This document shows positions 1 through 64,000 of a stretch of DNA of 64,000 nucleotides, piece after piece. The DNA lies in the NCBI RefSeq assembly GCF_008297975.1, contig NZ_VLNY01000002.1, positions 186,001 to 250,000 on the forward strand. The letters are read 5' to 3'. The notes below the pieces were generated by a model. That model made no database searches. It was not told where the DNA came from and saw only the letters and a list, made by a program, of their open reading frames with translations. The position numbers were made by a program, and so were the translations under genes. How positions within the stretch are numbered: position 1 is the stretch's first letter; each line of letters starts with the position of its first letter. The stretch comes from Antrihabitans cavernicola. GTDB taxonomy: Bacteria > Actinomycetota > Actinomycetes > Mycobacteriales > Mycobacteriaceae.

Positions 1-1
1 G

Positions 2-619
<618 letters not shown>

Positions 620-686
620 GTGACGGAGGATCTGTGACGACCGGGGCGAGCGCAGCGACGGGGAACTTGTCTCCGCCGAGTGAGCG

Positions 687-1331
687 ATGATGGCCGAGAA
701 GCGGCGTGGCCGCGGCTCGGGCAGCAGTCCCGGCGGTCGCAGCTCCAGCAGATCGACACGCGCGGAACGGGATCGGCGGGCGCCGGCATCGAAGGCGGTG
801 CCGGAAGTCGCAGAGCGCGAAGTGCCGATCCGAGCGTCTGTGCGGAAGTCGTCGCGGTCGTCGGCACCCAAGCCCGAGCGAACGATTCTGGGCCTGTCGA
901 CAGGTCGTGCCGTGATCTTGGCGGTAGTGGTGTGCGCGCTTGCGTTGACTCTCGCGGTGCCGCTGCGCACGTACTTCACGCAGCGAGGCGACGCCGCGCA
1001 AGTGGAGGCCCAGCGCGTGGACCTGGAAGCCGATCTGCAGAAGTTGCGCGAAAAAAAGCTGCAACAAGCGGATCCGGCGTACATCACGGCCGAGGCTCGT
1101 GATCGCCTGCGGCTCGTGATGCCGGGTGAGACACCCTTCCAGGTGCAGCTCCCCGGTGCGTACGAGGCAGAGCAGGCCCGGATGGCGAAGCCGGAACCCA
1201 AGGGCGGCCCGTGGTACAGCGACCTCTGGAAGCAGGTGAGTGTTCCTGCTCCCGCTCCGGTCCCGCCGCCCGCGATGCCGCTGGCGCCGTTGCCGCCTCC
1301 GCCGCCCTCGGCCGGAGGGGCGCAGGGGTGA
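687..1331 (+). CDS. FtsB/DivIC-family septum formation initiator
   Basis: Probable divisome protein of the FtsB/DivIC family (M. tuberculosis Rv1024 position). 214 residues: a basic, Ser/Arg-rich cytoplasmic N-terminus (1-70), one membrane span at about 74-94, a periplasmic coiled coil (about 100-127), then the family motif DPAYITAEARDRLRLVMPGE (129-148) and a proline-rich tail (about 185-210). Start is ATG-ATG at 687/690. Its stop overlaps the next start as GTGA, so it is probably translated with the DUF501 gene. The long basic N-terminal extension is usual in actinobacteria. Family is secure; a specific role is inferred. Confidence 0.88.
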   Translation: MMAEKRRGRGSGSSPGGRSSSRSTRAERDRRAPASKAVPEVAEREVPIRASVRKSSRSSAPKPERTILGLSTGRAVILAVVVCALALTLAVPLRTYFTQRGDAAQVEAQRVDLEADLQKLREKKLQQADPAYITAEARDRLRLVMPGETPFQVQLPGAYEAEQARMAKPEPKGGPWYSDLWKQVSVPAPAPVPPPAMPLAPLPPPPPSAGGAQG

Positions 1332-1867
1332 CCGAACGCATCGACCGCCCGAGCCAGAGCGATCTCGATGCCGTTGCCGCACAACTGGGTCGAGAGCCCC
1401 GCGGTGTGTTGGCGATCGCTTATCGTGCTCCCGATGGAACTCCCGGCGTCGTGAAGACCGCACCGCGTCTGCCGGATGGCACGCCGTTTCCCACGCTCTA
1501 TTACCTGACAGATCCGCGGCTCACCGCGGAGGCGAGCAGGCAGGAATCGGCGGGCGTGATGCGCGAGATGACCGAGCGTCTCGCCGCAGATGTAGACCTG
1601 GCGGCGGCGTATCGCGTTGCGCACGAAAGTTATTTGGCCGAACGCAACGAAATCGACTCGCTGGGAACCGACTTCACCGGCGGTGGGATGCCCGAGCGAG
1701 TGAAGTGCCTGCACGTGCTGATGGCGCATGCGTTGGCCAAAGGTCCTGGTCTGAATCCGCTGGGCGACGAGTCGGTTGCGCTTGCGGCGCAAGGGAAGCT
1801 GCGCGGAACGGCGCTACCCGCCGACTGGCCCACCTACGAGCAACTGCACGGAGAGGACGCGACATGA
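1328..1867 (+). CDS. DUF501 family protein
   Basis: 179-residue cytoplasmic protein of the DUF501 family (Rv1025-like). An N-terminal stretch resembling TxxDxxAVAAQLGREPRGVLAIAYR is followed by GxPxVVKTAPRLPDGTPFPTLYYL, which are characteristic of the family. No enzymatic function is established. The frame is open further upstream, but GTG at 1328 is preferred because it overlaps the ftsB-like stop as GTGA and gives the family length. The downstream gene begins inside its stop (ATGA at 1864), so the three genes form one tightly coupled operon, a conserved actinobacterial arrangement. Confidence 0.88.
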   Translation: MTERIDRPSQSDLDAVAAQLGREPRGVLAIAYRAPDGTPGVVKTAPRLPDGTPFPTLYYLTDPRLTAEASRQESAGVMREMTERLAADVDLAAAYRVAHESYLAERNEIDSLGTDFTGGGMPERVKCLHVLMAHALAKGPGLNPLGDESVALAAQGKLRGTALPADWPTYEQLHGEDAT

Positions 1868-2808
1868 CCCGCGTTGCTGCGGTCGATTGCGGCACCAATT
1901 CGATCCGCCTGCTGATCGCAGACATCGATGGTTCGGGTGCGCTCACCGACGTTCGTCGCGAGATGCGGATCGTGCGCCTCGGTCAAGGAGTCGACGCCAC
2001 AGGCGCTTTCGTGCCCGAGGCGATCGAGCGCACACGCGTCGCACTGCACGAGTACGTGGGCATGATGCAAGAGGCACACATCGATGCGGTGCGGATGGTC
2101 GCAACGTCGGCGACTCGTGACGCGTCGAATCGCGAGGACTTCTTCTCGATGACCCGCGCCGAGTTGGGTGCCGTGATCGCGGGTGCGGAGGCCGAAGTGA
2201 TCACCGGCGACGAGGAAGCGCGGCTGTCGTTCGCGGGCGCCGTCGGTGAATTGGATTCGGCGGCAGGACCGTTCGTGGTCGTCGATCTGGGTGGCGGCTC
2301 GACTGAGCTGGTTCTGGGCGACACGACTGGAGTGCAAGCGGCCTTCTCCGCCGATGTCGGCTGTGTGCGCACGACGGAGCGGTGCTTGCACGACGACCCG
2401 CCGACGGCCGAGCAAGTCGCTGCCGCAAAGGCCTTCGCGTCCGAGCGGTTGGCGCCGGCGTTCGCGCAGGTCCCCGTCGAACAGGCACGCACCTGGGTCG
2501 GGGTGGCAGGAACGATGACCACCATCGCCGCGATCGCGAACGACCTGCCCACCTACGATCCGGCGCGGGTGCACCTGTCGCGGCTCTCGCTAGACGCCGT
2601 CTACGACGTGTGCAATCGTTTGGTTGCCATGACCCGTGACGAGCGCGCGGCATTGGGCCCGATGCATCCGGGACGTGTCGATGTGATCGGCGGGGGAGCG
2701 ATCATAACGTCGGTGCTGGCCGAGGAATTCTCGCGGCGTGCGGGGATCGGCGAGCTGATCGTCAGCGAGCACGACATTCTCGACGGTATTGCGATGTCGT
2801 TGCGCTGA
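1864..2808 (+). CDS. ppx: Ppx/GppA family exopolyphosphatase
   Basis: Hydrolyses terminal phosphate from inorganic polyphosphate or pppGpp; cytoplasmic actin-fold ATPase superfamily. 314 residues, the short single-core form seen in mycobacterial Ppx1/Ppx2, without the C-terminal HD-like extension of E. coli Ppx. The phosphate-binding loops are visible: DCGTNSIRLL near the N-terminus, TSATRDASN (81-89), the catalytic acidic region TGDEEARLSF (114-123) and VVDLGGGSTEL (139-149). The start ATG overlaps the preceding stop (ATGA). Which substrate it prefers cannot be told from sequence. Confidence 0.93.
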   Translation: MTRVAAVDCGTNSIRLLIADIDGSGALTDVRREMRIVRLGQGVDATGAFVPEAIERTRVALHEYVGMMQEAHIDAVRMVATSATRDASNREDFFSMTRAELGAVIAGAEAEVITGDEEARLSFAGAVGELDSAAGPFVVVDLGGGSTELVLGDTTGVQAAFSADVGCVRTTERCLHDDPPTAEQVAAAKAFASERLAPAFAQVPVEQARTWVGVAGTMTTIAAIANDLPTYDPARVHLSRLSLDAVYDVCNRLVAMTRDERAALGPMHPGRVDVIGGGAIITSVLAEEFSRRAGIGELIVSEHDILDGIAMSLR

Positions 2809-2816
2809 CTCTGCGA

Positions 2817-3110
2817 CTAGCCCTCGCCGACAATTCGGCGAAGCTCGGCGACGTGCGCGGCATATGCCTTCCGCCCGGCGGATGTCAGCGATGCCCAGGT
2901 GCGTAGCCGAGATGCCCTGGTGGCCTTGGTGATCGTGACCAACCCGGCTTCCTCGAGTGTGCGCAGTTGCTTGCTGAGCACCGACTCGCTGACGTCGACG
3001 CTTTCGCGGATGACCGAGAACTCGGCCTGATTCACTTCGGCCAGCAACGCGCAGATCTGTAAGCGGTGCGGGGCATGAATGGTGGTGTTGAAAGTGGGAA
3101 CCACGGTCAT
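2817..3110 (-). CDS. Winged-helix transcriptional regulator (MarR/PF13601-like)
   Basis: 97-residue one-domain DNA-binding protein. It has a helix-turn-helix followed by a wing: LQICALLAEVNQAEFSVIRE, then SESVLSKQLRTLEEAG (recognition helix) and VTITKATRASRLRTWASLT. Such small regulators usually pair with a membrane protein gene, as here: its ATG at 3110 overlaps the stop of the upstream gene (ATGA). It probably represses its own operon through the two palindromes at 3559-3604. A longer upstream reading frame exists but would run far into the neighbour, so the short form is preferred. Ligand unknown. Confidence 0.85.
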   Translation of the reverse strand: MTVVPTFNTTIHAPHRLQICALLAEVNQAEFSVIRESVDVSESVLSKQLRTLEEAGLVTITKATRASRLRTWASLTSAGRKAYAAHVAELRRIVGEG

Positions 3111-3547
3111 TGTCGGCTCCGAAGCTCCTTGGCGTACACCGCATCCCATCGATAGCCGGTGACGGTCATCTCGATCGCCGCGATCACGCCGCAGATCAGT
3201 GGCACCACAGGCCACCAGTGTCCCGCCGTGTAGCCGATCACGTACAGCGCGGCCGCGGCCAACGCTCCCACGGTCGCGATCCGACCGGCAGGTCCGGGGC
3301 GATTTCCGTTTATCCAGATGCCCTTTGTGCGCCGGTAGTAGAGGACCAAGCCGCCGCAACCGAGGAGGAACAGCGCGATCACCGTCATGCGTGGGAGCAG
3401 CTCTTGGAAATACGAACTCGCGACGAACAATCCGACCATGATGCCGAGCATCACGTGATAGCCGGGCGGGCTGGCTGAACGATCGGCGATCAGGTCACGT
3501 TGGTGTTGGGCGCTGCGCAACTGCGCCGCTGCGGTTTCCGGGTCCAT
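3107..3547 (-). CDS. Small multi-pass membrane protein, regulator partner
   Basis: 146-residue integral membrane protein with about four hydrophobic segments (YHVMLGIMVGLFVASSYF; MTVIALFLLGCGGLVLYY; IATVGALAAAALYVIGY; WWPVVPLICGVIAAIEM) and short soluble ends. No recognised functional residues. It is the first gene of a two-gene operon with a winged-helix regulator. Start choice: ATG at 3547 has GAGGGA about five bases upstream; a GTG at 3559 is also possible but lies inside the first palindromic operator. Proteins of this kind commonly accompany PF13601-type regulators in actinobacteria; function unknown. Confidence 0.8.
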   Translation of the reverse strand: MDPETAAAQLRSAQHQRDLIADRSASPPGYHVMLGIMVGLFVASSYFQELLPRMTVIALFLLGCGGLVLYYRRTKGIWINGNRPGPAGRIATVGALAAAALYVIGYTAGHWWPVVPLICGVIAAIEMTVTGYRWDAVYAKELRSRQ

Positions 3548-3558
3548 CGGGTCCCTCA

Positions 3559-3604
3559 CTTTCCGTTATGGAAAGCGTAGCGACTGACTTTCCAGTTTGG
3601 CAAG
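3559..3604 (-). promoter_or_regulatory. Tandem palindromic operators upstream of the membrane protein/regulator operon
   Basis: Two copies of the same dyad: CTTTCCGTTATGGAAAG (3559-3575, perfect CTTTCC-N5-GGAAAG) and CTTTCCAGTTTGGCAAG (3588-3604, one mismatch), 29 bases centre to centre. They sit immediately in front of the operon that encodes a winged-helix regulator, so autoregulation is the simplest reading. The binding protein is inferred, not shown. Confidence 0.7.
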
Positions 3605-3669
3605 TGGGTGGGTGTTCGCGCCTAGGGCGGTGCTGGTTAGAGTTCTCGGAGGCGGGCGCGAGCCGGTCG

Positions 3670-3743
3670 GCCCCTATAGCCCAATTGGCAGAGGCAGCGG
3701 ACTTAAAATCCGCACAGTGTCGGTTCGAGTCCGACTGGGGGCA
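3670..3743 (+). tRNA. tRNA with anticodon UAA (leucine-type), host of the integrated element
   Basis: 74-base cloverleaf. Acceptor GCCCCTA (3670-3676) pairs with TGGGGGC (3736-3742), discriminator A at 3743. D stem GCC/GGC (3679-3681/3693-3695). Anticodon stem GCGGA/TCCGC with loop CTTAAAA, giving anticodon TAA at 3704-3706. Variable loop ACAGT, T arm GTCGG-TTCGAGT-CCGAC. CCA is not encoded. UAA reads the leucine codon UUA, rare in such genomes. The short, class I variable loop is odd because leucine tRNAs normally have a long arm. The 3' half is repeated at 7504-7534, marking it as an integration target. Confidence 0.9.
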
Positions 3744-3854
3744 CAGGTAGAGGCATTATTGCTGCTGTCGAGCGCCCGCCACCCCGGTATTACCCCGGCG
3801 CATGGCGGCGCGGCGGTGTCCGGATTGTCAGACCGCGCTGGCAAGATCGGTGCT

Positions 3855-4922
3855 GTGGACGACAAGCGATATCAGGTCTTCGTGAGTTCGACGTACACGG
3901 ACCTCACGGACGAGCGAGCGGCCGTGATACAGGCAATCCTGCGAATGGACCATCTGCCCGCTGGAATGGAGATGTTTCCGTCGGCTGACGAAGGTCAATG
4001 GGCTCTGATAGAGCAGGTTATCGACCAAAGCGACTATTACATTGTCGTTGTGGCTGGCAGATACGGCAGCGTAATTGACGCCGAGGGAATTAGCTTTACA
4101 GAGAAAGAGTACGACTACGCAGTCAAATCTAAGATTCCAGTTCTCGGATTTGTCCATAAGGACCCCGGCAGCATTCCAGCGAATAAGACGGACATGGACC
4201 CCGCAGTGCAGGAGCTACTTCAGAAGTTTCGCGAAAAGGTACAGTCAAAGCCAGTTACCTTCTTCGAATCCCCGGCGGAGCTTGGCGGACTTGTGGTCAC
4301 TAGCTTATTGCAGGCGATCAAAAAGAAGCCGGGAATGGGCTGGATTCGTGGCGATCAAGCCATGACTGTCGAACAGCAGCGCGAAATATTGGCGCTACGT
4401 GAGCAGGTTGCAGCCTTGAGGGAAGAAAAAGTAGCTGCCGAAAGCGCTTTAGTGGAAGATGTATCGAAACTCGCGCAGGGTGACGAAACGGTCACTCTAT
4501 GGGTCGAGGTTGAGAGCCCATCATATAACCAGCCGAGCGTAATCGAGTTCGTGGAGACTACATGGGATGGGGTCTTTCGAGACGTAGCCCCAGAATTGGT
4601 CGACGAAGGTGCAGAAGTCGATGCACGACAACGGCTTGCAAGTCATCTTGTGATTAATGCCCGAGATGAGGCAATGGAAAGGATGAAACGCGTTCCACGT
4701 GGTCAGGCTAAAGTCCACGATGACGACTGGGACCTGGTTAAGACTCAGTTTCGCGCACTGGGCTTGATCGACAATGGCCTAAAAAAGAGGCCGGTTAACG
4801 ACTCCAACAAGTACGTCCGCCTTACAGAGAAGGGTGACAGGCACCTCACTGCTCTGATCGCGGTTCCGCGAGGCATCGATCCAAACTCGATCGTGGTCCC
4901 CTCGGTTCTAGCTGACAACTGA
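3855..4922 (+). CDS. DUF4062 domain protein, island cargo
   Basis: 355 residues. Residues about 5-100 form a DUF4062 domain: YQVFVSSTYTDLTDERAAV (6-24), LPAGMEMFPS (34-43), QSDYYIVVVAGRYGS (58-72) and FTEKEYDYA (81-89). A coiled coil follows at about 171-203 (EQQREILALREQVAALREEK). The C-terminal domain (about 213-340) ends in a winged-helix-like stretch, LVKTQFRALGLIDNG with LTEKGDRHL. DUF4062 often occurs in predicted conflict or signalling proteins; no activity is proved. GTG at 3855 is chosen because longer frames run through the tRNA. Codon use is visibly AT-richer than the neighbours, a sign of transfer. A defence role is inference. Confidence 0.82.
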   Translation: MDDKRYQVFVSSTYTDLTDERAAVIQAILRMDHLPAGMEMFPSADEGQWALIEQVIDQSDYYIVVVAGRYGSVIDAEGISFTEKEYDYAVKSKIPVLGFVHKDPGSIPANKTDMDPAVQELLQKFREKVQSKPVTFFESPAELGGLVVTSLLQAIKKKPGMGWIRGDQAMTVEQQREILALREQVAALREEKVAAESALVEDVSKLAQGDETVTLWVEVESPSYNQPSVIEFVETTWDGVFRDVAPELVDEGAEVDARQRLASHLVINARDEAMERMKRVPRGQAKVHDDDWDLVKTQFRALGLIDNGLKKRPVNDSNKYVRLTEKGDRHLTALIAVPRGIDPNSIVVPSVLADN

Positions 4923-5101
4923 AGCAAACTTTCGCCCGAGCCTCTGCGCGCTCGACGGAGGCCGGAATCGCCGCAACCGGAACTGCACTAGTCGGGGCAG
5001 CAGATTGGTCGCGCTCCAGTCCGCAAGTTGTAACGGAACACGCGCAACCTCCGATCTGAGCAAATGGCGACGCATGCCGAAACAGACAAATAGGGGGAAC
5101 C

Positions 5102-5425
5102 GTGAGCGACTCGGCCAGTGGAATGTTCGTTTTGTTGCTAGTTGTTTTCTTCGTATGTGGACTCGCCGCCGCGCATGTTGCGGGCCAAAAGAACCTAAGC
5201 AGCGGAGGATACTTTCTATTTGCGTTCTTCTTCGGGCCGTTCGGGCTGGCGACTGCATTGCTAGCTGCACCGGCCAAGGCACCGGTTGCAATCCCCGACG
5301 GTATGCGGGCTGTTGTATGCACGCGCTGCAATGCGGATCAAAATATCGGCATCAATGCTCCGAGGTATAGCTGCTGGCGGTGCAAAGAGTCGGTAGCTGT
5401 GGCCCGCACCGCTTCGTCAACCTGA
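5102..5425 (+). CDS. Small two-span membrane protein with C-terminal zinc ribbon
   Basis: 107 residues, GTG start with an AGGGGG ribosome site just upstream. Two hydrophobic spans (MFVLLLVVFFVCGLAAAHVA, about 8-27, and YFLFAFFFGPFGLATALLAA, about 37-56) enclose a short loop. The soluble tail carries two CxxC pairs (CTRC and CWRC, about 73-95), a likely zinc ribbon. It lies between the DUF4062 gene and the integrase inside the element and may be the second cargo gene. No family with known function was recognised; membrane tethering with a metal knuckle is what can be read. Confidence 0.72.
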   Translation: MSDSASGMFVLLLVVFFVCGLAAAHVAGQKNLSSGGYFLFAFFFGPFGLATALLAAPAKAPVAIPDGMRAVVCTRCNADQNIGINAPRYSCWRCKESVAVARTASST

Positions 5426-6870
5426 CCGACGTCCGAACATCTGCACCACGTTCGACGGAACCGATTCAGCGGGAACGAGATTGGCCGGGGCGGGAGGTTC
5501 GGGCAGTACGTTGGCCGCGCCTCCGTCCTCTTCGGGAATCCAATCGCCGTAGGTGTTCAGGGTGAGGGTGAACGTGCTGTGGCCCAACCATTTCGACACC
5601 TGCATGAAGTGGGTGCCCGCCGTTAGTTGCATGACCGCCATCGAGCGGCGTAGATCGTGCAGTCGTACGCCGCGTGTGGCCGGTTGACCGTCGTGCGCGG
5701 GAGCGCTGACCGGCAGGCCCATCGCCGCCAGGGCGGGCTTAAAGATCGTCTCGTAGAAGGTGCCCATCGCTACCGGCTGCGACCAGTCGTGCGGCACCGC
5801 GTACCGCTCACCCGCTGTCCGGTATCCGCCGCCGTTCTTGCGCGACCGCCATAGTGGCGCTGTTGGCTCGCCGGGTCGTGGGTGCTCGTTCTCTATGTAC
5901 GAGTGCATCCGCGCGGCAATCCATGGCGGTAGCGGCACCGAGCGACGGGAGCGCTTGGACTTGGGAGTGCTGGCAACCCACTGTCCCCCCTTGCGGTCCT
6001 TGGTCCGACGGACGTTCACCGCGCATCGAATCGTGGGCTGCCGTTCGCGAGTGCTGGGGGCGTCGTGAACACCAAGTCTTCAATCTGCAAGCCCGCGTTC
6101 TCAGATGCACGCAGACCGCTGTACGCCAAGAAGTCCACCATCAGTCCGTAGACCGGGTACGCCGGTAGCTCCTGGCCGTTGGTCGGCTGCCCTGCGATAG
6201 CCGCGCTCAGCTCGGCCAATTGCGTTGCGGTGAGCGGCGTGTGCTCGAATGCGTCGTGGTCGCCGGTAGCGCGGTTGGTGGCAAAGTCCACTCGGTCGGT
6301 TGGGCTGGACGGAATCGCGCCGTGCCGCACCGAGTACTTGAGCACCCGGCCAAAGGTGCCCCACGCGTGCTTGATCGTCGCGGGGGAGAGGGTGGGCTCC
6401 AGCCGCCCGTCTGCACCCTGCCGCGACTGCTGCCGCACCAACGCGGACAAGAACTCTTCGCATTGCCGGGGCGTGATGCTGGCGACGGCCAGACCGGCGA
6501 AGTGCCGCAGCGCATAGCGGCGTAGCACTCGTTCATAGTCGTCCAGGGTGCGTCGCTTCAATCGGCCCTGAGCCACCTTCACCTCCATGCTGTCGAGCCA
6601 GGCTTGCGCGTAGTAGCCGTACGGCAGGTCGCCCGCCTTGCGCTGATCGGCGAGTGTCGCGGTGCCGGTGGTGTGCCGTGCGGCGTTCAGTTCGTCGCGT
6701 CGAGCTTCCGCGTCTTCGCGGGTGCCGAACGATTCCTGCCGCGCTCGGGTGCGCTTGCGCCCGTCGGGCTTGGCGGGATTGACCGGGATGGGTAGCCCCA
6801 TCGCATCGCGCACGGGTTCGGTCCAGCAGTCCCCGATGACGTGTCTTCGATGGGTGTGCGATATCGCCAT
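5417..6870 (-). pseudogene. int: Tyrosine site-specific integrase, frameshifted
   Basis: Integrase of the phage/ICE tyrosine recombinase type, read in two pieces. The N-terminal piece (6016-6870) holds the arm-binding and SAM-like core domains and ends after the first catalytic arginine motif, YSGLRASENAGLQIEDL. The C-terminal piece (5417-6019) holds the hairpin lysine region, HDLRRS, GHST and the nucleophile region LNTYGDW. Restoring one base near the GGGGG run at 6056-6060 (+ strand) joins the frames through the residues APSTRERQPTIRCAV. A start at 6921 (TTG) is also possible. It is therefore a recent frameshift, a sequencing error, or, less likely, programmed slippage; the pieces overlap as GTGA. 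Confidence 0.8.
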
Positions 6871-6934
6871 GTAGGACACTAGCGCCGAAGGCGTTGCTAC
6901 CAAACGTGTTCCGTACGCCAAGAAATACCTCGGC

Positions 6935-7318
6935 TTACGGTTGCAAAACCACGGCGGGTGTCAGGGTGCACGTACCCGTGGACGAGGTATAGGAGCCGTA
7001 GACGATCCCCACCCCGGGGGCATTCGGCGCCGACCCCACAACCGTGGATCCCGACGGGGCCAGTGGCGTGACTCCGACGAAGTTGGGGTCCAACGCGATC
7101 CACGCATAGGAGACGTTGCTGCTCGTGACCGGGTTGGGTGCGCTGATCGCACCGACCGCGACACTGCCGCCGGAGGCTACAGCGGATGCACCTGGACACA
7201 GGACGGTCGGCGTGGGGATCACCGATCCTGCGGAAGCGATCGCCGGCACCGCAAGACCTGCCGCTGCCGTGAGCGCCACAACGGCGGCGGCCCGGCGTGT
7301 TGTTCTCATGTTCGACAT
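6935..7318 (-). CDS. Small exported protein of unknown function
   Basis: 127 residues with a clear signal peptide: basic TTRRAAA, hydrophobic VVALTAAAGLAVPA, cleavage probably after IASA (about residue 29). The mature part is small, Ser/Val/Gly-rich and has two cysteines (VLCPG and GTCTL) that could form a disulfide. AAGGGAG precedes the ATG at 7318. No family was recognised. It lies inside the tRNA-bounded element next to attR but has host-like base composition, so it may be cargo or a host gene captured between att sites. Confidence 0.7.
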   Translation of the reverse strand: MSNMRTTRRAAAVVALTAAAGLAVPAIASAGSVIPTPTVLCPGASAVASGGSVAVGAISAPNPVTSSNVSYAWIALDPNFVGVTPLAPSGSTVVGSAPNAPGVGIVYGSYTSSTGTCTLTPAVVLQP

Positions 7319-7590
7319 GACTTGCTCCCTTTCTCGATGTGGTGTTGTGCCAACAGGCGCATCTCACAGCGTGGACGGAGCGACGGAGAATCGCATGGGT
7401 AATGGGCTACTCAATCCGTCGAGATCGCCTTACGGCCGGTTTCAATTCCCTTGTCCCAGTTGATAATCACCAACATTTCCCATACGTCGAGAAATGCAAT
7501 CGCAAAATCCGCACACGTTGTCGGTTCGAGTCCGCCTGAAGGAAGCATTCATATGGTTCGGCGCTTGCCCGCGTGGCAATCTTGTCGATC
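7319..7590. other. Intergenic region with right attachment site
   Basis: 272 bases without a gene. It is AT-richer than the flanks (for example around 7465-7505) and contains the degenerate tRNA 3' copy at 7504-7534: aaaatccgcaca, two inserted bases around gt, then tgtcggttcgagtccg. The copy lacks the anticodon loop 5' half and the acceptor 3' strand, so it cannot be a functional tRNA. It is read as attR of the integrated element. Confidence 0.72.
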
Positions 7591-8733
7591 ATGAACGGTA
7601 GATGGCTGAGCAGGTTGCGGTGGCGTTCGCGCGCCGGGCATTTGGTGACCTGGATGGCAGTGAGCTTCGGAATGACCGTCGTCATCACCAGGCTCTTCCT
7701 GATGTCGTCGGGGTATCCGAAAATCGGGGGTGCCACGTACCACATTGCGCATGCCTTGTTCGGCGGCTTGCTACTGGTCATCGCGATGCTGGTGACGCTC
7801 CTCTACGCGAGTGGCACATCGATGATCGCGGCAGCGATTCTCTCCGGAGTGGGTCTGGGGTTGTTCATCGACGAAGTCGGCAAATTCATCACCTCGGACA
7901 ACAACTACTTCTTCCCCCTCGCAGCGCCGATCATCTACCTGGCGTTCCTGTTGATCGTCGCCTTGGCGCGCTATGCCGCTCGCGCACACCGGATTTCGCC
8001 TGTCGTGCACCTGAGCCAGGTGATGGAGGAAACCGCGCAGATGGTCGGCACCCGCCCGGGCACAGACCGACGTGCCGCCCTGGCCGCCGAGTTGGACGGC
8101 ATACATCGCGGCGACCTTCCGCCCGAGCACGTCGACGTGCTCGACGCGCTGTCGCGTTACCTCCATGCGGCGCCCGATCGCGGTCACGCGTCGGTGTCGG
8201 GTCGAGTGATCCCGGTGATCGAACGAGTCGAGGAGGTGCTCGCGCCGCAGCGACTGTTGGCTCCGGTGTTGATCGCGGTCATGTTCGCGCACGCCGTGTG
8301 GTCGCTGGTTCGGCTGGTGGCGAGTGCCGAGGTGATCACGGGCTGGCACCCGGCGTGGCATCCGCTCGGAAGACTGTTGGACTCAGGCGAGTTGAACCAC
8401 CACGGGTGGAAAGCGCAGTTGGCGTTGGCGCTCGCTGCGATAGGCGAGGTTCTGGTAGGCGCGGGTTACCTCGCCGCCGCGGTGCAATGGTTGCGCGGTC
8501 ATGTTGCCGCAAGCGTCCGTCTCGGAATCTGGGCCAGCGTGCTGTCGCTCACCGTCGTCAACGTGATGGCAACCTATTTCGATCAGTTCCTCACGGTGTT
8601 CACAGCGATCGGTGAGGCCGTGATCTTGGGCGCCCTCGTTCGTTACCGCACCCGCTTCATCCCCCGTGAGCAATGGCACTGGCATCACCGAGGGCTGGCG
8701 TCGCAATCCGTTCCGGAGCCCGCGGGTCGATAG
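7591..8733 (+). CDS. Multi-pass membrane protein
   Basis: 380-residue integral membrane protein with about four spans in the N-terminal half (WMAVSFGMTVVITRLFLMSS, IAHALFGGLLLVIAMLVTLL, AAAILSGVGLGLFIDEVGKF, PLAAPIIYLAFLLIVALARY). A soluble middle part (about 135-225) is followed by further C-terminal spans. No catalytic motif or named family was recognised. ATG at 7591 is preferred over GTG at 7573; neither has a strong ribosome site. It is the first host gene beyond attR. Confidence 0.78.
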   Translation: MNGRWLSRLRWRSRAGHLVTWMAVSFGMTVVITRLFLMSSGYPKIGGATYHIAHALFGGLLLVIAMLVTLLYASGTSMIAAAILSGVGLGLFIDEVGKFITSDNNYFFPLAAPIIYLAFLLIVALARYAARAHRISPVVHLSQVMEETAQMVGTRPGTDRRAALAAELDGIHRGDLPPEHVDVLDALSRYLHAAPDRGHASVSGRVIPVIERVEEVLAPQRLLAPVLIAVMFAHAVWSLVRLVASAEVITGWHPAWHPLGRLLDSGELNHHGWKAQLALALAAIGEVLVGAGYLAAAVQWLRGHVAASVRLGIWASVLSLTVVNVMATYFDQFLTVFTAIGEAVILGALVRYRTRFIPREQWHWHHRGLASQSVPEPAGR

Positions 8734-8760
8734 TTCACCGAGTGGCATATCCACGGAGAC

Positions 8761-9060
8761 ATGCGCTTCGGAGAGGCGCTCGGCCTGGTCGCCGCCATGA
8801 TCCACGGTGGCGCGGAGCTGGTCACCGCAAGTCGGTGGACGTTGCCGACGGATGCTGCCTACGCCGCCGTCGGTAGCAGCGGTCGGCCGCTGCAGGACGC
8901 GGTAAGTGCCATCGACGACGCCCACGAATCGGCCGATCCGGTGGCAACGATCAACGCCTGGCAGCGTCGTCGTTTGGACGCCTGGCGGGCGAGTGGAGCG
9001 ATCGAGCACTCACCGGTGCTGTGGTCGTCGTTTGCGACGGTGGATACGGCGTCGCAGTAG
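8761..9060 (+). CDS. Hypothetical protein, 99 aa
   Basis: Small soluble protein, GGAGA four bases before the ATG, and strong third-position G/C preference, so it is likely real. No signal peptide, span or recognised domain. It follows the membrane protein after 27 bases on the same strand and may be co-transcribed. Nothing more specific can be said. Confidence 0.6.
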   Translation: MRFGEALGLVAAMIHGGAELVTASRWTLPTDAAYAAVGSSGRPLQDAVSAIDDAHESADPVATINAWQRRRLDAWRASGAIEHSPVLWSSFATVDTASQ

Positions 9061-9102
9061 CCGACTACTCGGTGCTTCGACGACATCCACCGACTCGACT
9101 GC

Positions 9103-9966
9103 TCAGTTGAATCGTCCGTGACTTCGCCACCAGTCGAGCAGCGATTGGTTTCCGTCGGCGTCGGAGGCGAAACTGACGCCGAGGGTATGTCGTTGTGCGG
9201 AAGTCCATTCGAGACTCGGAACAATCTGCTTGCCGGTGGACTGAAAGCATTCGTATCGCCCGGCGGGCTGCGCCGATTCGGGCATGGGGTAGCTGTTGTC
9301 GGACGCACCGTCCGCGCATGCGACATGATCGAGATTGTTGCGGTCGTCGTCGTAACTCTGCTGAGCGGTCTGCGCATCGGCGTAGAGATAGAAATGCGAC
9401 TCCGAGATGTCCGCTCCGGGGTACGCGCCGCAGATCAAGGCCGCGAGTTCGCCATTGTTCGGTTCTTGATGGGAACAATTGTTCTGGCTGTACCCGGTCG
9501 GCAACACCGCGACCAGTTGACGGTCGGCAACGGTGTAGTCGGGCCGTTCGACCACCGACGTCGCCACGATCGGGGTAGTCGGCGACGGTGTTGTCGACCG
9601 ACTCGACACCGTCGGCGTAGCCGAATGATGGCTGGTAAGCGCCACGACTGCGGCCGCGACGGCGAGAAAGGACGCTGCGACGGCGGCCCAAACGCCTCTC
9701 CTGACGCGCGTTTTCGACCCGGCCGGTGCGCTCGGTGGCTGGAGTTGCGGAAGCGCGGGCAGTTCGTGCGGGACCTGTAGATCGCCGACGAGCCGGATCA
9801 GCTCGCCACGGGTCGCCGCGTTCTTCGCAGCGGTGAGGCGTTGCTGGTACTCGTCGTAGGCGAGCTCACCGTCTGCGTAGGCACTGTCGAGCGCGGTGGC
9901 AGCCATCGAGCGGTCGAGATCATTGGCGCGCACGGACGCTCGGTCCGAGGCATCCGGCCCAGTCAT
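9103..9966 (-). CDS. DUF1707 membrane protein with extracellular domain
   Basis: 287 residues. The N-terminus is a DUF1707 domain (SxxDLDRSMAATALDSAYADGEL...YQQRLTAAKNAATRGELIRLVGDL, about 10-68), common in actinobacterial membrane proteins. One span follows (GVWAAVAASFLAVAAAVVAL, about 92-111), then a Ser/Thr-rich linker and an extracellular domain with four cysteines (CSH, CGA, CAD, CFQ), probably two disulfides. The topology suggests a cell-surface sensor or carrier; function unknown. ATG at 9966 is preferred to GTG at 9972. Confidence 0.8.
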   Translation of the reverse strand: MTGPDASDRASVRANDLDRSMAATALDSAYADGELAYDEYQQRLTAAKNAATRGELIRLVGDLQVPHELPALPQLQPPSAPAGSKTRVRRGVWAAVAASFLAVAAAVVALTSHHSATPTVSSRSTTPSPTTPIVATSVVERPDYTVADRQLVAVLPTGYSQNNCSHQEPNNGELAALICGAYPGADISESHFYLYADAQTAQQSYDDDRNNLDHVACADGASDNSYPMPESAQPAGRYECFQSTGKQIVPSLEWTSAQRHTLGVSFASDADGNQSLLDWWRSHGRFN

Positions 9967-10025
9967 CCGCACATGATTGCATGTGCGGCACCCACCCGCG
10001 ACCCATCGCGCTCAGGTCCGAGCGG

Positions 10026-10934
10026 TCAGAGCACATCCTGTGTTGCAACAGCTCGCAACGCTCCCACCATCGCTTTCAGCGGCGGCCAATTCGAGCGACC
10101 CTTGCGCGTGAGCGCGTACACCGTCATCAGCACATCGTGCGAACTCGCGAACTCGGAGATCCGTATGGCATCTGACGTGGATCGGTGCAACGGCAGCAGC
10201 CCAACTCCGTAGCCCTTACCGATCATGTGCTCGACGAGATCGAGGCTGTCGATTCGATGAACCACGTTGGGGGAGAAGCCTTCCAGGGCGCAGAGTCCGC
10301 GGATCACCTCTTCGTCAGCCGTATTTCGCGAGTTGACGATCCACCGATGCTCGGCGTAATCGAGCAGTCGTACAGGTCCGGTCGGATCGGAACTCGGCAC
10401 GCCGAGGCCCCACGGAATGGTCCACAGCCGCATCGATTCGAGAAGTGCGCTCGGGGGGAGTGGTGCGGTGTTGTAGTCGTAGGTGAGTGCCAGATCCAGG
10501 TCGTCGCTTTCGAGCAATTCGAACGCCTCGAGCGGCTCGTATTCGCTCAACTCCACTCGGATCAATTCGTGGGTGGTCGACAATCGCTCGACAGCGGGCA
10601 GCAGCGACGCCCTGATCGCGGTTTCGAACCCGCCCACGCGCAAGGTTCCCGAGGGCACGGAGTCGGGATCGAGGTCGCGTCGTGCCGCGTCGACGGCGGC
10701 AAGAATCGTGACAGCATGGTCGGCGAGACGCAGGCCCGCGGGTGTGAGGCGGACTCTGCGTCCATCCGGTTCGATCAACCGAGCGCCGACTTCCTCGGCC
10801 AGGCTCGCCAACTGCTGCGACACCCCTGACGTCGTTGTTCCGTGCACATCCGCTACCGCCCGCATGGTGCCGAGACGGGACAGCTCCAGCAGGAGATGCA
10901 GTCGTCGCAGGTCCAACGAACTATCGTTCAGCAT
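10026..10934 (-). CDS. LysR-family transcriptional regulator
   Basis: 302 residues. The N-terminal LysR helix-turn-helix is LDLRRLHLLLELSRLGTMRAVADVHGTTTSGVSQQLASLAEEVG (residues about 6-49), followed by the linker helix and a substrate-binding-type effector domain (about 88-295). The gene is transcribed away from an EamA-family transporter, the usual arrangement for a LysR protein and its target. The dyad at 10933-10945 overlaps its start codon, so autorepression is likely. ATG at 10934 is chosen over an upstream MYCLT start. Effector unknown; amino acids or purine analogues are typical for EamA partners. Confidence 0.88.
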   Translation of the reverse strand: MLNDSSLDLRRLHLLLELSRLGTMRAVADVHGTTTSGVSQQLASLAEEVGARLIEPDGRRVRLTPAGLRLADHAVTILAAVDAARRDLDPDSVPSGTLRVGGFETAIRASLLPAVERLSTTHELIRVELSEYEPLEAFELLESDDLDLALTYDYNTAPLPPSALLESMRLWTIPWGLGVPSSDPTGPVRLLDYAEHRWIVNSRNTADEEVIRGLCALEGFSPNVVHRIDSLDLVEHMIGKGYGVGLLPLHRSTSDAIRISEFASSHDVLMTVYALTRKGRSNWPPLKAMVGALRAVATQDVL

Positions 10935-10945
10935 TGTTAAACAAT
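10933..10945. promoter_or_regulatory. LysR-type operator between divergent genes
   Basis: Perfect dyad ATTGTT-A-AACAAT in the short region between the LysR gene and the EamA transporter. It fits the T-N11-A pattern of LysR boxes and overlaps the regulator's start codon. Binding by the adjacent regulator is inferred. Confidence 0.65.
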
Positions 10946-10999
10946 ACATTCATATATATCGCGTGGACATGAACGGTGCCGTCCGGATTGAATTGGCCC

Positions 11000-11932
11000 A
11001 TGACCACCGTTCGAACTCGCGAGGGCGTTGCGGCGGCAGTAGTGGCGATGCTGTGCGTCCAGATCGGCCTTGCGGTCTCGGTCGGCCTGATCGACCGCAT
11101 CGGTGCGGACGGCGCCGCGTGGCTTCGGCTCAGTTGGGCAGGCGTGCTGATGTTGGTGATCGTCAGGCCGCGACCGTCTGAATTCAGTCGTCGGGCATTG
11201 CTCGACGCCTCGCTGCTGGGACTGGTCACTGCCGGCGTCACCGTCTTGTTCATGTACGCCGTTGCGCGAATTCCATTGGGCACGGCAAGCGCACTCGAGT
11301 TCCTCGGCCCGCTCAGCGTTGCCGCGCTGCATGGCCGTGGTCGCGGCCGAGTCCTCTGGCCGTTGTGTGCGGCGGTCGGCGTCGTGTGGTTGACCCGGCC
11401 GTGGGAGGGCTCGGTGGATGCGGTCGGCATTGCGTTCGCACTCGGTGCTGCGTGCTGTTGGGCCCTCTACATCGTCTTGACCCAGCGAGTGGGCGATGCC
11501 GTGACGGGATTGAACGGTCTCGCCGTCTCCCTTCCGGTCGCGGCGATCGCCACCACCGTGTTCGTCGGTCCGTCCGTCATTCCCGAGATGACGCCGGGAC
11601 TGCTGATCGCTGGGATCGGCCTTGCGTTGTTGCTTCCTGTCGTACCGTTCGCGTTGGAAATGCAAGCACTACGCAGACTCGACGCTGCCGCGTTCGGAAC
11701 ACTCATGAGTCTGGAGCCCGCCTTCGCATCGATCATCGGGCTGGTGATGCTCGGTCAACGTCCGCACTGGCTGTCGGTGCTCGGCATTGCCTGCGTCATC
11801 GCAGCGGGAGTCGGTGCTACTCGATCGAGTGGCAGTGGCAGCGTAAGTTCGGATGTGGAGGTGCACAATGAGTTCGAGCGACCGGGAACTCGAATCTGCG
11901 ATCCGCAACCTACTCGCGAGCCGTGCAGCTGA
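11000..11932 (+). CDS. EamA/RhtA-family efflux transporter
   Basis: 310-residue membrane protein of the drug/metabolite transporter superfamily with about ten spans arranged as two EamA repeats (about 8-130 and 140-275). Motifs such as [20 protein letters not shown] and the second-repeat [24 protein letters not shown] are characteristic of RhtA-like amino-acid/homoserine exporters. It is divergent from the LysR regulator. The hydrophilic tail after residue about 280 overlaps the next gene by 65 bases. ATG at 11000 is chosen; GTG at 10976 is possible. Substrate unknown. Confidence 0.86.
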
Positions 11933-12122
11933 TTCGTCGATCTGCCCGTCCGATGTCGCGCGTGCCATTGCGCCGAAAGACTGGCGACCCCTGATGGAGC
12001 CGGTGCGCGCCGCCGCCAGACGCCTGATGTCAGCAGGCGAAGTACGCATCACCCAAGGCGGAAAGACGGTTGGCGATCCGTCGACGGTGAAAGGGCCGAT
12101 TCGAATCGTCCGTAGCGACTGA
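11868..12122 (+). CDS. DUF3253 family protein
   Basis: 84-residue soluble protein. The pattern [29 protein letters not shown], then [23 protein letters not shown] and KGPIRIV, is that of DUF3253, a small winged-helix-like family. GGAG lies seven bases before ATG 11868. It starts inside the 3' end of the transporter gene in another frame, a 65-base overlap, so coupled expression is likely. Function unknown. Confidence 0.82.
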
Positions 12123-12133
12123 GTTCCGCACTC

Positions 12134-12292
12134 CTACCGGAGTCGCCTCATCAACTCTGCCGACGCGTCGAATGCGTCATCCAACAACTCGTCGCGCCGC
12201 CGGTGATCGTTGTCGCCGGAACGGAACTCGTCTGCGCTGCGCTCCTTGTCGTGGTCGCTCTTCTCTTCGCTCATGGTCATGAGTGTGCTCAT
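12134..12292 (-). CDS. Possible small charged protein overlapping the DUF2235 gene
   Basis: A frame of up to 52 residues (ATGs at 12292, 12280 and 12274) rich in Asp, Glu, Arg and Ser, ending EFDA-like DDAFDASAELMRRLR. It overlaps the last 116 bases of the DUF2235 frame. The DUF2235 tail looks like shadow sequence there (Arg-rich, no domain), so either this small gene is real or a frameshift once joined the two. No homologue recognised. Confidence 0.35.
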   Translation of the reverse strand: MSTLMTMSEEKSDHDKERSADEFRSGDNDHRRRDELLDDAFDASAELMRRLR

Positions 12293-13544
12293 GCGACACC
12301 GGCTTTGGCGAATGATTTTCTTCGGTCGGCGTTACCAGATGCAGCTTTTTGCCGCCGTGCTGCGACGCCGATACCACCGGCCAGGCCGGCACATCCTCGA
12401 TCGGAACGTCGCCATCGTCGGTCTCCGACACCCATTCGATCCAGCGAGAGGCGTTGGGTGCGGTACCCAAGCCGTTGTCCAGTTCGACGTTGCCGGATCG
12501 TTCGAAGGCGCTGCGTGCGATCCGAACGTTCCAGTCCGCCCTGCTCGTTTCCGATCCGACCACCTGCAGTACGCGATGACCGCGATGGAAACGCGTGTCC
12601 TTGCGCGCGAACATCGCCGCGAACCACGCGACCATCGCGCCGAGAGCATTCGCGATGCGGTAGCCGAATGTCATCGAATTGTGCAGTGTCGGAAGGTTGG
12701 ACGGCTGCAGGTTGCTGTGGAACAAATCGTCTCGGACCACCAGACCTCGCTTGGTGGCCTCGCCGATCATCCAGAGCAGGCTCAGATCGCCGAGAGTCGA
12801 TTCGCGGTATCCGCCGCCGACGTCACTGTGGACTCCGTCGAACCACACTTGCTTGACGTTGGTCTTCTTGTTGTCCTCGGGCTCTTTCCACACGCATGGT
12901 GCGAATGCACGGCGCCGCTCGTCGATCGCCAACGCCTGCCGTGCGTACTTGACCTGGTTTGGCAGCTCCACGTCATGGAACTTGTACTTGCGCAACGACA
13001 GACCTGGAACACCAAGTGCACCAACGGTATCGAATACTCCGAGGAACTTGATCTTGACTTGACTGTCGCGGTAGCAGGATCTGCGAAACTTCGCGACGTT
13101 GTCCTTCGCCGCTTGAAATTGTGTGGGGCTTTGATCGAGACGCGGACGATTCCGGTAGACCTTGATCGCCTCGCACAGATCGTTGCGTACGACGCCGTCG
13201 GGTGTGAGCAGACCGATCGTCGAGATCATTCCGATCAGACTGCGCGCCGTGTATGCGCCGCGGCTGAAGCCGAAAACGTAGACGTCGTCGCCCTCTTCGT
13301 AGTTGAGCGCGAGAAAGCGGTAGGCACCCAGGATTGCCGCATCCAGTCCCAGCCCGAATGCGCCGCCGAAAAGCCGCTCGACGCTGGTCGCACCGGTGCC
13401 GACTCCGCTGGTGTAGTACACGACTTGCTGCGAGCCGTCGGGCGGCGACGTGTGAATCGCGCGTGCAATCTTCTCGATGTTCGAGACGTTCTTGTCGTCG
13501 GACGTTTTCCACGTTCCGTCGCAGCAGATAACCAAGCGCTTCAT
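12177..13544 (-). CDS. DUF2235 alpha/beta hydrolase (Tle1-like phospholipase fold)
   Basis: 455 residues. N-terminal KRLVICCDGTWKT opens the DUF2235 domain (about 2-290). The nucleophile elbow is VFGFSRGAYTAR (GxSxG at about residues 91-96), and a catalytic Asp/His pair is suggested by GVFDTVG and HSDVGGGY. The fold is shared with type VI secretion Tle1 phospholipases, but no secretion genes are nearby, so a housekeeping lipase or esterase is more likely. GGGGAGG precedes the ATG at 13544. The last about 40 residues are low-complexity Arg-rich and overlap another frame. Substrate unknown. Confidence 0.82.
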   Translation of the reverse strand: MKRLVICCDGTWKTSDDKNVSNIEKIARAIHTSPPDGSQQVVYYTSGVGTGATSVERLFGGAFGLGLDAAILGAYRFLALNYEEGDDVYVFGFSRGAYTARSLIGMISTIGLLTPDGVVRNDLCEAIKVYRNRPRLDQSPTQFQAAKDNVAKFRRSCYRDSQVKIKFLGVFDTVGALGVPGLSLRKYKFHDVELPNQVKYARQALAIDERRRAFAPCVWKEPEDNKKTNVKQVWFDGVHSDVGGGYRESTLGDLSLLWMIGEATKRGLVVRDDLFHSNLQPSNLPTLHNSMTFGYRIANALGAMVAWFAAMFARKDTRFHRGHRVLQVVGSETSRADWNVRIARSAFERSGNVELDNGLGTAPNASRWIEWVSETDDGDVPIEDVPAWPVVSASQHGGKKLHLVTPTEENHSPKPVSHEHTHDHERREERPRQGAQRRRVPFRRQRSPAARRVVG

Positions 13545-13632
13545 GTGAGGGCCTCCCCGTAGCTCACCGGTCAGACGTCAAGCCTGATCCGGTGGGCCCG
13601 GGACCACATGAGTAGTGGACTACCCTAATTGC

Positions 13633-14496
13633 TCACTTTTTGTGCTTCTTGTGCTTCTTCTTGTGTTCGGCCTTTGCGGCGGCGGCAGCTGCCTTCTTCT
13701 TGTCGGCTTGCTTCTTCTTGGCTGCCTTGCGATCTGCGATCTTCTGCTTGGCTGCTGCCTTGCGTTCGTCGGATCGCTTCTTCAGCTTGGCCTTGCGCTC
13801 GTCGGACTTCTTCTTCAGTGCTGCGCGGCGCTCTTCGCGTTCCCTGTCCTTGGCGGCTTTGCGTTCGGCCTTTTCCAACGACGTGAGATCGGCCTTGGGC
13901 GGCTTCGTCGCGACAGGCGCTGCTGCGATCGGCTTGGCGACCTCGGGTGTGGTCGTCGGCGCCTTCTTGGCTACGCGAGAACGAGTCGTGGTCGCGCGCT
14001 TGGTAGCCGGAGCCTTGGTCGTCGCTGCCTTGACCGCCGGGGTGCGCTTTGTCGGAGTTGCCGTGGCTGTCGCAGTCTTTGCGGGAGCGCGCTTGGCCGG
14101 CGCCTTCTTCGCGGCAGTCGTCTTTGCCGCCGCCGTCTTGACCGCAGTTGCCTTGACCGCCGTCGTCTTCGCCGCCGTCGTGCGCTTCGCTGGAGCCTTC
14201 GCCGGCGCGGTCTTGACCGCCGCAGTCTTTGCCGGGGCCGCCCTCTTGGCAGGGGCCTTCGTTGCTGCGGTCTTTCTGGGTGCCGGTGCGCTCTTCGCGG
14301 GTGCCTTGGTGGCGGCGGTTGCACGAGTTGTCTTGGCGGGGGCCGCTTTTCCTGCGGTCGTCGTCGTAGCCTTCGCAGCGGTCCGCGCCCGCGTCGTGCG
14401 TGCCGGTGCGGAACCTGTCGCCTTGGTTGCGGTGGTGCGCGCCGACGTCGGCGCAGCCTTGCGCGGCGTCGAGCGGGGAGAAGCGGGTGTGGTCAC
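13633..14496 (-). CDS. Histone H1-like Lys/Ala/Pro-rich basic protein
   Basis: 287 residues made almost entirely of Ala, Lys, Thr, Pro and Arg. The N-terminal two thirds carry many imperfect PAKxxAxKT/APAKR repeats, as in eukaryotic H1 tails and the C-terminal tails of mycobacterial HupB. The rest is a Lys/Arg/Glu-rich predicted helix (EKAERKAAKDREREERRAAL) ending in KKKHKKHKK. No globular HU domain is present. It is expected to bind DNA or RNA by charge. GTG start at 14496 with GGAGGA six bases upstream. The repeats make it prone to length variation. Function inferred from composition only. Confidence 0.75.
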   Translation of the reverse strand: MTTPASPRSTPRKAAPTSARTTATKATGSAPARTTRARTAAKATTTTAGKAAPAKTTRATAATKAPAKSAPAPRKTAATKAPAKRAAPAKTAAVKTAPAKAPAKRTTAAKTTAVKATAVKTAAAKTTAAKKAPAKRAPAKTATATATPTKRTPAVKAATTKAPATKRATTTRSRVAKKAPTTTPEVAKPIAAAPVATKPPKADLTSLEKAERKAAKDREREERRAALKKKSDERKAKLKKRSDERKAAAKQKIADRKAAKKKQADKKKAAAAAAKAEHKKKHKKHKK

Positions 14497-14646
14497 GGTC
14501 AGTCCTCCAGAGCGGCGTTGCGCGTGGTTAGGGGTTCGTGTTCAGTGTCGGTCATACCGCACGCCGTGCACTGCACGCACCCTTTCTCACGAAATAGTTA
14601 TCTCACAGCAACGCCGCGCGTATCCGTCGACCATCCGACGGAAGCG

Positions 14647-16173
14647 TCAATTGACCTGACGCTCCTGGTCTTTCCAGAACGGCGCGCGCAGTTTGAACTT
14701 CTGCACTTTGCCCGTCGCGGTACGCGGAAGCTCGTCGAGAAAGTCGATTCGCTTGGGGCATTTGTAGCCCGCGATGTGTTCGCGGCTGTGCGCGATCAGC
14801 TCCTCGGCAGTCAGAGTGTCCTTGCGGCTGACCACGATTGCCGTCACCAGCTCGCCCCACTTCGTATCGGGAATGCCGATGACAGCAACCTCCGCGACGT
14901 CCGGGTGCAAGCTGAGAGCATCCTCGACTTCGATCGACGACACGTTCTCACCGCCGGTGATGATGACGTCCTTCTTACGGTCCGCGATGGTGAGGTAGCC
15001 GTCCTCGATCACGCCGCCGTCGCCGGTGTGAAACCAGTTTCCGGCTGTAACCCGTTCCGTCTCTTCGGGGTTGCGCCAGTACGCCTCCAGCGCGTGATTT
15101 GTCTGCGTGAGGATTTCGCCGTCGACGTCGGTGGTGACGCGCACTCCGAGCGCGGGGGTGCCCGCGCGCACCAGGTTTCGCGCACGCGTTCTGGTGTCGA
15201 GGTCGTCCCATTCGGCGCGCATCCGGTTGACGGTGATCAACGGCGACGTCTCGGTGAGGCCGTAGATCTGAATGAACTCCCACCCGAGCTCGTCCCAGAT
15301 CCGCTCGATGGTTCGAGTGGGTGGCGGAGCGCCCGCAACGATGATTCGCACCCGATCACGTCCGGGTATCTCGCCCTCCCAGTTCGGCGCCGCATCGAGA
15401 ACCGCCGCGACCACTGCGGGCGCGGCGCACATGACTGTCACGCCGTACTTTTCGATGCGCCGCAGGATTTCGGTGCCGTCGACCTTGCGCAGCACGATGT
15501 GTTCGGCGCCGACGCCGGTGACCGCGAATGGCATGCCCCAACCGTTCGCGTGGAACATCGGCAGCGTGTGCAGGTAGACATCGCGGTCGGTGAGGGCGGC
15601 GTGCAGTCCGAAGACGGTGGCGTTGAGCCACGTTGCCCTGTGCGTCTGCTGCACACCCTTCGGGCGGGCAGTGGTGCCGGAGGTGTAGTTCAGTGTCGCC
15701 GTGGCGTTTTCGTCACCCTCCCACGGTGCTGCGGTGACGCCGTGGGCATAGATCTTGTCGTCGTCCTCACCGAACACGTACTTGTGCGTGACATCGATGG
15801 TGTCGAGCAATTCGCGTCGTTCGGGATCGACGAGGAGAACGTCCGCTCCGGAATGTTCGACGATGTAGCGGATCTCGGCCTCGGCGAGGCGAAAGTTGAT
15901 GGGCAGGAACACCCGGCCCCACGCCGAAACGCCGTAGAAAGACATGAGCAGTCGGGCGGAATTGTGCGAGACGACCGCGATGCGAGCGCCGACGGGTACG
16001 TCCCACTCGTCGAGTCGGGCGGCTTGCGCTTCGGCGTAGGCCGACATCTCGCGGTAGGTCAGCGAACCGAGTGACGGTGCAGGTTGGTCCGGCTCGTCCA
16101 CGACTCCCGTACGGTCCGGATACACCGTCGCCGCCCGGTAGAGGAAATCGCCGACTGTCAATGGAAACTGCAT
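14647..16173 (-). CDS. Medium/long-chain acyl-CoA ligase (AMP-binding)
   Basis: 508-residue ANL-superfamily enzyme that activates a carboxylic acid through an acyl-AMP to the CoA thioester. Motifs: P-loop LNYTSGTTARPKG, FHANGWGMPF, adenine-binding IQIYGLTETSPL, WFHTGDGGV and ITGGENVSSIEVE, and C-terminal catalytic lysine in PRTATGKVQKF. The HTGD-IxxGGEN pattern and length match FadD/acyl-CoA synthetase family members. ATG at 16173 has CAGGGAG nine bases upstream and is preferred to GTG 16182. Chain-length specificity cannot be read. Confidence 0.92.
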   Translation of the reverse strand: MQFPLTVGDFLYRAATVYPDRTGVVDEPDQPAPSLGSLTYREMSAYAEAQAARLDEWDVPVGARIAVVSHNSARLLMSFYGVSAWGRVFLPINFRLAEAEIRYIVEHSGADVLLVDPERRELLDTIDVTHKYVFGEDDDKIYAHGVTAAPWEGDENATATLNYTSGTTARPKGVQQTHRATWLNATVFGLHAALTDRDVYLHTLPMFHANGWGMPFAVTGVGAEHIVLRKVDGTEILRRIEKYGVTVMCAAPAVVAAVLDAAPNWEGEIPGRDRVRIIVAGAPPPTRTIERIWDELGWEFIQIYGLTETSPLITVNRMRAEWDDLDTRTRARNLVRAGTPALGVRVTTDVDGEILTQTNHALEAYWRNPEETERVTAGNWFHTGDGGVIEDGYLTIADRKKDVIITGGENVSSIEVEDALSLHPDVAEVAVIGIPDTKWGELVTAIVVSRKDTLTAEELIAHSREHIAGYKCPKRIDFLDELPRTATGKVQKFKLRAPFWKDQERQVN

Positions 16174-16282
16174 TGCGCTCACTCCCTGGTTCGCCTGCGT
16201 ACTGTCTTACGCCACCGGAGTCCAACTCAACCAGTATTCGTGTCCGCACGGAACTGCCGAACTGGACGGTTACGGTTGGGGC

Positions 16283-16852
16283 ATGCCCACACTGACCATC
16301 GTCATCGCATCCACTCGCCCGGGCCGAGCAGGTCTGCCCATTGCCACGTGGTTCGAGAAGCATGCACACGCTTTCGACGGATTCGACGTGGTCGTTGCCG
16401 ATTTGGCGGAAGTGAACCTGCCGATGATGGACGAGCCGAACCATCCACGGCTGCGCCAATACACCAAGCAGCACACCAAGGATTGGAGCGCGGTGATCGA
16501 CGCGTCGGATGCGTTCGTCTTCGTGACTCCCGAATACAACTACGGCTACCCGGCGCCGCTGAAGAATGCGATCGACTACCTCCATCAGGAATGGCTGCAC
16601 AAGCCCGTGGGCTTCGTCTCCTACGGCGGCGTCGCCGCGGGTACCCGTTCGGTGCAGCAGCTCAAGCAGGTGGTGACCACGTTGAAGATGGTGCCGCTGT
16701 TCGACGCGGTCAGCATTCCGTTCCACACCCAATTCATCGAAGACGGCGTGGTCGTGCCGAACGAGATCATGGAGACGTCCGCCGACGCCATGTTGGCCGA
16801 ACTTGCGCGGGTTGAAGCAGCGTTGCGCCCGCTGCGTGCGGAGTCCGAGTAA
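16283..16852 (+). CDS. NADPH-dependent FMN reductase family protein
   Basis: 189-residue flavodoxin-fold oxidoreductase. FMN phosphate loop ASTRPGRAGLPIATW (about 9-23), the family motif TPEYNYGYPAPLKNAIDYL (about 82-100) and GGVAAGTRSVQQLK near the second flavin loop. Such proteins reduce FMN, quinones or azo compounds with NAD(P)H. It is followed after five bases by a methyltransferase gene on the same strand, so they may share a transcript. Confidence 0.9.
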   Translation: MPTLTIVIASTRPGRAGLPIATWFEKHAHAFDGFDVVVADLAEVNLPMMDEPNHPRLRQYTKQHTKDWSAVIDASDAFVFVTPEYNYGYPAPLKNAIDYLHQEWLHKPVGFVSYGGVAAGTRSVQQLKQVVTTLKMVPLFDAVSIPFHTQFIEDGVVVPNEIMETSADAMLAELARVEAALRPLRAESE

Positions 16853-16857
16853 GCGCC

Positions 16858-17985
16858 GTGCTCACGATCGACGAGCTGTTCGCCGGGCTGCGGCGCAGCC
16901 CCGATGTGGAGGCGCCCAACCTCTTTGCTGTCGACGCTGCGGACCGGCTGATTCTCGATCTCGCTGCCGAGTCGCTAGCAGCGGTAGCAGGCTCGCAGAT
17001 CGTCGTGATCGGTGATCACTACGGCGCGCTGACCCTCGGAACGGCGGCCAGCTACGGCCTCGACGGTATTCGTGTCCATCAGGACGAGCTGACCGGCGAG
17101 CGCGCGTTGGCTCGAAACGCCGATGCCGCTGGGCTTTCCGCGCGCTATCGCCAGTGCGACGTCGACGCGGACTTGCTCGACGGTGCCCGTGTGATTCTGG
17201 TGCAGCTGCCGCGCTCACTCGGAGCGCTGGCCGAAATTGCCGATGCCATAGCGAGTTTCGCCGATCCGGAGGTCCGTGTGTACGCGGGCGGGCGCGACAA
17301 GCACATCTCGGTCGCGATGAACGATGTGTTGGCACAGCGTTTCGAGCGGGTCCAGGCAAGTCGGGGGCGACAGAAATCTCGGGTACTGACGGTCTCGGGT
17401 CCGACGCCGAGGGCAGTTCCCGAATATCCGGTGACGTCGAGGGTGCCCGATCTGGATCTGACGGTAGTGGCACACGGCGCGGCGTTCGCGGGCGCCAAAC
17501 TCGACATCGGCACCCGATACCTCCTCGACTTCCTGCCACGAGCGACGGCAGGCAGCACGGCCGTCGACCTCGGGTGTGGAACCGGGATTCTGGCCGTGGC
17601 GTTGAAACGGCTGCGGCCCGACGTCACAGTGATCGCGACCGATCAATCGGCAGCTGCTGTCGCATCGGCCCGAGCGACAGCCGCAGCGAACGGCGTCGAC
17701 GTAGACGTGCTCCGCGACGATGCGATGGCGTCGTTGCCGGACGCCGGCACCGACCTGATCGTCTGCAACCCGCCCTTCCACGTCGGTGCGGCTGTCCACA
17801 CCGGTGCGGCGACCAAGATGTTTCGGGCTGCGGGACGAGTACTGCGCCCGGGTGGTGAGATGTGGACGGTCTACAACACCCACCTGAACTATCGCGCTGC
17901 GCTGGCCCGATCGGTCGGAACCACCGAGGTGATGGGCCGCAACGCGAAGTTCACGGTGGTCCGCTCGACACGAGATCTGCCATAG
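16858..17985 (+). CDS. RlmG/RsmC-type class I methyltransferase
   Basis: 375 residues with two tandem methyltransferase-like domains. The N-terminal one (about 1-180) is degenerate. The C-terminal one (about 195-370) has SAM motif I AVDLGCGTGILAVAL, motif II TVIATDQSAAAV and the catalytic NPPFHVG (motif IV) typical of N2-guanine rRNA methyltransferases RlmG (23S) and RsmC (16S). The two-domain layout supports that group; the exact target base is not determined. GTG start, five bases after the upstream stop. Confidence 0.85.
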   Translation: MLTIDELFAGLRRSPDVEAPNLFAVDAADRLILDLAAESLAAVAGSQIVVIGDHYGALTLGTAASYGLDGIRVHQDELTGERALARNADAAGLSARYRQCDVDADLLDGARVILVQLPRSLGALAEIADAIASFADPEVRVYAGGRDKHISVAMNDVLAQRFERVQASRGRQKSRVLTVSGPTPRAVPEYPVTSRVPDLDLTVVAHGAAFAGAKLDIGTRYLLDFLPRATAGSTAVDLGCGTGILAVALKRLRPDVTVIATDQSAAAVASARATAAANGVDVDVLRDDAMASLPDAGTDLIVCNPPFHVGAAVHTGAATKMFRAAGRVLRPGGEMWTVYNTHLNYRAALARSVGTTEVMGRNAKFTVVRSTRDLP

Positions 17986-18126
17986 CCCGCAAATAACCGG
18001 TAGAGTCCGTTTTGTCCGATGTTTGGTTACAGTCCGGTCGTGGGGCCTGGGAACTGGACATGCACTTCGGACGTTCTACGTACAGTAACGCCGCAAAGAA
18101 AGCCCCAACGAGAAGGGATGTGCCCG

Positions 18127-18969
18127 GTGCGCACCACCAGCAACCCGGTATTCCGGAATCTGCCCAAAGAGGGCGGTGGATATGCCACGTTCGGCTCTGC
18201 GGCGGCAGGTGCCGGACAACTAACGCAGCAGTTCGGTCAGCAGACCGCGCCGCAGCAGTACCAGACGGGTCCCGATTCCCGTGCCATGACGATCGACGAC
18301 GTGGTGACCAAGACGGGCATCACGCTCGGTGTGCTCACGGTCGCCGCGATCGTCTCCTACGTGCTCGTGCACGGCAACACGGCGTTGGCGACCCCGTTCG
18401 TCATCGGCGGTGGCTTGATCGGCCTCGTGCTCGTGCTGATCGCCACGTTCGGCCGGAAGATGGACAACCCGGCGGTCGTGCTCAGCTACGCCGCCGCGGA
18501 GGGCGTGTTCCTCGGTGCGCTGTCGTTCATGTTCACCGACGTCACGTTCGGTGGATCGGGCGGTAGTTCGCTGATCGTGCAGGCGGTCCTCGGCACGTTC
18601 GGCGTATTCGCGGGCATGCTGGTCGTCTACAAGACCGGTGCCATTCGGGTGACTCCGCGATTCACCAGGATGATCATCGCGGGCATGATCGGCGTCGTCG
18701 TTCTTGCCCTCGGCAACATCGTCGCAGGTTTCTTCACCTCCGGTGGCCTCGGCCTGCGTGACGGTGGCCCCATCGCCATCATCTTCAGCCTCGTCTGCAT
18801 CGCGCTCGCAGCGTTCAGCTTCCTGCTGGACTTCGACGCAGCCGACAAACTGATTCGCGCACAGGCTCCCGAAAAGGCTGCCTGGGGTGTGGCATTCGGT
18901 CTCACGGTCACGTTGGTGTGGCTCTACGTCGAGATCCTTCGACTGCTCAGCTACTTCAACAGCGACTAG
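18127..18969 (+). CDS. Bax inhibitor-1/YccA family membrane protein
   Basis: 280-residue seven-span membrane protein. The N-terminus RTTSNPVFRNLPKEGGGYATFG is the actinobacterial BI-1/YccA signature, followed by a Gln-rich linker and the transmembrane core (about 60-278) with LSYAAAEGVFLGALS. The GTG at 18127 (giving VRTTSNPV) has GAAGGGA nine bases upstream and fits family starts better than ATG 18118. Related YccA binds FtsH and BI-1 proteins can leak calcium; the role here is unknown. A strong terminator follows directly. Confidence 0.88.
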   Translation: MRTTSNPVFRNLPKEGGGYATFGSAAAGAGQLTQQFGQQTAPQQYQTGPDSRAMTIDDVVTKTGITLGVLTVAAIVSYVLVHGNTALATPFVIGGGLIGLVLVLIATFGRKMDNPAVVLSYAAAEGVFLGALSFMFTDVTFGGSGGSSLIVQAVLGTFGVFAGMLVVYKTGAIRVTPRFTRMIIAGMIGVVVLALGNIVAGFFTSGGLGLRDGGPIAIIFSLVCIALAAFSFLLDFDAADKLIRAQAPEKAAWGVAFGLTVTLVWLYVEILRLLSYFNSD

Positions 18970-18981
18970 CAGCAACCACGG

Positions 18982-19020
18982 AACGGCCCCCGAGGAATCC
19001 CTCGGGGGCCGTTTCGTTTG
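18982..19020 (+). terminator. Intrinsic terminator after the BI-1 family gene
   Basis: Perfect 13-base stem AACGGCCCCCGAG (18982-18994) / CTCGGGGGCCGTT (19001-19013), loop GAATCC, then GTTTCGTTTG. Located 12 bases after the stop codon. Confidence 0.88.
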
Positions 19021-19035
19021 TCTAGGCTGAAAAAC

Positions 19036-19731
19036 ATGTCGACGATGACGTTCAAAGACCTGTGTATCGACGCGGTCGATGCCGAGCGGCTCGGCAACTT
19101 CTGGGCTGGTGCGCTGGGACTCGAAGCACGTTCCGCCGGTGACGATTCCAACGGCGATGTCCAGTTGGTCGGCCCGACCGATCGGCACACGATCTGGGTG
19201 AACAGGGTTCCCGAACCGCAGACCGTCAAGCACCGAATCCATCTCGACGTAAACGTCGCGTCGATCGACGAGCTGACGCAGCTCGGAGCCACCGTCGTCG
19301 ACCCGGAAACCTTTCCATGGACACTGATGGCAGATGCGGAAGGCGGCGAGTTCTGCGCGTTCGTTCGCAAGGGCGAGATCACGCACCGGCTCTACGAGAT
19401 CGGCGTCGATTGCGGCAACTCGGCCGATGAGTGCCACGGGCTCGCGGCGTGGTGGGCCGAAGCATTCGGGGCGAGTCTGAACGACGACGACAGCGGCTAT
19501 TCCTACATCGAAGGCATCCCTGGTGCGCCGTTCGATTCGATCGACTTCGTGCCCGTTCCCGAACCGAAGGTCGGCAAGAATCGCATTCACCTGGACGTCT
19601 TCGGTGACGTCGACGACCTCGTCGCAGCTGGTGCCACCGTGCTTCGGGCGCAGGACGACGAGATCGCGTGGACGGTGCTGGCGGATCCGGCGGGCAACGA
19701 ATTCTGCGTATTTCCATTACCTGCGACGTAA
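19036..19731 (+). CDS. VOC (glyoxalase-fold) family protein with two tandem modules
   Basis: 231 residues containing two VOC-type repeats of about 115 residues. Each ends in a similar pattern: DPETFPWTLMADAEGGEFCAF and AQDDEIAWTVLADPAGNEFCVF. The N-terminal module opens with DLCIDAVDAERLGNFWAGAL. These proteins include dioxygenases, glyoxalases and antibiotic-binding proteins; metal ligands are not obvious, so a binding role is possible. ATG at 19036 chosen. Function unknown. Confidence 0.85.
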   Translation: MSTMTFKDLCIDAVDAERLGNFWAGALGLEARSAGDDSNGDVQLVGPTDRHTIWVNRVPEPQTVKHRIHLDVNVASIDELTQLGATVVDPETFPWTLMADAEGGEFCAFVRKGEITHRLYEIGVDCGNSADECHGLAAWWAEAFGASLNDDDSGYSYIEGIPGAPFDSIDFVPVPEPKVGKNRIHLDVFGDVDDLVAAGATVLRAQDDEIAWTVLADPAGNEFCVFPLPAT

Positions 19732-19794
19732 TCGACGGCGTGCGCCCCGGGCGGAAGTATCGGTCTCATCAACCGATCGATCGAGGAGAACGCC

Positions 19795-20118
19795 ATGACC
19801 GCCTACGCAGTTGCCAGCCTGACGAATGTCGATATCGGAGCAGGCGTCGTCGAATACCTGGAACGCATCGATGCGACGCTCGCACCGTTCGGCGGTAAGT
19901 TCATCGTCCACGGCAGCGAGCAGACCATGCTCGAAGGTGAGTGGCCGGGCAGCCTGATCGTGATCGAGTTCCCGGATCGCGCTGCCGTCGGCGGCTGGTA
20001 CCGATCCGAGAAGTACCAGCAGATCCTGCGCCTACGAACCGACAACGCCGCCGGAATCGCCATGATCGTCGACGGCGTCGATGCGGACCACAAAGCGACT
20101 GATGTCTTGGCGCACTGA
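19795..20118 (+). CDS. DUF1330 family protein
   Basis: 107-residue dimeric alpha/beta-barrel (ferredoxin-like) protein. The pattern YAVASLTNVDIGAGVVEYLERIDATLAPFGGKFIVHGSE, then EGEWPGSLIVIEFPDRAAVGGWYRSEKYQQI, is characteristic of DUF1330. A GAGGAG-type ribosome site precedes the ATG. No catalytic function is known for the family. Confidence 0.88.
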   Translation: MTAYAVASLTNVDIGAGVVEYLERIDATLAPFGGKFIVHGSEQTMLEGEWPGSLIVIEFPDRAAVGGWYRSEKYQQILRLRTDNAAGIAMIVDGVDADHKATDVLAH

Positions 20119-20127
20119 AATGCCCAA

Positions 20128-20180
20128 CGGGTGGTTGCCGGAACAAACGCCGAGAGGCGGGACCGATATCCTCCCGTTCG
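20128..20180 (+). repeat. 53-bp repeat, copy A (5' of the DUF559-type gene)
   Basis: Matches 21094-21146 at 47 of 53 positions with no gap (counted by eye). It contains CCGGAACAAACGCCGAGAGG and can fold, with an inner CGCC-GAGA-GGCG hairpin and outer CGGG/CCCG arms. It lies between the DUF1330 gene and the DUF559-type gene. Confidence 0.85.
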
Positions 20181-20183
20181 GCC

Positions 20184-20209
20184 TGTGGACAGCGAGAAAG
20201 TTATCCACA
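20184..20209. promoter_or_regulatory. Inverted pair of DnaA-box-like sequences
   Basis: TTATCCACA at 20201-20209 is an exact match to the DnaA box consensus. An inverted relative, TGTGGACAG, lies at 20184-20192. Together they form a dyad with TGTGGA/TCCACA arms just upstream of the DUF559-type gene. DnaA binding or a simple operator are both possible; a single pair is not an origin. Confidence 0.4.
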
Positions 20210-20256
20210 GATCGGCTGGGGCGGCCTTCAAGGCCATTCTGTGGGCTTGGCTTGGC

Positions 20257-21135
20257 GTGGAGGAACCATTTCTGGGATCGCGTGCATCACAGCTAACCGA
20301 GCATCAGCTTCGCCACGACTGCCTGCGCATCTATCGCGATGTTTACGTCCGTCGAACAACGACCGTCACTGCGGCCGTCCGCGCGAAAGCGGCTTGGCTG
20401 TATGCGGGCGAAGACTCTGTCTTGACTGGCTTCTCAGCCGCGGCGCTGTACGGCACAAAATGGATCGATCCCGACGAGCGGCCGGAAATAGTTCGGCCAG
20501 GTCACTTTCGCCCTGCTCCGGGGATGGTCGTTCGCGACTACAGGTTGTTGCCTGACGAGATTGCAATGGTCGACGGCATTCGTGTCACCACGCCGGAGCG
20601 TGCTGCATTCGATCTCGGCCGCCGACTCTCACCACGAAGAGGTGTCGCCGTGCTCGACGCACTGTGCAACGCGACGGATGTGAAGCCGATCGACGTTCTG
20701 AGGCTTGCGGAACATCACCGCGGAGCTCGTGGCATCGTGCGGCTCCGATCCGTGCTCGACGACGTCGACGGCGGCGCTGAGTCGCCGCCGGAGAGTCACA
20801 CCAGAATGGTGCTGGTCGAAGCTGGGCTACCGCGGCCCGAGACGCAAATCAACATCATCGACGGGTCTGGGCGCGTTGTCGCGCGCGCCGATATGGGCTG
20901 GCGTCGATGGCGAGTGCTGGTCGAGTACGACGGGGAGCACCACTGGACGGATCGAGGACAACGGGCGTGGGACATCGATCGCACGGCGATATTGGAATCG
21001 CTCGGTTGGGCGGTGATCCGTGTCGGTGCTCAGCTGCTCTATGACCGGCCGCACGAGTTGATTCGACGAGTCCGAGCGAAACTGACCGACGACCGGGTGG
21101 TTACCGGAACAAACGCCGAGAGGCGAGGTCGATAA
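20257..21135 (+). CDS. DUF559-type (endonuclease-fold) protein
   Basis: 292 residues. The N-terminal part (HQLRHDCLRIYRDVYVRRT...VLTGFSAAALYG) resembles AbiEi-type antitoxin/transcription-regulator domains common in actinobacteria. The C-terminal part (about 205-280), RWRVLVEYDGEHHWTDRGQRAWDIDR...WAVIRVGAQLL, carries the EYDG(E/D)xH pattern of the DUF559/Vsr-like endonuclease fold. Start: GTG at 20257 (VEEPFLGSRA) matches the usual family start; longer frames run back into the repeat. The last residues (VVTGTNAERRGR) are encoded by repeat copy B. Function unknown. Confidence 0.75.
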   Translation: MEEPFLGSRASQLTEHQLRHDCLRIYRDVYVRRTTTVTAAVRAKAAWLYAGEDSVLTGFSAAALYGTKWIDPDERPEIVRPGHFRPAPGMVVRDYRLLPDEIAMVDGIRVTTPERAAFDLGRRLSPRRGVAVLDALCNATDVKPIDVLRLAEHHRGARGIVRLRSVLDDVDGGAESPPESHTRMVLVEAGLPRPETQINIIDGSGRVVARADMGWRRWRVLVEYDGEHHWTDRGQRAWDIDRTAILESLGWAVIRVGAQLLYDRPHELIRRVRAKLTDDRVVTGTNAERRGR

Positions 21136-21146
21136 CCACCCGTTCG
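21094..21146 (+). repeat. 53-bp repeat, copy B (3' end of the DUF559-type gene)
   Basis: Second copy of the repeat at 20128-20180. Here the outer arms CGGGTGGTT and AACCACCCG pair perfectly over nine bases, with the CGCC-GAGA-GGCG hairpin inside. It encodes the C-terminus of the DUF559-type protein and could also act as a terminator structure between this gene and the convergent thiolase gene. Confidence 0.85.
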
Positions 21147-21154
21147 AGGAGAGA

Positions 21155-22375
21155 TCAGGAAAGGCGCTCCAGCACCATCGCCATACCCTGGCCACCACCG
21201 ACGCACATGGTCTCCAGACCGAACTGCTTGTCGTGGGTCTGCAGGTTGTTCAGCAGGGTCGCGGTGATGCGGGCACCGGTCATGCCGAACGGGTGACCGA
21301 GCGCGATCGCTCCGCCGGAGACGTTGAGCTTGTCCTCGTCGATCTTCAGCTCACGCGCCGAGCCGAGCACCTGGACGGCGAAGGCCTCGTTGATCTCGAC
21401 GAGGTCGATGTCGTCGATGGTCTTGCCTGCGATCTTCAGCGCCCGGCGGACCGCCTCGATCGGACCGAGGCCCATGATCTCGGGGGAAAGGCCGGAGACG
21501 CCGGTCGACACGATGCGGGCGAGCGGCGTCAGGCCCAGCTCCTTGGCCTTGGTGTCGCTCATGATGACGACTGCAGCGGCACCGTCGTTGAGCGGGCACG
21601 CGTTGCCTGCGGTGATGGTGCCGTCGGGGCGGAAGACGGGCTTCAGCTGGCTGATCTTCTCGTATGTCGTGCCTGCGCGCGGGCCGTCGTCGGTGGAGAC
21701 GACGGTGCCGTCGGGCAGCGTCACCGGCGTGATCTCGCGCTCGAAGAAGCCGGCCTTGATGGCTTCCTCTGCGCGGTTCTGTGAGCGAACACCCCAGTGG
21801 TCCTGGTCTTCTCGGGAGATGCCCGTGAACTGCGCGACGTTCTCGGCGGTCTGGCCCATCGCGATGTAAACGTCCGGCAGATCGCCCGACTCACGTGGGT
21901 CGGTCCACTTGTCGGCGCCACCCTCGGCGCGCTTCACCGTGCGGGCTTCGGCATCGGCGAACTTCTCGTTGTGGGTGTCGGGCCAGCCGTCCGAGGTGCC
22001 CTTCGGGAAGCGGGAGACGGTCTCGACGCCGGCCGAGATGAACACGTCGCCCTCGCCGGCCTTGATGGCGTGCAACGCCATGCGGGTGGTCTGCAACGAC
22101 GACGAACAGTAGCGATTGAGGGTGACGCCGGGCAGGAAGTCGTAGCCGAGCTGCACTGCGACCACCTTGGCCAGGTTGAAACCAGCTTCGCCTGCGGGCT
22201 GACCGCAGCCGAGCATCAGATCGTTGATGTCGGTGGGGTCGAGGGCAGGCACCTTGTCCAATGCGGCGCGGACCATCTGCGTCGTGAGTTCGTCGGGGCG
22301 GATGCTTACCAGCGAGCCCTTGCCTGCGCGACCGATCGGCGACCGGGCGACGGAAACGATTACTGCCTCGGGCAT
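21155..22375 (-). CDS. fadA: Acetyl-CoA acyltransferase (thiolase), FadA3-like
   Basis: 406-residue thiolase cleaving 3-ketoacyl-CoA to acetyl-CoA in beta-oxidation. Acyl-accepting cysteine C90 in NRYCSSSLQT, catalytic histidine in GGAIALGHPFGMTGAR, and second cysteine in MCVGGGQGMAMV near the C-terminus are all present, as is NEAFAV. ATG at 22375 has AAAGGAG seven bases upstream; the frame is open further but that part overlaps the lipase gene region. It corresponds in position to Rv1074c (fadA3), next to the GDSL lipase. Confidence 0.95.
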   Translation of the reverse strand: MPEAVIVSVARSPIGRAGKGSLVSIRPDELTTQMVRAALDKVPALDPTDINDLMLGCGQPAGEAGFNLAKVVAVQLGYDFLPGVTLNRYCSSSLQTTRMALHAIKAGEGDVFISAGVETVSRFPKGTSDGWPDTHNEKFADAEARTVKRAEGGADKWTDPRESGDLPDVYIAMGQTAENVAQFTGISREDQDHWGVRSQNRAEEAIKAGFFEREITPVTLPDGTVVSTDDGPRAGTTYEKISQLKPVFRPDGTITAGNACPLNDGAAAVVIMSDTKAKELGLTPLARIVSTGVSGLSPEIMGLGPIEAVRRALKIAGKTIDDIDLVEINEAFAVQVLGSARELKIDEDKLNVSGGAIALGHPFGMTGARITATLLNNLQTHDKQFGLETMCVGGGQGMAMVLERLS

Positions 22376-22436
22376 GAAGAACTCCTTTGTCCTGGAGAGG
22401 GCCGCGACCACGGCGAGTGGTCGCTCGACATCGAAC

Positions 22437-23390
22437 TTACGTTGCGCTGAGTTGACGATTTTCGCGACGCCACAAGAATCGGTTTGCGGCGTCGGCGGCA
22501 CGGACGGCGAGGCGTCGGCCTTCCGCTACTTCGGAGTATTCGGGAAGGGTGGGAAGCGGTCCACCGTGCCAGACGCCCAGTTCGGCTGCCAGCACCGGAA
22601 TGATCTGTGCCGCAGCAAGTTCGTAGCCTGCCGCGGACGGATGGAAGCCGTCGGCGGAGAACATCCGGTCGGGTGCGGCCAAGAACTCGGGGGAGAGTAG
22701 GTCCGCGAGCGCAACTGGTCGTCCGCCTGCGGCCTTGACCGCTGCCGTCTGGGCGGAGCGCAGCCGCATGCCCCACTCGCGCACCACGGTTCGCAACGGT
22801 TGCGGAATTGCCGTCACGATCCCCAGATCGGGGCAGGTCCCGACCACCACCACGCTGCCACTCGCACGCAGGCGTTCGACGGCGTCGCCGAGTCGGGCAG
22901 CTGATTTGTGGATCGAATGCTTCTTGGTGACGTCGTTGGCACCGACCATGATCACGGCCGCGTCCGGCGGTTTTCCGGCGATGAACATCGCATCGACCTG
23001 ACCCTCCAGCCCCTTCGATGTCGCACCGGAGATCGCCTTGGTGCTCAGTCGAATTCGCTTGCCCGTCTCCTCTGCCAGCCCACGGGCCACCAGTACGCCG
23101 GGAACCTCGTCGGCAACTGTGCAGCCGAGCCCGGCCGCCGTCGAGTCGCCGAAGATCATGAGGTGCAGGTCGGCATGCGCGCCGGATTGCCACCGCTCGG
23201 GAGCACCGCCGCCCGCCGCGTAGACGCCGTCGGCCTCCGGAGGCTTGGCCGTGGTGCGCCCGATGGCGCCGCGGGCCGCACTGGCCTGCGACATCAGGTG
23301 CTTGTACGCAGCCCACGACGCGGTCCCGGCGCTCGAGCCTGCAACAACGGTCGCCGCACCGGTTACCGCCGCCGTTCGCCACCCGCGCAT
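22437..23390 (-). CDS. Exported SGNH/GDSL hydrolase
   Basis: 317-residue exported esterase/lipase (Rv1075c-like). N-terminal signal or anchor: MRGWRTAAVTGAATVVAGSS. SGNH blocks: block I IFGDSTAAGLG (nucleophile Ser), block III VGANDVTKK (Asn), block V SADGFHPSAAGY (Asp and His). ATG at 23390 has AAAGGA seven bases upstream, preferred to GTG 23417. Divergent from cbs. Likely a cell-envelope esterase; substrate not determined. Confidence 0.9.
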   Translation of the reverse strand: MRGWRTAAVTGAATVVAGSSAGTASWAAYKHLMSQASAARGAIGRTTAKPPEADGVYAAGGGAPERWQSGAHADLHLMIFGDSTAAGLGCTVADEVPGVLVARGLAEETGKRIRLSTKAISGATSKGLEGQVDAMFIAGKPPDAAVIMVGANDVTKKHSIHKSAARLGDAVERLRASGSVVVVGTCPDLGIVTAIPQPLRTVVREWGMRLRSAQTAAVKAAGGRPVALADLLSPEFLAAPDRMFSADGFHPSAAGYELAAAQIIPVLAAELGVWHGGPLPTLPEYSEVAEGRRLAVRAADAANRFLWRRENRQLSAT

Positions 23391-23507
23391 CCGAGTTCCT
23401 TTCGTATCGACAGGCACTTACAAATCTAACCGGATTTCCGACCGTGCGCCGGAACCTGACCGTGAGCCGGTCTGCGTCACCGTTGGATGTTCTGGGAGCA
23501 TGGAGAC

Positions 23508-24911
23508 ATGCGCATCGCAGATCATGTGGTCGACCTCATCGGCAACACACCCCTGGTCAAGCTGAATTCGGTGGTCGGAGCCGATGCGGGGGTGGTTGCG
23601 GCCAAGGTGGAATACCTCAATCCGGGTGGTAGCGCCAAGGACCGCATCGCCGTCAAGATGATCGACGCGGCCGAGAAGTCCGGCGCGTTGAAGCCTGGCG
23701 GCACCATCGTCGAACCCACGTCCGGCAACACCGGCGTCGGCCTCGCGCTGGTGGCACAGCAGCGCGGCTACAAGTGCGTGTTCGTGTGCCCCGACAAGGT
23801 CAGCGAGGACAAGCGCAACGTGTTGCGCGCCTACGGCGCCGAAGTGGTCGTATGCCCGACAGCGGTCGCGCCGGAGCACCCGGACAGCTACTACAACGTC
23901 TCCGATCGTCTCGTCGGCGAGATCGACGGCGCCTGGAAGCCCGACCAGTACTCCAATCCCGGTGGACCCGAAAGTCACTACGAGACAACCGGTCCCGAGA
24001 TCTGGAACGACACCGACGGCAAGGTCACGCACTTCGTCGCCGGCGTGGGCACCGGCGGCACCATCACCGGCGTCGGCAAGTACCTCAAGGAGGTCTCCGG
24101 TGGCAAGGTCAAGGTGATCGGCGCCGATCCCGAGGGTTCGGTCTACTCCGGCGGCACCGGTCGTCCGTACCTGGTGGAAGGCGTCGGCGAGGATTTCTGG
24201 CCCAGCGCCTACGACCCCGACATTCCCGACGAGATCATCGCCGTCTCCGACGCCGATTCGTTCGACATGACCCGCCGCCTCGCTCGCGAAGAAGGCCTGC
24301 TGGTCGGTGGGTCGTGCGGCATGGCAGCGGTCGCCGCAATCCAGGTCGCCGAGCGTGAAGGTCCGGATGCGTTGGTGGTCGTCCTGCTGCCGGACGGTGG
24401 CCGCGGTTACCTGTCGAAGATCTTCAACGACGACTGGATGTCGTCCTACGGCTTCCTGCGTTCGCGTCTGGACGGCAAGACGGACGAGCCGACGGTCGGG
24501 CACGTGCTGCGCGGGAAGTCGGGTGCGCTGCCCGACCTCGTGCACACCCACCCGTCCGAGACGTTGCGCGATGCCATCGAGATCCTGCGAGAGTACGGCG
24601 TCTCGCAGATGCCGGTGGTCGGCGCCGAGCCGCCCGTGATGGCCGGCGAGGTGCAGGGCAGCGTCACCGAGCGCGACCTGCTGAGCGCCGTCTTCGAAGG
24701 CCGTGCGCACCTTGCGGATTCGGTCGAGAAGCACATGAGCGAACCGTTCCCGCTGATCGGATCCGGCGAACCGGTGTCCGCGGCGACGAAGGCGCTCGGC
24801 GATACCGATGCGTTGATGGTGGTGGACGACGGCAAGCCGGTCGGCGTGATCACCCGCCACGATCTGCTGGGCTTCCTCAGCAGTGGCGCGCTCGGGCATC
24901 CGCCGGCCTGA
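23508..24911 (+). CDS. cbs: Cystathionine beta-synthase
   Basis: 467-residue PLP enzyme condensing serine and homocysteine to cystathionine, the first reverse-transsulfuration step. PLP lysine K44 in GSAKDRIAVKM; TSGNTG (71-76); phosphate loop GVGTGGTITG. Two C-terminal CBS domains (about 345-460: VGHVLRGKSGALPDLVHTHP... and SVEKHMSEPFPLI...DALMVVDDGKPVGVITRHDLLGFL). No N-terminal haem domain, as in other bacterial forms. ATG 23508 (MRIADHV) follows GGAG. It pairs with the cystathionine gamma-lyase/synthase gene at 26579. Confidence 0.95.
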   Translation: MRIADHVVDLIGNTPLVKLNSVVGADAGVVAAKVEYLNPGGSAKDRIAVKMIDAAEKSGALKPGGTIVEPTSGNTGVGLALVAQQRGYKCVFVCPDKVSEDKRNVLRAYGAEVVVCPTAVAPEHPDSYYNVSDRLVGEIDGAWKPDQYSNPGGPESHYETTGPEIWNDTDGKVTHFVAGVGTGGTITGVGKYLKEVSGGKVKVIGADPEGSVYSGGTGRPYLVEGVGEDFWPSAYDPDIPDEIIAVSDADSFDMTRRLAREEGLLVGGSCGMAAVAAIQVAEREGPDALVVVLLPDGGRGYLSKIFNDDWMSSYGFLRSRLDGKTDEPTVGHVLRGKSGALPDLVHTHPSETLRDAIEILREYGVSQMPVVGAEPPVMAGEVQGSVTERDLLSAVFEGRAHLADSVEKHMSEPFPLIGSGEPVSAATKALGDTDALMVVDDGKPVGVITRHDLLGFLSSGALGHPPA

Positions 24912-24925
24912 TCGCTGCGGTCCCG

Positions 24926-25357
24926 ATGGGGCAGTGGGGGTCCGGGCCGGGCGTCGTCGAATTTCCCGACGGCCGGCGGATCCGCGGGTTCGGGCTGCGC
25001 CATGCTCGCCCCGACATCGCCGTACCCGAGTTTGCTGTCTATCTGCTCGGTCGGGATCCCGGTCCGCAACCGTGGGAGTATCGCTGGGTGCGGTGGCGCG
25101 ACTTTCGACGTCCGTCCTCGACCGCGGAAGCCGTTGCGGCACTGCGTGAGGCCCGTGAACGAGCCGCGGATCAACGGGTCGAGATCGCGTGCAAGGGTGG
25201 CGTCGGGCGGACGGGCACGGCTGTTGCGCTACTCGCGGTGCTGGCCGGAGTGCCCGCACCGGACGCGGTGGCATGGACCCGCGCGAACTACCACCGTCGC
25301 GCAGTCGAAACTCGCGGCCAGCGCCGCTGGATCAGCGACGCCGCCGCGATGCTCTAA
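24926..25357 (+). CDS. Protein-tyrosine-phosphatase-like protein
   Basis: 143 residues. The P-loop CKGGVGRTG (CX5R, about residues 88-96) with the following helix TAVALLAVLAGV is that of cysteine-based phosphatases, and the WRDF(R)xPS stretch before it resembles the acid-loop region. It starts 14 bases after cbs on the same strand and may be in its operon. Its last four bases overlap the convergent acyl-CoA dehydrogenase gene. Substrate unknown. Confidence 0.78.
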   Translation: MGQWGSGPGVVEFPDGRRIRGFGLRHARPDIAVPEFAVYLLGRDPGPQPWEYRWVRWRDFRRPSSTAEAVAALREARERAADQRVEIACKGGVGRTGTAVALLAVLAGVPAPDAVAWTRANYHRRAVETRGQRRWISDAAAML

Positions 25358-26532
25358 CGGAATGCATTCGATCCGGTCAGCGCCTGACCGATCACCAGCT
25401 GATGCACCTCGGCCGTGCCTTCGTAGGTGAGCACCGACTCCAGGTTGTTCGCGTGCCGCAGCACCGGGTACTCCAGCGTGATTCCGTTGGCGCCCAGGAT
25501 GGTTCGGCATTCGCGTGCGATCTTGATCGCCTCCCGCGTGTTGTTGAGTTTGCCGACGCTGACCAGTTCGGGAGGCAACGTGCCCGCATCCTTCAACCGT
25601 CCTAGGTGCAGTGCAAGCAACTGGCCTTTGCCGACTTCGACTGCCATGTCGGCGATCTTGGCCTGCGTCAGCTGGTAGCCGGCGAGCGGCTTGTCGAACA
25701 CCTCACGCGTCTGCGAGTACTCGATGGCGGCCTCCAGGCAATCGCGGGCCGCGCCGATCGCGCCGAAGATGATGCCGAACCGGGCTTCGGTTAGGCACCC
25801 GAGCGGTCCGCTGAGTCCGCGTGCCTCGGGCAGCATCGCGTCTTCGGGTAGGCGGATGTCGTCGAAGCTCAACTCTGCCGTCACCGACGCGCGCAACGAC
25901 AGCTTCTTGTGCATCTCGCGTGACGTGAATCCCGGCGTATCGGTGGGCACGATGAAGCCCCGAACCTTGTCGTCCGTCTGCGCCCACACGATCGCGACGT
26001 CCGCGACCGAGCCGTTGGTGATCCACATCTTGGATCCGTTGAGAATCCAGTCGGAGCCGTCTCGCTTGGCGCGGGTGAGCATGCCGCCGGGGTTGGAGCC
26101 GTAATCGGGTTCGGTGAGTCCGAAACAGCCGATCGTCGTGCCCGCCGCCATTCCGGGCAGCCACTGCTGCTTCTGCTCTTCGGAGCCGTACTTGTAGATC
26201 GCCGTCATGGCGAGCGAACCTTGGACGGAGATCATGCTGCGGACACCGGAGTCGACGGCTTCCATCTCCATGCAGGCCAAGCCGTATGCAGTGGCAGACG
26301 TGCCTGCGCAGCCGTAACCGTGCAGGTGCATGCCGAGGAGCCCGAGCGAGCCGAGTTCCGGTGCCATCTCGCGGGCGGGGAAGGTGCCCGCTTCGAACCA
26401 GTCGGCCACGTGCGGTCGTAGGCGTTCGGCAGCGAACTTGCGGACGGTCTGTTGGATCTCTCGTTCTTCGGCATCCAGCAGCCCGTCGATTGCGAACAGT
26501 TGGTCCACCGTGATCGTCTTCGCATCAGCCAT
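25354..26532 (-). CDS. gcdH: Acyl-CoA dehydrogenase, glutaryl-CoA dehydrogenase-like
   Basis: 392-residue flavoprotein. FAD/acyl-CoA motifs: IGCFGLTEPDYGSNPGGM, KMWITNGSVADVAIVWA and the C-terminal LGANGITLEYPVLRHANNLE followed by TYEGTAEVHQL, where the glutamate is the catalytic base position. The LRHANNLESVLTYEGTAEVHQ layout is closest to glutaryl-CoA dehydrogenases (lysine/tryptophan catabolism). The arginine needed for a second carboxylate cannot be assigned by eye, so a general acyl-CoA dehydrogenase remains possible. Confidence 0.87.
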   Translation of the reverse strand: MADAKTITVDQLFAIDGLLDAEEREIQQTVRKFAAERLRPHVADWFEAGTFPAREMAPELGSLGLLGMHLHGYGCAGTSATAYGLACMEMEAVDSGVRSMISVQGSLAMTAIYKYGSEEQKQQWLPGMAAGTTIGCFGLTEPDYGSNPGGMLTRAKRDGSDWILNGSKMWITNGSVADVAIVWAQTDDKVRGFIVPTDTPGFTSREMHKKLSLRASVTAELSFDDIRLPEDAMLPEARGLSGPLGCLTEARFGIIFGAIGAARDCLEAAIEYSQTREVFDKPLAGYQLTQAKIADMAVEVGKGQLLALHLGRLKDAGTLPPELVSVGKLNNTREAIKIARECRTILGANGITLEYPVLRHANNLESVLTYEGTAEVHQLVIGQALTGSNAFR

Positions 26533-26578
26533 ACCGCCAACGTACTACCGCCCAACGGTCGCCCACTACGCTGAAGTC

Positions 26579-27751
26579 ATGAGTGAGCAGCGCAGCAAGG
26601 CAGACAGCACCTCATGGCAGGGATTCTCGACCCGGGCGGTGCACGCCGGGTACGAGCCGGATCCGCAAACGGGCGCGGTCAACGTGCCGATCTATGCCAG
26701 TTCCACGTTCGCTCAGGACGGTGTGGGCGGGCTGCGCGGTGGTTTCGAGTACGCGCGCACCGGTAATCCCACGCGCGCAGCGCTCGAAGCGAATCTCGCT
26801 GCCATCGAGAAGGGCACGTACGGTCGGGCCTTCGGCTCCGGTATGGCCGCGACCGACTGCCTGCTCCGCACCGCGCTACGACCGGGCGATCACCTCGTCA
26901 TCCCGAACGACGCATACGGCGGTACTTTCCGGCTGATCGACAAGGTGTTTTCCCAGTGGGGCATCGAGTACTCGGTCGCTCCGGTGTCTGACGTGGATGC
27001 CGTGCGCGCAGCGGTCCGCCCCAACACCAAGCTCGTCTGGATCGAGACACCCACCAACCCGCTGCTGAATGTCGGCGACATCGAAGCGCTTGCCGGGGTT
27101 GCGCACGAGGCCAACGCAAAGCTCGTGGTGGACAACACTTTTGCCTCGCCGTACCTGCAGCAGCCGCTACCGCTGGGTGCGGACGTCGTTCTGCACTCGA
27201 CCACGAAATACATCGGTGGTCACTCCGACGTGGTCGGCGGCGCACTGATCACCGATGACGAAGAACTCGATACCGCCTTCGCATTCCTGCAGAACGGTGC
27301 GGGCGCGGTTCCCGGTGCGTTCGATGCGTTCCTCACGCTGCGCGGCATCAAGACCCTCGCGCTGCGCATGGAGCGCCACAGCGACAACGCCGAGGCATTG
27401 GTGGAGCTGTTGACGTCGCATCCCAAGATCGACCAGGTCATCTACCCTGGCCTCGCCGACCACCCGGGTCACGACGCGGCCGCCAAGCAGATGCTGCGAT
27501 TCGGCGGCATGATCTCCGTGCGGGTCAACGGCGGCAAGCAGGCTGCGCAGGAATTCTGCTCGCGGACAGAGATTTTCACGCTGGCCGAGTCGCTCGGCGG
27601 CGTCGAATCGCTGATCGAGCATCCGGGTGCGATGACCCACGCATCCACCGAGGGGTCGGAGCTCGAGGTTCCGGACGACCTGGTGCGGCTGTCTGTCGGC
27701 ATCGAGGACGCCGCGGATCTGGTCGGCGACGTGGAGCAGGCCCTCAGCTAG
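26579..27751 (+). CDS. metB: Cystathionine gamma-synthase/lyase
   Basis: 390-residue PLP enzyme of the Cys/Met metabolism family (Rv1079 position). PLP lysine K210 in VVLHSTTKYIGGHSDVVGG. Other signatures: FEYARTGNPTRAALEANLAAIE, SGMAATDCLLRTAL, IETPTNPLLNV and LAESLGGVESLIEHPG. The two activities cannot be separated by eye; co-location with cbs favours reverse transsulfuration to cysteine. ATG at 26579 (MSEQRSK) chosen. The 3' end overlaps the convergent TetR gene by eight bases. Confidence 0.92.
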   Translation: MSEQRSKADSTSWQGFSTRAVHAGYEPDPQTGAVNVPIYASSTFAQDGVGGLRGGFEYARTGNPTRAALEANLAAIEKGTYGRAFGSGMAATDCLLRTALRPGDHLVIPNDAYGGTFRLIDKVFSQWGIEYSVAPVSDVDAVRAAVRPNTKLVWIETPTNPLLNVGDIEALAGVAHEANAKLVVDNTFASPYLQQPLPLGADVVLHSTTKYIGGHSDVVGGALITDDEELDTAFAFLQNGAGAVPGAFDAFLTLRGIKTLALRMERHSDNAEALVELLTSHPKIDQVIYPGLADHPGHDAAAKQMLRFGGMISVRVNGGKQAAQEFCSRTEIFTLAESLGGVESLIEHPGAMTHASTEGSELEVPDDLVRLSVGIEDAADLVGDVEQALS

Positions 27752-28382
27752 GCAGCATCGTTGCCAATCCGGCGAGGATCACGTTCAGCCCTCGCCGGAA
27801 CTGGTGGTCCTCGGCAGGTGGATGCTGTTGTGCCGCAAGCTCGGCCACGATCGGCGTGAGTTCGCGATCGATGCGATCGCGTCGTCGCGCGGGGTCGTAC
27901 CTGTCGTCGCGTTCACCGGGGCGTGGATACACCGCCTGCTCTTCGATCGCGAAACCCACTGTGTAGGAATAGATCGTGCTCAGCGCCAGCGATGCGTCGT
28001 CGGCGCCGAAACCCGCGTCGAGCAGAACCTGAAGCGACGCCTCCATCGATCGATACATCGCATCGTCGGTCAGGTAGGTGCCGGGCACCATCTTGGCGCC
28101 GTCGCGGTAGCGCAGCAGCGCAGCCCGTAGCCCGACGCCGTACGTCGTGGCGAACTCGCGCCAGTCCATACCCTCCCACTCGAGCGGGTTCTCCGCCGAG
28201 TCCGCGAGGACCGTGGTGGCCATGGCGTCGAGCAGTTCTTTCTTGTTCTTGAAATGCCAGTACAAGGCGGGCGCTTGTACGTCGAGTTCGGTGGCGATGC
28301 GACGCAGCGTAAGGCGTTCGAGTCCCACCTCGTTCAGCAGCTGCAAGGCAGTGCGCACAACGCGCTCGCGGTCGATCGCCAT
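27744..28382 (-). CDS. TetR-family repressor
   Basis: 212 residues. The N-terminal helix-turn-helix RVVRTALQLLNEVGLERLTLRRIATELDVQAPALYWHFKNKKELLDAMA (about 6-54) is the tetracycline-repressor type (ALYWHFKNK). The C-terminal domain resembles TetR_C. Divergent from an NADPH:quinone-oxidoreductase-like gene, with two matching palindromes in between. GAAAGGAAA lies just upstream of ATG 28382. Ligand unknown; probably a substrate of the oxidoreductase or a toxic electrophile. Confidence 0.9.
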   Translation of the reverse strand: MAIDRERVVRTALQLLNEVGLERLTLRRIATELDVQAPALYWHFKNKKELLDAMATTVLADSAENPLEWEGMDWREFATTYGVGLRAALLRYRDGAKMVPGTYLTDDAMYRSMEASLQVLLDAGFGADDASLALSTIYSYTVGFAIEEQAVYPRPGERDDRYDPARRRDRIDRELTPIVAELAAQQHPPAEDHQFRRGLNVILAGLATMLPS

Positions 28383-28402
28383 TGCCGATTTCCTTTCGTC
28401 TG

Positions 28403-28431
28403 TTGACACCTTAACGCCGTTAAGGCATTCT
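28403..28431 (+). promoter_or_regulatory. Putative promoter with operator in its spacer
   Basis: TTGACA at 28403-28408 and a weak -10 candidate CATTCT at 28426-28431, separated by 17 bases that are exactly the palindrome CCTTAACGCCGTTAAGG (28409-28425). A repressor there would exclude RNA polymerase. The -10 match is poor, so confidence is limited. Confidence 0.5.
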
Positions 28432-28462
28432 CGATCGCGGATACCGACTTAACAACGTTAAG
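28409..28462. promoter_or_regulatory. Two TetR-type operators between divergent genes
   Basis: CCTTAACGCCGTTAAGG (28409-28425, perfect eight-base arms) and CTTAACAACGTTAAG (28448-28462) share CTTAAC...GTTAAG arms. They lie between the TetR start (28382) and the oxidoreductase start (28471); the second one overlaps the oxidoreductase ribosome site AAGGAGA. This supports repression of both genes by the TetR protein. Confidence 0.78.
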
Positions 28463-28470
28463 GAGACGTC

Positions 28471-29418
28471 ATGGACGCAGCAATCGTGCACACACTGGGG
28501 CAACCGCCGAGGTTCGGCACCTTCGAAGACCCGATACCGGGCGACGGCGAGGCGCTGGTCGACGTGCGCGCCGCAGCGATCACCAACATCGCGAAGATGC
28601 GGGCAGCCGGAACGCACTACAGCGCGCACACCGAACTACCGGCGATTCCCGGCATCGACGGCGTCGGTCGTCTCGACGACGGCCGCCGCGTGTTCGTCGG
28701 AGGAGCGCGAGCGCCGTACGGGTCGATGGCCCAGCGTGCGGTCGTCGACACGCGGCGTCTCATCGAGGTCCCGGACGGAATGGACGATGTCACCGCGGCA
28801 GCGTTGCTGAATCCCGGCGTCTCGGCCTGGACATCGTTGGCCTGGAGCGCCGACCTGCAGCCGGGGCAACGCGTGCTGATCCTGGGGGCGACAGGTGTCA
28901 CCGGCAAGCTGGCGATCCAGGCCGCCAAGCTGCTCGGTGCGGGCGAGGTGGTTGCAGCAGGTCGCAACCCCGAGGGGCTGGCCCGGGCAACCGAGTTGGG
29001 TGCCGACTCGGTCATCCGGCTCGATGCCCCCGACCTGCCGGGCGCGTTCGGGGACGCCGCGGGGGAGAACGGGTTCGACGTCGTCATCGACTATCTCTGG
29101 GGCGTGCCGACCGAGGCGCTGCTGACCGCACTGACACGCAGCGATCTGTCTCCTGCGGGCGGCAAGACGCGCCTGGTTCAGGTCGGTGAGATGGCGGGCG
29201 CCACCATCGCGCTGCCGGGTGCGGTGCTGCGGTCGACGAAGTTGGAGATCGTCGGACACGGCACCGGTACCGTTCGCGGCCCGCAGGAGATGGCGGATGC
29301 GTTCGCGCGCGTGCTCGGCGGCGGGTTCGAAATCGACACCGAAACCGTGCCGCTCAGCGATGTGGAATCCGCGTGGTCGAGGAACGCGAACGGTGTCCGA
29401 TTGGTACTTGTTCCCTGA
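28471..29418 (+). CDS. Zinc-independent alcohol dehydrogenase/quinone oxidoreductase family
   Basis: 315-residue MDR-superfamily oxidoreductase. GroES-like N-terminal half (GEALVDVRAAAITNIAKM...PAIPGIDGVGRL) and a Rossmann half with the NADP loop LILGATGVTGKLAIQAAKLLGA. Catalytic zinc ligands are absent, as in quinone oxidoreductases. Controlled in all likelihood by the divergent TetR gene through the operators at 28409-28462; AAGGAGA is the ribosome site. Substrate unknown. Confidence 0.88.
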   Translation: MDAAIVHTLGQPPRFGTFEDPIPGDGEALVDVRAAAITNIAKMRAAGTHYSAHTELPAIPGIDGVGRLDDGRRVFVGGARAPYGSMAQRAVVDTRRLIEVPDGMDDVTAAALLNPGVSAWTSLAWSADLQPGQRVLILGATGVTGKLAIQAAKLLGAGEVVAAGRNPEGLARATELGADSVIRLDAPDLPGAFGDAAGENGFDVVIDYLWGVPTEALLTALTRSDLSPAGGKTRLVQVGEMAGATIALPGAVLRSTKLEIVGHGTGTVRGPQEMADAFARVLGGGFEIDTETVPLSDVESAWSRNANGVRLVLVP

Positions 29419-29437
29419 GCGTGAGCGGCGTGGCACA

Positions 29438-30667
29438 GTGGCGTCTGTGGACCTGCTGACAATCGATCAGATCAACGCCGCTTCGGAGCTGTTGGCACCG
29501 GTTATGCGGCGAACCCCGTCGGTGGCGTCGCGTGTCTTGTCCGAGCGAACGGACCACCAGGTGTGGTTGAAATGCGAAAACCTCCAGCGCACAGGCTCGT
29601 TCAAGCCGCGGGGAGCCTACAACCGGATCGCCAATCTGTCGGCGGAGGAACGGTGCAACGGCGTGGTCGCGGCCAGCGCAGGCAATCATGCGCAGGGTGT
29701 CGCCTGGGCCGCAACACAATTGGGGATTCCGTCGACGGTGTTCATGCCGGCCAACGCCGCCTTGCCCAAAGTGGTTGCCACCAAGGCCTACGGCGCGACG
29801 GTGCATCTGGGCGGCGAGACCATCGAGGATGCGCTGGACAAGGCGCGTGAGTTCGCCGAGCAAGTCGGGGCCACGCTGGTGCACCCGTTCGATCACATCG
29901 ACGTGGTCTCCGGACAGGCCACCGTTGCCCTGGAGATCCTCGAACAGATACCCGACGTGGAGACGATCGTCGTTCCCACCGGCGGTGGTGGGTTGATCGC
30001 GGGAGTCGCTGCTGCCGTCCATGTGCTGGCACCGCACGTTCGCGTGATCGGCGTGCAGGCTGCGGATGCAGCGGCGTGGCCGGGTTCGCTCGCTGCAGGC
30101 AAACCGGTTCGGGCCCAAGCGATGTCGACCATGGCCGACGGTATCGCGGTGGGCTTGCCGGGTGTGGTGACGTTCGCCCACGTCCAGTCGTATGTGGATA
30201 CGATCGTGACGGTCAGTGAGGATGCGCTGTCGCAGGCGTTGCTGCTGTGCATGGAGCGCGCCAAGCTGATCGTCGAACCTGCCGGTGCCGCGGCCGTCGC
30301 CGCGCTGATGACCTGCGCTGCCGAGGAACTGAATTTGCGTGGGCCGGTATGCGCGATCCTGTCCGGCGGCAACATCGATCCGTTGTTGCTGACCCATGTC
30401 ATCCACCACGGTTTACGGGCGTCGGATCGCTATCTTGCTGTGCGCGTGACCATTCCGGACCGGCCGGGCGGGCTCAGTCGGCTGCTCGGCGTCGTCAGCC
30501 AGAGCGGTGCGAGCGTGGTCGATGTGGTGCATCAGCGGACGGCGGGCACGCTCGCGCTCGACGAGGTCGAGGTGTTGCTGACGATGGAGACTCGGGGGAC
30601 CGAGCATCGCAACGCAGCCTTGGCCGCACTCGCCGATGCCGGTTTCGCTGTGACAGTGCAGGACTAG
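29438..30667 (+). CDS. ilvA: Threonine ammonia-lyase
   Basis: 409-residue PLP enzyme deaminating threonine to 2-oxobutanoate. PLP lysine in RTGSFKPRGAYNRI, Ser/Gly loop VPTGGGGLIAG, and a C-terminal ACT domain (about 330-405: LAVRVTIPDRPGGLSRLLGVV...VDVVHQR). The ACT rather than double regulatory domain matches the short, tdcB/IlvA-type enzymes common in actinobacteria. Start is GTG 29438 or GTG 29447 (VDLLTIDQI); no decisive ribosome site. A hairpin terminator follows. Confidence 0.92.
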   Translation: MASVDLLTIDQINAASELLAPVMRRTPSVASRVLSERTDHQVWLKCENLQRTGSFKPRGAYNRIANLSAEERCNGVVAASAGNHAQGVAWAATQLGIPSTVFMPANAALPKVVATKAYGATVHLGGETIEDALDKAREFAEQVGATLVHPFDHIDVVSGQATVALEILEQIPDVETIVVPTGGGGLIAGVAAAVHVLAPHVRVIGVQAADAAAWPGSLAAGKPVRAQAMSTMADGIAVGLPGVVTFAHVQSYVDTIVTVSEDALSQALLLCMERAKLIVEPAGAAAVAALMTCAAEELNLRGPVCAILSGGNIDPLLLTHVIHHGLRASDRYLAVRVTIPDRPGGLSRLLGVVSQSGASVVDVVHQRTAGTLALDEVEVLLTMETRGTEHRNAALAALADAGFAVTVQD

Positions 30668-30681
30668 TCTTTGAAACGACG

Positions 30682-30712
30682 AAAGGCCGCCGGCAATCTG
30701 CTGGCGGCCTTC
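30682..30712. terminator. Bidirectional hairpin terminator between ilvA and greA
   Basis: Thirteen-pair stem (one G-T pair) AAGGCCGCCGGCA / TGCTGGCGGCCTT with a three-base loop, between two convergent genes; A-rich sequence on the left and TT on the right side suit either direction. Confidence 0.8.
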
Positions 30713-30721
30713 GCGCAACGA

Positions 30722-31219
30722 TTACGTGTGGTACGGCTCCGCGCTGACCAGCGTGACCTTCATGGTCTTGCCGTTCGGCAGCGAGTATTCACGGGTGTCG
30801 CCGACCTTCGCGTCCAGGAGCGCACCACCCAGCGGTGAGTTGGGGGAGTAGACCTCGAGCTTGGCGTCGCCGGTGCCTTCTTCGCGGGTGGCGATGAGGA
30901 AGGTCTCGGTGTCCGACTCGTCGCCGTCGTAGTAGACCTTGACGACGGAGCCGGGCAGCGCGACGCCGGACTGAGTGGGAGCCTCGCCGACCTTCGCGTT
31001 GTTCAGCAGTTCCTGCAGCTGGCGAATACGGGCTTCCTGCTGACCCTGCTCTTCGCGCGCGGCGTGGTAGCCGCCGTTCTCTTTGAGGTCGCCTTCTTCG
31101 CGGCGTTCGTTGATTTCGGCGGCGATGATCGGGCGATTCGCGATGAGCTGGTCGAGCTCGTGCTTGAGCCTGTCGTGTGACTCCTGGGTAAGCCAGGTCA
31201 CCTGCGTCTCGGTCGTCAT
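30722..31219 (-). CDS. greA: Transcription elongation factor GreA
   Basis: 165-residue factor that enters the RNA polymerase secondary channel and stimulates transcript cleavage in backtracked complexes. N-terminal coiled coil ([18 protein letters not shown]...[24 protein letters not shown], acidic tip in the [12 protein letters not shown] loop) and C-terminal FKBP-like domain ([20 protein letters not shown]...[14 protein letters not shown]). ATG 31219 has GAGGGAG eight bases upstream, preferred to GTG 31228. Confidence 0.96.
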
Positions 31220-31441
31220 CTCGATCACTCCCTCGTAGTGGCCCCCGCTGCGGGAACCCGGTCAAAGCAGGCGCCCCAAGCGAGGCTGAAGGTGTTCGAA
31301 CCCCCAGCAGCCCCCGTTCTGGAGCCGACCCGCCGTGCCGCCAATGCAACAAACACGGCTCCGATCGATCGGAACCGTGTACGCACCGATTTTAGCACGA
31401 TCGGGATGTGGCCGAACCGACGCCTACCGGACTACTGCTGT

Positions 31442-31897
31442 TCAGCCCGTTTTCAGATACTTCGGGACGTCGAAGCTGCAGCCGTACACATCGCCGATCG
31501 CGGGCGGGGCCGACGTGCGGATCGTGGTGGTCACTTCCACCGTTCCGCTGGGTGAGGGTTCGACGTAGACCTCGCGACGGCCGACCTCGTTGCCGCCTTT
31601 GGCGCGGGCTCGAACGATGCAATCGACCGGGCGGCTCGGGTCTTTGCGGGTAACGGTGAAGCGGAGGCTCACCGTGGTGTCGTCGACGATGGTGTACGTG
31701 ACTGGAGTGCCCTCGAGTTCCTTGGGGCCGAACTCCTTGTAGCCGACGTACGCGATGCCGACACCTGCGATGACCACGACAATGCCGAGTGCGATGGCAA
31801 TCCATCGCGGCGGTATCCGGCCGCGACCGGGATAGCGCCCTACCGGGCCCGGTTGCGTCATACCGCTGTTCTCGGCTGTGTCATCGGTCCGTTCCAT
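31442..31897 (-). CDS. DUF4307 membrane protein
   Basis: 151 residues (Rv1081c-like). One span near the N-terminus (WIAIALGIVVVIAGVGIAYVGY, about 31-52), then an extracytoplasmic beta-rich domain (VTYTIVDDTTVSLRFTVTRKDPSRPVDCIVRARAKGG...VEVTTTI). Divergent from mca. ATG 31897 chosen; ATG 31861 (MTQPGP) also possible. Function unknown. Confidence 0.87.
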   Translation of the reverse strand: MERTDDTAENSGMTQPGPVGRYPGRGRIPPRWIAIALGIVVVIAGVGIAYVGYKEFGPKELEGTPVTYTIVDDTTVSLRFTVTRKDPSRPVDCIVRARAKGGNEVGRREVYVEPSPSGTVEVTTTIRTSAPPAIGDVYGCSFDVPKYLKTG

Positions 31898-32029
31898 GTG
31901 GCTGTTCGGGGCGCTCGGGCAGGGGTACAACCCGAGTCGGAAGCATCGGGTGGAACTATAGGGGAAGCGAGATGACGCGCCGCGGGTGCGGACGTTGCAG
32001 GCTGAAGCGAAACCGAGGTGAACGAATAC

Positions 32030-32911
32030 GTGAGCGGACTTCGGCTCATGGCGGTGCATGCGCACCCGGACGACGAATCGAGCAAGGGCGCGGGCACCAT
32101 GTCGCGCTACGCCGCGGAGGGCAACGACGTGCTGGTCGTCACCCTGACCGGTGGCGAGCGCGGTGACATTCTGAATCCGGCGATGGACACCCCCGGCATC
32201 AAGGACCGGATCAACGAAGTCCGACGCGAGGAGATGGCCGAAGCCGCACGCATCCTGGGTGTCGAGCAGACCTGGCTCGGCTTCGTCGACTCCGGGCTGC
32301 CGGAGGGCGATCCGCTGCCACCCTTGCCTGAGGGCTGCTTTGCGCTCGTCCCGCTAGAGGAATCCACCGAGGCGCTGGTCAAGGTGATTCGGGAGTTCCG
32401 CCCGCACGTCATGCTCACCTACGACGAGAACGGCGGCTACCCGCACCCCGATCACATCAGGTGCCATCAGGTTTCGATGGCCGCGTTCGAGGCAGCAGGC
32501 GATTCGGCCAAGTTTCCCGACGCCGGACCGGCCTGGGCGCCCTCGAAGATCTACTACATTCACGGGTTCATTCGTCGCAGGCTCGAATTGTTCAAGGAAG
32601 AGTACGACCGCCGCGGCGAGCCGTTCCCGATGCAGGAGTGGCTGGACAGGTGGCGTCGCCCCGAACAGGGAGACATCATGGCGAGGGTGACGACGCAAAT
32701 CCGATGCGGTGACTACTTTCCGCAACGCGACGACGCCTTGCGCGCGCATGCGACGCAGATCGATCCGAACGGAACCTTCTTCGTCGTTCCGATGGACCTA
32801 CAGCAGAAGATCTGGCCCACCGAAGAATTCGAGCTCGCGAAGACGCGTGTTCGCACCGCCATTCCGGAGACCGACCTGTTCGCCGGAATCACCACGGATG
32901 GCACGCAATGA
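32030..32911 (+). CDS. mca: Mycothiol S-conjugate amidase
   Basis: 293-residue zinc hydrolase of the PIG-L/LmbE family. It cleaves mycothiol S-conjugates to a mercapturic acid and GlcN-Ins, a detoxification step specific to actinobacteria. Zinc motif HAHPDDESS (about 10-18) and second metal/catalytic block [14 protein letters not shown]. The C-terminus [13 protein letters not shown]...ETDLFAGI distinguishes Mca from the deacetylase MshB. GTG 32030 ([10 protein letters not shown]) fits Rv1082-type starts; GTG 32018 is also in frame. Confidence 0.95.
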
Positions 32912-33175
32912 CCGCTTCGCACGCACTGACCCTCTTTCTGGCGCAAACTCCCACCAGCCCGACCGGACCGGAATTCGGTAAGGCATCGCCCATCGGTCTG
33001 GTGATCATTCTCGCGTTGCTGGTCGGCACCGTGCTGCTGATCCGCAACATGAACAAGAAGATCAAGCGGCTTCCCGAGTCGTTCGAACCCGAGCATCCCG
33101 AACCCGATCAGGACGCCGACGAGGGCACCGATCGCGGAGCTGCTCACCCCGACGACAAGCGCTCGGGGAGCGAAT

Positions 33176-33183
<8 letters not shown>
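32908..33183 (+). CDS. Small single-span membrane protein
   Basis: 91 residues, start overlapping the mca stop as ATGA, so translationally coupled. One span ([20 protein letters not shown], about 29-48) with a short extracytoplasmic N-terminus and an acidic, low-complexity cytoplasmic tail ([18 protein letters not shown]). Conserved in position after mca in mycobacteria (Rv1083). Function unknown. Confidence 0.85.
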
Positions 33184-35185
<2,002 letters not shown>

Positions 35186-36819
35186 CCCGAACTGCTGCCC
35201 CGATTGTCGGTCCAGCTCTTCGTGTCGTGCTCCCGGCCGCGCAGGCGCAGCACGCCGTGCGGAGTCCACAGGTCACGCTCGTCTGCGTCGGCGGCGTCGA
35301 TCACTTTCTGGCTCACCAAGATTCGCTGCCGAACGGTCTTCGCGGCGTCGGTCAGCCGGGCGGCCTCGTTGACCGGATCGCCGATCACCGTGTATTCCAG
35401 TCGGGTGTCGGAGCCGATGTCGCCGGCGAACACCGTGCCGCGGGCAACGCCGACGCCGATATCGAGTTCACCGAGTGCCAGCACCGAGTCGCGGATCCTC
35501 CGGGCGGCGCGCAGTGCCGAGCCTGCGTCGTCGTCGAGTTCGATCGGTGCACCGAAAATGCACAGTGCCGCATCGCCTTCGAACTTGTTGACCAGTCCGC
35601 CGTTGGCTTCCGTGGCGTCGACGACGATGGTCAGCAGACGATTGAGCTTGTCGACGAACTCGCGCGGTGCGAGTCGGTGGGCCAGCTCGGTCGAACCGAC
35701 GACATCGACGAACAACGCCGTCGCTTCGCGAAGGTCGCCGGTCAGATCGGCGCCTGCGTTGAGTGCACGATCGGCAACGCCCGCGCCGACGTGACGTCCG
35801 AACAGGTCGCGGAGTCGCTCGCGTTCGCGGAGTCGCTCGGTCATGTCGTTCACCGACGTCTCCAGCAACCCGATTTCGCTGGTGCTGTCCACCGGCACGA
35901 CGACGTCGAGATCGCCTGCCGTGATGCGACGCACTGCCCTGCGCAGTACGCGCAACGGTGACGCCACGGAGCGTGACAGCGCGACCGTCGCGAACGCGCC
36001 GGTGAACAAGCTGGCGATGGCGATGTAGATGGCCGCGCGTATGCGCTCGTTCGGAATCGAGGATGCGTCGGAGAGCACCAGAATCATGCTGCCGAGTGGC
36101 AATCCGCTGGCGAGCAGCCAGGTGACCGTCACCCGAACCAATACCGTCGACGTCGGGTGGGCTGCCGAGCGAACGACGTCGGCGATCATCGGAATCGTCG
36201 GGCGCAGTAGACGATCGATGACCAGATAGGTGAACCCGGTGGACGCCAGCGCGCCGAGGGTCACGAGCGCCACCCCGGCGATCATGTCGCGGCCCGGCGC
36301 AAGGGTGGCGAGCAGCACCGCTTCCAAGACGATCCCGGGAATCCAGATGGCGCCGCTGAGCGCCGCCATCACCCAGGGGAGCCGCAGGATCCGCTGCCCG
36401 TCAGCAGCCGTCGGCAGCTCGGTGCGCGTCAGCCAGCCGAGGTTGCGTCGTTGCACCCACATGGTGACCGCCGTACCCGCGACCGTCGCGATCACCAGGT
36501 AGCACAAGGTGATCGACACGATCTGTGCTGTGGCGTCGCCCAGGCGCGACAGCACGCCGGTCAGCCAGAGTTGGGTCAGCACAACGGAGAATCCGCCGAG
36601 ACCGCAGGCTGTCGTGAGTGCCGAGAAGCCGACGGGGGAGGCGGCCGCCCACAGCCGCAGTCGCGAGAGCATGCGCTATCCCCGCCTGACCTCTGTCGTC
36701 GCACCGAACATGAGAGTTCAGCCTAGAACGATCGACAGCAAGCTCACAGCCCATTCGCATCGGTGACTTATCTCCGGGGACTTCGATGGAGTCGTAACCG
36801 ATCGAGGGAGGCTGCACCG

Positions 36820-37125
36820 ATGTACAACGTCGTCGATAGTTCCAGAAGCCGCGTACTGCTCGTCACGAATGCGGGAAGTGATGCGGGCCAACGTATTGCG
36901 CAGGAATTGCTCGCCGCGGGCAACTGTGTTGCCGTGACTGGGCGCCATGCAACGGAACTCGTGGGAACGCTGCACGGTCACTCGGCCGAGCGTGTCATGG
37001 CCGTCGCCGCCGACCTCGACGATCCGGCTCAAGCGCTGCGGGTGCGCGAACGCGTGATCGAGCACTTCGGCAGACTGGACGTGATCGTCGACGGGTTCGG
37101 CGTGCGATCGTCGAGCGCCGCCTAA
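36820..37125 (+). CDS. Short-chain dehydrogenase-like fragment
   Basis: 101 residues with GAGGGAG before ATG 36820. It shows the N-terminal half of an SDR Rossmann fold: VLLVTNAGSDAGQRIAQELLAAG (modified glycine loop) and ADLDDPAQALRVRERVIEHFGRLDVIVDGFG. The catalytic Ser/Tyr-x3-Lys half is missing, so it is either a truncated remnant or a stand-alone nucleotide-binding protein. Its last four bases overlap the convergent hemolysin III gene. Confidence 0.6.
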   Translation: MYNVVDSSRSRVLLVTNAGSDAGQRIAQELLAAGNCVAVTGRHATELVGTLHGHSAERVMAVAADLDDPAQALRVRERVIEHFGRLDVIVDGFGVRSSSAA

Positions 37126-37790
37126 CGCAACAGCACCAACCACACGGCGATGTAATGACAAAGCGCCGCAATCACGGTCGCGGCGTGAAAGAACTCGTGA
37201 TGGCCGAACGTCCGCGGCCAGGGATTCGGCCATTTGCTGGCATAGAGGATCGCACCGACGCTGTAGAAGATCCCGCCGATCAGCAGCAACAGCATCGGCG
37301 CGATGCCGAGTTCGTGGGTCAGTCGGCCCGCGACCGGGACGATCGCCCAGCCGAGCAACAGATACAGCGGAACGCCGACCCAACGCGGCGCCGTCGGCCA
37401 CAGCATCTTCAGAGCAACACCCGCGACAGCCCCGATCCACACCACGATCAGCAGCGTTCGACCGGTCGAATCCGGTAGGCCCAGAACAGCGAACGGGGTG
37501 TAGCTGCCCGCGATGAACACGAAGATCATCGAGTGATCCGCGCGCTTCATCCAGGTGCGGCTTCGGACGGTGTGCCAGTGCACGCGGTGGTACGTGGCGC
37601 TTATCCCGAATACGCCGCACACGGTGATGCTGTAGATCGCCGTCGCGATTCCCGCGGCGAGAGATACCCGCGTCAGGGCCGTGATCACCAGGATCGTTCC
37701 CGAAAACAGCGAGACTGCGAAGGCCCACAGGTGAATCCAGCCACGCATGCGCGGCTTGACCGCCAGTTCGTCGAGCCCGAATGCTGTCAT
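37122..37790 (-). CDS. Hemolysin III family membrane protein
   Basis: 222-residue seven-span membrane protein of the hemolysin III/PAQR family (Rv1085c-like). Zinc-site residues of the superfamily are visible: the SATYHR motif (about 64-69) with RADHSMIFVFIAGSYTPF, and the C-terminal GHHEFFHAATVIAALCHY. Name is historic; related proteins are thought to be ceramidase-like hydrolases or stress-related channels. Divergent from the prenyl synthase gene. Confidence 0.9.
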   Translation of the reverse strand: MTAFGLDELAVKPRMRGWIHLWAFAVSLFSGTILVITALTRVSLAAGIATAIYSITVCGVFGISATYHRVHWHTVRSRTWMKRADHSMIFVFIAGSYTPFAVLGLPDSTGRTLLIVVWIGAVAGVALKMLWPTAPRWVGVPLYLLLGWAIVPVAGRLTHELGIAPMLLLLIGGIFYSVGAILYASKWPNPWPRTFGHHEFFHAATVIAALCHYIAVWLVLLR

Positions 37791-37926
37791 TCACCCTCCG
37801 TACCAGCGATGCACTTATTAGATCTTGACACGTGGCCAGTGCGAATCGAATGCTTCGGTCGGCGAGCGTAACCTGTTTACCCGTGCGCACCCCTCGTCCC
37901 TCCACTTGCTTTTCGGTGACTGCTCG

Positions 37927-38694
37927 GTGAAGCCGCGGGGGTTGCTCTACCGCATCTACGAAGATCGGCTGCTCGGGCAGCTGGTCGGCAAACAGCATCC
38001 GCGTCACGTTGCGGTGATGTGCGACGGCAATCGCAGGTGGGCACGAGAGAACGGCTTCAACGATGTCAGCCACGGCCATCGAATGGGTGCGCTGAAGATC
38101 GCGGAGATGCTGGGCTGGTGCGATGCCGCCGACATCGAGATGGCAACGATCTATCTGCTGTCCACCGAGAACCTGAGCCGCGATCCGGACGAGCTCGAGT
38201 CGTTACTCGAAATCATCACCGATGTGGTGGAGGAGATCTCGGGGCCGGAGAAGAACTGGCAGATCCGCGTGGTCGGCTCGCTGGACCTGCTGCCCGAGGT
38301 GTCCGCGCGGCGCCTGCGAGAGGCCGCCGAGCGGACGGCCGGTCGTACCGGTGTGCACGTCAACGTTGCGATCGGCTACGGCGGCCGGCAAGAGATCGCG
38401 GACGCAGTGCAGGCTCTGGTGCGGCAGAAGCAGAGCGAGGGTGTGGCGAACGGCGAGCTGGCGGAATCGATCACCGTCGAGGGGATCGGCGAACATCTCT
38501 ACACGTCTGGTCAGCCGGATCCCGATCTGGTGATCAGGACCTCGGGAGAGCAGCGACTGTCCGGATTTCTGTTGTGGCAGAGCGCGTATTCGGAGATCTG
38601 GTTCACCGAGGCATATTGGCCGGAATTTCGTCGCGTCGACTTCCTCCGAGCGCTACGCGACTATGCCGCGCGCCACAGGCGCTTCGGGAAGTAG
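37927..38694 (+). CDS. uppS: (2Z,6E)-farnesyl diphosphate synthase type cis-prenyltransferase
   Basis: 255-residue cis-prenyltransferase matching Rv1086, the short-chain Z-FPP synthase whose product is extended by a second enzyme for decaprenyl phosphate. Catalytic Asp D33 in VMCDGNRRWAR, plus YLLSTENLSRDPDEL, and the isopentenyl-diphosphate-binding RTSGEQRLSGFLLWQSAYSE. GTG 37927 (VKPRGLLYRIYEDRLL) chosen on family alignment; its ribosome site is weak. A long-chain UPP synthase cannot be excluded by eye, but gene position favours the short-chain form. Confidence 0.9.
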   Translation: MKPRGLLYRIYEDRLLGQLVGKQHPRHVAVMCDGNRRWARENGFNDVSHGHRMGALKIAEMLGWCDAADIEMATIYLLSTENLSRDPDELESLLEIITDVVEEISGPEKNWQIRVVGSLDLLPEVSARRLREAAERTAGRTGVHVNVAIGYGGRQEIADAVQALVRQKQSEGVANGELAESITVEGIGEHLYTSGQPDPDLVIRTSGEQRLSGFLLWQSAYSEIWFTEAYWPEFRRVDFLRALRDYAARHRRFGK

Positions 38695-38699
38695 CGGAG

Positions 38700-39632
38700 C
38701 TAGAGCTTGCGTAGGCGCAATCTGTTGATTGCGTGATCGGCATCTTTGCGAAGCACCAGCGTTGCTCGCGGGCGGGTCGGGAGGATGTTCTCGACCAGAT
38801 TCGGTCTGTTGATCGAATGCCAGATGTCCTCGGCGCCTTCGGAGGCCTGCTTGTCGTTGAGCAGTGAAAAGTGGTGGAAATGCGAGTGCGGATCCGCAAA
38901 CGACGTCGACCGCAGCGCCAGGAAGCGTTTGACGTACCACTTCTCGATGTCTTCGATCCTGGCGTCGACGTAGATGGAGAAGTCGAACAGATCCGACACC
39001 ATCAGCCGCGGACCGGTCTGCAACACGTTGAGTCCCTCGATGATGAGGATGTCCGGCTGATGCACCAGGTGGTACTGCCCGGGAACGATGTCGTACGAGC
39101 GGTGTGAGTACACCGGCGCTGCCACTTCCTCCTGACCCGACTTGACCTCGGTGACGAAGCGCAGCAGCTTGCGGCGGTTGTAGCTTTCCGGAAATCCCTT
39201 GCGGTTCATGATCCCTCGACGGGTGAGCTCCGCCGTGGAGTACAGAAATCCGTCCGTCGTCACCAGGTCGACGCGGGGATGGTGCTCCCACCGCGCGAGC
39301 AAGGCTTGCAGCACGCGGGCGGTGGTCGACTTGCCGACGGCAACGCTGCCCGCGACGCCGATGACGAATGGGACCTGTCGATCCGGATGCTTCTCGCCGA
39401 GGAATGTCGCCGTCGCCGCGAAGAGCCGTTGGCGTGCGGCAACCTGTAGGTGAATCAACCGAGCGAGCGGAAGGTACACCTCCGCAACCTCTTCCAGGTC
39501 GATCTGCTCACCGAGGCCACGAAGCCCGATCAGCTCTTCCTCGGTGAGGACGAGGGGAGTGGATCGCCGCAACGTTCGCCATTGCTTGCGATCGAACTCG
39601 ACGTACGGACTCGGTTCGCTCACCCGCGCCAT
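38700..39632 (-). CDS. coaA: Type I pantothenate kinase
   Basis: 310-residue P-loop kinase for the first committed step of coenzyme A synthesis. P-loop [13 protein letters not shown] (92-104), [20 protein letters not shown], and [12 protein letters not shown] with the downstream [10 protein letters not shown]-like [12 protein letters not shown]. Close to mycobacterial CoaA throughout. ATG 39632 ([18 protein letters not shown]) chosen. Convergent with the prenyl synthase gene, five bases apart. Confidence 0.96.
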
Positions 39633-39758
39633 ACGTGGCCCCGACACTCGCACGTTACGTGCACTACTGCGCTGGTGAATTCCAGATGCATAGAGGGATT
39701 GTGCGCGACGGGAGCAGGCTGCGCGCCTCGGGGTCGATTCCAGCTAGTGTCGGCAACC

Positions 39759-40982
39759 ATGGGAACCGCGCCGGTCGTCGAAGAATATCTACTGCTCGGC
39801 CTGGCGTTCGACCGCCTCGAAGAGGGCTTTGTCGACGCGTACACAGGCGATCAGGCACTGCGCCGACAGACCGAAAACGCGCCCGCCCCCGAGCCGCGTG
39901 AGCTTGCTCGCACTGCCGCCCGACTGCGCGCCGAGGTGCCTGCCGCAGGTCTGTCCGAGGACCGCACCGAGTTCCTCGACGTGCATCTACGCGCGCTGGA
40001 GTGCTCCGGTCGTAAGTTCGCGGGTGACGACATCGGCTTCGTCGACGAGGTCGAGTCGTACTTCGATGTCCACATCGAGCCCGGCAACGTCGACGACTAC
40101 CGAGAAGCGCACCGGCAGATGGACGAGGTTCTTGCCGGGGCCGGCGATCTGGCCGGACGCGTGCGCGCCCATCGTGCGGCCGACGAAATCCCGCCGGAGC
40201 GGTTATCGGAGTGCGTGGCGGCGTTTTCCAGCGCACTGCGCGATCTGGTTCGCGGGCAATACCCGCTGCCGCCGAACGAGCAGGTGGAATACGAGGTGGT
40301 GGGCGACAAGCCGTGGTCGGGCTTCAACTACTACCTGGGTGACTTCCGGTCGAAGGTGGCGATCAACTCCGACCTGAAGCAGCACATGGCGCATCTACCG
40401 TCGCTGATCGCTCACGAGTCCTACCCCGGTCATCACACCGAGCACTGCCGAAAAGAAGCCGGTCTGGTCGCGGGCGGCCAGGCCGAGCAGACGTTGTTCC
40501 TGGTGAACACGCCGCAGTGCCTGATGGCGGAAGGTCTCGCCGATCTGGCGTTGGCGTCGATCGTGGGAAAAGGTTGGGGGCTGTGGGCGCAGGAAATCTA
40601 CGCCGACCTCGGCCTGCGGTTCGACGGCGAACGCGCAGAACGACTTTCGACTGCGTCGGCGAAGCTGCTCGGTGTCCGCCAGGACGCGGCGCTGCTGCTG
40701 CACGACCGGAACAAGAGCCAGGACGACGTCGCAGAATTTCTGCAGACATGGACCTTGACGACGCCGGAGCGGGCGCGGCAGTCCCTGCGTTTCCTGTCCT
40801 CACCGCTGTGGCGTGCCTACATCAGCACTTACGTCGAGGGATATCGTCTGCTCGGCGGCTGGCTGGACCGGGCGGCGGATGTGGCCGAGCGCTCCGACCG
40901 GTTCAGGCGGTTGCTCGACGAGCCGCTCACCCCGGGACGGCTGCGCAGTGAGAACCGCGAGCAGGCACCGTCAGGTCGATGA
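39759..40982 (+). CDS. DUF885 family putative metallopeptidase
   Basis: 407-residue soluble protein. The motif LIAHESYPGHHTEH (about residues 220-233) is the HExxPGHH zinc-peptidase-like signature of DUF885; a downstream glutamate that could complete the site is in LMAEGLADLAL. Family members are uncharacterised or carboxypeptidase-like. ATG 39759 chosen. The 3' 56 bases overlap the convergent alpha/beta-hydrolase gene. Confidence 0.85.
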   Translation: MGTAPVVEEYLLLGLAFDRLEEGFVDAYTGDQALRRQTENAPAPEPRELARTAARLRAEVPAAGLSEDRTEFLDVHLRALECSGRKFAGDDIGFVDEVESYFDVHIEPGNVDDYREAHRQMDEVLAGAGDLAGRVRAHRAADEIPPERLSECVAAFSSALRDLVRGQYPLPPNEQVEYEVVGDKPWSGFNYYLGDFRSKVAINSDLKQHMAHLPSLIAHESYPGHHTEHCRKEAGLVAGGQAEQTLFLVNTPQCLMAEGLADLALASIVGKGWGLWAQEIYADLGLRFDGERAERLSTASAKLLGVRQDAALLLHDRNKSQDDVAEFLQTWTLTTPERARQSLRFLSSPLWRAYISTYVEGYRLLGGWLDRAADVAERSDRFRRLLDEPLTPGRLRSENREQAPSGR

Positions 40983-42306
40983 GGTAGCGGTCGGCAGCTG
41001 TTGTGGTGCAAGCATTTCGGGGATAGCTGCCGTGGCCCGGCCCGTCATAGGTGAGCAGCGTTGCACCCGGTGTGTTGCGCTCGACACCGAGCGCCCACTC
41101 GTACGGCGTTGCCGGGTCGTGCAGACCGTTCATGATCAGGACGGGCGGTGTCGCCGGACGATTCGGAACGTGTGGCGGATTCGGCGGTGCCGTCGGCCAG
41201 CCGGAACAGAGGCTGCCTGCGGCCCACGCGAAGTGGGCTCGCAACGTGGGCGCGTTCCGGTTCTGTTGCTGCCAGAGTTGTTCCCACTGCTGTTGCGACG
41301 AGATATCGAAGTGCCAATCCGAGCACACGATCGTCGTTGGCATCGCCACACCGCCGTCGTGCACGGGCGGTGGTGGCTGTGCGGGAACGGGGCCCGTCTC
41401 GAACATGGTCGCCAGCGCGGGCCAGTCGGGCTTGTAGAGCAGCTGTGTTGTTGCCGAGCTCAGCTGCAATAGGTCGGTACTTGCAGCGCGAGCACCGTAA
41501 ACCGCGTGCACGTCCTGGCCGTGCAACACACACGCGGTGTCCCGATCGCACCATGCCGCGAACTGGTCGAAGGTGTCCTGTCCGGCTCGGGCCTCGCTCG
41601 CGAGGAACGCATCGCCGTCGAGGCTGTGGTCGTCGACGCTGTCCAGCACCAACGCGCGGAGGTGGTCCGGGAACAACTCCGCGTACGACTGGCCGGGCAT
41701 CGTCCCGTACGACCGGCCGTAGAGCGAGATCCGATCGTCGCCGAGCGCCCGTCGCAGCGCCTCGATGTCGCGGGCGACGCTCACAGCGTCGAGGTGATCC
41801 ATGAGTGGGCCCGTCCGCGCGCGGCAACTCGCGGCGAGCTTCTTGGCATACGACTGCACGTCGTCGAGGCGAGCGCCCTTGTCTGGAACCACGTTCGGCA
41901 TCGTCGCGGCGAGTCCCGCGTCGCAGGTCACCGGATGGCTTCGCCCGACGCCACGGGGATCGAAGCTGACGACGTCGAATCGCGAGTTCAGCTCCGGCGA
42001 GAATTTCGGTGCAGCCAGCAGATCGTCGACTCCGGAGCTGCCGGGGCCGCCGGGCATCGAGATCAGCGAGCCGATCCGGTGCGCCGGATCTGTCGCCGTG
42101 CGTCGTGCCACTGCCATCTCGATGGAATCGCCGTCCGGCCGAGCCCAGTCGATCGGAACCCGCACCGACGCGCACTCGACGTCTGGATGCTGAGCGCACG
42201 GGCTCCAATCGATTGTCGGTGCCGGCTCGGCTGTCGTTGTGCACGCAGTTGCCGATCCGCCGAGTAGGGCGCACGCAAGTATCGCCAGCGCGATCGATGA
42301 CCTCAT
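40927..42306 (-). CDS. Exported alpha/beta hydrolase, TAP-like peptidase family
   Basis: 459 residues. Signal peptide MRSSIALAILACALLGG with a lipobox-like SATAC, so probably a lipoprotein. Alpha/beta-hydrolase fold (about 60-400): SMPGGPGSSG oxyanion region, nucleophile SLYGRSYGTM, Asp in NGLHDPATPY, His in GPGHGSYPRNAC, the last two in the C-terminal TAP-like domain. Resembles mycobacterial SlpD/CaeA-type and tripeptidyl aminopeptidases. ATG 42306 chosen. Confidence 0.9.
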   Translation of the reverse strand: MRSSIALAILACALLGGSATACTTTAEPAPTIDWSPCAQHPDVECASVRVPIDWARPDGDSIEMAVARRTATDPAHRIGSLISMPGGPGSSGVDDLLAAPKFSPELNSRFDVVSFDPRGVGRSHPVTCDAGLAATMPNVVPDKGARLDDVQSYAKKLAASCRARTGPLMDHLDAVSVARDIEALRRALGDDRISLYGRSYGTMPGQSYAELFPDHLRALVLDSVDDHSLDGDAFLASEARAGQDTFDQFAAWCDRDTACVLHGQDVHAVYGARAASTDLLQLSSATTQLLYKPDWPALATMFETGPVPAQPPPPVHDGGVAMPTTIVCSDWHFDISSQQQWEQLWQQQNRNAPTLRAHFAWAAGSLCSGWPTAPPNPPHVPNRPATPPVLIMNGLHDPATPYEWALGVERNTPGATLLTYDGPGHGSYPRNACTTTAADRYLIDLTVPARGSHCAAVPG

Positions 42307-42423
42307 GACACCAACACTTGTGGTGCACAGAGCTCCGACGCATCCCCTGGAGTATTGGACGCTCATCGACGAACCGCTGACCCGGCGCGGCTCGAGCTGA
42401 CCTCGCCACGGTGTAGCGCGGGG

Positions 42424-42439
42424 CGTCCCCGCGGGGACG
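42424..42439. repeat. Perfect 16-bp GC palindrome
   Basis: CGTCCCCGCGGGGACG, fully self-complementary, 60 bases before the HNH gene. The same arms recur around a TC centre at 43132-43149 inside that gene. Could be an operator or chance in high-GC DNA. Confidence 0.5.
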
Positions 42440-42467
42440 TGATCGTGTCGGACCCCGTCGATATGAT

Positions 42468-42483
42468 TCGAACAATCATTCGA
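42468..42483 (+). promoter_or_regulatory. LexA (SOS) box upstream of the DUF222/HNH gene
   Basis: TCGAACAATCATTCGA matches the actinobacterial LexA consensus TCGAAC-N4-GTTCGA at 11 of 12 defined positions. It lies 17 bases before the GTG start. From memory, several mycobacterial genes of this 13E12-type family belong to the LexA regulon, which supports the call. Confidence 0.75.
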
Positions 42484-42499
42484 TAGTCGGGGGGCGATT

Positions 42500-43774
42500 G
42501 TGGGTAACGAATCCGAGAGCAGTGAAGTGCAGAGCAGTGAACTCGGTTCCAGCGCGGTCGAGCGAGTAGCGCTCGAGGCGATGGAAGTGGAGATCTGTTC
42601 GCTGGCGGGTCAGATCGCGGCGGCGACTGCACGATTTCTGCAGGTGCTTGCGAAGTTCGACGAACTGGGCGGGTGGGCAGGCCCAGGGATACATTCGTGC
42701 GCGCATTGGTTGTCGTGGAAATGCGGGATGAGTCTGCACACCGGCCGCGAGCACGTCCGTGTCGCGCGGGCGCTGAAGCCGCTACCCGTTGTGCGGTCAG
42801 CGTTCGAGAAGGGCCGTGTGTCGTATTCGAAGGTCCGCTCACTGACTCGGGTGGCAACGCCCGAGAACGAGCAGCGGCTCGTCGATATTGCCTTGACGGC
42901 GCCCGCCGCTCACCTGGATCGGCTCGTCGCCGGGATGAAGAAGGTCACGAGCGAACCGGCGCCGAAGGAGTCGCGATTCGTGGTGCGTTGGCGGTGGGAC
43001 GTGGCGACTGGGGACTTCGTGGTGTCAGGGCGAGTGTCTGCGCAGGACGGCGCACTGCTGCTTGCAGGCTTGGAACGTGCTGAACGGGAACGCAATCGAA
43101 CCATCGCCGATGGTGCGGACAACGAGGTTCCACGTCCCCTCGGGGACGTCGGCCCCGCGATGGTCGCGATGGCCGAGATGGCCAACGGCGCCGAGTCGCC
43201 AGTCGTCGGTAGGCCCTCGGAGGTGATCTTCCTGCACGAGGACGGCGCGACTCGCGTGCACCAAGGGCCCGCTCTCGAGGACGCCGGTGCTGCCGAAACG
43301 TTGTGCGATACGCAGGTGCGCCGGGGTAAGACCAGGAAGGGCGCTGTCCTCGACTTCGGACGCACGCGGCGCATCACTACTCCGAAGCAGATGTTGGCCT
43401 TGATCACGCGGGACAAATGCTGTCGGACGCCGGGATGCGGGCGAACGAGGTTCCTGCATGCCCATCACGTCAAGTTCTGGGGTGCCGGCGGGAAGACGGA
43501 TCTGGACAACTTGATCTTGCTCTGCGGAACGTGTCATCGGGCCCTGCACAAGGGCTGGTTTCGCGTCGTCGTACTGGGGGATCAGCAGTTCGAGTTCCGA
43601 GACTTCCGCGACAAGGTGATGGAGCCTGCACCGTCGATACGTGGGCGCGCGGACAAGATGTGGGATCCGCTGATCGCGCCGAACGCGATCGTGCCGGGAT
43701 GGGACGGCGACCCACTCCGCATCGAGTACGCGGTATCGCTACTGCTCGACGAGAGCCAGCGGGCGGCCGCGTAA
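42500..43774 (+). CDS. DUF222/HNH endonuclease (13E12 family)
   Basis: 424 residues. DUF222 region (about 25-290: [49 protein letters not shown]) followed by an HNH nuclease domain (about 303-355) with zinc-binding [42 protein letters not shown] start preceded by a GGGGGG stretch. Family members occur in many copies in mycobacteria and Rhodococcus and behave like selfish or damage-responsive genes. The LexA box upstream suggests induction by DNA damage. Confidence 0.9.
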
Positions 43775-43814
43775 CGAAACACCGGGCCAAGCCAGCGCAG
43801 CGGCTTCAAATAGA

Positions 43815-45119
43815 GTGTCGGACGTGACTGAAACCGCTGCTTCCGTGAACTCTGCCTCGCTCGACGACTTCGATCCCGAGGTCGCCACCGCGATGGCAGG
43901 CGAACTGGCCCGCGAGCGTGACACTCTGGAAATGATCGCGTCGGAGAACTTCGTTCCGCGTGCGGTGCTGCAGGCGCAGGGCAGCGTGTTGACCAACAAG
44001 TACGCCGAGGGTTACCCGGGTCGCCGCTACTACGGTGGGTGCGAGCACGTCGACGTCGTCGAGACGCTGGCCCGCGACCGCGCGAAGGCCCTGTTCGGCG
44101 CCGAATTTGCCAATGTTCAGCCGCACTCGGGCGCGCAGGCAAACGCTGCTGTGCTGATGGCGCTGATGAATCCGGGCGAGAAGCTGCTCGGCCTGGACCT
44201 GGCCCACGGCGGCCACCTCACGCACGGCATGCGGCTGAACTTTTCGGGCAAGCTCTACGAGGTCGAGTCGTACGGGGTCAGCAAGGAAGACCACCGCATC
44301 GACATGGACGAGGTCCGCAAGATCGCCGTCGCGGGCAAGCCGAAGGTGATCGTCGCAGGCTGGTCGGCATACCCGCGCCAGCAGGACTTCGCCGCCTTCC
44401 GCTCCATCGCCGACGAGGTCGGCGCGTACCTGTGGGTCGACATGGCGCACTTCGCCGGGCTCGTCGCAGCCGGTCTGCACCCGTCGCCCGTCCCATTTGC
44501 CGACGTCGTGTCGACAACCGTGCACAAGACCCTCGGCGGACCCCGCTCCGGCCTGATCCTGGCGAAGCAGGAATGGGCGAAGAAGTTGAACTCTGCGGTG
44601 TTCCCCGGCCAGCAGGGCGGGCCGTTGATGCACGTCATCGCAGCCAAGGCCGTCGCGCTGAAGGTCGCCGCCACCGACGAGTTCAAGGACCGTCAGTCTC
44701 GCACCCTGTCCGGTGCCAAGATCCTCGCCGAGCGGCTGACCGGCGTCGACGTCAAGGACAAGGGCGTTTCCGTGCTCACCGGTGGCACCGACGTGCACCT
44801 GGTGCTTGTCGACCTGCGCAACTCGCAGCTCGACGGCCAACAGGGCGAAGACCTGCTTCACGAGGTCGGCATCACCGTCAACCGCAACGCCGTTCCGTTC
44901 GATCCGCGTCCGCCGATGGTGACCTCCGGTCTACGGATCGGTACTGCCGCCCTGGCCACCCGAGGATTCGGCGACGCAGAGTTCACCGAGGTCGCGGACA
45001 TTATTGCGACCGCATTGGCCGGTGGTTCGGACATCGAAACACTGCGCGGCCGGGTCACGAAACTGGCACAGTCGCTGCCGCTGTACGAGGGTCTCGAGGA
45101 CTGGAAACTGCTCGGCTGA
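43815..45119 (+). CDS. glyA: Serine hydroxymethyltransferase
   Basis: 434-residue PLP enzyme converting serine and tetrahydrofolate to glycine and methylene-tetrahydrofolate. [11 protein letters not shown] (41-51), [16 protein letters not shown] and the PLP lysine K238 in [14 protein letters not shown] are all present. GTG 43815 or GTG 43824 (VTETAAS) may be the start. Stands alone; no obvious operon partner. Confidence 0.96.
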
Positions 45120-45390
45120 CACTGCTGGGGCGCCCGGTGATTGCGTTAACAATCTGTTCACCGACACGCCCACTGCAGGGGCGGGTTCGCGAGTGCATCG
45201 GTTGTAGCGTCGGCACTACGGACAGCGGGGAAGCGGTCCGTGCGGGAGGTTCCGATCATGACTGAGATTCGCAGTCTGAGGGGGCCGGCACCCGGCCCTT
45301 GCGGGCGCTGACACACGTCGGCTACTGCTCGGAACGGACCGGTCCAGCGAGTGAATTTGCGCGGGTGCCGTGCAAATGTAGGAGCCTCAC
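45120..45390 (+). other. 271-base leader region upstream of phoH2
   Basis: No ordinary gene. It holds a 17-codon reading frame (45258-45311) with GGGAGG eight bases before its ATG, and a seven-pair hairpin GGGCCGG/CCGGCCC (45282-45298) inside that frame. No known riboswitch was recognised. Confidence 0.5.
45258..45311 (+). CDS. Possible 17-residue leader peptide upstream of phoH2
   Basis: ATG preceded by GGGAGG (45244-45249), encoding 17 residues that begin MTEIRSLRG and end PCGR. The strong ribosome site suggests translation. A GC hairpin within it could link translation to downstream expression, as in attenuators. No homologue recognised; low certainty. Confidence 0.35.
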   Translation: MTEIRSLRGPAPGPCGR

Positions 45391-46719
45391 GTGACTGCAA
45401 CACGCTCGGTCTCTGGAAGTGCAGCCGTCCGGACGTACGTACTCGATACGTCGGTACTGCTGTCTGACCCTTGGGCGGTGACCCGATTCGCAGAGCACAA
45501 CGTCGTGCTCCCGTTGGTGGTCATCAGCGAGCTCGAAGGTAAACGCCATCACCACGAACTGGGATGGTTCGCGCGCGAGTCGCTCCGGATGCTCGACGAT
45601 CTACGGCTGTCCTACAGCCGCCTCGACCGACCTGTGCCCATCGGAAGTTCCGGCGGCACGTTGCAGGTGGAGCTCAATCACACGGACCCGACGGTGTTGC
45701 CCGTGGGCTTCCGCACCGACTCCAACGATTCCCGAATTCTGGCCTGCGCCTTGAACCTTGCCGCCGAAGGCAAGGATGTGACGCTGGTCAGCAAGGATAT
45801 TCCGTTGCGTGTCAAAGCCGGTGCTGTCGGCCTCCCCGCCGACGAGTACCACGCACACGACGTGGTGCCGTCGGGCTGGACCGGTATGACCGAACTCGAC
45901 GTGGCGTCGACGGACATCGACTCGCTGTTCTCCGAAGGTGTCATCGACCTGGACGAGGCCCGAGAACTGCCGTGCCACACCGGAGTTCGGTTGCTCGGCG
46001 GGTCGTCGAGTGCGCTCGGTCGGGTCACGCCGGACAAGCGGGTGCAGTTGGTGCGCGGCGAGCGGGAAGCGTTCGGCCTGCACGGTCGCTCGGCGGAACA
46101 GCGCATCGCGCTCGATCTGCTGCTCGACGAGAGCATCGGCATCGTCTCGCTCGGTGGCAAAGCGGGAACGGGCAAGTCCGCCCTGGCGTTGACGGCAGGT
46201 CTGGAGGCGGTGCTCGAGCGGCGCACCCAGCGCAAGGTGGTCGTATTCCGGCCGCTATACGCCGTCGGCGGCCAGGAACTCGGCTACCTGCCGGGTAGCG
46301 AGAGCGAGAAGATGGGGCCGTGGGCGCAGGCGGTCTTCGACACGCTCGACGGGCTCGCCAGTCCTGAGGTGATGGAAGAAGTCATCAGCCGCGGAATGCT
46401 GGAGGTACTGCCGCTCACCCATATTCGCGGTCGGTCGTTGCACGATTCCTTCGTGATCGTCGACGAGGCGCAATCGTTGGAACGCAACGTGCTGCTGACG
46501 GTGTTGAGTCGATTGGGCAGCGGGTCGCGGGTGGTGCTCACCCACGACGTCGCCCAGCGCGACAACCTGCGGGTCGGGCGTCATGACGGCGTCGCCGCGG
46601 TGATCGAGAAGTTGAAGGGCCACCCGCTCTTCGCGCATGTGACCCTCACCCGCAGCGAGCGTTCCCCGATCGCCGCGTTGGTCACCGAGATGCTCGAGGA
46701 GTTCGGTCCAGGCGAGTAA
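45391..46719 (+). CDS. phoH2: PhoH2: PIN-domain ribonuclease fused to PhoH ATPase
   Basis: 442 residues. N-terminal PIN domain (about 14-145) with acidic residues D19 (YVLDTS), E47/E49 and D113 (SNDSR); C-terminal PhoH ATPase (about 215-435) with P-loop GGKAGTGKS (255-263) and Walker B VIVDEAQ. PhoH2 proteins are ATP-dependent RNA helicase-ribonucleases. In mycobacteria phoH2 is preceded by a small antitoxin gene (phoAT); no comparable frame is evident here. GTG 45391 has AGGAG six bases upstream. A strong inverted repeat follows the gene. Confidence 0.94.
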
Positions 46720-46730
46720 TGCGCGTGCCG

Positions 46731-46780
46731 CGCAGGTGAGCGTTTTGTTGGTCTCCACACCCAGAAAACGCTCACCTGCG
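46731..46780. repeat. Long perfect inverted repeat between phoH2 and bioY
   Basis: Sixteen-base arms CGCAGGTGAGCGTTTT (46731-46746) and AAAACGCTCACCTGCG (46765-46780) around an 18-base loop, 11 bases after the phoH2 stop and 22 before the bioY start. There is no U tract after the stem, so an operator, a transcript-stabilising hairpin or a dispersed repeat is as likely as a terminator. Confidence 0.8.
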
Positions 46781-46802
46781 GCGGAGCCGCTAGAGTCCGC
46801 TG

Positions 46803-47399
46803 GTGTCCGTTTCACAATTCTCAGCACGCGAGCTCGCACAGATTGCCGTTTTCGCCGCACTGATCGCGGCCCTCGGACTGCCCGGTTCCATCAGCGTCGG
46901 CATCGGATCGGTGCCGATCACGCTGCAAACACTCGGCGTGATCCTGGCAGGCGCCATCCTCGGTGCGCGCAAGGGCACGTTGTCGATCCTCGTCTTCATC
47001 GCGCTGGTCGCGATGGGCCTGCCGTTGCTCGCGGGCGGACGCGGCGGCCTCGGAGTGTTCGCCAGCCCGACCGTCGGTTACATGATCGGCTGGGCGTTCT
47101 GCACGATCTTCATCGGTTTCGCCACCGCGCGGATTCTGCCGCAATACCCGCTGTGGGCGGGCCTGATCATCAACGCTGTCGGCGGACTGGTGATCATCTA
47201 TTTCTTCGGCGTGCTCGGTCTGCTGCTGCGAACAGATCTCGGCATCGGAGCGGCGATCACCACCAACGGTGCCTTCGTTCCCGGTGACATCGCGAAGGTC
47301 GTCGTCGCGTCGATCGTTGCGAAGAGCGTGCACCGCGCGTACCCGGGTTTGATGCAGCGTGACCGTGGCACAACGACATTGGAGTCGTCGCAAGCGTGA
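46803..47399 (+). CDS. bioY: Biotin transporter substrate-binding subunit BioY
   Basis: 198-residue six-span S-component of an energy-coupling-factor transporter. Family motifs: ARELAQIAVFAALIAALG, PITLQTLGVILAGAILGARKGTLSILVFIALVAMGLPLLAGGRGGLGVFASPTVGYMIG in sequence (about 8-100). GTG start. First gene of a five-gene operon with bioM and bioN at the far end; its stop overlaps the next start (GTGA). Confidence 0.95.
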   Translation: MSVSQFSARELAQIAVFAALIAALGLPGSISVGIGSVPITLQTLGVILAGAILGARKGTLSILVFIALVAMGLPLLAGGRGGLGVFASPTVGYMIGWAFCTIFIGFATARILPQYPLWAGLIINAVGGLVIIYFFGVLGLLLRTDLGIGAAITTNGAFVPGDIAKVVVASIVAKSVHRAYPGLMQRDRGTTTLESSQA

Positions 47400-48529
47400 A
47401 TCTTGCGCTCGGTGGCCATTCCGACGCACCGGCGATCGTGTGGTCGGGTCGGACATACACCTACGCCGAGCTCGCTCACATCGTCGACGACTGGCCACGA
47501 ACCGCACACCACGACGCGGCAACGCTCGACGTTCCCGATGCGCTGGCCTGCGTATTCGCCGCCGCCGCGCAGGGTTCGAGTGTTCGCGTGGTCGATCCAC
47601 TCCTGACGGTCGATGCGGACGTACCGGATGGCGCTTTCCTGCTGGTGGCAACGTCGGGTTCGTCCGGCAATCCGCAGCGGCTCGCTCGTAGCGTCGAATC
47701 CTGGACCGACAGCTTTCCCGCGTTCACCCGGCTGACCGGATTGTCCGCCGCCGATCGTGTTCTGATCACCGGGCCGCTGCACGCCACGATGCACTTGTTC
47801 GCCGCCGTGCACGCGCTCTCGATCGGTGCCTGCGTGACCGATGATCCGACGACGAGCACTGCGGCACATGCAGTTCCGGCGGTTCTGCGGACACTGATCG
47901 ATTCGGCGCCGGCGTTGCGAATTGCCGTGGTGGCCGGAATTGCATTGGACCCCACCGCATCCATGGCCGCATCCCGGCGGGGGATCACGGTGATCGAGTA
48001 CTACGGTGCCGCGGAACTGTCGTTGGTGGCGGCGCGGGTGGTGCCCGAGCCGTTGCGGGCCTTTCCAGGCGTCGACCTCGAGATTCGCGACGGATGCCTC
48101 TGGGTGCGCTCACCGTACGTCGCAAACGGTGGCGAAGAGTGGCGCAGCGCAGGCGATCTCGCGACCCTGTACGACGACGGGACGATCGTGGTGCACGGCC
48201 GTGCCGACGCCGCAATCAACGTCGGCGGAGCGACGATCATCGCCGAAGATGTGGAGCGTGTCCTCGCCGCCATCGACGGCGTTCGGGGCGTCGCAGTGGT
48301 CGGCACTCCCCATTCGGTGCTCGGTGAGATCGTCACCGCCGTCGTGGAACTCGACCCCGACACCGACCTTGCCGCGGTTCGCGCAACCGCACGCGCGGCG
48401 CTACCGCACCAGGGCGTGCCGCGGAAGTGGCTGATCGAGCGCCGCCTGCCCCGGACGGCAAGCGGGAAGGTGGCACGGGGTCAGGTGCGCGCCGCTCTGT
48501 TGCGCTCGACTCTAGGATCAGACGCGTGA
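47396..48529 (+). CDS. AMP-binding acyl-CoA ligase, short form, in the bio operon
   Basis: 377-residue ANL-superfamily protein, shorter than usual FadD enzymes because the N-terminal part is compact. Phosphate loop LVATSGSSGNPQRLARS, adenine motif VIEYYGAAELSLVA, GDLATLYDDG, GRADAAINVGGATIIAEDVE and the C-terminal lysine in LPRTASGKVARG. Overlaps bioY and the thiolase gene by GTGA junctions, so made with them. A role in pimeloyl or other acyl activation linked to biotin is inference from context. Confidence 0.88.
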   Translation: MNLALGGHSDAPAIVWSGRTYTYAELAHIVDDWPRTAHHDAATLDVPDALACVFAAAAQGSSVRVVDPLLTVDADVPDGAFLLVATSGSSGNPQRLARSVESWTDSFPAFTRLTGLSAADRVLITGPLHATMHLFAAVHALSIGACVTDDPTTSTAAHAVPAVLRTLIDSAPALRIAVVAGIALDPTASMAASRRGITVIEYYGAAELSLVAARVVPEPLRAFPGVDLEIRDGCLWVRSPYVANGGEEWRSAGDLATLYDDGTIVVHGRADAAINVGGATIIAEDVERVLAAIDGVRGVAVVGTPHSVLGEIVTAVVELDPDTDLAAVRATARAALPHQGVPRKWLIERRLPRTASGKVARGQVRAALLRSTLGSDA

Positions 48530-49650
48530 GCACCCCCGTCTTGATCGCCGCGCGGCGTACGCCGATCGGCAACGCGGGGCACGGCCTGGCCGATCTCACC
48601 GTTCCCGACCTCGCCGCACCCATTCTTGCCGCGGTGGCCGCGGACCTGCGGGCCAACGACATCGACATCGAGATCGACGATGTGGTGCTCGGCAACTGTC
48701 TCGGTCCGGGTGGCGATCCTGCGCGTGTGTCGGCGCTACAGGCCGGACTGGGTAGCGAGGTTCCCGGCGTTACCGTCGACCGGCAGTGCGGATCTGGGCT
48801 CGACGCCGTGATGCTCGCGGCGCAGCGGGTGCGCAGTGGCGAGGACAAGCTGATACTCGCGGGCGGTGTCGAGTCCGCGAGCACCGCGCCGTGGCGCTAC
48901 TGGCCGCCTGTCGACGGTGGCGATCCCACTCGATACACCCGGGCGCCGTTCGCGCCCAGCGGTTTTCCCGATCCGGACATGGGTGTAGCTGCCGACGATC
49001 TTGCGCGGATCCGCGGGATCTCACGCGAACGGCAGGACCGCTATGCGGAGCGATCACATGCGCGGGCCGCTGCCGCGGATTTCGGTGCGGAGACAGTGCC
49101 GATCGGCGAGATCGACAGAGACCAACGCATTCGGGCCGGGCTCACCGCGCAACGTCTCGGCAGGTTGCGACCGGCCTTCGGTGCCGGCGGCACCGCAACC
49201 GCAGGCAACTCGTGCGGAATTTCCGATGGTGCAGCGGCTTTGGCCGTCACCACCGCCGAGGTCGCGTCCGGCGTTCCCGCGCTTCGTGTGCTCGGCGCTG
49301 CGGTCGGCGCGACGGATCCAGCTCTGCCGGGGTTGGGACCGGTCCCCGCCATCCGAAAGGTGCTGCAACGCTGCGGCGTCGGGATCGACGACATCGGCGT
49401 AGTGGAGATCACCGAGGCCTTCGCGTCGGTGGTGCTCGCTGTGATCGACGAGTTCGACATCGATCCCGAGGTGGTGTGCCCGCAGGGTGGTGCGATCGCC
49501 ATGGGTCACCCATGGGGTGCGTCCGGTGCAATCCTGCTGGTGCGGTTGGCAGCTCAGATGTTGCGCGAGGGCGGGCCCGCGCTCGGCCTCGCCGCCTGCG
49601 CCATCGGCGGTGGCCAAGGAGTGGCGATGTTGGTGGAGCGGGTGTCGTGA
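48526..49650 (+). CDS. Thiolase-family acetyl-CoA acyltransferase in the bio operon
   Basis: 374-residue thiolase. Active-site Cys in DRQCGSGLDAVMLA (about residue 87), His in GGAIAMGHPWGASGA and second Cys in ACAIGGGQGVAML are present; the usual NEAFA motif reads TEAFA. GTG 48526 overlaps the ligase stop and its own stop overlaps bioM (GTGA). It presumably works with the ligase on the same acyl chain. Confidence 0.9.
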   Translation: MSTPVLIAARRTPIGNAGHGLADLTVPDLAAPILAAVAADLRANDIDIEIDDVVLGNCLGPGGDPARVSALQAGLGSEVPGVTVDRQCGSGLDAVMLAAQRVRSGEDKLILAGGVESASTAPWRYWPPVDGGDPTRYTRAPFAPSGFPDPDMGVAADDLARIRGISRERQDRYAERSHARAAAADFGAETVPIGEIDRDQRIRAGLTAQRLGRLRPAFGAGGTATAGNSCGISDGAAALAVTTAEVASGVPALRVLGAAVGATDPALPGLGPVPAIRKVLQRCGVGIDDIGVVEITEAFASVVLAVIDEFDIDPEVVCPQGGAIAMGHPWGASGAILLVRLAAQMLREGGPALGLAACAIGGGQGVAMLVERVS

Positions 49651-50327
49651 GCGTCATTCGATTCGACGGCGTCGGGCACTCGTTCGGTGACCGGACGGTG
49701 CTGCGCGACATCAGCATCGAGCTGTCGGAGCGCCGCATCGGCATCATCGGTTCGAACGGTTCCGGCAAATCGACGTTGGCGCGGATGATCAACGGCCTGG
49801 TGAAACCGAGCCGCGGCAAGGTCTACGTCGACGATCTCGATGTCGCCAAGAAGGGTGCAGACGTCCGCCGCCGCGTCGGATTCGTCTTCACCGATCCCGA
49901 CAACCAGATCGTGATGCCCACCGTGGCCGAGGACCTGGCCTTCTCGCTGCGACGCACCAAGCTGGACAAGAGCGAGGTGTCGAAGCGCGTCGACGAAACG
50001 TTGTCGCGTTTCGGATTGGAGAACCATCGCGATCACCCCGCGCATCTGTTGTCCGGCGGTCAGAAGCAGTTGCTCGCGATCGGAGCGGTGCTCATCCGCA
50101 GGCCCGAGGTGATCGTGGCGGACGAGCCGACAACCCTGCTCGACCTTCGCAACGCCCGCATCGTCACCGGTGTGCTGTCCAGCATGGAGCAGCAGGTGAT
50201 CGTCGTGACACATCAGCTGGGGTTGCTCGACGATTTCGATCGGGTGATCGTGATCGACGACGGCGTGATCGCGTTCGACGGTAGTGCCGAGGACGCCGTT
50301 CCCGCATACCGGAAGCTGCTTGCGTGA
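49647..50327 (+). CDS. bioM: BioM: ATPase of the biotin ECF transporter
   Basis: 226-residue ABC ATPase. Walker A IGSNGSGKSTLARM, Q-loop region VFTDPDNQIVMPTVAEDLAF (Cbi/Bio-type), signature LLSGGQKQLLAIGAVL, Walker B EVIVADEPTTLLDLRN and switch VTHQ. The Q-loop with DNQ is typical of ECF ATPases. GTG start overlapping the thiolase stop; its stop overlaps bioN. Confidence 0.93.
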   Translation: MSVIRFDGVGHSFGDRTVLRDISIELSERRIGIIGSNGSGKSTLARMINGLVKPSRGKVYVDDLDVAKKGADVRRRVGFVFTDPDNQIVMPTVAEDLAFSLRRTKLDKSEVSKRVDETLSRFGLENHRDHPAHLLSGGQKQLLAIGAVLIRRPEVIVADEPTTLLDLRNARIVTGVLSSMEQQVIVVTHQLGLLDDFDRVIVIDDGVIAFDGSAEDAVPAYRKLLA

Positions 50328-50923
50328 TCGGTCTCTATTATCCGGGATCGTCTGTCCTGCACCGGCTTCCGGCCGGTGTGAAACTGGCGGCGATGCTGGT
50401 CGGAATCATCGTGCTCGTCGCAGTGGTTCGCTCCCCGATCGGCGTCGGCGTTGCAGGTGTCATCGCCGCCCTCGGCTTCGTCGTCGCTCGCATTCCTGTG
50501 TCGGTGGTGATCGCTCAACTGCGTCCGTTGCTGTGGATGGTCGCGATCATCGCGGTGTTTCAGATACTGATCACCGGTCCCGCCCGCGCCGTCGTCGTCT
50601 GCGGTGTTCTGGTGCTCAGTGTTGCTCTGGCAGCGCTGGTCACGTTGACCACAACGGTCACCGCAATGCTCGACACGTCGCAACGCGCACTCGGCCCGCT
50701 ACGACGGTTCGGCGTCGACCCGGAGCGCGTAGGTCTGTTGCTGGCGTTGACGATTCGTTGTGTTCCGCTGCTGTCGGGAATCGTGCGGGAGGTCGCCGAA
50801 GCCCGCAAAGCGCGTGGCCTGCAATGGTCGATCACCGCCCTCGCGACACCGGTGATCGTCCGCGCGCTGCGCACCGCAGATGCGTTGGGGGAGGCGCTTG
50901 TTGCTCGGGGAGCGGACGACTAG
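50324..50923 (+). CDS. bioN: BioN: transmembrane (T) subunit of the biotin ECF transporter
   Basis: 199 residues, about five spans. The N-terminal motif YYPGSSVLHRLPAGVKL and the coupling motif LLLALTIRCVPLLSGIVREVAEARKARGL with the Ala-Arg-Gly pattern (about 140-170) are characteristic of ECF T components. GTG start overlapping bioM (GTGA). Last gene of the operon. Confidence 0.93.
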   Translation: MIGLYYPGSSVLHRLPAGVKLAAMLVGIIVLVAVVRSPIGVGVAGVIAALGFVVARIPVSVVIAQLRPLLWMVAIIAVFQILITGPARAVVVCGVLVLSVALAALVTLTTTVTAMLDTSQRALGPLRRFGVDPERVGLLLALTIRCVPLLSGIVREVAEARKARGLQWSITALATPVIVRALRTADALGEALVARGADD

Positions 50924-50971
50924 CTCCGCGAAAGCGTTGACACCAGGCACGTTTGCGCATAACCATGAGTG

Positions 50972-51625
50972 ATGCGCACTTCGGCGACGGCCGCGGTATT
51001 CGGAATGGTGGCGCTCTTCGCGCTGGTGCTGGCACCGACCGCGGGTGCGCAACCATCGACTCCCTGGTTCGACAATCGCGTCGGTGCGGCCGTCCAGGTG
51101 GTGTCGGTTCGGGGTGACGGCGGCACCGGCGCCACGGTGGAAGCGTGGCAACGCGGGCTCGATGGTTGGGACCGCGTTATCGCTCCGATTGCCGCGTTCG
51201 TCGGATCGGACGGCATTGCGCCACAAGCGGTCGACGGCGTTCCGGCAACGCCCGCTGGTGTTTTCGCGCTGCCGTCGGTGTTCGGCACCGGTCCCGCGCC
51301 CGGTGGATTCTTGCCGTATCGGCAGGTCGGCCCGAACGATTGGTGGGACGGCGACGTACAGAGTCCCACCTACAACACCCATCAGGTCTGTGCGCCGGGG
51401 ACGTGTCCGTTCGACGAGAACGAAAGCGAACGACTGGCGATTCCGGAGTATCGGTACGCCGTGGTGATGGGCGTCAACGCCGCGCGGACACCCGGTGGCG
51501 GTGGTGCCTTCTTCATGCATGTCAGCGACGGTGAACCCACCGACGGTTGCGTGTCGATGACCGAGGGCGCCTTGGTCGGAATCATCCGGTGGTTGCTTCC
51601 CGGTGCGGTGGTCGCGATCGAATAG
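50972..51625 (+). CDS. Exported L,D-transpeptidase (YkuD) family protein
   Basis: 217 residues. Signal peptide MRTSATAAVFGMVALFALVLAPTAGA, cleavage after AGA. The catalytic motif of YkuD L,D-transpeptidases, His followed by Gly-Cys, is visible as HVSDGEPTDGCVSM (about 180-193), and PATPAGVFAL resembles the substrate-side strand. It probably modifies or hydrolyses peptidoglycan cross-links in the envelope. ATG 50972; GTG 50969 possible. Confidence 0.85.
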   Translation: MRTSATAAVFGMVALFALVLAPTAGAQPSTPWFDNRVGAAVQVVSVRGDGGTGATVEAWQRGLDGWDRVIAPIAAFVGSDGIAPQAVDGVPATPAGVFALPSVFGTGPAPGGFLPYRQVGPNDWWDGDVQSPTYNTHQVCAPGTCPFDENESERLAIPEYRYAVVMGVNAARTPGGGGAFFMHVSDGEPTDGCVSMTEGALVGIIRWLLPGAVVAIE

Positions 51626-51802
51626 TCCGAGAATGCGTCGCTCGAAGGAATGAATGGGCGCAAACCATTCGAAAAATTCGCTGGTAATCACCTGATTTAC
51701 CGGACGACCGGAGGTTTGCCGTGCTGTTGCGGGCATTCGGCGCTACGCTACGCGAGGGTAGCGTGAATTACGTCGCCCATACCTGATGCGAGAGGATTGA
51801 GT

Positions 51803-52453
51803 ATGCAGCACATCGCTCGTCGAACAGCTGGATTCACCGCGGCATTTGCCGCAATCGCCTTGATTGCCGTTGGTTGCGGCGACGACTCCAAGACTCCAAG
51901 TGTCGGCGACCTGACTGCCTCCGCCAAGTCGGCAGTTTCTTCGGCCACCGATTCGGCCAAGTCTGCTGTCGATAGTGCAACCGCATCCGCGGGCGCTTCC
52001 GGTTCGGAAGGCGCATCGGGCGCAGAGGGCTCGGGTGCAGAGGGCTCGGGCGCAGCCGGCTCGGGCGCAGCAGGTGCCGAAGGCGCCGGCGGCACAACCC
52101 AGATCAACACCCCGTCGGGCGAGGTCACCGTCGCAGGTGGCGTGCTCGACAAGTACAAGTCGGTCGGCGCAGACACGGGCACCCTCGGGCTCCCGACCGG
52201 TCCTGAGCAGACCGACAACAAGGGTGGCAAGTACCAGGAATTCGATGGGGGCATCATCTACGCGGGCGCCAACACGCCTGCACACATCGTGTGGGGCGAA
52301 ATCCGTAAGGCATGGGAAGCCGATGGCGGCGCCAACGGCCAGCTCGGTGCCCCGCTGACGGACGAGCACCCGATCGCGAACGGTCTCCAGAGTGATTTCG
52401 AGAACGGCAACATCACCTACATCAACGGACAGACCGCGGTCGTCCCGAAGTAA
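51803..52453 (+). CDS. LGFP-repeat lipoprotein
   Basis: 216 residues. Signal peptide ending in lipobox IAVGC, then an Ala/Ser/Gly-rich linker (about 35-95) with repeated GAEGSG units and two LGFP modules (about 105-210: KYKSVGADTGTLGLPTGPE... and AWEADGGANGQLGAPLTDE). LGFP modules are thought to anchor proteins to the mycolate/arabinogalactan layer, so this marks a mycolic-acid bacterium. ATG 51803 with AGAGGA; TTG 51797 possible. A clear terminator follows. Confidence 0.88.
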   Translation: MQHIARRTAGFTAAFAAIALIAVGCGDDSKTPSVGDLTASAKSAVSSATDSAKSAVDSATASAGASGSEGASGAEGSGAEGSGAAGSGAAGAEGAGGTTQINTPSGEVTVAGGVLDKYKSVGADTGTLGLPTGPEQTDNKGGKYQEFDGGIIYAGANTPAHIVWGEIRKAWEADGGANGQLGAPLTDEHPIANGLQSDFENGNITYINGQTAVVPK

Positions 52454-52482
52454 GTGCTGGCTGATGCAGTAAATCTCTTCTG

Positions 52483-52528
52483 ACGCGTGGCGGTCATCCG
52501 GTGAGGGTGACCGCCACGCGTTGTTTTT
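52483..52528 (+). terminator. Intrinsic terminator after the LGFP lipoprotein gene
   Basis: Perfect 14-base stem ACGCGTGGCGGTCA (52483-52496) / TGACCGCCACGCGT (52508-52521) followed by TGTTTTT. Confidence 0.92.
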
Positions 52529-52561
52529 CCAACCGTCGCGTCCAACCGTTACCGTGGTGCG

Positions 52562-53419
52562 GTGCCTTCCACGGAATTGAACGACAAAGACCTGCTCGAC
52601 GCCCTCGCACCAGTTGTCTCGGACAACCTGGAACGCCACATCGCCGTTGCCGATGTCTGGCAGCCGCAGGACATGGTGCCGTGGGACGACGGCCGGAACT
52701 TCGATTTCCTCGGCGGAACCGATTGGGCGCCGGAACAATCCACGTTGAGCGATATCGGAAAGCTCGGGCTTACGGTCGGCGTCCTCGCTGCCGACAATAT
52801 GCCGTCCTACCACCGCGAACTTGCTGGCCGGCTGGTCAGCGGTCCGTGGTGGCGCTGGGTCGGCAGGTGGACCGCGGAGGAGAACCGGCATTCGATCGTG
52901 CTGCGGGACTTCCTGGTCTTGACTCGCGCAGTCGACCCGGTCGAACTCGAACGCGTCCGCATGACCCATATGACGACCGGCTACAGCCTGCCTTCGTTGC
53001 ATCTGCTCGAGATCCTCGCGACCGCCGCGTTCGACGAGGCCGCCTCGGCGATCCGGCATCGCAACACCGCCGCGCAGTGCGGTGACAAAGTCGCAGCAGC
53101 TATCTGTGAACGAATTGCGACCGATGACGAGCTGCAGACGAAATTCTTCGCGAACCTGATCGATGCCGCGCTGGATCTGGCTCCGGAACAGACTGTCAAC
53201 GCGATTGCCGAGAGAGTGCGAGAGTTCCGAGTTCCCGTTATTCCATTGCCCGGCGACCGCGACAGCACCGGCGAGTTGGCCACCGCGGGAATCTACGATC
53301 CCGCACGTGAGACCGAACTGGTATTCGGCCCCTTGATTGCCGAATGGAATATTGCTGGGCGGACATTCGAGCCTGCCGGTGAACAGTCTCGCGATGAATT
53401 GGGGAAACTTACCGTTTAA
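52562..53419 (+). CDS. Acyl-ACP desaturase-like protein (DesA family)
   Basis: 285 residues, ferritin-like fold of soluble acyl-ACP desaturases. NMPSYHRELAGRLV, WTAEENRHSIVLRDFL (ExxH of the first diiron motif, about 100-103) and HMTTGYSLPS match mycobacterial DesA proteins. The second motif, where active enzymes have ExxH, reads ATDDELQTKFF, with Thr in place of His, and the first glutamate position near ADNMPS is Ala. The diiron centre is therefore doubtful. GTG start. Position elsewhere in mycobacteria is next to glyA/phoH2. Confidence 0.82.
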   Translation: MPSTELNDKDLLDALAPVVSDNLERHIAVADVWQPQDMVPWDDGRNFDFLGGTDWAPEQSTLSDIGKLGLTVGVLAADNMPSYHRELAGRLVSGPWWRWVGRWTAEENRHSIVLRDFLVLTRAVDPVELERVRMTHMTTGYSLPSLHLLEILATAAFDEAASAIRHRNTAAQCGDKVAAAICERIATDDELQTKFFANLIDAALDLAPEQTVNAIAERVREFRVPVIPLPGDRDSTGELATAGIYDPARETELVFGPLIAEWNIAGRTFEPAGEQSRDELGKLTV

Positions 53420-53428
53420 TGCGCCCGA

Positions 53429-55090
53429 TCACCGGGTGAACCGTCCGAGGCCGTCGTCGTCCAAGTACTCGACGGTGAGTGCGTTTCCGGCGAAGGTGGC
53501 CTTGGAGATGCTCCCGGGTGGCGCGTTCTCGCTGTTGAGCGTGAACGTGAACGTGTCGCCGTCCCAATGTGTCAGTGGATACGACTGGCCCTTCGGGCCG
53601 AGCCCGAGTACCAGTTTGCCGTCCTTTTCCGATACGACGGCAGGTCCCCAGTAGTCGCTGTTGTATGTCCCGACATAGGTGGCATTGGGTTGTGCGGCAG
53701 CAGCATTGGGCGGCGGTGTCTTCCCGATCAGTGATCCGGTCGGATTGCTCTCCGCGGCGAAGGCGTTCTTGTACAACGTGCGCCAGTCCTGACGGACCTC
53801 ACCGAACTGGACAAGATCGGAGAATTCGGCGGTCAGTGTCTCCGGAACACCGGTCGGTGCCGCGTTGGTCAGCGCGATGATCGCAACATCTGCGGACGGA
53901 AGCACCACGAAGTTGGTTCCGGCCCCGAGGGCGAACGCGCCGGAGTGGCTGTACTGAGCACGACCGGCGGACGTGATCGAGACGTTGAAGCCGTAACCGT
54001 AGTAGCCGGACCGCGAGTCGGGTGTGCCTGCGGGACTGGACACGATCTCGGCCGTGACGGCGGGTAGCAGTGCATCCGGCTTCACGATTTCCTTGCCGTC
54101 GTATTTGCCGTCGGCGAGCAACATCGCCAGCCAATGACTCATGTCGTCGACCGACGAACTCACACCTCCTGCCGGCGACTGCGCGTCGGGTTGGCGCTGT
54201 GACTGTGCCGGCTGGGCGACATACTTGTCGCCGACCTTGACATGGCCGACAGCGTGGTCCGGCTTCGCTTCGAAATCGGCGAATCGTGAACTGGTGGAGG
54301 ACATTCCGAGGGGCCCGTAGATAGCCTGCTGCGACAGTGTCTCCCAATCGGTGCCTGCGGATGCCGCCGTGGCCTCCGCTCCCGCCGTCACGCCGAAGTT
54401 GGTGTAGTGGTAGGTGATTCGGAACGGGTCGAGTGGCACCAAGCGGAGTCGCTCCAGCACCTGGCGCCGGTCGTAGCCGAGCTCCTCCAGCTTGTCGCCC
54501 GCGTGGTCGGGCAATCCCGATCTGTGCGCGTACATGTCGGCGATGGTCACCTTCGGCGTCACCGTGGGGTCGTCGAGAGCGAACCAGGGCAGCTTCGACA
54601 CCAGCGGTGTGTCCCAGTCGATCGCCCCGGTTCCGACCTGATGGGCGATGACCGTCGAGCCTACGGATTTCGAGACCGACGCCAGCTGGAAGACGGTATC
54701 TGCGTCCACCTTGTCCGGCTTGCCGATGTCTCGCACACCGAAGCCCTTGGCGTACACGGTCTTTCCGCCGTGCACCACAGCAACCGCCATGCCGGGAATC
54801 CCGGATTCCTTCATCAGCGAATCGGCCAGGCCGTCGAGCTTGCCGATCGCGTTGTCGACTGCGTTCTCGGGAAGGGCGACGCCTGCAACCTGACCCGGCG
54901 ACTGCTGTGGCGACGACTCCGCCGACGATCCCGACGGTGCCGCCGCACTCGAAGAGCCGGACGAGGAATCATCGGACGTGGATGCTGTGCATCCGCCGAT
55001 CAGAGCCACTATCGACACCGCTGCAGCGACGGACATCGTGCTCCGTCGGCGGTGCCCCACACGCATTGTCGACCAGGTGCGCAGCGTCAT
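53429..55090 (-). CDS. Serine beta-lactamase/penicillin-binding-like lipoprotein
   Basis: 553 residues. Lipoprotein signal with LIGGC (C34), Ser/Ala-rich linker, then a class C beta-lactamase fold (about 85-420): SVSK at 138-141 (Ser nucleophile, Lys), YTNFG (YxN motif) and HSGAFALG (KTG equivalent). C-terminal beta-barrel domain (about 455-550) like DUF3471. These proteins are usually esterases, DD-peptidases or envelope-stress proteins rather than true drug hydrolases. Start ATG 55090. Confidence 0.88.
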   Translation of the reverse strand: MTLRTWSTMRVGHRRRSTMSVAAAVSIVALIGGCTASTSDDSSSGSSSAAAPSGSSAESSPQQSPGQVAGVALPENAVDNAIGKLDGLADSLMKESGIPGMAVAVVHGGKTVYAKGFGVRDIGKPDKVDADTVFQLASVSKSVGSTVIAHQVGTGAIDWDTPLVSKLPWFALDDPTVTPKVTIADMYAHRSGLPDHAGDKLEELGYDRRQVLERLRLVPLDPFRITYHYTNFGVTAGAEATAASAGTDWETLSQQAIYGPLGMSSTSSRFADFEAKPDHAVGHVKVGDKYVAQPAQSQRQPDAQSPAGGVSSSVDDMSHWLAMLLADGKYDGKEIVKPDALLPAVTAEIVSSPAGTPDSRSGYYGYGFNVSITSAGRAQYSHSGAFALGAGTNFVVLPSADVAIIALTNAAPTGVPETLTAEFSDLVQFGEVRQDWRTLYKNAFAAESNPTGSLIGKTPPPNAAAAQPNATYVGTYNSDYWGPAVVSEKDGKLVLGLGPKGQSYPLTHWDGDTFTFTLNSENAPPGSISKATFAGNALTVEYLDDDGLGRFTR

Positions 55091-55138
55091 GAAACGACGT
55101 TAGTCCTCGGGTGGTCCCCGAGGGAACAGCAATTTGTG

Positions 55139-56542
55139 CTATTCCTTTACCTTTGCCATCGCAAGGACGTCGAGTCGTTTGTCCAACTCTTCTTCGGACA
55201 GCTTGTCGCCGACCAAGCCGCGATCGATCACGGTCTGCCTGATGGTCTTCTTCTCTTTCAACGCCTGCTTCGCGACGGCTGCGGCTTCCTCGTAGCCGAT
55301 CGCGGAGTTCAGTGGCGTCACGATCGACGGGGACGACTCGGCGAGTTCCTTGAGGTGCTCGACGTTTGCCTCGAGTCCGCTGACGCACTTGTCTGCGAAC
55401 AGGCGTGAGACGTTGGCCAGCAACGTGAACGACTCGAGCAGGTTGCGAGCCATCATCGGGATGTAGACGTTGAGTTCGAACGCACCGGACGCGCCACCGA
55501 ACGCGACGGCCGCGTCGTTGCCGATGACCTGAGCGGCGACCTGCGTAACTGCTTCCGGCAGTACCGGATTCACCTTGCCAGGCATGATCGAGCTGCCGGG
55601 TTGCAGATCGGGAAGCCGGATTTCGCCGAGACCGGTGAGCGGTCCCGAACCCATCCAGCGGATGTCGTTCGCGATCTTGGTCAGCGAGACGGCGATGGTG
55701 CGTAGCGAACCCGATGCTTCGACGAGGCCGTCACGCGCAGCCTGCGCCTCGAAGCTGTTCTTTGCGGGCGCCAGTGCGTCTACGCCTGTCGACTTGACCA
55801 GTTCCGCAACCACTTTCGGACCGAATCCGTCCGGTGCGTTCAGTCCCGTCCCGACGGCGGTACCGCCGATGGGCAGCTCGCCCAAACGAGGAAGGGACCC
55901 GCGTATTCGTTCGACCCCGGCCTCGATCTGACGGGCGTAGCCACCGAACTCCTGACCGAGGGTGACCGGCACCGCATCCATGAGGTGGGTGCGGCCCGAC
56001 TTCACCACGGTCCTCCACTCGACAGCCTTACCTGCGAGGGCCTGCTGCAGATGCTCCAAGGCCGGAATCAGATCCGTCACTGCGGCTTCCGTTGCGGCAA
56101 GATGCGTAGCGGTGGGGAAGGTGTCGTTCGACGACTGCGACATGTTGACGTGATCGTTGGGGTGCACGTCGCAGCCGTTGGCCTTGGCAATGGAGGCGAT
56201 CACCTCGTTGGCGTTCATGTTGGAGCTGGTACCGGAACCGGTCTGGAACACGTCGATCGGGAACTGGTCGTCGTGGCGGCCTTCGGCGATCTCGTTCGCC
56301 GCGGCGATGATCGCGTCGGCCTTCTCCGCATCGAGTAGGCCGAGATCCTTGTTCACCTGAGCGCACGCGGCTTTCAGCAAACCCATTGCCCTTATCTGCG
56401 TGCGTTCCAGTGGACGCCCACTGATCGGGAAGTTCTCCACCGCGCGTTGCGTCTGTGCCCGCCACAGGGCGTCGATGGGCACGCGAACCTCGCCCATGGT
56501 GTCGTGTTCGATTCGGAATTGCTGATCGTCACTCGCACTCAT
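55139..56542 (-). CDS. fumC: Class II fumarate hydratase
   Basis: 467-residue iron-independent fumarase of the aspartase superfamily. [45 protein letters not shown] and the signature [15 protein letters not shown] are all intact. Immediately upstream on the same strand is a class I fumarase gene. Corresponds to Rv1098c. Confidence 0.97.
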
Positions 56543-56555
56543 GGGACGCCGTCTC

Positions 56556-58208
56556 CTAGGTTCGTATTGGAATACTCCGGAATACCACCGACTCCTCCGC
56601 TGGGTTCGCGAAGAAGTCGTTCCCCTTGTCGTCTACAACAATGAACGCGGGGAAATCTTCCACCTCGATTCGCCACACTGCTTCCATACCCAGTTCGGGG
56701 TATTCCAGAACCTCGACCTTCCGGATGCAGTCGAGCGCGAGACGCGCGGCGGGCCCGCCGATCGATCCGAGGTAGAAGCCGCCGTGTGCCGCGCATGCGT
56801 CGGTGACCTGCTGCGACCGGTTGCCTTTCGCGAGCATGATCAGCGAACCGCCTGCCGCCTGGAACTGTTCGACGTACGAGTCCATGCGTCCGGCTGTGGT
56901 AGGGCCGAACGACCCCGACGCGTAGCCCTCCGGGGTTTTGGCCGGTCCCGCGTAGTAGACGGGGTGGTTGCGCAGGTACTCGGGCATCGGTTCGCCGGAG
57001 TCGAGCAGGTCCTTGATCTTGGCGTGTGCGATGTCACGCGCGACCACCAATGTTCCTGTCAGCGAAAGACGAGTCTTCACAGGGTATTTCGTGAGTTCTG
57101 CACGAATTTCGTCCATCGGCCGGTCGATGTCGATCCGTACGACTTCTTTGTTGAGCGCCGCGTCGTCCGTATCGGGCAGGAAACGCGCCGGATCTTTCTC
57201 CAGCTGTTCGAGGAACACGCCGTCGGCGGTGATCTTCGCGCGGGCCTGCCGGTCCGCAGAACACGACACGGCGATGGCCACCGGGCACGACGCACCGTGT
57301 CGGGGGAGTCGAACGACGCGGACGTCGTGGCAGAAGTACTTGCCACCGAATTGCGCTCCGATGCCGATCTTCTGGGTCAGCTCGAAGACCTTCTGCTCGA
57401 GTTCCAGATCGCGGAAGCCGTGGCCGGAGGGCGAACCCTGCGTCGGCAGCTCGTCGAGGTAGTGCGCGGAGGCGTATTTCGCAGTCTTGAGGGCGAATTC
57501 GGCGCTGGTGCCACCGACCACGATCGCCAGGTGATACGGCGGGCACGCCGACGTACCGAGGCCGCGGATCTCCGTCTCGAGGAAGCGGAGCATCGCCTTC
57601 TCGTTCAGGACCGCCTTGGTCTTCTGATACAGGAACGACTTGTTCGCCGAGCCGCCACCCTTCGCCATGAAGAGGAACTTGTAGGCGTCGCCGTCCGTCG
57701 CATACAACTCGATCTGCGCGGGCAGATTGGAGCCGGTGTTCTTCTCGTCCCACATGGTGATCGGCGCCAACTGCGAATAGCGCAGGTTCAGCTTGGTGTA
57801 GGCGTCGTAGACACCCTGGGCAAGCGCCTCGTCGTCACCGCCCTCGGTCAACACGTTCTGCCCGCGCTTGCCCATCACGATCGCGGTGCCGGTGTCCTGG
57901 CACATCGGCAGCACACCCGCAGCAGCGATGTTCGCGTTCTTCAACAGGTCCAGCGCGACGAACTTGTCGTTCGCGGACGCCTCGGAGTCGTCGAGAATCC
58001 GTTGGAGTTGCTCGAGGTGCGCTGTTCGCAGGAAATGCGAAATGTCGTGAATCGCCTCGGCAGCCAGCGCCCGCAGCGCCTCCGGTTCCACCTTCAGGAA
58101 GGTTCGGCCGCTCGCCTCGAAGGTGCTGACACCCTCGGCGGTGACCAACCGATACGTCGTGGGGTCCGGACCGCTGGGCAGCAGGTCCGTGTAGTGGAAG
58201 TCGGGCAT
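56556..58208 (-). CDS. fumA: Class I (4Fe-4S) fumarate hydratase
   Basis: 550-residue oxygen-sensitive fumarase. Alpha and beta parts are fused as in FumA/FumB. Cluster cysteines: LPMCQDTGT (N-terminal), [12 protein letters not shown], and a third in [10 protein letters not shown]-terminal TFRxx-type region [17 protein letters not shown] and [13 protein letters not shown]. Not usual in mycobacteria, which keep only FumC. It lies 13 bases from fumC on the same strand, so both fumarases are probably transcribed together. Confidence 0.95.
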
Positions 58209-58240
58209 GTGGCGTCCTTGCAGTGCGTGTTCGGAAATAC

Positions 58241-59281
58241 TCAGGGCATCGGCGGAACGGCGCCGTCAACACCGTGGAAATCGATCGACGAGTATTCACC
58301 AAGCTTCGCGAGCCGGTGGTACGCGTCGATCATGCGGACGGTCCCGGACTTGGAGCGCATGACGATCGACTGTGTCGACGCGCCGCCGCCGTAGTAACGA
58401 ACGCCGCGCAGCAGGTCGCCGTCGGTGACCCCGGTGGCGCAGAAGAAGACGTTTTCGCCGGAGACCAGGTCCTCGGTGCCCAGCACACGGTCCAGATCGT
58501 GACCGGCGTCGATCGCTTTCTGGCGCTCGGCATCGTCGGTCGGAGCGAGCTTGCCCTGCAGTGCGCCACCCATACAGCGCATCGCTGCGGCCGCGATGAT
58601 CCCCTCGGGCGTGCCACCTGTGCCGATCAGCATGTCGGTGCCTGAATCGGGACGTGCTGCCGCAATGGCACCGGCAACGTCGCCGTCGGAGATCAGCCGA
58701 ATTCGAGCGCCGGTATCGCGTACCTCCTGGATCAGGGGGATGTGGCGGGGACGATCGAGGATGCACACCGTCACGTCGGAAACCGACGCCTTCTTCACCT
58801 TCGCGACGCGCTTGATGTTCTCGGCGACGGGCGCGGAGATGTCGATGACATCTGCGGCGTCGGGGCCGACGGCAATCTTTTCCATGTAGAACACGGCGGA
58901 CGGATCGAACATGGAGCCGCGCTCGGACACGGCGAGCACCGAGATGGCGTTCGGCATGCCCTTCGACATCAGCGTGGTGCCGTCGACGGGGTCGACCGCG
59001 AAATCGCAGTCCGGACCGTCGCCGTTGCCGACCTCTTCGCCGTTGTAGAGCATGGGCGCTTCGTCTTTCTCGCCCTCGCCGATCACCACGACACCGCGCA
59101 TGGTGACGGTGTGAACGAGTTGGCGCATGGCATCGACTGCGGCGCCGTCGCCACCTTCCTTGTCGCCGCGACCCACCCAGCGACCGGCGGCCATTGCACC
59201 GGCTTCGGTGACGCGCACCAGCTCGAGAGCAAGGTTGCGATCAGGGGCCTCGCGGCGACTCGATGTGCTGCTGGCCGTCAT
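58241..59281 (-). CDS. glpX: Class II fructose-1,6-bisphosphatase
   Basis: 346-residue gluconeogenic phosphatase (Rv1099c-like). Family blocks: [60 protein letters not shown] and [21 protein letters not shown] 59281 has AGGAGG ten bases upstream; the longer frame is not needed. First gene of the glpX - fumA - fumC run. Confidence 0.96.
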
Positions 59282-59397
59282 GCGCGGTGCCTCCTGAGGG
59301 ATCGGGTGCCAGGCACCCTGGTGGGAAAACTCACTCTCAATTCTCGCAGAGGCCCGCGATTGGTCGCACGCGGGTTGGTGCTGGGATAGTGGACTGC

Positions 59398-59973
59398 GTG
59401 GCATCCGATAAACCGCGCATCCTGCACAGCAGTAAAGACATGATGTTCTCGCTCATTCCGCTGGTCATCATGTGCGTGATCATCGCCGCGATAGCGAGCC
59501 AATGTGCTTTTCGGCCCGGCGGACCGAAGGAAGGGCCGATTCCCAACTTCGACGTCGATGCGTCCCTGAAGTACGACGCGAGCGAGCTGGCGTTCCCTAT
59601 TCGGAACCCGCACGTACCCGACGGGTGGAAGCCGAACTCCGGCAGCCGCACCAAGGTGAACGGTCCCGGCGGGGGCGATGTGAGCACGGTCGGCTACATC
59701 ACCGACGCAGGCGCGTTCATGCAGCTGTCGCAGAGCAATGCCACCGAAGATGCCCTGGTGCCTGCGTTGTTCGGTGATCGGTCGGCCACCGGTTCCAACG
59801 AACTCGACGGTCACACCTGGGTGATCTACGCGGAGAAGGGGAGCGAGCCGCTGTGGGTCGCCGACTTCACGCAGGTTCGCGTTCTACTCAAGGGTGCGGG
59901 CACTACGGACGAGTTCACCGCACTCGCCCACGCCGTCGACGCCGCGACGCCGCTGAAGTCTCGAACCCCCTGA
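59398..59973 (+). CDS. DUF4245 membrane protein
   Basis: 191 residues (Rv1100-like). One N-terminal span ([21 protein letters not shown], about 16-36), then an extracytoplasmic domain with a [17 protein letters not shown]-like stretch. GTG 59398 (VASDKPRIL) chosen. The stop codon region is duplicated (17-base tandem repeat). Function unknown. Confidence 0.85.
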
Positions 59974-59992
59974 AATCTCGAACCCCCTGAAA
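59959..59992 (+). repeat. 17-bp perfect tandem duplication over a stop codon
   Basis: Unit TCTCGAACCCCCTGAAA at 59959-59975 and again at 59976-59992, spanning the DUF4245 stop. It looks like a recent slippage duplication. Confidence 0.85.
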
Positions 59993-59993
59993 G

Positions 59994-60227
59994 TCAGCTC
60001 TCCTGTGCAGCCTCGGCCTTGGCGAGCGCATCTTCGACCCGCTTGCGCGCGCCCGCCAGGTGTTCCTCGCAGCGACTCGCCAGAGCTTCGCCGCGCTCCC
60101 ACAGGGCCAGCGATGCATCGAGGTCCAAGCCGCCCTGCTCGAGTACCTTCACCACATCCACCAGTTCGTCGCGGGCGGCTTCGTAGCCCATCGTCGAGAT
60201 GGGCGTCGCGTCGTCGTTCTGTGTCAT
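59994..60227 (-). CDS. xseB: Exodeoxyribonuclease VII small subunit
   Basis: 77-residue helical subunit of exonuclease [39 protein letters not shown] is the family core. Four bases downstream of xseA on the same strand, the standard pair. Confidence 0.94.
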
Positions 60228-60231
60228 TCGT

Positions 60232-61521
60232 CTAGCTCCGTTCGTCGTTCTTGCCAGCTGGTGTCGGACCCAGCGATGCGGCATTGATCGCTCCGTCCGC
60301 AACGCGGATTCGGAGCTGCGCGCCGGGCGGTGAATCCGCAACGGAACGCAAGATATGAGGTTCATTTCCCGCTGAAATGCGTTGCACCACAGCGTATCCG
60401 CGAGCAAGGGTTGCTGCGGGGCCCAGCGTGGACAGGCGTTCGCCGAGGTGGCGAATCGCGGTGTCCGCGCCATCGAGAGCCCGCAGTACATCACGTCGGG
60501 CGGCGTCGCGCATCCTCTCGACCTCGTCGTGGTGGCGATCGAGTGCGCGAAACGGTTCGGCGAGTACCTGTCTGCTGCGGACTTGCTGCAGCGCTCTGGA
60601 TTCGCGCTGCACCCAGCCACGCAGGGCAGATGCGGATCGATCGCGCAGTTCGTCGACCAGGTCTTGTTCTGCGACGGCGTCCGGAACCACGCGCTTGGCG
60701 GCGTCGGTGGGGGTGGCAGCACGAACGTCGGCGACATAATCGCTGAGCGGACTGTCGGGTTCGTGGCCTATAGCGCTCACGATCGGGGTGGTGCAGGCGA
60801 CGATGGCGCGGCAGAGTGCCTCGTCGGAGAACGGCAACAGATCTTCGACGCTGCCGCCGCCGCGGGCAAGGATGATCACGTCGACGCCTCGATCGCCGTC
60901 CAGTTCGGCCAGCGCAGTAAGCATCTGCGGCACCGCCGTCGGCCCTTGCACGGCGGTGTTACGAACCTCGAATCGCACTGCGGGCCAACGCTGCTGGGCG
61001 ACGGTGAGGACGTCGCGTTCGGCTGCGCTGGCACGACCGGTGACGAGACCGATCGTGGTGGGCAGAAACGGAATCGGGCGTTTGAGCCGATCGTCGAACA
61101 ACCCTTCGGCGTCGAGCAGGGCGCGTAGGCGTTCTATCCGCGCCAACAGTTCGCCGACGCCGACGGCGCGAATCTCGATGACGCGCAACGAGATCGTTCC
61201 GCGGCCGGTGTAGAAACCGAGCTTGCCGTACATGATCACTCGGCTGCCCTCGGTGAGGGGAACGGGCGAACTACGCAGCAGGTCGGGCGAACACGTCACG
61301 GTCAGCGACATGTCGGCTGCGGGATCCCGCAACACGAGAAAGGCCGTCCGGGTGCCAGGGCGAACGTTGATCTGGGTGATCTGACCTTCCACCCAGACGC
61401 TGCCGAGTTTGTCGATCCACTGTGCGACCTTGGTCGCGACCGAGCGGACCGGCCACGGATGCTCGGCCGAATTGGACGTTCTGGCCTGTGACTGCGCGGG
61501 GTCGGTGGGTGACTGCGTCAC
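60232..61521 (-). CDS. xseA: Exodeoxyribonuclease VII large subunit
   Basis: 429 residues. N-terminal OB fold ([36 protein letters not shown]), catalytic domain with [19 protein letters not shown] and [47 protein letters not shown], then a coiled coil. GTG 61521 overlaps the upstream gene's stop (GTGA), so the lipid-droplet protein, xseA and xseB form one operon. Confidence 0.95.
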
Positions 61522-62096
61522 TTCGCCTTGGCGGATGCGATGCGATTGGCGAGCATCGTCTGGAAGGGCGCGCGGGAGAGCGTCTTGTCCTCGTAGTCGA
61601 GGAGGGTGGTGAGCTCGTCGACCGACAGCGAGCGCAGACGCGCGCGCAACTGGACCAGCGTCAGCGTCCCGTAAGCGAGGTATTGCGCGATCTCCGGTTC
61701 GTCGGTGCTGCCGTTGGTGTGCTCCGGCTGCTGCAGCGGGGCGGCGGCCGGGGGCGAGCTGATCTCGTCGGCATTGGGCGGCATCGAATACAGCGCGAAC
61801 CTGCCCGGATTCGACGATCGCTGCGTCACATCCGCGTCGTCGGACTCGAGTTGATCTTCGTCGAAGGAGGCCCACGCCGGCTGGGGCTCGTCACTGTCGA
61901 GAAAACGGCCGAAAACTTGATCGCCGCGGATCGCGAGACTGGTGATGAATTGCTGGAAATGCATCCCCGTCTGCAGTGTCTTGCTGAATGCCGTCATCGG
62001 CAAAGTCACTGCAGTCCCCGGAATCTTCCGGGTCTCCTCGAGGACGTAGGCGGCAGCCCCTGCCGCGATGCGCGCGAAATATGGAGGACGGATCAT
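61518..62096 (-). CDS. Lipid-droplet-associated-type protein (Rv1109c-like)
   Basis: 192 residues. N-terminal amphipathic or hydrophobic region ([32 protein letters not shown]) and a C-terminal module ([50 protein letters not shown]) typical of the family. Named from homologues found on triacylglycerol droplets; direct role unknown. ATG 62096 chosen. Divergent from ispH. Confidence 0.85.
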
Positions 62097-62195
62097 GCAC
62101 ACAGAGTGCCTGATGACTGTGACATTTGGTAGCTGAGGGGTCGTTTGCCCGTTGTCAGCGTCGCCGGCGGGCGCCCGCCCCGTATCGTGGGTGCC

Positions 62196-63203
62196 ATGTC
62201 TTCCGCGGTACCACTCAATGTCGGAATCACTCGCTCGGCGGCCACCGGAACTGCCGGGGCGGGGGTCAAGCGCGTGCTGCTCGCGGAGCCGCGCGGTTAT
62301 TGCGCGGGCGTCGACCGCGCCGTCGAAACGGTGGAGAAGGCGCTGGAGAAGCACGGTGCGCCGATCTACGTGCGCAAGGAGATCGTGCACAACCGGCATG
62401 TCGTGGAGACGCTGACGGATCAGGGCGTCATCTTCGTCGACGAAACGGACGAGGTGCCGGAGGGATCGTTGCTGGTCTACTCCGCACACGGTGTTTCGCC
62501 CGCCGTGCACGTCTCGGCGGCCGAGCGGAACCTGCGCACCATCGACGCGACGTGCCCCCTGGTGACCAAGGTGCATCAGGAAGCCAAGCGGTTCGCGCGC
62601 GATGACTACGACATTCTGTTGATCGGCCACGAAGGCCACGAAGAAGTCGAGGGCACCGCGGGTGAGGCGCCGGACCACGTGCAGTTGGTCGACGGCCCGG
62701 CCTCGGTCGACAACGTGACCGTGCGCGACGAGAACAAAGTCATCTGGCTGTCCCAGACCACGCTCAGCGTCGACGAGACGATGGAAACGGTCGCACGGCT
62801 ACGCGAAAAATTTCCGCTGTTGCAGGATCCGCCGAGCGACGACATCTGCTACGCCACCCAGAACCGGCAGGTCGCGGTGAAGGCGATGGCGCCGGAATGC
62901 GATCTGGTGATCGTGGTGGGTTCACGCAACTCGTCGAACTCGGTCCGGCTGGTCGAAGTGGCGCTCAATGCCGGCGCACGGGCATCACATCTGGTCGACT
63001 ACGCCCGCGAGGTCGATCCGGCCTGGTTGGACGGCGTTCAGACCGTGGGCCTGACATCCGGAGCGTCGGTGCCGGAGGTGCTGGTGCGGGGAGTCATCGA
63101 CTTGCTTGCCGAACACGGATTCGCCGACGTTCAGTCGGTGACCACCGCGAACGAGACCTTGGTGTTCGCGTTGCCGCGAGAATTGCGCGCTGCCCGTACC
63201 TAG
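62196..63203 (+). CDS. ispH: 4-hydroxy-3-methylbut-2-enyl diphosphate reductase
   Basis: 335-residue Fe-S enzyme of the last MEP-pathway step, giving IPP and DMAPP. The three cluster cysteines are C36 ([12 protein letters not shown]), C120 ([11 protein letters not shown]) and C218 ([11 protein letters not shown]); catalytic region HNRHVVE and SAHGVSP are present. ATG 62196 chosen; the frame extends to 62145 but without need. Supplies precursors used by the uppS-type enzyme in this window. Corresponds to Rv1110. Confidence 0.96.
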
Positions 63204-63216
63204 GTTGCCGAGCAGG

Positions 63217-64000
63217 TCAGCGATCGTAGGGCGGCTGTTCGCGCCTGCGATAGCGAACCTGCGGCGCTGGATGCGCGGGAACGTCCGAGCGTGAACGGAG
63301 AACCGGCGCCGAGCGGGTGTGCTGCGGCCGGTAGTCGGTTGCAGCAGGCTCGGTGCGCGTCACCCGGGGCGGCGTCACGCGAGGGGGCGGGGTCCGGCGC
63401 GACCGCGTTTGCGGCTGGGCAACCGGGCGAGGACCGGTCGCGGGCGGTGGTGTCACCGGAGTGCGGAAGCGATCTTCGGCGCGTGTTGCGGTCGCAACCG
63501 GTGCCGCGGCGCGGGAGCTGCGGGCAGCACGACTCGTCGGTGCTGCGGAACGCGCGCCCGGTCGGGCAGTTCCTCTCGTTCCCCGCGACGGTGCCACCCG
63601 GGGCCGACGCGACCGCGCGCTCGACACTCCGGATTTGTGGTGTGCCAGGTAGAGCCGAGCGCCGCCGATGACCAACGCGGTCAGCGTTGCGACCAACATC
63701 CACGGGAACCGATTGACCAGTGGAATCGCGACGTTGAGCAACACGTCTTTGATCGACGTGCCGCCGCCCTTCGTGAAGTACTGATACGCCAACGGCACCG
63801 CGACGAACAGAATCAACGGCGGTTGCACCATGGTTGTGAAGATCGCCTTGTGCCGGACGGCGAGGACGGCGACCAGGCAGCCGAGGAAGTAGAAGAGACC
63901 GAACACCTTGGTCAGTTCCGTGCCGCGCGCTGCATCGATAACCAGACCTAGCAGTGTGAATCCCACCGCGATGAGGACCGCAACGCCCGCAGAGACACCA
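63217..64000 (-). CDS. DUF6542-type membrane protein (N-terminus beyond window)
   Basis: At least 260 residues; the frame is open to the right edge (upstream residues GVSAGVAVLIA continue a membrane span), so the start lies outside. Several spans (VLIAVGFTLLGLVID, FGLFYFLGCLVAVLAV, PPLILFVAVPLAYQYF, MLVATLTALVIGGARLYL) and a long Arg/Pro/Thr/Ala-rich disordered C-terminal tail. Matches the position of Rv1111c after ispH. Function unknown. Confidence 0.83.
   Translation of the reverse strand, partial: GVSAGVAVLIAVGFTLLGLVIDAARGTELTKVFGLFYFLGCLVAVLAVRHKAIFTTMVQPPLILFVAVPLAYQYFTKGGGTSIKDVLLNVAIPLVNRFPWMLVATLTALVIGGARLYLAHHKSGVSSARSRRPRVAPSRGTRGTARPGARSAAPTSRAARSSRAAAPVATATRAEDRFRTPVTPPPATGPRPVAQPQTRSRRTPPPRVTPPRVTRTEPAATDYRPQHTRSAPVLRSRSDVPAHPAPQVRYRRREQPPYDR

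Follow-up and report, generated by a model that had tools for sequence, protein, structure and literature searches.

A tRNA-Leu(taa) insertion in Antrihabitans cavernicola as a likely remnant of a PICI-like satellite with Swarozyc-type DUF4062 cargo

Described systems closest to the locus

The nearest described relative of the cargo considered here is KpSwz, a Swarozyc protein that a 2026 preprint presents as a portal-activated, TIR-like NADase with antiphage activity (PMC13174449; PDB 10wc, 11cq, 11cv). According to the same preprint, dated May 2026, Swarozyc is located in defence islands (PMC13174449). The 64,000-nucleotide stretch of A. cavernicola DNA that we analysed (the window) encodes a protein that shares with KpSwz a DUF4062 TIR-like domain with a catalytic Glu, a helical stretch, a C-terminal region and a single-gene layout, and that is similar in length (355 aa, compared to 326 aa for the KpSwz chain). 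The two differ in that the AUX region of the window protein is poorly conserved, such that the match ends at residue 262, and in that the predicted Swarozyc-type gene of the window lies in a satellite-type slot and not in a defence island.

Two groups of satellites are comparable to the element that carries this gene. As they are described (PMC10654092), candidate Mycobacterium PICIs, including phiRv1/phiRv2, also combine an integrase with a major capsid gene, unlike the window copy, which has no capsid gene; their tyrosine-integrase forms likewise reside at tRNA genes, some carry helicases, and 22% of the candidates carry ESX-type toxin (PEST) systems as cargo. The accessible parts of that report, in contrast, describe neither a tRNA-integrase defence slot nor DUF4062. 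P4-like satellites, as outlined in their own source (PMC9122126), share the use of one integrase-adjoining position for a defence system that differs from element to element. In P4, psu and int flank the slot, at the cos site; here it is flanked by the tRNA and by the integrase gene, whose 3' end faces the slot, and the elements themselves encode a head protein. In this slot of relatives we found CAP12/Pycsar TIR, PDC-M02, PDC-M34, PDC-S60 and EcoRI-type restriction-modification (RM) genes (names from PADLOC and Pfam), all of which are absent from the window.

We found no tRNA-cargo-integrase slot arrangement in the literature covered, which was mostly titles and abstracts, with partial coverage of bioRxiv. 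The satellite-slot context appears new to us, while the DUF4062/Swarozyc type is already described. Since the available text of the Swarozyc preprint covers DUF4062 proteins of this shape (PMC13174449), the "undescribed system" proposed in a preliminary description of this DNA is no longer an apt label.

The insertion at tRNA-Leu(taa) and its genes

The only tRNA gene that ARAGORN detected in the whole window is tRNA-Leu(taa), and its 3' half does recur in degenerate form downstream, as the preliminary description had claimed (Table 1). The two copies are 88.6% identical over 35 alignment columns, with a 2-base insertion, and their local alignment score was 51; when the 6 kb downstream were simulated 300 times with a first-order Markov model, the mean score was 20.3 and the highest 30. 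In a search against the other 60 kb of the window, the attR match had E = 2.8e-7, and the next-best matches had E = 0.92. The DUF4062 gene is also AT-richer, as had been noted, with a G+C of 0.51-0.56 (400-base windows, as for all these values), compared to 0.62-0.70 to the left of the tRNA; to the right of ~7.6 kb it is 0.60-0.68, apart from a lower stretch (0.56-0.58) at 7201-7800.

Table 1. Features of the element and its tRNA target in the window
Feature	Position	Strand	Details and basis
tRNA-Leu(taa), target site	3670-3744	+	ARAGORN; left repeat (attL) is its 3' part, 3705-3737
DUF4062 / Swarozyc-type gene	3855-4922	+	355 aa, GTG start; PF13271 4.9e-28
Small membrane protein, second slot gene	5102-5425	+	107 aa; two CxxC pairs, by eye
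Tyrosine integrase, C-terminal piece	5417-6019	-	phrog_1 6.2e-15
Tyrosine integrase, N-terminal piece, other frame	6016-6921	-	phrog_1 1e-23
Exported protein	6935-7318	-	127 aa; sequence
attR, decayed second copy of tRNA 3' half	7504-7538	+	sequence alignment

Three congeners have neither a relative of the DUF4062 gene (E <= 0.001) nor one of the integrase (E <= 1e-30). The best explanation is that 3745-7538 is an old insertion, made at the 3' end of tRNA-Leu(taa) by tyrosine recombination and flanked by att-like repeats, and the earlier view of a tRNA-targeted mobile element is upheld. A chance repeat in an ordinary chromosomal gene block would be compatible with the imperfect second copy and with a right flank that is not syntenic in relatives, but we regard it as far-fetched, given the repeat score relative to its null, the absence of the genes from the three congeners, and the occurrence of the same gene order at tRNA 3' ends at 22 other loci, with clear repeats in 11 of the 22. 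The empty tRNA site anticipated in relatives was not found; in those examined, a search near this tRNA did not find the right-flank genes. Within 3560-7600, we found no promoter-like site and one terminator-like site, neither count being above that in shuffled sequence.

The gene content reported earlier stands for the DUF4062 gene, the small membrane gene and the exported protein, but the integrase is not one gene; it occupies two frames. Its C-terminal piece is 69% identical to residues 266-465, and its N-terminal piece 65% identical to residues 24-269, of an integrase from Gordonia soli that is a single open frame of 466 aa. The two-frame integrase is either a broken gene or a sequencing error. 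A phage origin of the integrase was rejected (two phage records, ~22% identity), as was a plasmid origin (one match at 73% identity, on a 1.24-Mb replicon of Rhodococcus koreensis, that spans 22% of the query, and another at 25%), and no integrase relatives were confirmed in IMG/VR (single-protein patterns).

The protein encoded at 5102-5425 has an N-terminal half that is hydrophobic by eye and a Pfam zinc-ribbon match under the cut-off, with relatives in 16 of 201 genomes of the family. DUF4062 and a TM/zinc-ribbon gene, put forward as a pair in the preliminary description, do not form a conserved one, as a gene of this kind was absent from all 29 DUF4062 loci checked for a partner. At L092, the one locus at which the distance of such relatives to DUF4062 was checked, a similar gene lies ~9 kb from DUF4062, near the opposite end of the satellite. 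For the exported protein, the source genome encodes a single paralogue, at 36%, and the 60 other genomes searched gave one weak match (7.8e-4).

Related elements and their cargo slot

Among 38 genomes that gave an integrase match (E <= 1e-30), all but 10 were covered, some of them without their second copies, and 31 loci with related integrases were examined. The order tRNA, cargo, convergent integrase was found at 23 of these loci, 12 of which have clear tRNA repeats; the tRNA was absent within 4 kb at the other eight (L130-L132, L135 and L139-L142), some of which are near contig ends. Cargo and tRNA read in the same direction, with the cargo start usually 59-310 bp past the tRNA. A gene for a phage major head protein is present in seven elements, 10-13 kb in size and bounded by tRNA repeats, and PHROGs identified a primase in both elements scanned for one (G136 and G042). 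The bounded element of G042 holds a Swarozyc gene (the DUF4062 homologue) in the slot, together with an integrase, a serine recombinase, a primase and a head protein. By integrase, tRNA repeats, head protein and primase, the full-size relatives can be classed, at the level of sequence, as PICI-like satellites.

Cargo matching a defence family was found at 11 of the 23 loci (Swarozyc, TIR, type II RM, PDC-M02, PDC-M34, PDC-S60 and PD-T7-4). The other 12 slots gave no confident defence-family match, counting L143 and L151, in which no slot ORF was scanned. Slot ORFs were called with a basic custom program, which gave 46 of 100 aa or longer (some being integrase pieces or having tRNA-internal starts), and overlapping sets of 20 and 30 were scanned with Pfam and PADLOC, respectively. 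L136 and L137 are ~90% identical beside the slot and hold unrelated systems inside it, a slot swap. As a general rule for DUF4062 genes, the order tRNA-DUF4062-integrase was not seen outside the integrase family of the window element: among DUF4062 loci at large, 6/107 have a tRNA upstream and 1/107 a convergent integrase, an undercount because the ORFs ran from stop to stop, such that the tRNA of G. soli was masked, and because the integrase profile was built from the window element's integrase family only.

The same gene order also occurs in short elements (1.9-3.8 kb) of four genomes: the window copy and three others, two of 3.1 kb and one of 1.9 kb, in G130, G082 and G215. Such elements might be minimal and purpose-built, consisting of an integrase and defence cargo, never having been satellites and being moved by their own or another integrase. 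We think this rather improbable, however, since the integrase is split or incomplete in 4/4, which fits remnants, and since those relatives whose integrase frame is open and whose repeats are clear measure 12-13 kb and include head genes.

In the window, we found no traces of head, primase or serine recombinase genes at 3600-12000, the integrase being the sole satellite gene matched, and no head-protein relative was found in genome G000. Since the window copy is without capsid and replication genes, we refer to it as a remnant and not as a member of the PICI-like satellites, and since no other satellite gene left a trace, the case that it descends from a full satellite is made by the integrase, the slot and the site. 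We infer that the remnant once carried replication and head genes; with these lost and the integrase in two frames, the element is probably immobile. The preliminary description was right that replication genes are lacking, but what it read as an element made up mostly of cargo is better explained by the decay of a larger satellite.

The DUF4062 protein and a proposed mechanism

KpSwz is the only convincing PDB relative of the DUF4062 protein (PDB 10wc; E = 2.6e-54, residues 3-262), and the match, which compares sequence and not fold, runs into AUX. The protein also matches phrog_15411 (2.5e-88), and no PADLOC model covers it. Its predicted layout, with limits taken by eye from alignments, consists of a TIR-like domain at ~4-162 with Glu85, a helical stretch at ~163-206 and an AUX-like C-terminal region at ~207-340; a conserved C-terminal block is present among DUF4062 family members. 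Glu85 is invariant in 17/17 aligned homologues and aligns opposite the Ala of the KpSwz E97A chain, that is, at the position of catalytic E97 (numbering offset derived by hand from the alignment). Relatives were found in two phage records (27% identity), and in 181 plasmid records (164 from Staphylococcus), 4 of which span 80% or more of the query; viral contigs gave a further 217 relatives, the top 80 of these being retained.

The homology to KpSwz and the slot contents elsewhere support the defence role that the preliminary description had suggested for DUF4062. We consider it likely that the element is the immobile remnant, in tRNA-Leu(taa), of a PICI-like, capsid-encoding satellite, with a Swarozyc-type NADase as cargo that would kill the infected cell; the surviving gene, from its sequence, is probably functional. 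We infer NADase activity, a trigger, abortive infection and expression. The satellite would have integrated by tyrosine recombination at the tRNA-Leu(taa) 3' end and later lost its replication and head genes, such that the cargo slot between tRNA and integrase remained. The DUF4062 TIR-like NADase would be held inactive in oligomers, as homology to KpSwz suggests, until the AUX C-terminal region bound a phage structural protein (the portal in KpSwz); the active NADase would then deplete NAD+, and the infected cell would die prior to phage release. Since the AUX region is poorly conserved, the portal may not be the trigger here.

It is also conceivable, if unlikely, that the element is a remnant whose DUF4062 protein does not act as an NADase in abortive infection; it might instead produce a signal, respond to a stimulus that is not phage, or be cargo in decay. 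Even in the G. soli protein, the AUX-N part is just 46% identical, the homologue that G215 carries at a tRNA of the same type is broken, and the preprint, in its accessible text, allows that other DUF4062 mechanisms may exist and reports that NAD hydrolysis was absent in 3 of 4 purified human DUF4062 proteins (PMC13174449). However, conservation is highest at the catalytic Glu and in the TIR part in 16/16 comparisons, the reading frame is open across 355 codons, and the slot neighbours elsewhere are defence families.

A more extensive version of the satellite-remnant reading, which we offer tentatively and find doubtful as a whole, joins a dedicated, exchangeable defence slot, switch-on by tRNA read-through, a portal-watching Swarozyc and a window copy that is a domesticated slot relic. 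Satellites of this bacterial family would reserve the stretch from the tRNA 3' end to the integrase for defence genes that can be swapped cleanly. Because the cargo is co-directional with the tRNA and close behind it, transcription from the tRNA promoter may read through into the cargo and turn it on upon integration. A slot that holds Swarozyc would sense the phage portal, apparently not encoded by its satellite despite the satellite's own head-protein gene, such that satellite activity would be ignored and helper or rival phages detected. The window copy would be a domesticated relic of such a satellite defence slot.

The DUF4062 gene, previously cargo without a known role, thereby becomes a predicted defence gene whose function can be tested and whose putative catalytic residue can be named. 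The slot, which elsewhere holds RM, TIR and Swarozyc genes at the same position, is a hotspot for finding further systems, as 12 of 23 are without a confident defence match. Finally, the presence of Swarozyc in a satellite raises the question of how a portal sensor is compatible with residence inside a phage-dependent element.

The repeat-bounded element and its DUF4062 protein

The preliminary description had the 3' half of a tRNA gene recurring in degenerate form beyond an AT-richer DUF4062 gene, and both claims were borne out. The repeat was recovered at E=2.8e-7 over 60 kb, and its alignment score of 51, against a maximum of 30 reached in 300 simulations, is far above chance. G+C falls to 0.51-0.56 in the DUF4062 region, and the gene starts 111 bp behind the tRNA. 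The DUF4062, small membrane and exported protein genes described between the repeats are present, but the integrase occupies two frames rather than one (Table). The genome (G000) amounts to 5.66 Mb in 41 contigs.

Table. Features of the element in the window
Feature	Position	Strand	Remark
tRNA-Leu(taa)	3670-3744		downstream of ppx
DUF4062 gene	3855-4922	+	next after tRNA-Leu(taa)
107-aa membrane protein	5102-5425	+	two CxxC pairs
Tyrosine integrase	6921-6016 and 6019-5417	minus	in two frames
127-aa exported protein	7318-6935		
Decayed copy of tRNA 3' half	7504-7538		

The tRNAs with Leu anticodons (taa, caa), in the window and at L089:12522-12596 in a related locus, have only 75 bases and lack the long variable arm expected of tRNA-Leu; these 75-base tRNAs are the favoured satellite targets. 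Second 3' copies of the same tRNA type lie ~41 kb and ~45 kb off in the congeners G002 (L079, L080) and G001 (L077, L078), with 98-100% identity over 48-51 bp, and the sequences suggest large insertions at this tRNA site in both.

Pfam recognised DUF4062 alone in the cargo protein, PADLOC-DB of 2023 gave no match to it, and in PHROGs it matched phrog_15411 over nearly the full length (2.5e-88). In the PDB, the single convincing relative was KpSwz (10wc, 11cq, 11cv; 2.6e-54 over residues 3-262), the Swarozyc antiphage protein described in a preprint as a portal-activated TIR-like NADase (PMC13174449); the runner-up stood at E=0.015. By a hand-derived numbering offset, Glu85 aligned opposite the Ala of the KpSwz E97A chain, and residue 85 is Glu in 17/17 aligned homologues. 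With limits that we set for the TIR part, the stalk and the two parts of the C-terminal AUX region, the TIR part was better conserved than stalk and both AUX parts in 16/16 comparisons. The protein of Gordonia soli NBRC 108243 (G140), from a genus in the same family (Mycobacteriaceae in GTDB), gave 85% for TIR, 73% for stalk, 46% for AUX-N and 67% for AUX-C. This pattern would fit a fixed executioner and a diversifying sensor.

DUF4062 relatives occur in 11/401 family genomes, two of them as weak matches in much longer frames, and none was found in the three congeners searched. L095 (G172; ~1.4 kb behind a tRNA-Leu) and L096 (G221) contain fragments of 42-46 aa that share 78-79% identity with the C-terminal part of the window DUF4062 protein, and we take these to be further decayed copies.

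An exchangeable slot between tRNA and integrase

The open G. soli integrase, used as query, matched 38/401 genomes at E<=1e-30, and we examined 31 loci from 28 of these. In 23 of the 31, tRNA and integrase end are 0.5-3.0 kb apart, in constant orientation and with cargo between; the targets are Leu(taa), Leu(caa), Lys, Met and Arg tRNAs. Integrase pieces excluded, every cargo ORF of 100 aa or more is on the tRNA strand in 22/23 loci (one is opposed in L129). Of the 17 loci in which the called start of the first cargo ORF falls beyond the tRNA, 16 have it 59-310 bp away; in the other 6, called start and tRNA overlap, which is an artefact of ORF calling. Outside this family the arrangement did not emerge as a general rule, and no empty tRNA site was found. 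G118 has three integrase copies (L130, L131, L132), which share 73-74% identity with the G. soli integrase, with no tRNA near them in the stretches examined.

Comparison of related loci indicates that the slot is exchangeable. The upstream flanks of L136 (G313) and L137 (G200) are 90.7% identical over 3.0 kb, with ~1.6 kb extra before the tRNA in L136; identity is 95.5% over 89 bp across the tRNA and 89.8% over the 2.9 kb that start at the integrase end. The intervening stretch, which opens 13 bp past the tRNA and closes 10 bp short of the integrase, gave no match at E<=1e-10. One slot holds DUF4365 and PDC-M02B, the other an EcoRI-type methylase and a GmrSD/HNH nuclease. Likewise, the integrases of G329 and G. 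soli are 93% identical, and nothing matches between tRNA and integrase.

In 11/23 slots there is either a DUF4062 homologue or a match to a defence family at E<1e-9 (the window, L089, L092, L094, L133, L134, L136, L137, L144, L149 and L152). PADLOC placed 10/30 slot ORFs below 1e-9; they come from 8 loci, among them L141, which lacks a nearby tRNA. In a small control, 0/10 host genes around the window element fell below 1e-9, the best match being a winged-helix regulator at 7.4e-7.

By eye, look-alike N-termini (DALYALG...RG..LE.WGL.PH-type) were noted in slot genes at L141:6656-7654, L148:9088-10083, L152:6346-7290 and L153:5898-6872. Those in L152 and L141 adjoin a TIR or DUF4062-like gene, PADLOC gave no match for those in L148, L152 and L153, and the group is possibly an unnamed partner family. 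Slots of L145, L146, L147, L149, L150 and L153 encode proteins that, judged by eye, are hydrophobic towards the N-terminus and end in charged, coiled-coil-like tails; our scans gave no confident family for them.

Satellite genes and the reading of the window copy

A clear second copy of the tRNA 3' end was found in 12/23 loci, including the window and L092 (G042); the remaining loci meet a contig end or were covered over a short stretch, and L138 has a weak second copy (E=0.014). Measured from tRNA end to repeat end, seven elements are long (G329, 13.2 kb; G281, 10.2; G136, 12.2; G085, 12.4; G200, 12.3; G147, 12.8; G042, 12.9) and five short (G171, 6.2; G130, 3.1; G082, 3.1; G215, 1.9; window, 3.8). 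G136 carries a primase/helicase mid-element and a major head protein near the far repeat (phrog_3990, 1.4e-107), relatives of which occur in 11/12 genomes searched, the exception being G000. By coordinates, the head protein lies inside all seven full-length elements, with a stop in the G281 copy and in that element's integrase. A partial copy lies within the G171 element; in G313 the protein is near the element, whose far repeat was not found, in G140 on another contig, and in G215 elsewhere in the genome. PHROGs identified a serine recombinase in G085 and G042; none adjoins the G329 integrase. On gene content, the large bounded elements look like satellites.

The element of G042 carries a Swarozyc-type gene. 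Its order is tRNA-Lys, membrane-type ORF, DUF4062 homologue, integrase, serine recombinase, primase, 313-aa ORF without known function, head protein, HTH regulator, a protein like the window's small membrane protein (P0001; L092:161-514) and an exact 47-bp repeat. A scan of 10 ORFs of this element, small ORFs and a 301-aa alternative frame over the membrane-type ORF excluded, recognised no portal. Because the P0001-like gene sits between HTH regulator and far repeat, the window's small gene may be an old satellite gene instead of slot cargo.

L134 and L135 (G085, G187) have 8,853 bp of element in common, 99.97% identical, but the match starts 26 bases into the tRNA, and no tRNA was found in L135 by ARAGORN; this would fit either a recent transfer or the use of a site that lacks an intact tRNA.

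P4 hotspots (PMC9122126) and candidate Mycobacterium PICIs (PMC10654092) are precedents, and effector and satellite are both of known kinds. Literature searches, mostly at title and abstract level and covering bioRxiv in part, found no tRNA-integrase defence slot in such elements.

The window copy retains tRNA, slot, split integrase and decayed far repeat. When proteins of seven full or partial elements were compared with positions 3600-12000, the integrase alone matched, plus frames over the tRNA. Our preferred interpretation of the window element is a satellite remnant, comparable to L094 (G215) at the same tRNA type, in which even the DUF4062 homologue is broken and the integrase is incomplete. 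That the DUF4062 frame in the window is still open suggests that the gene is kept, or that the decay is recent.
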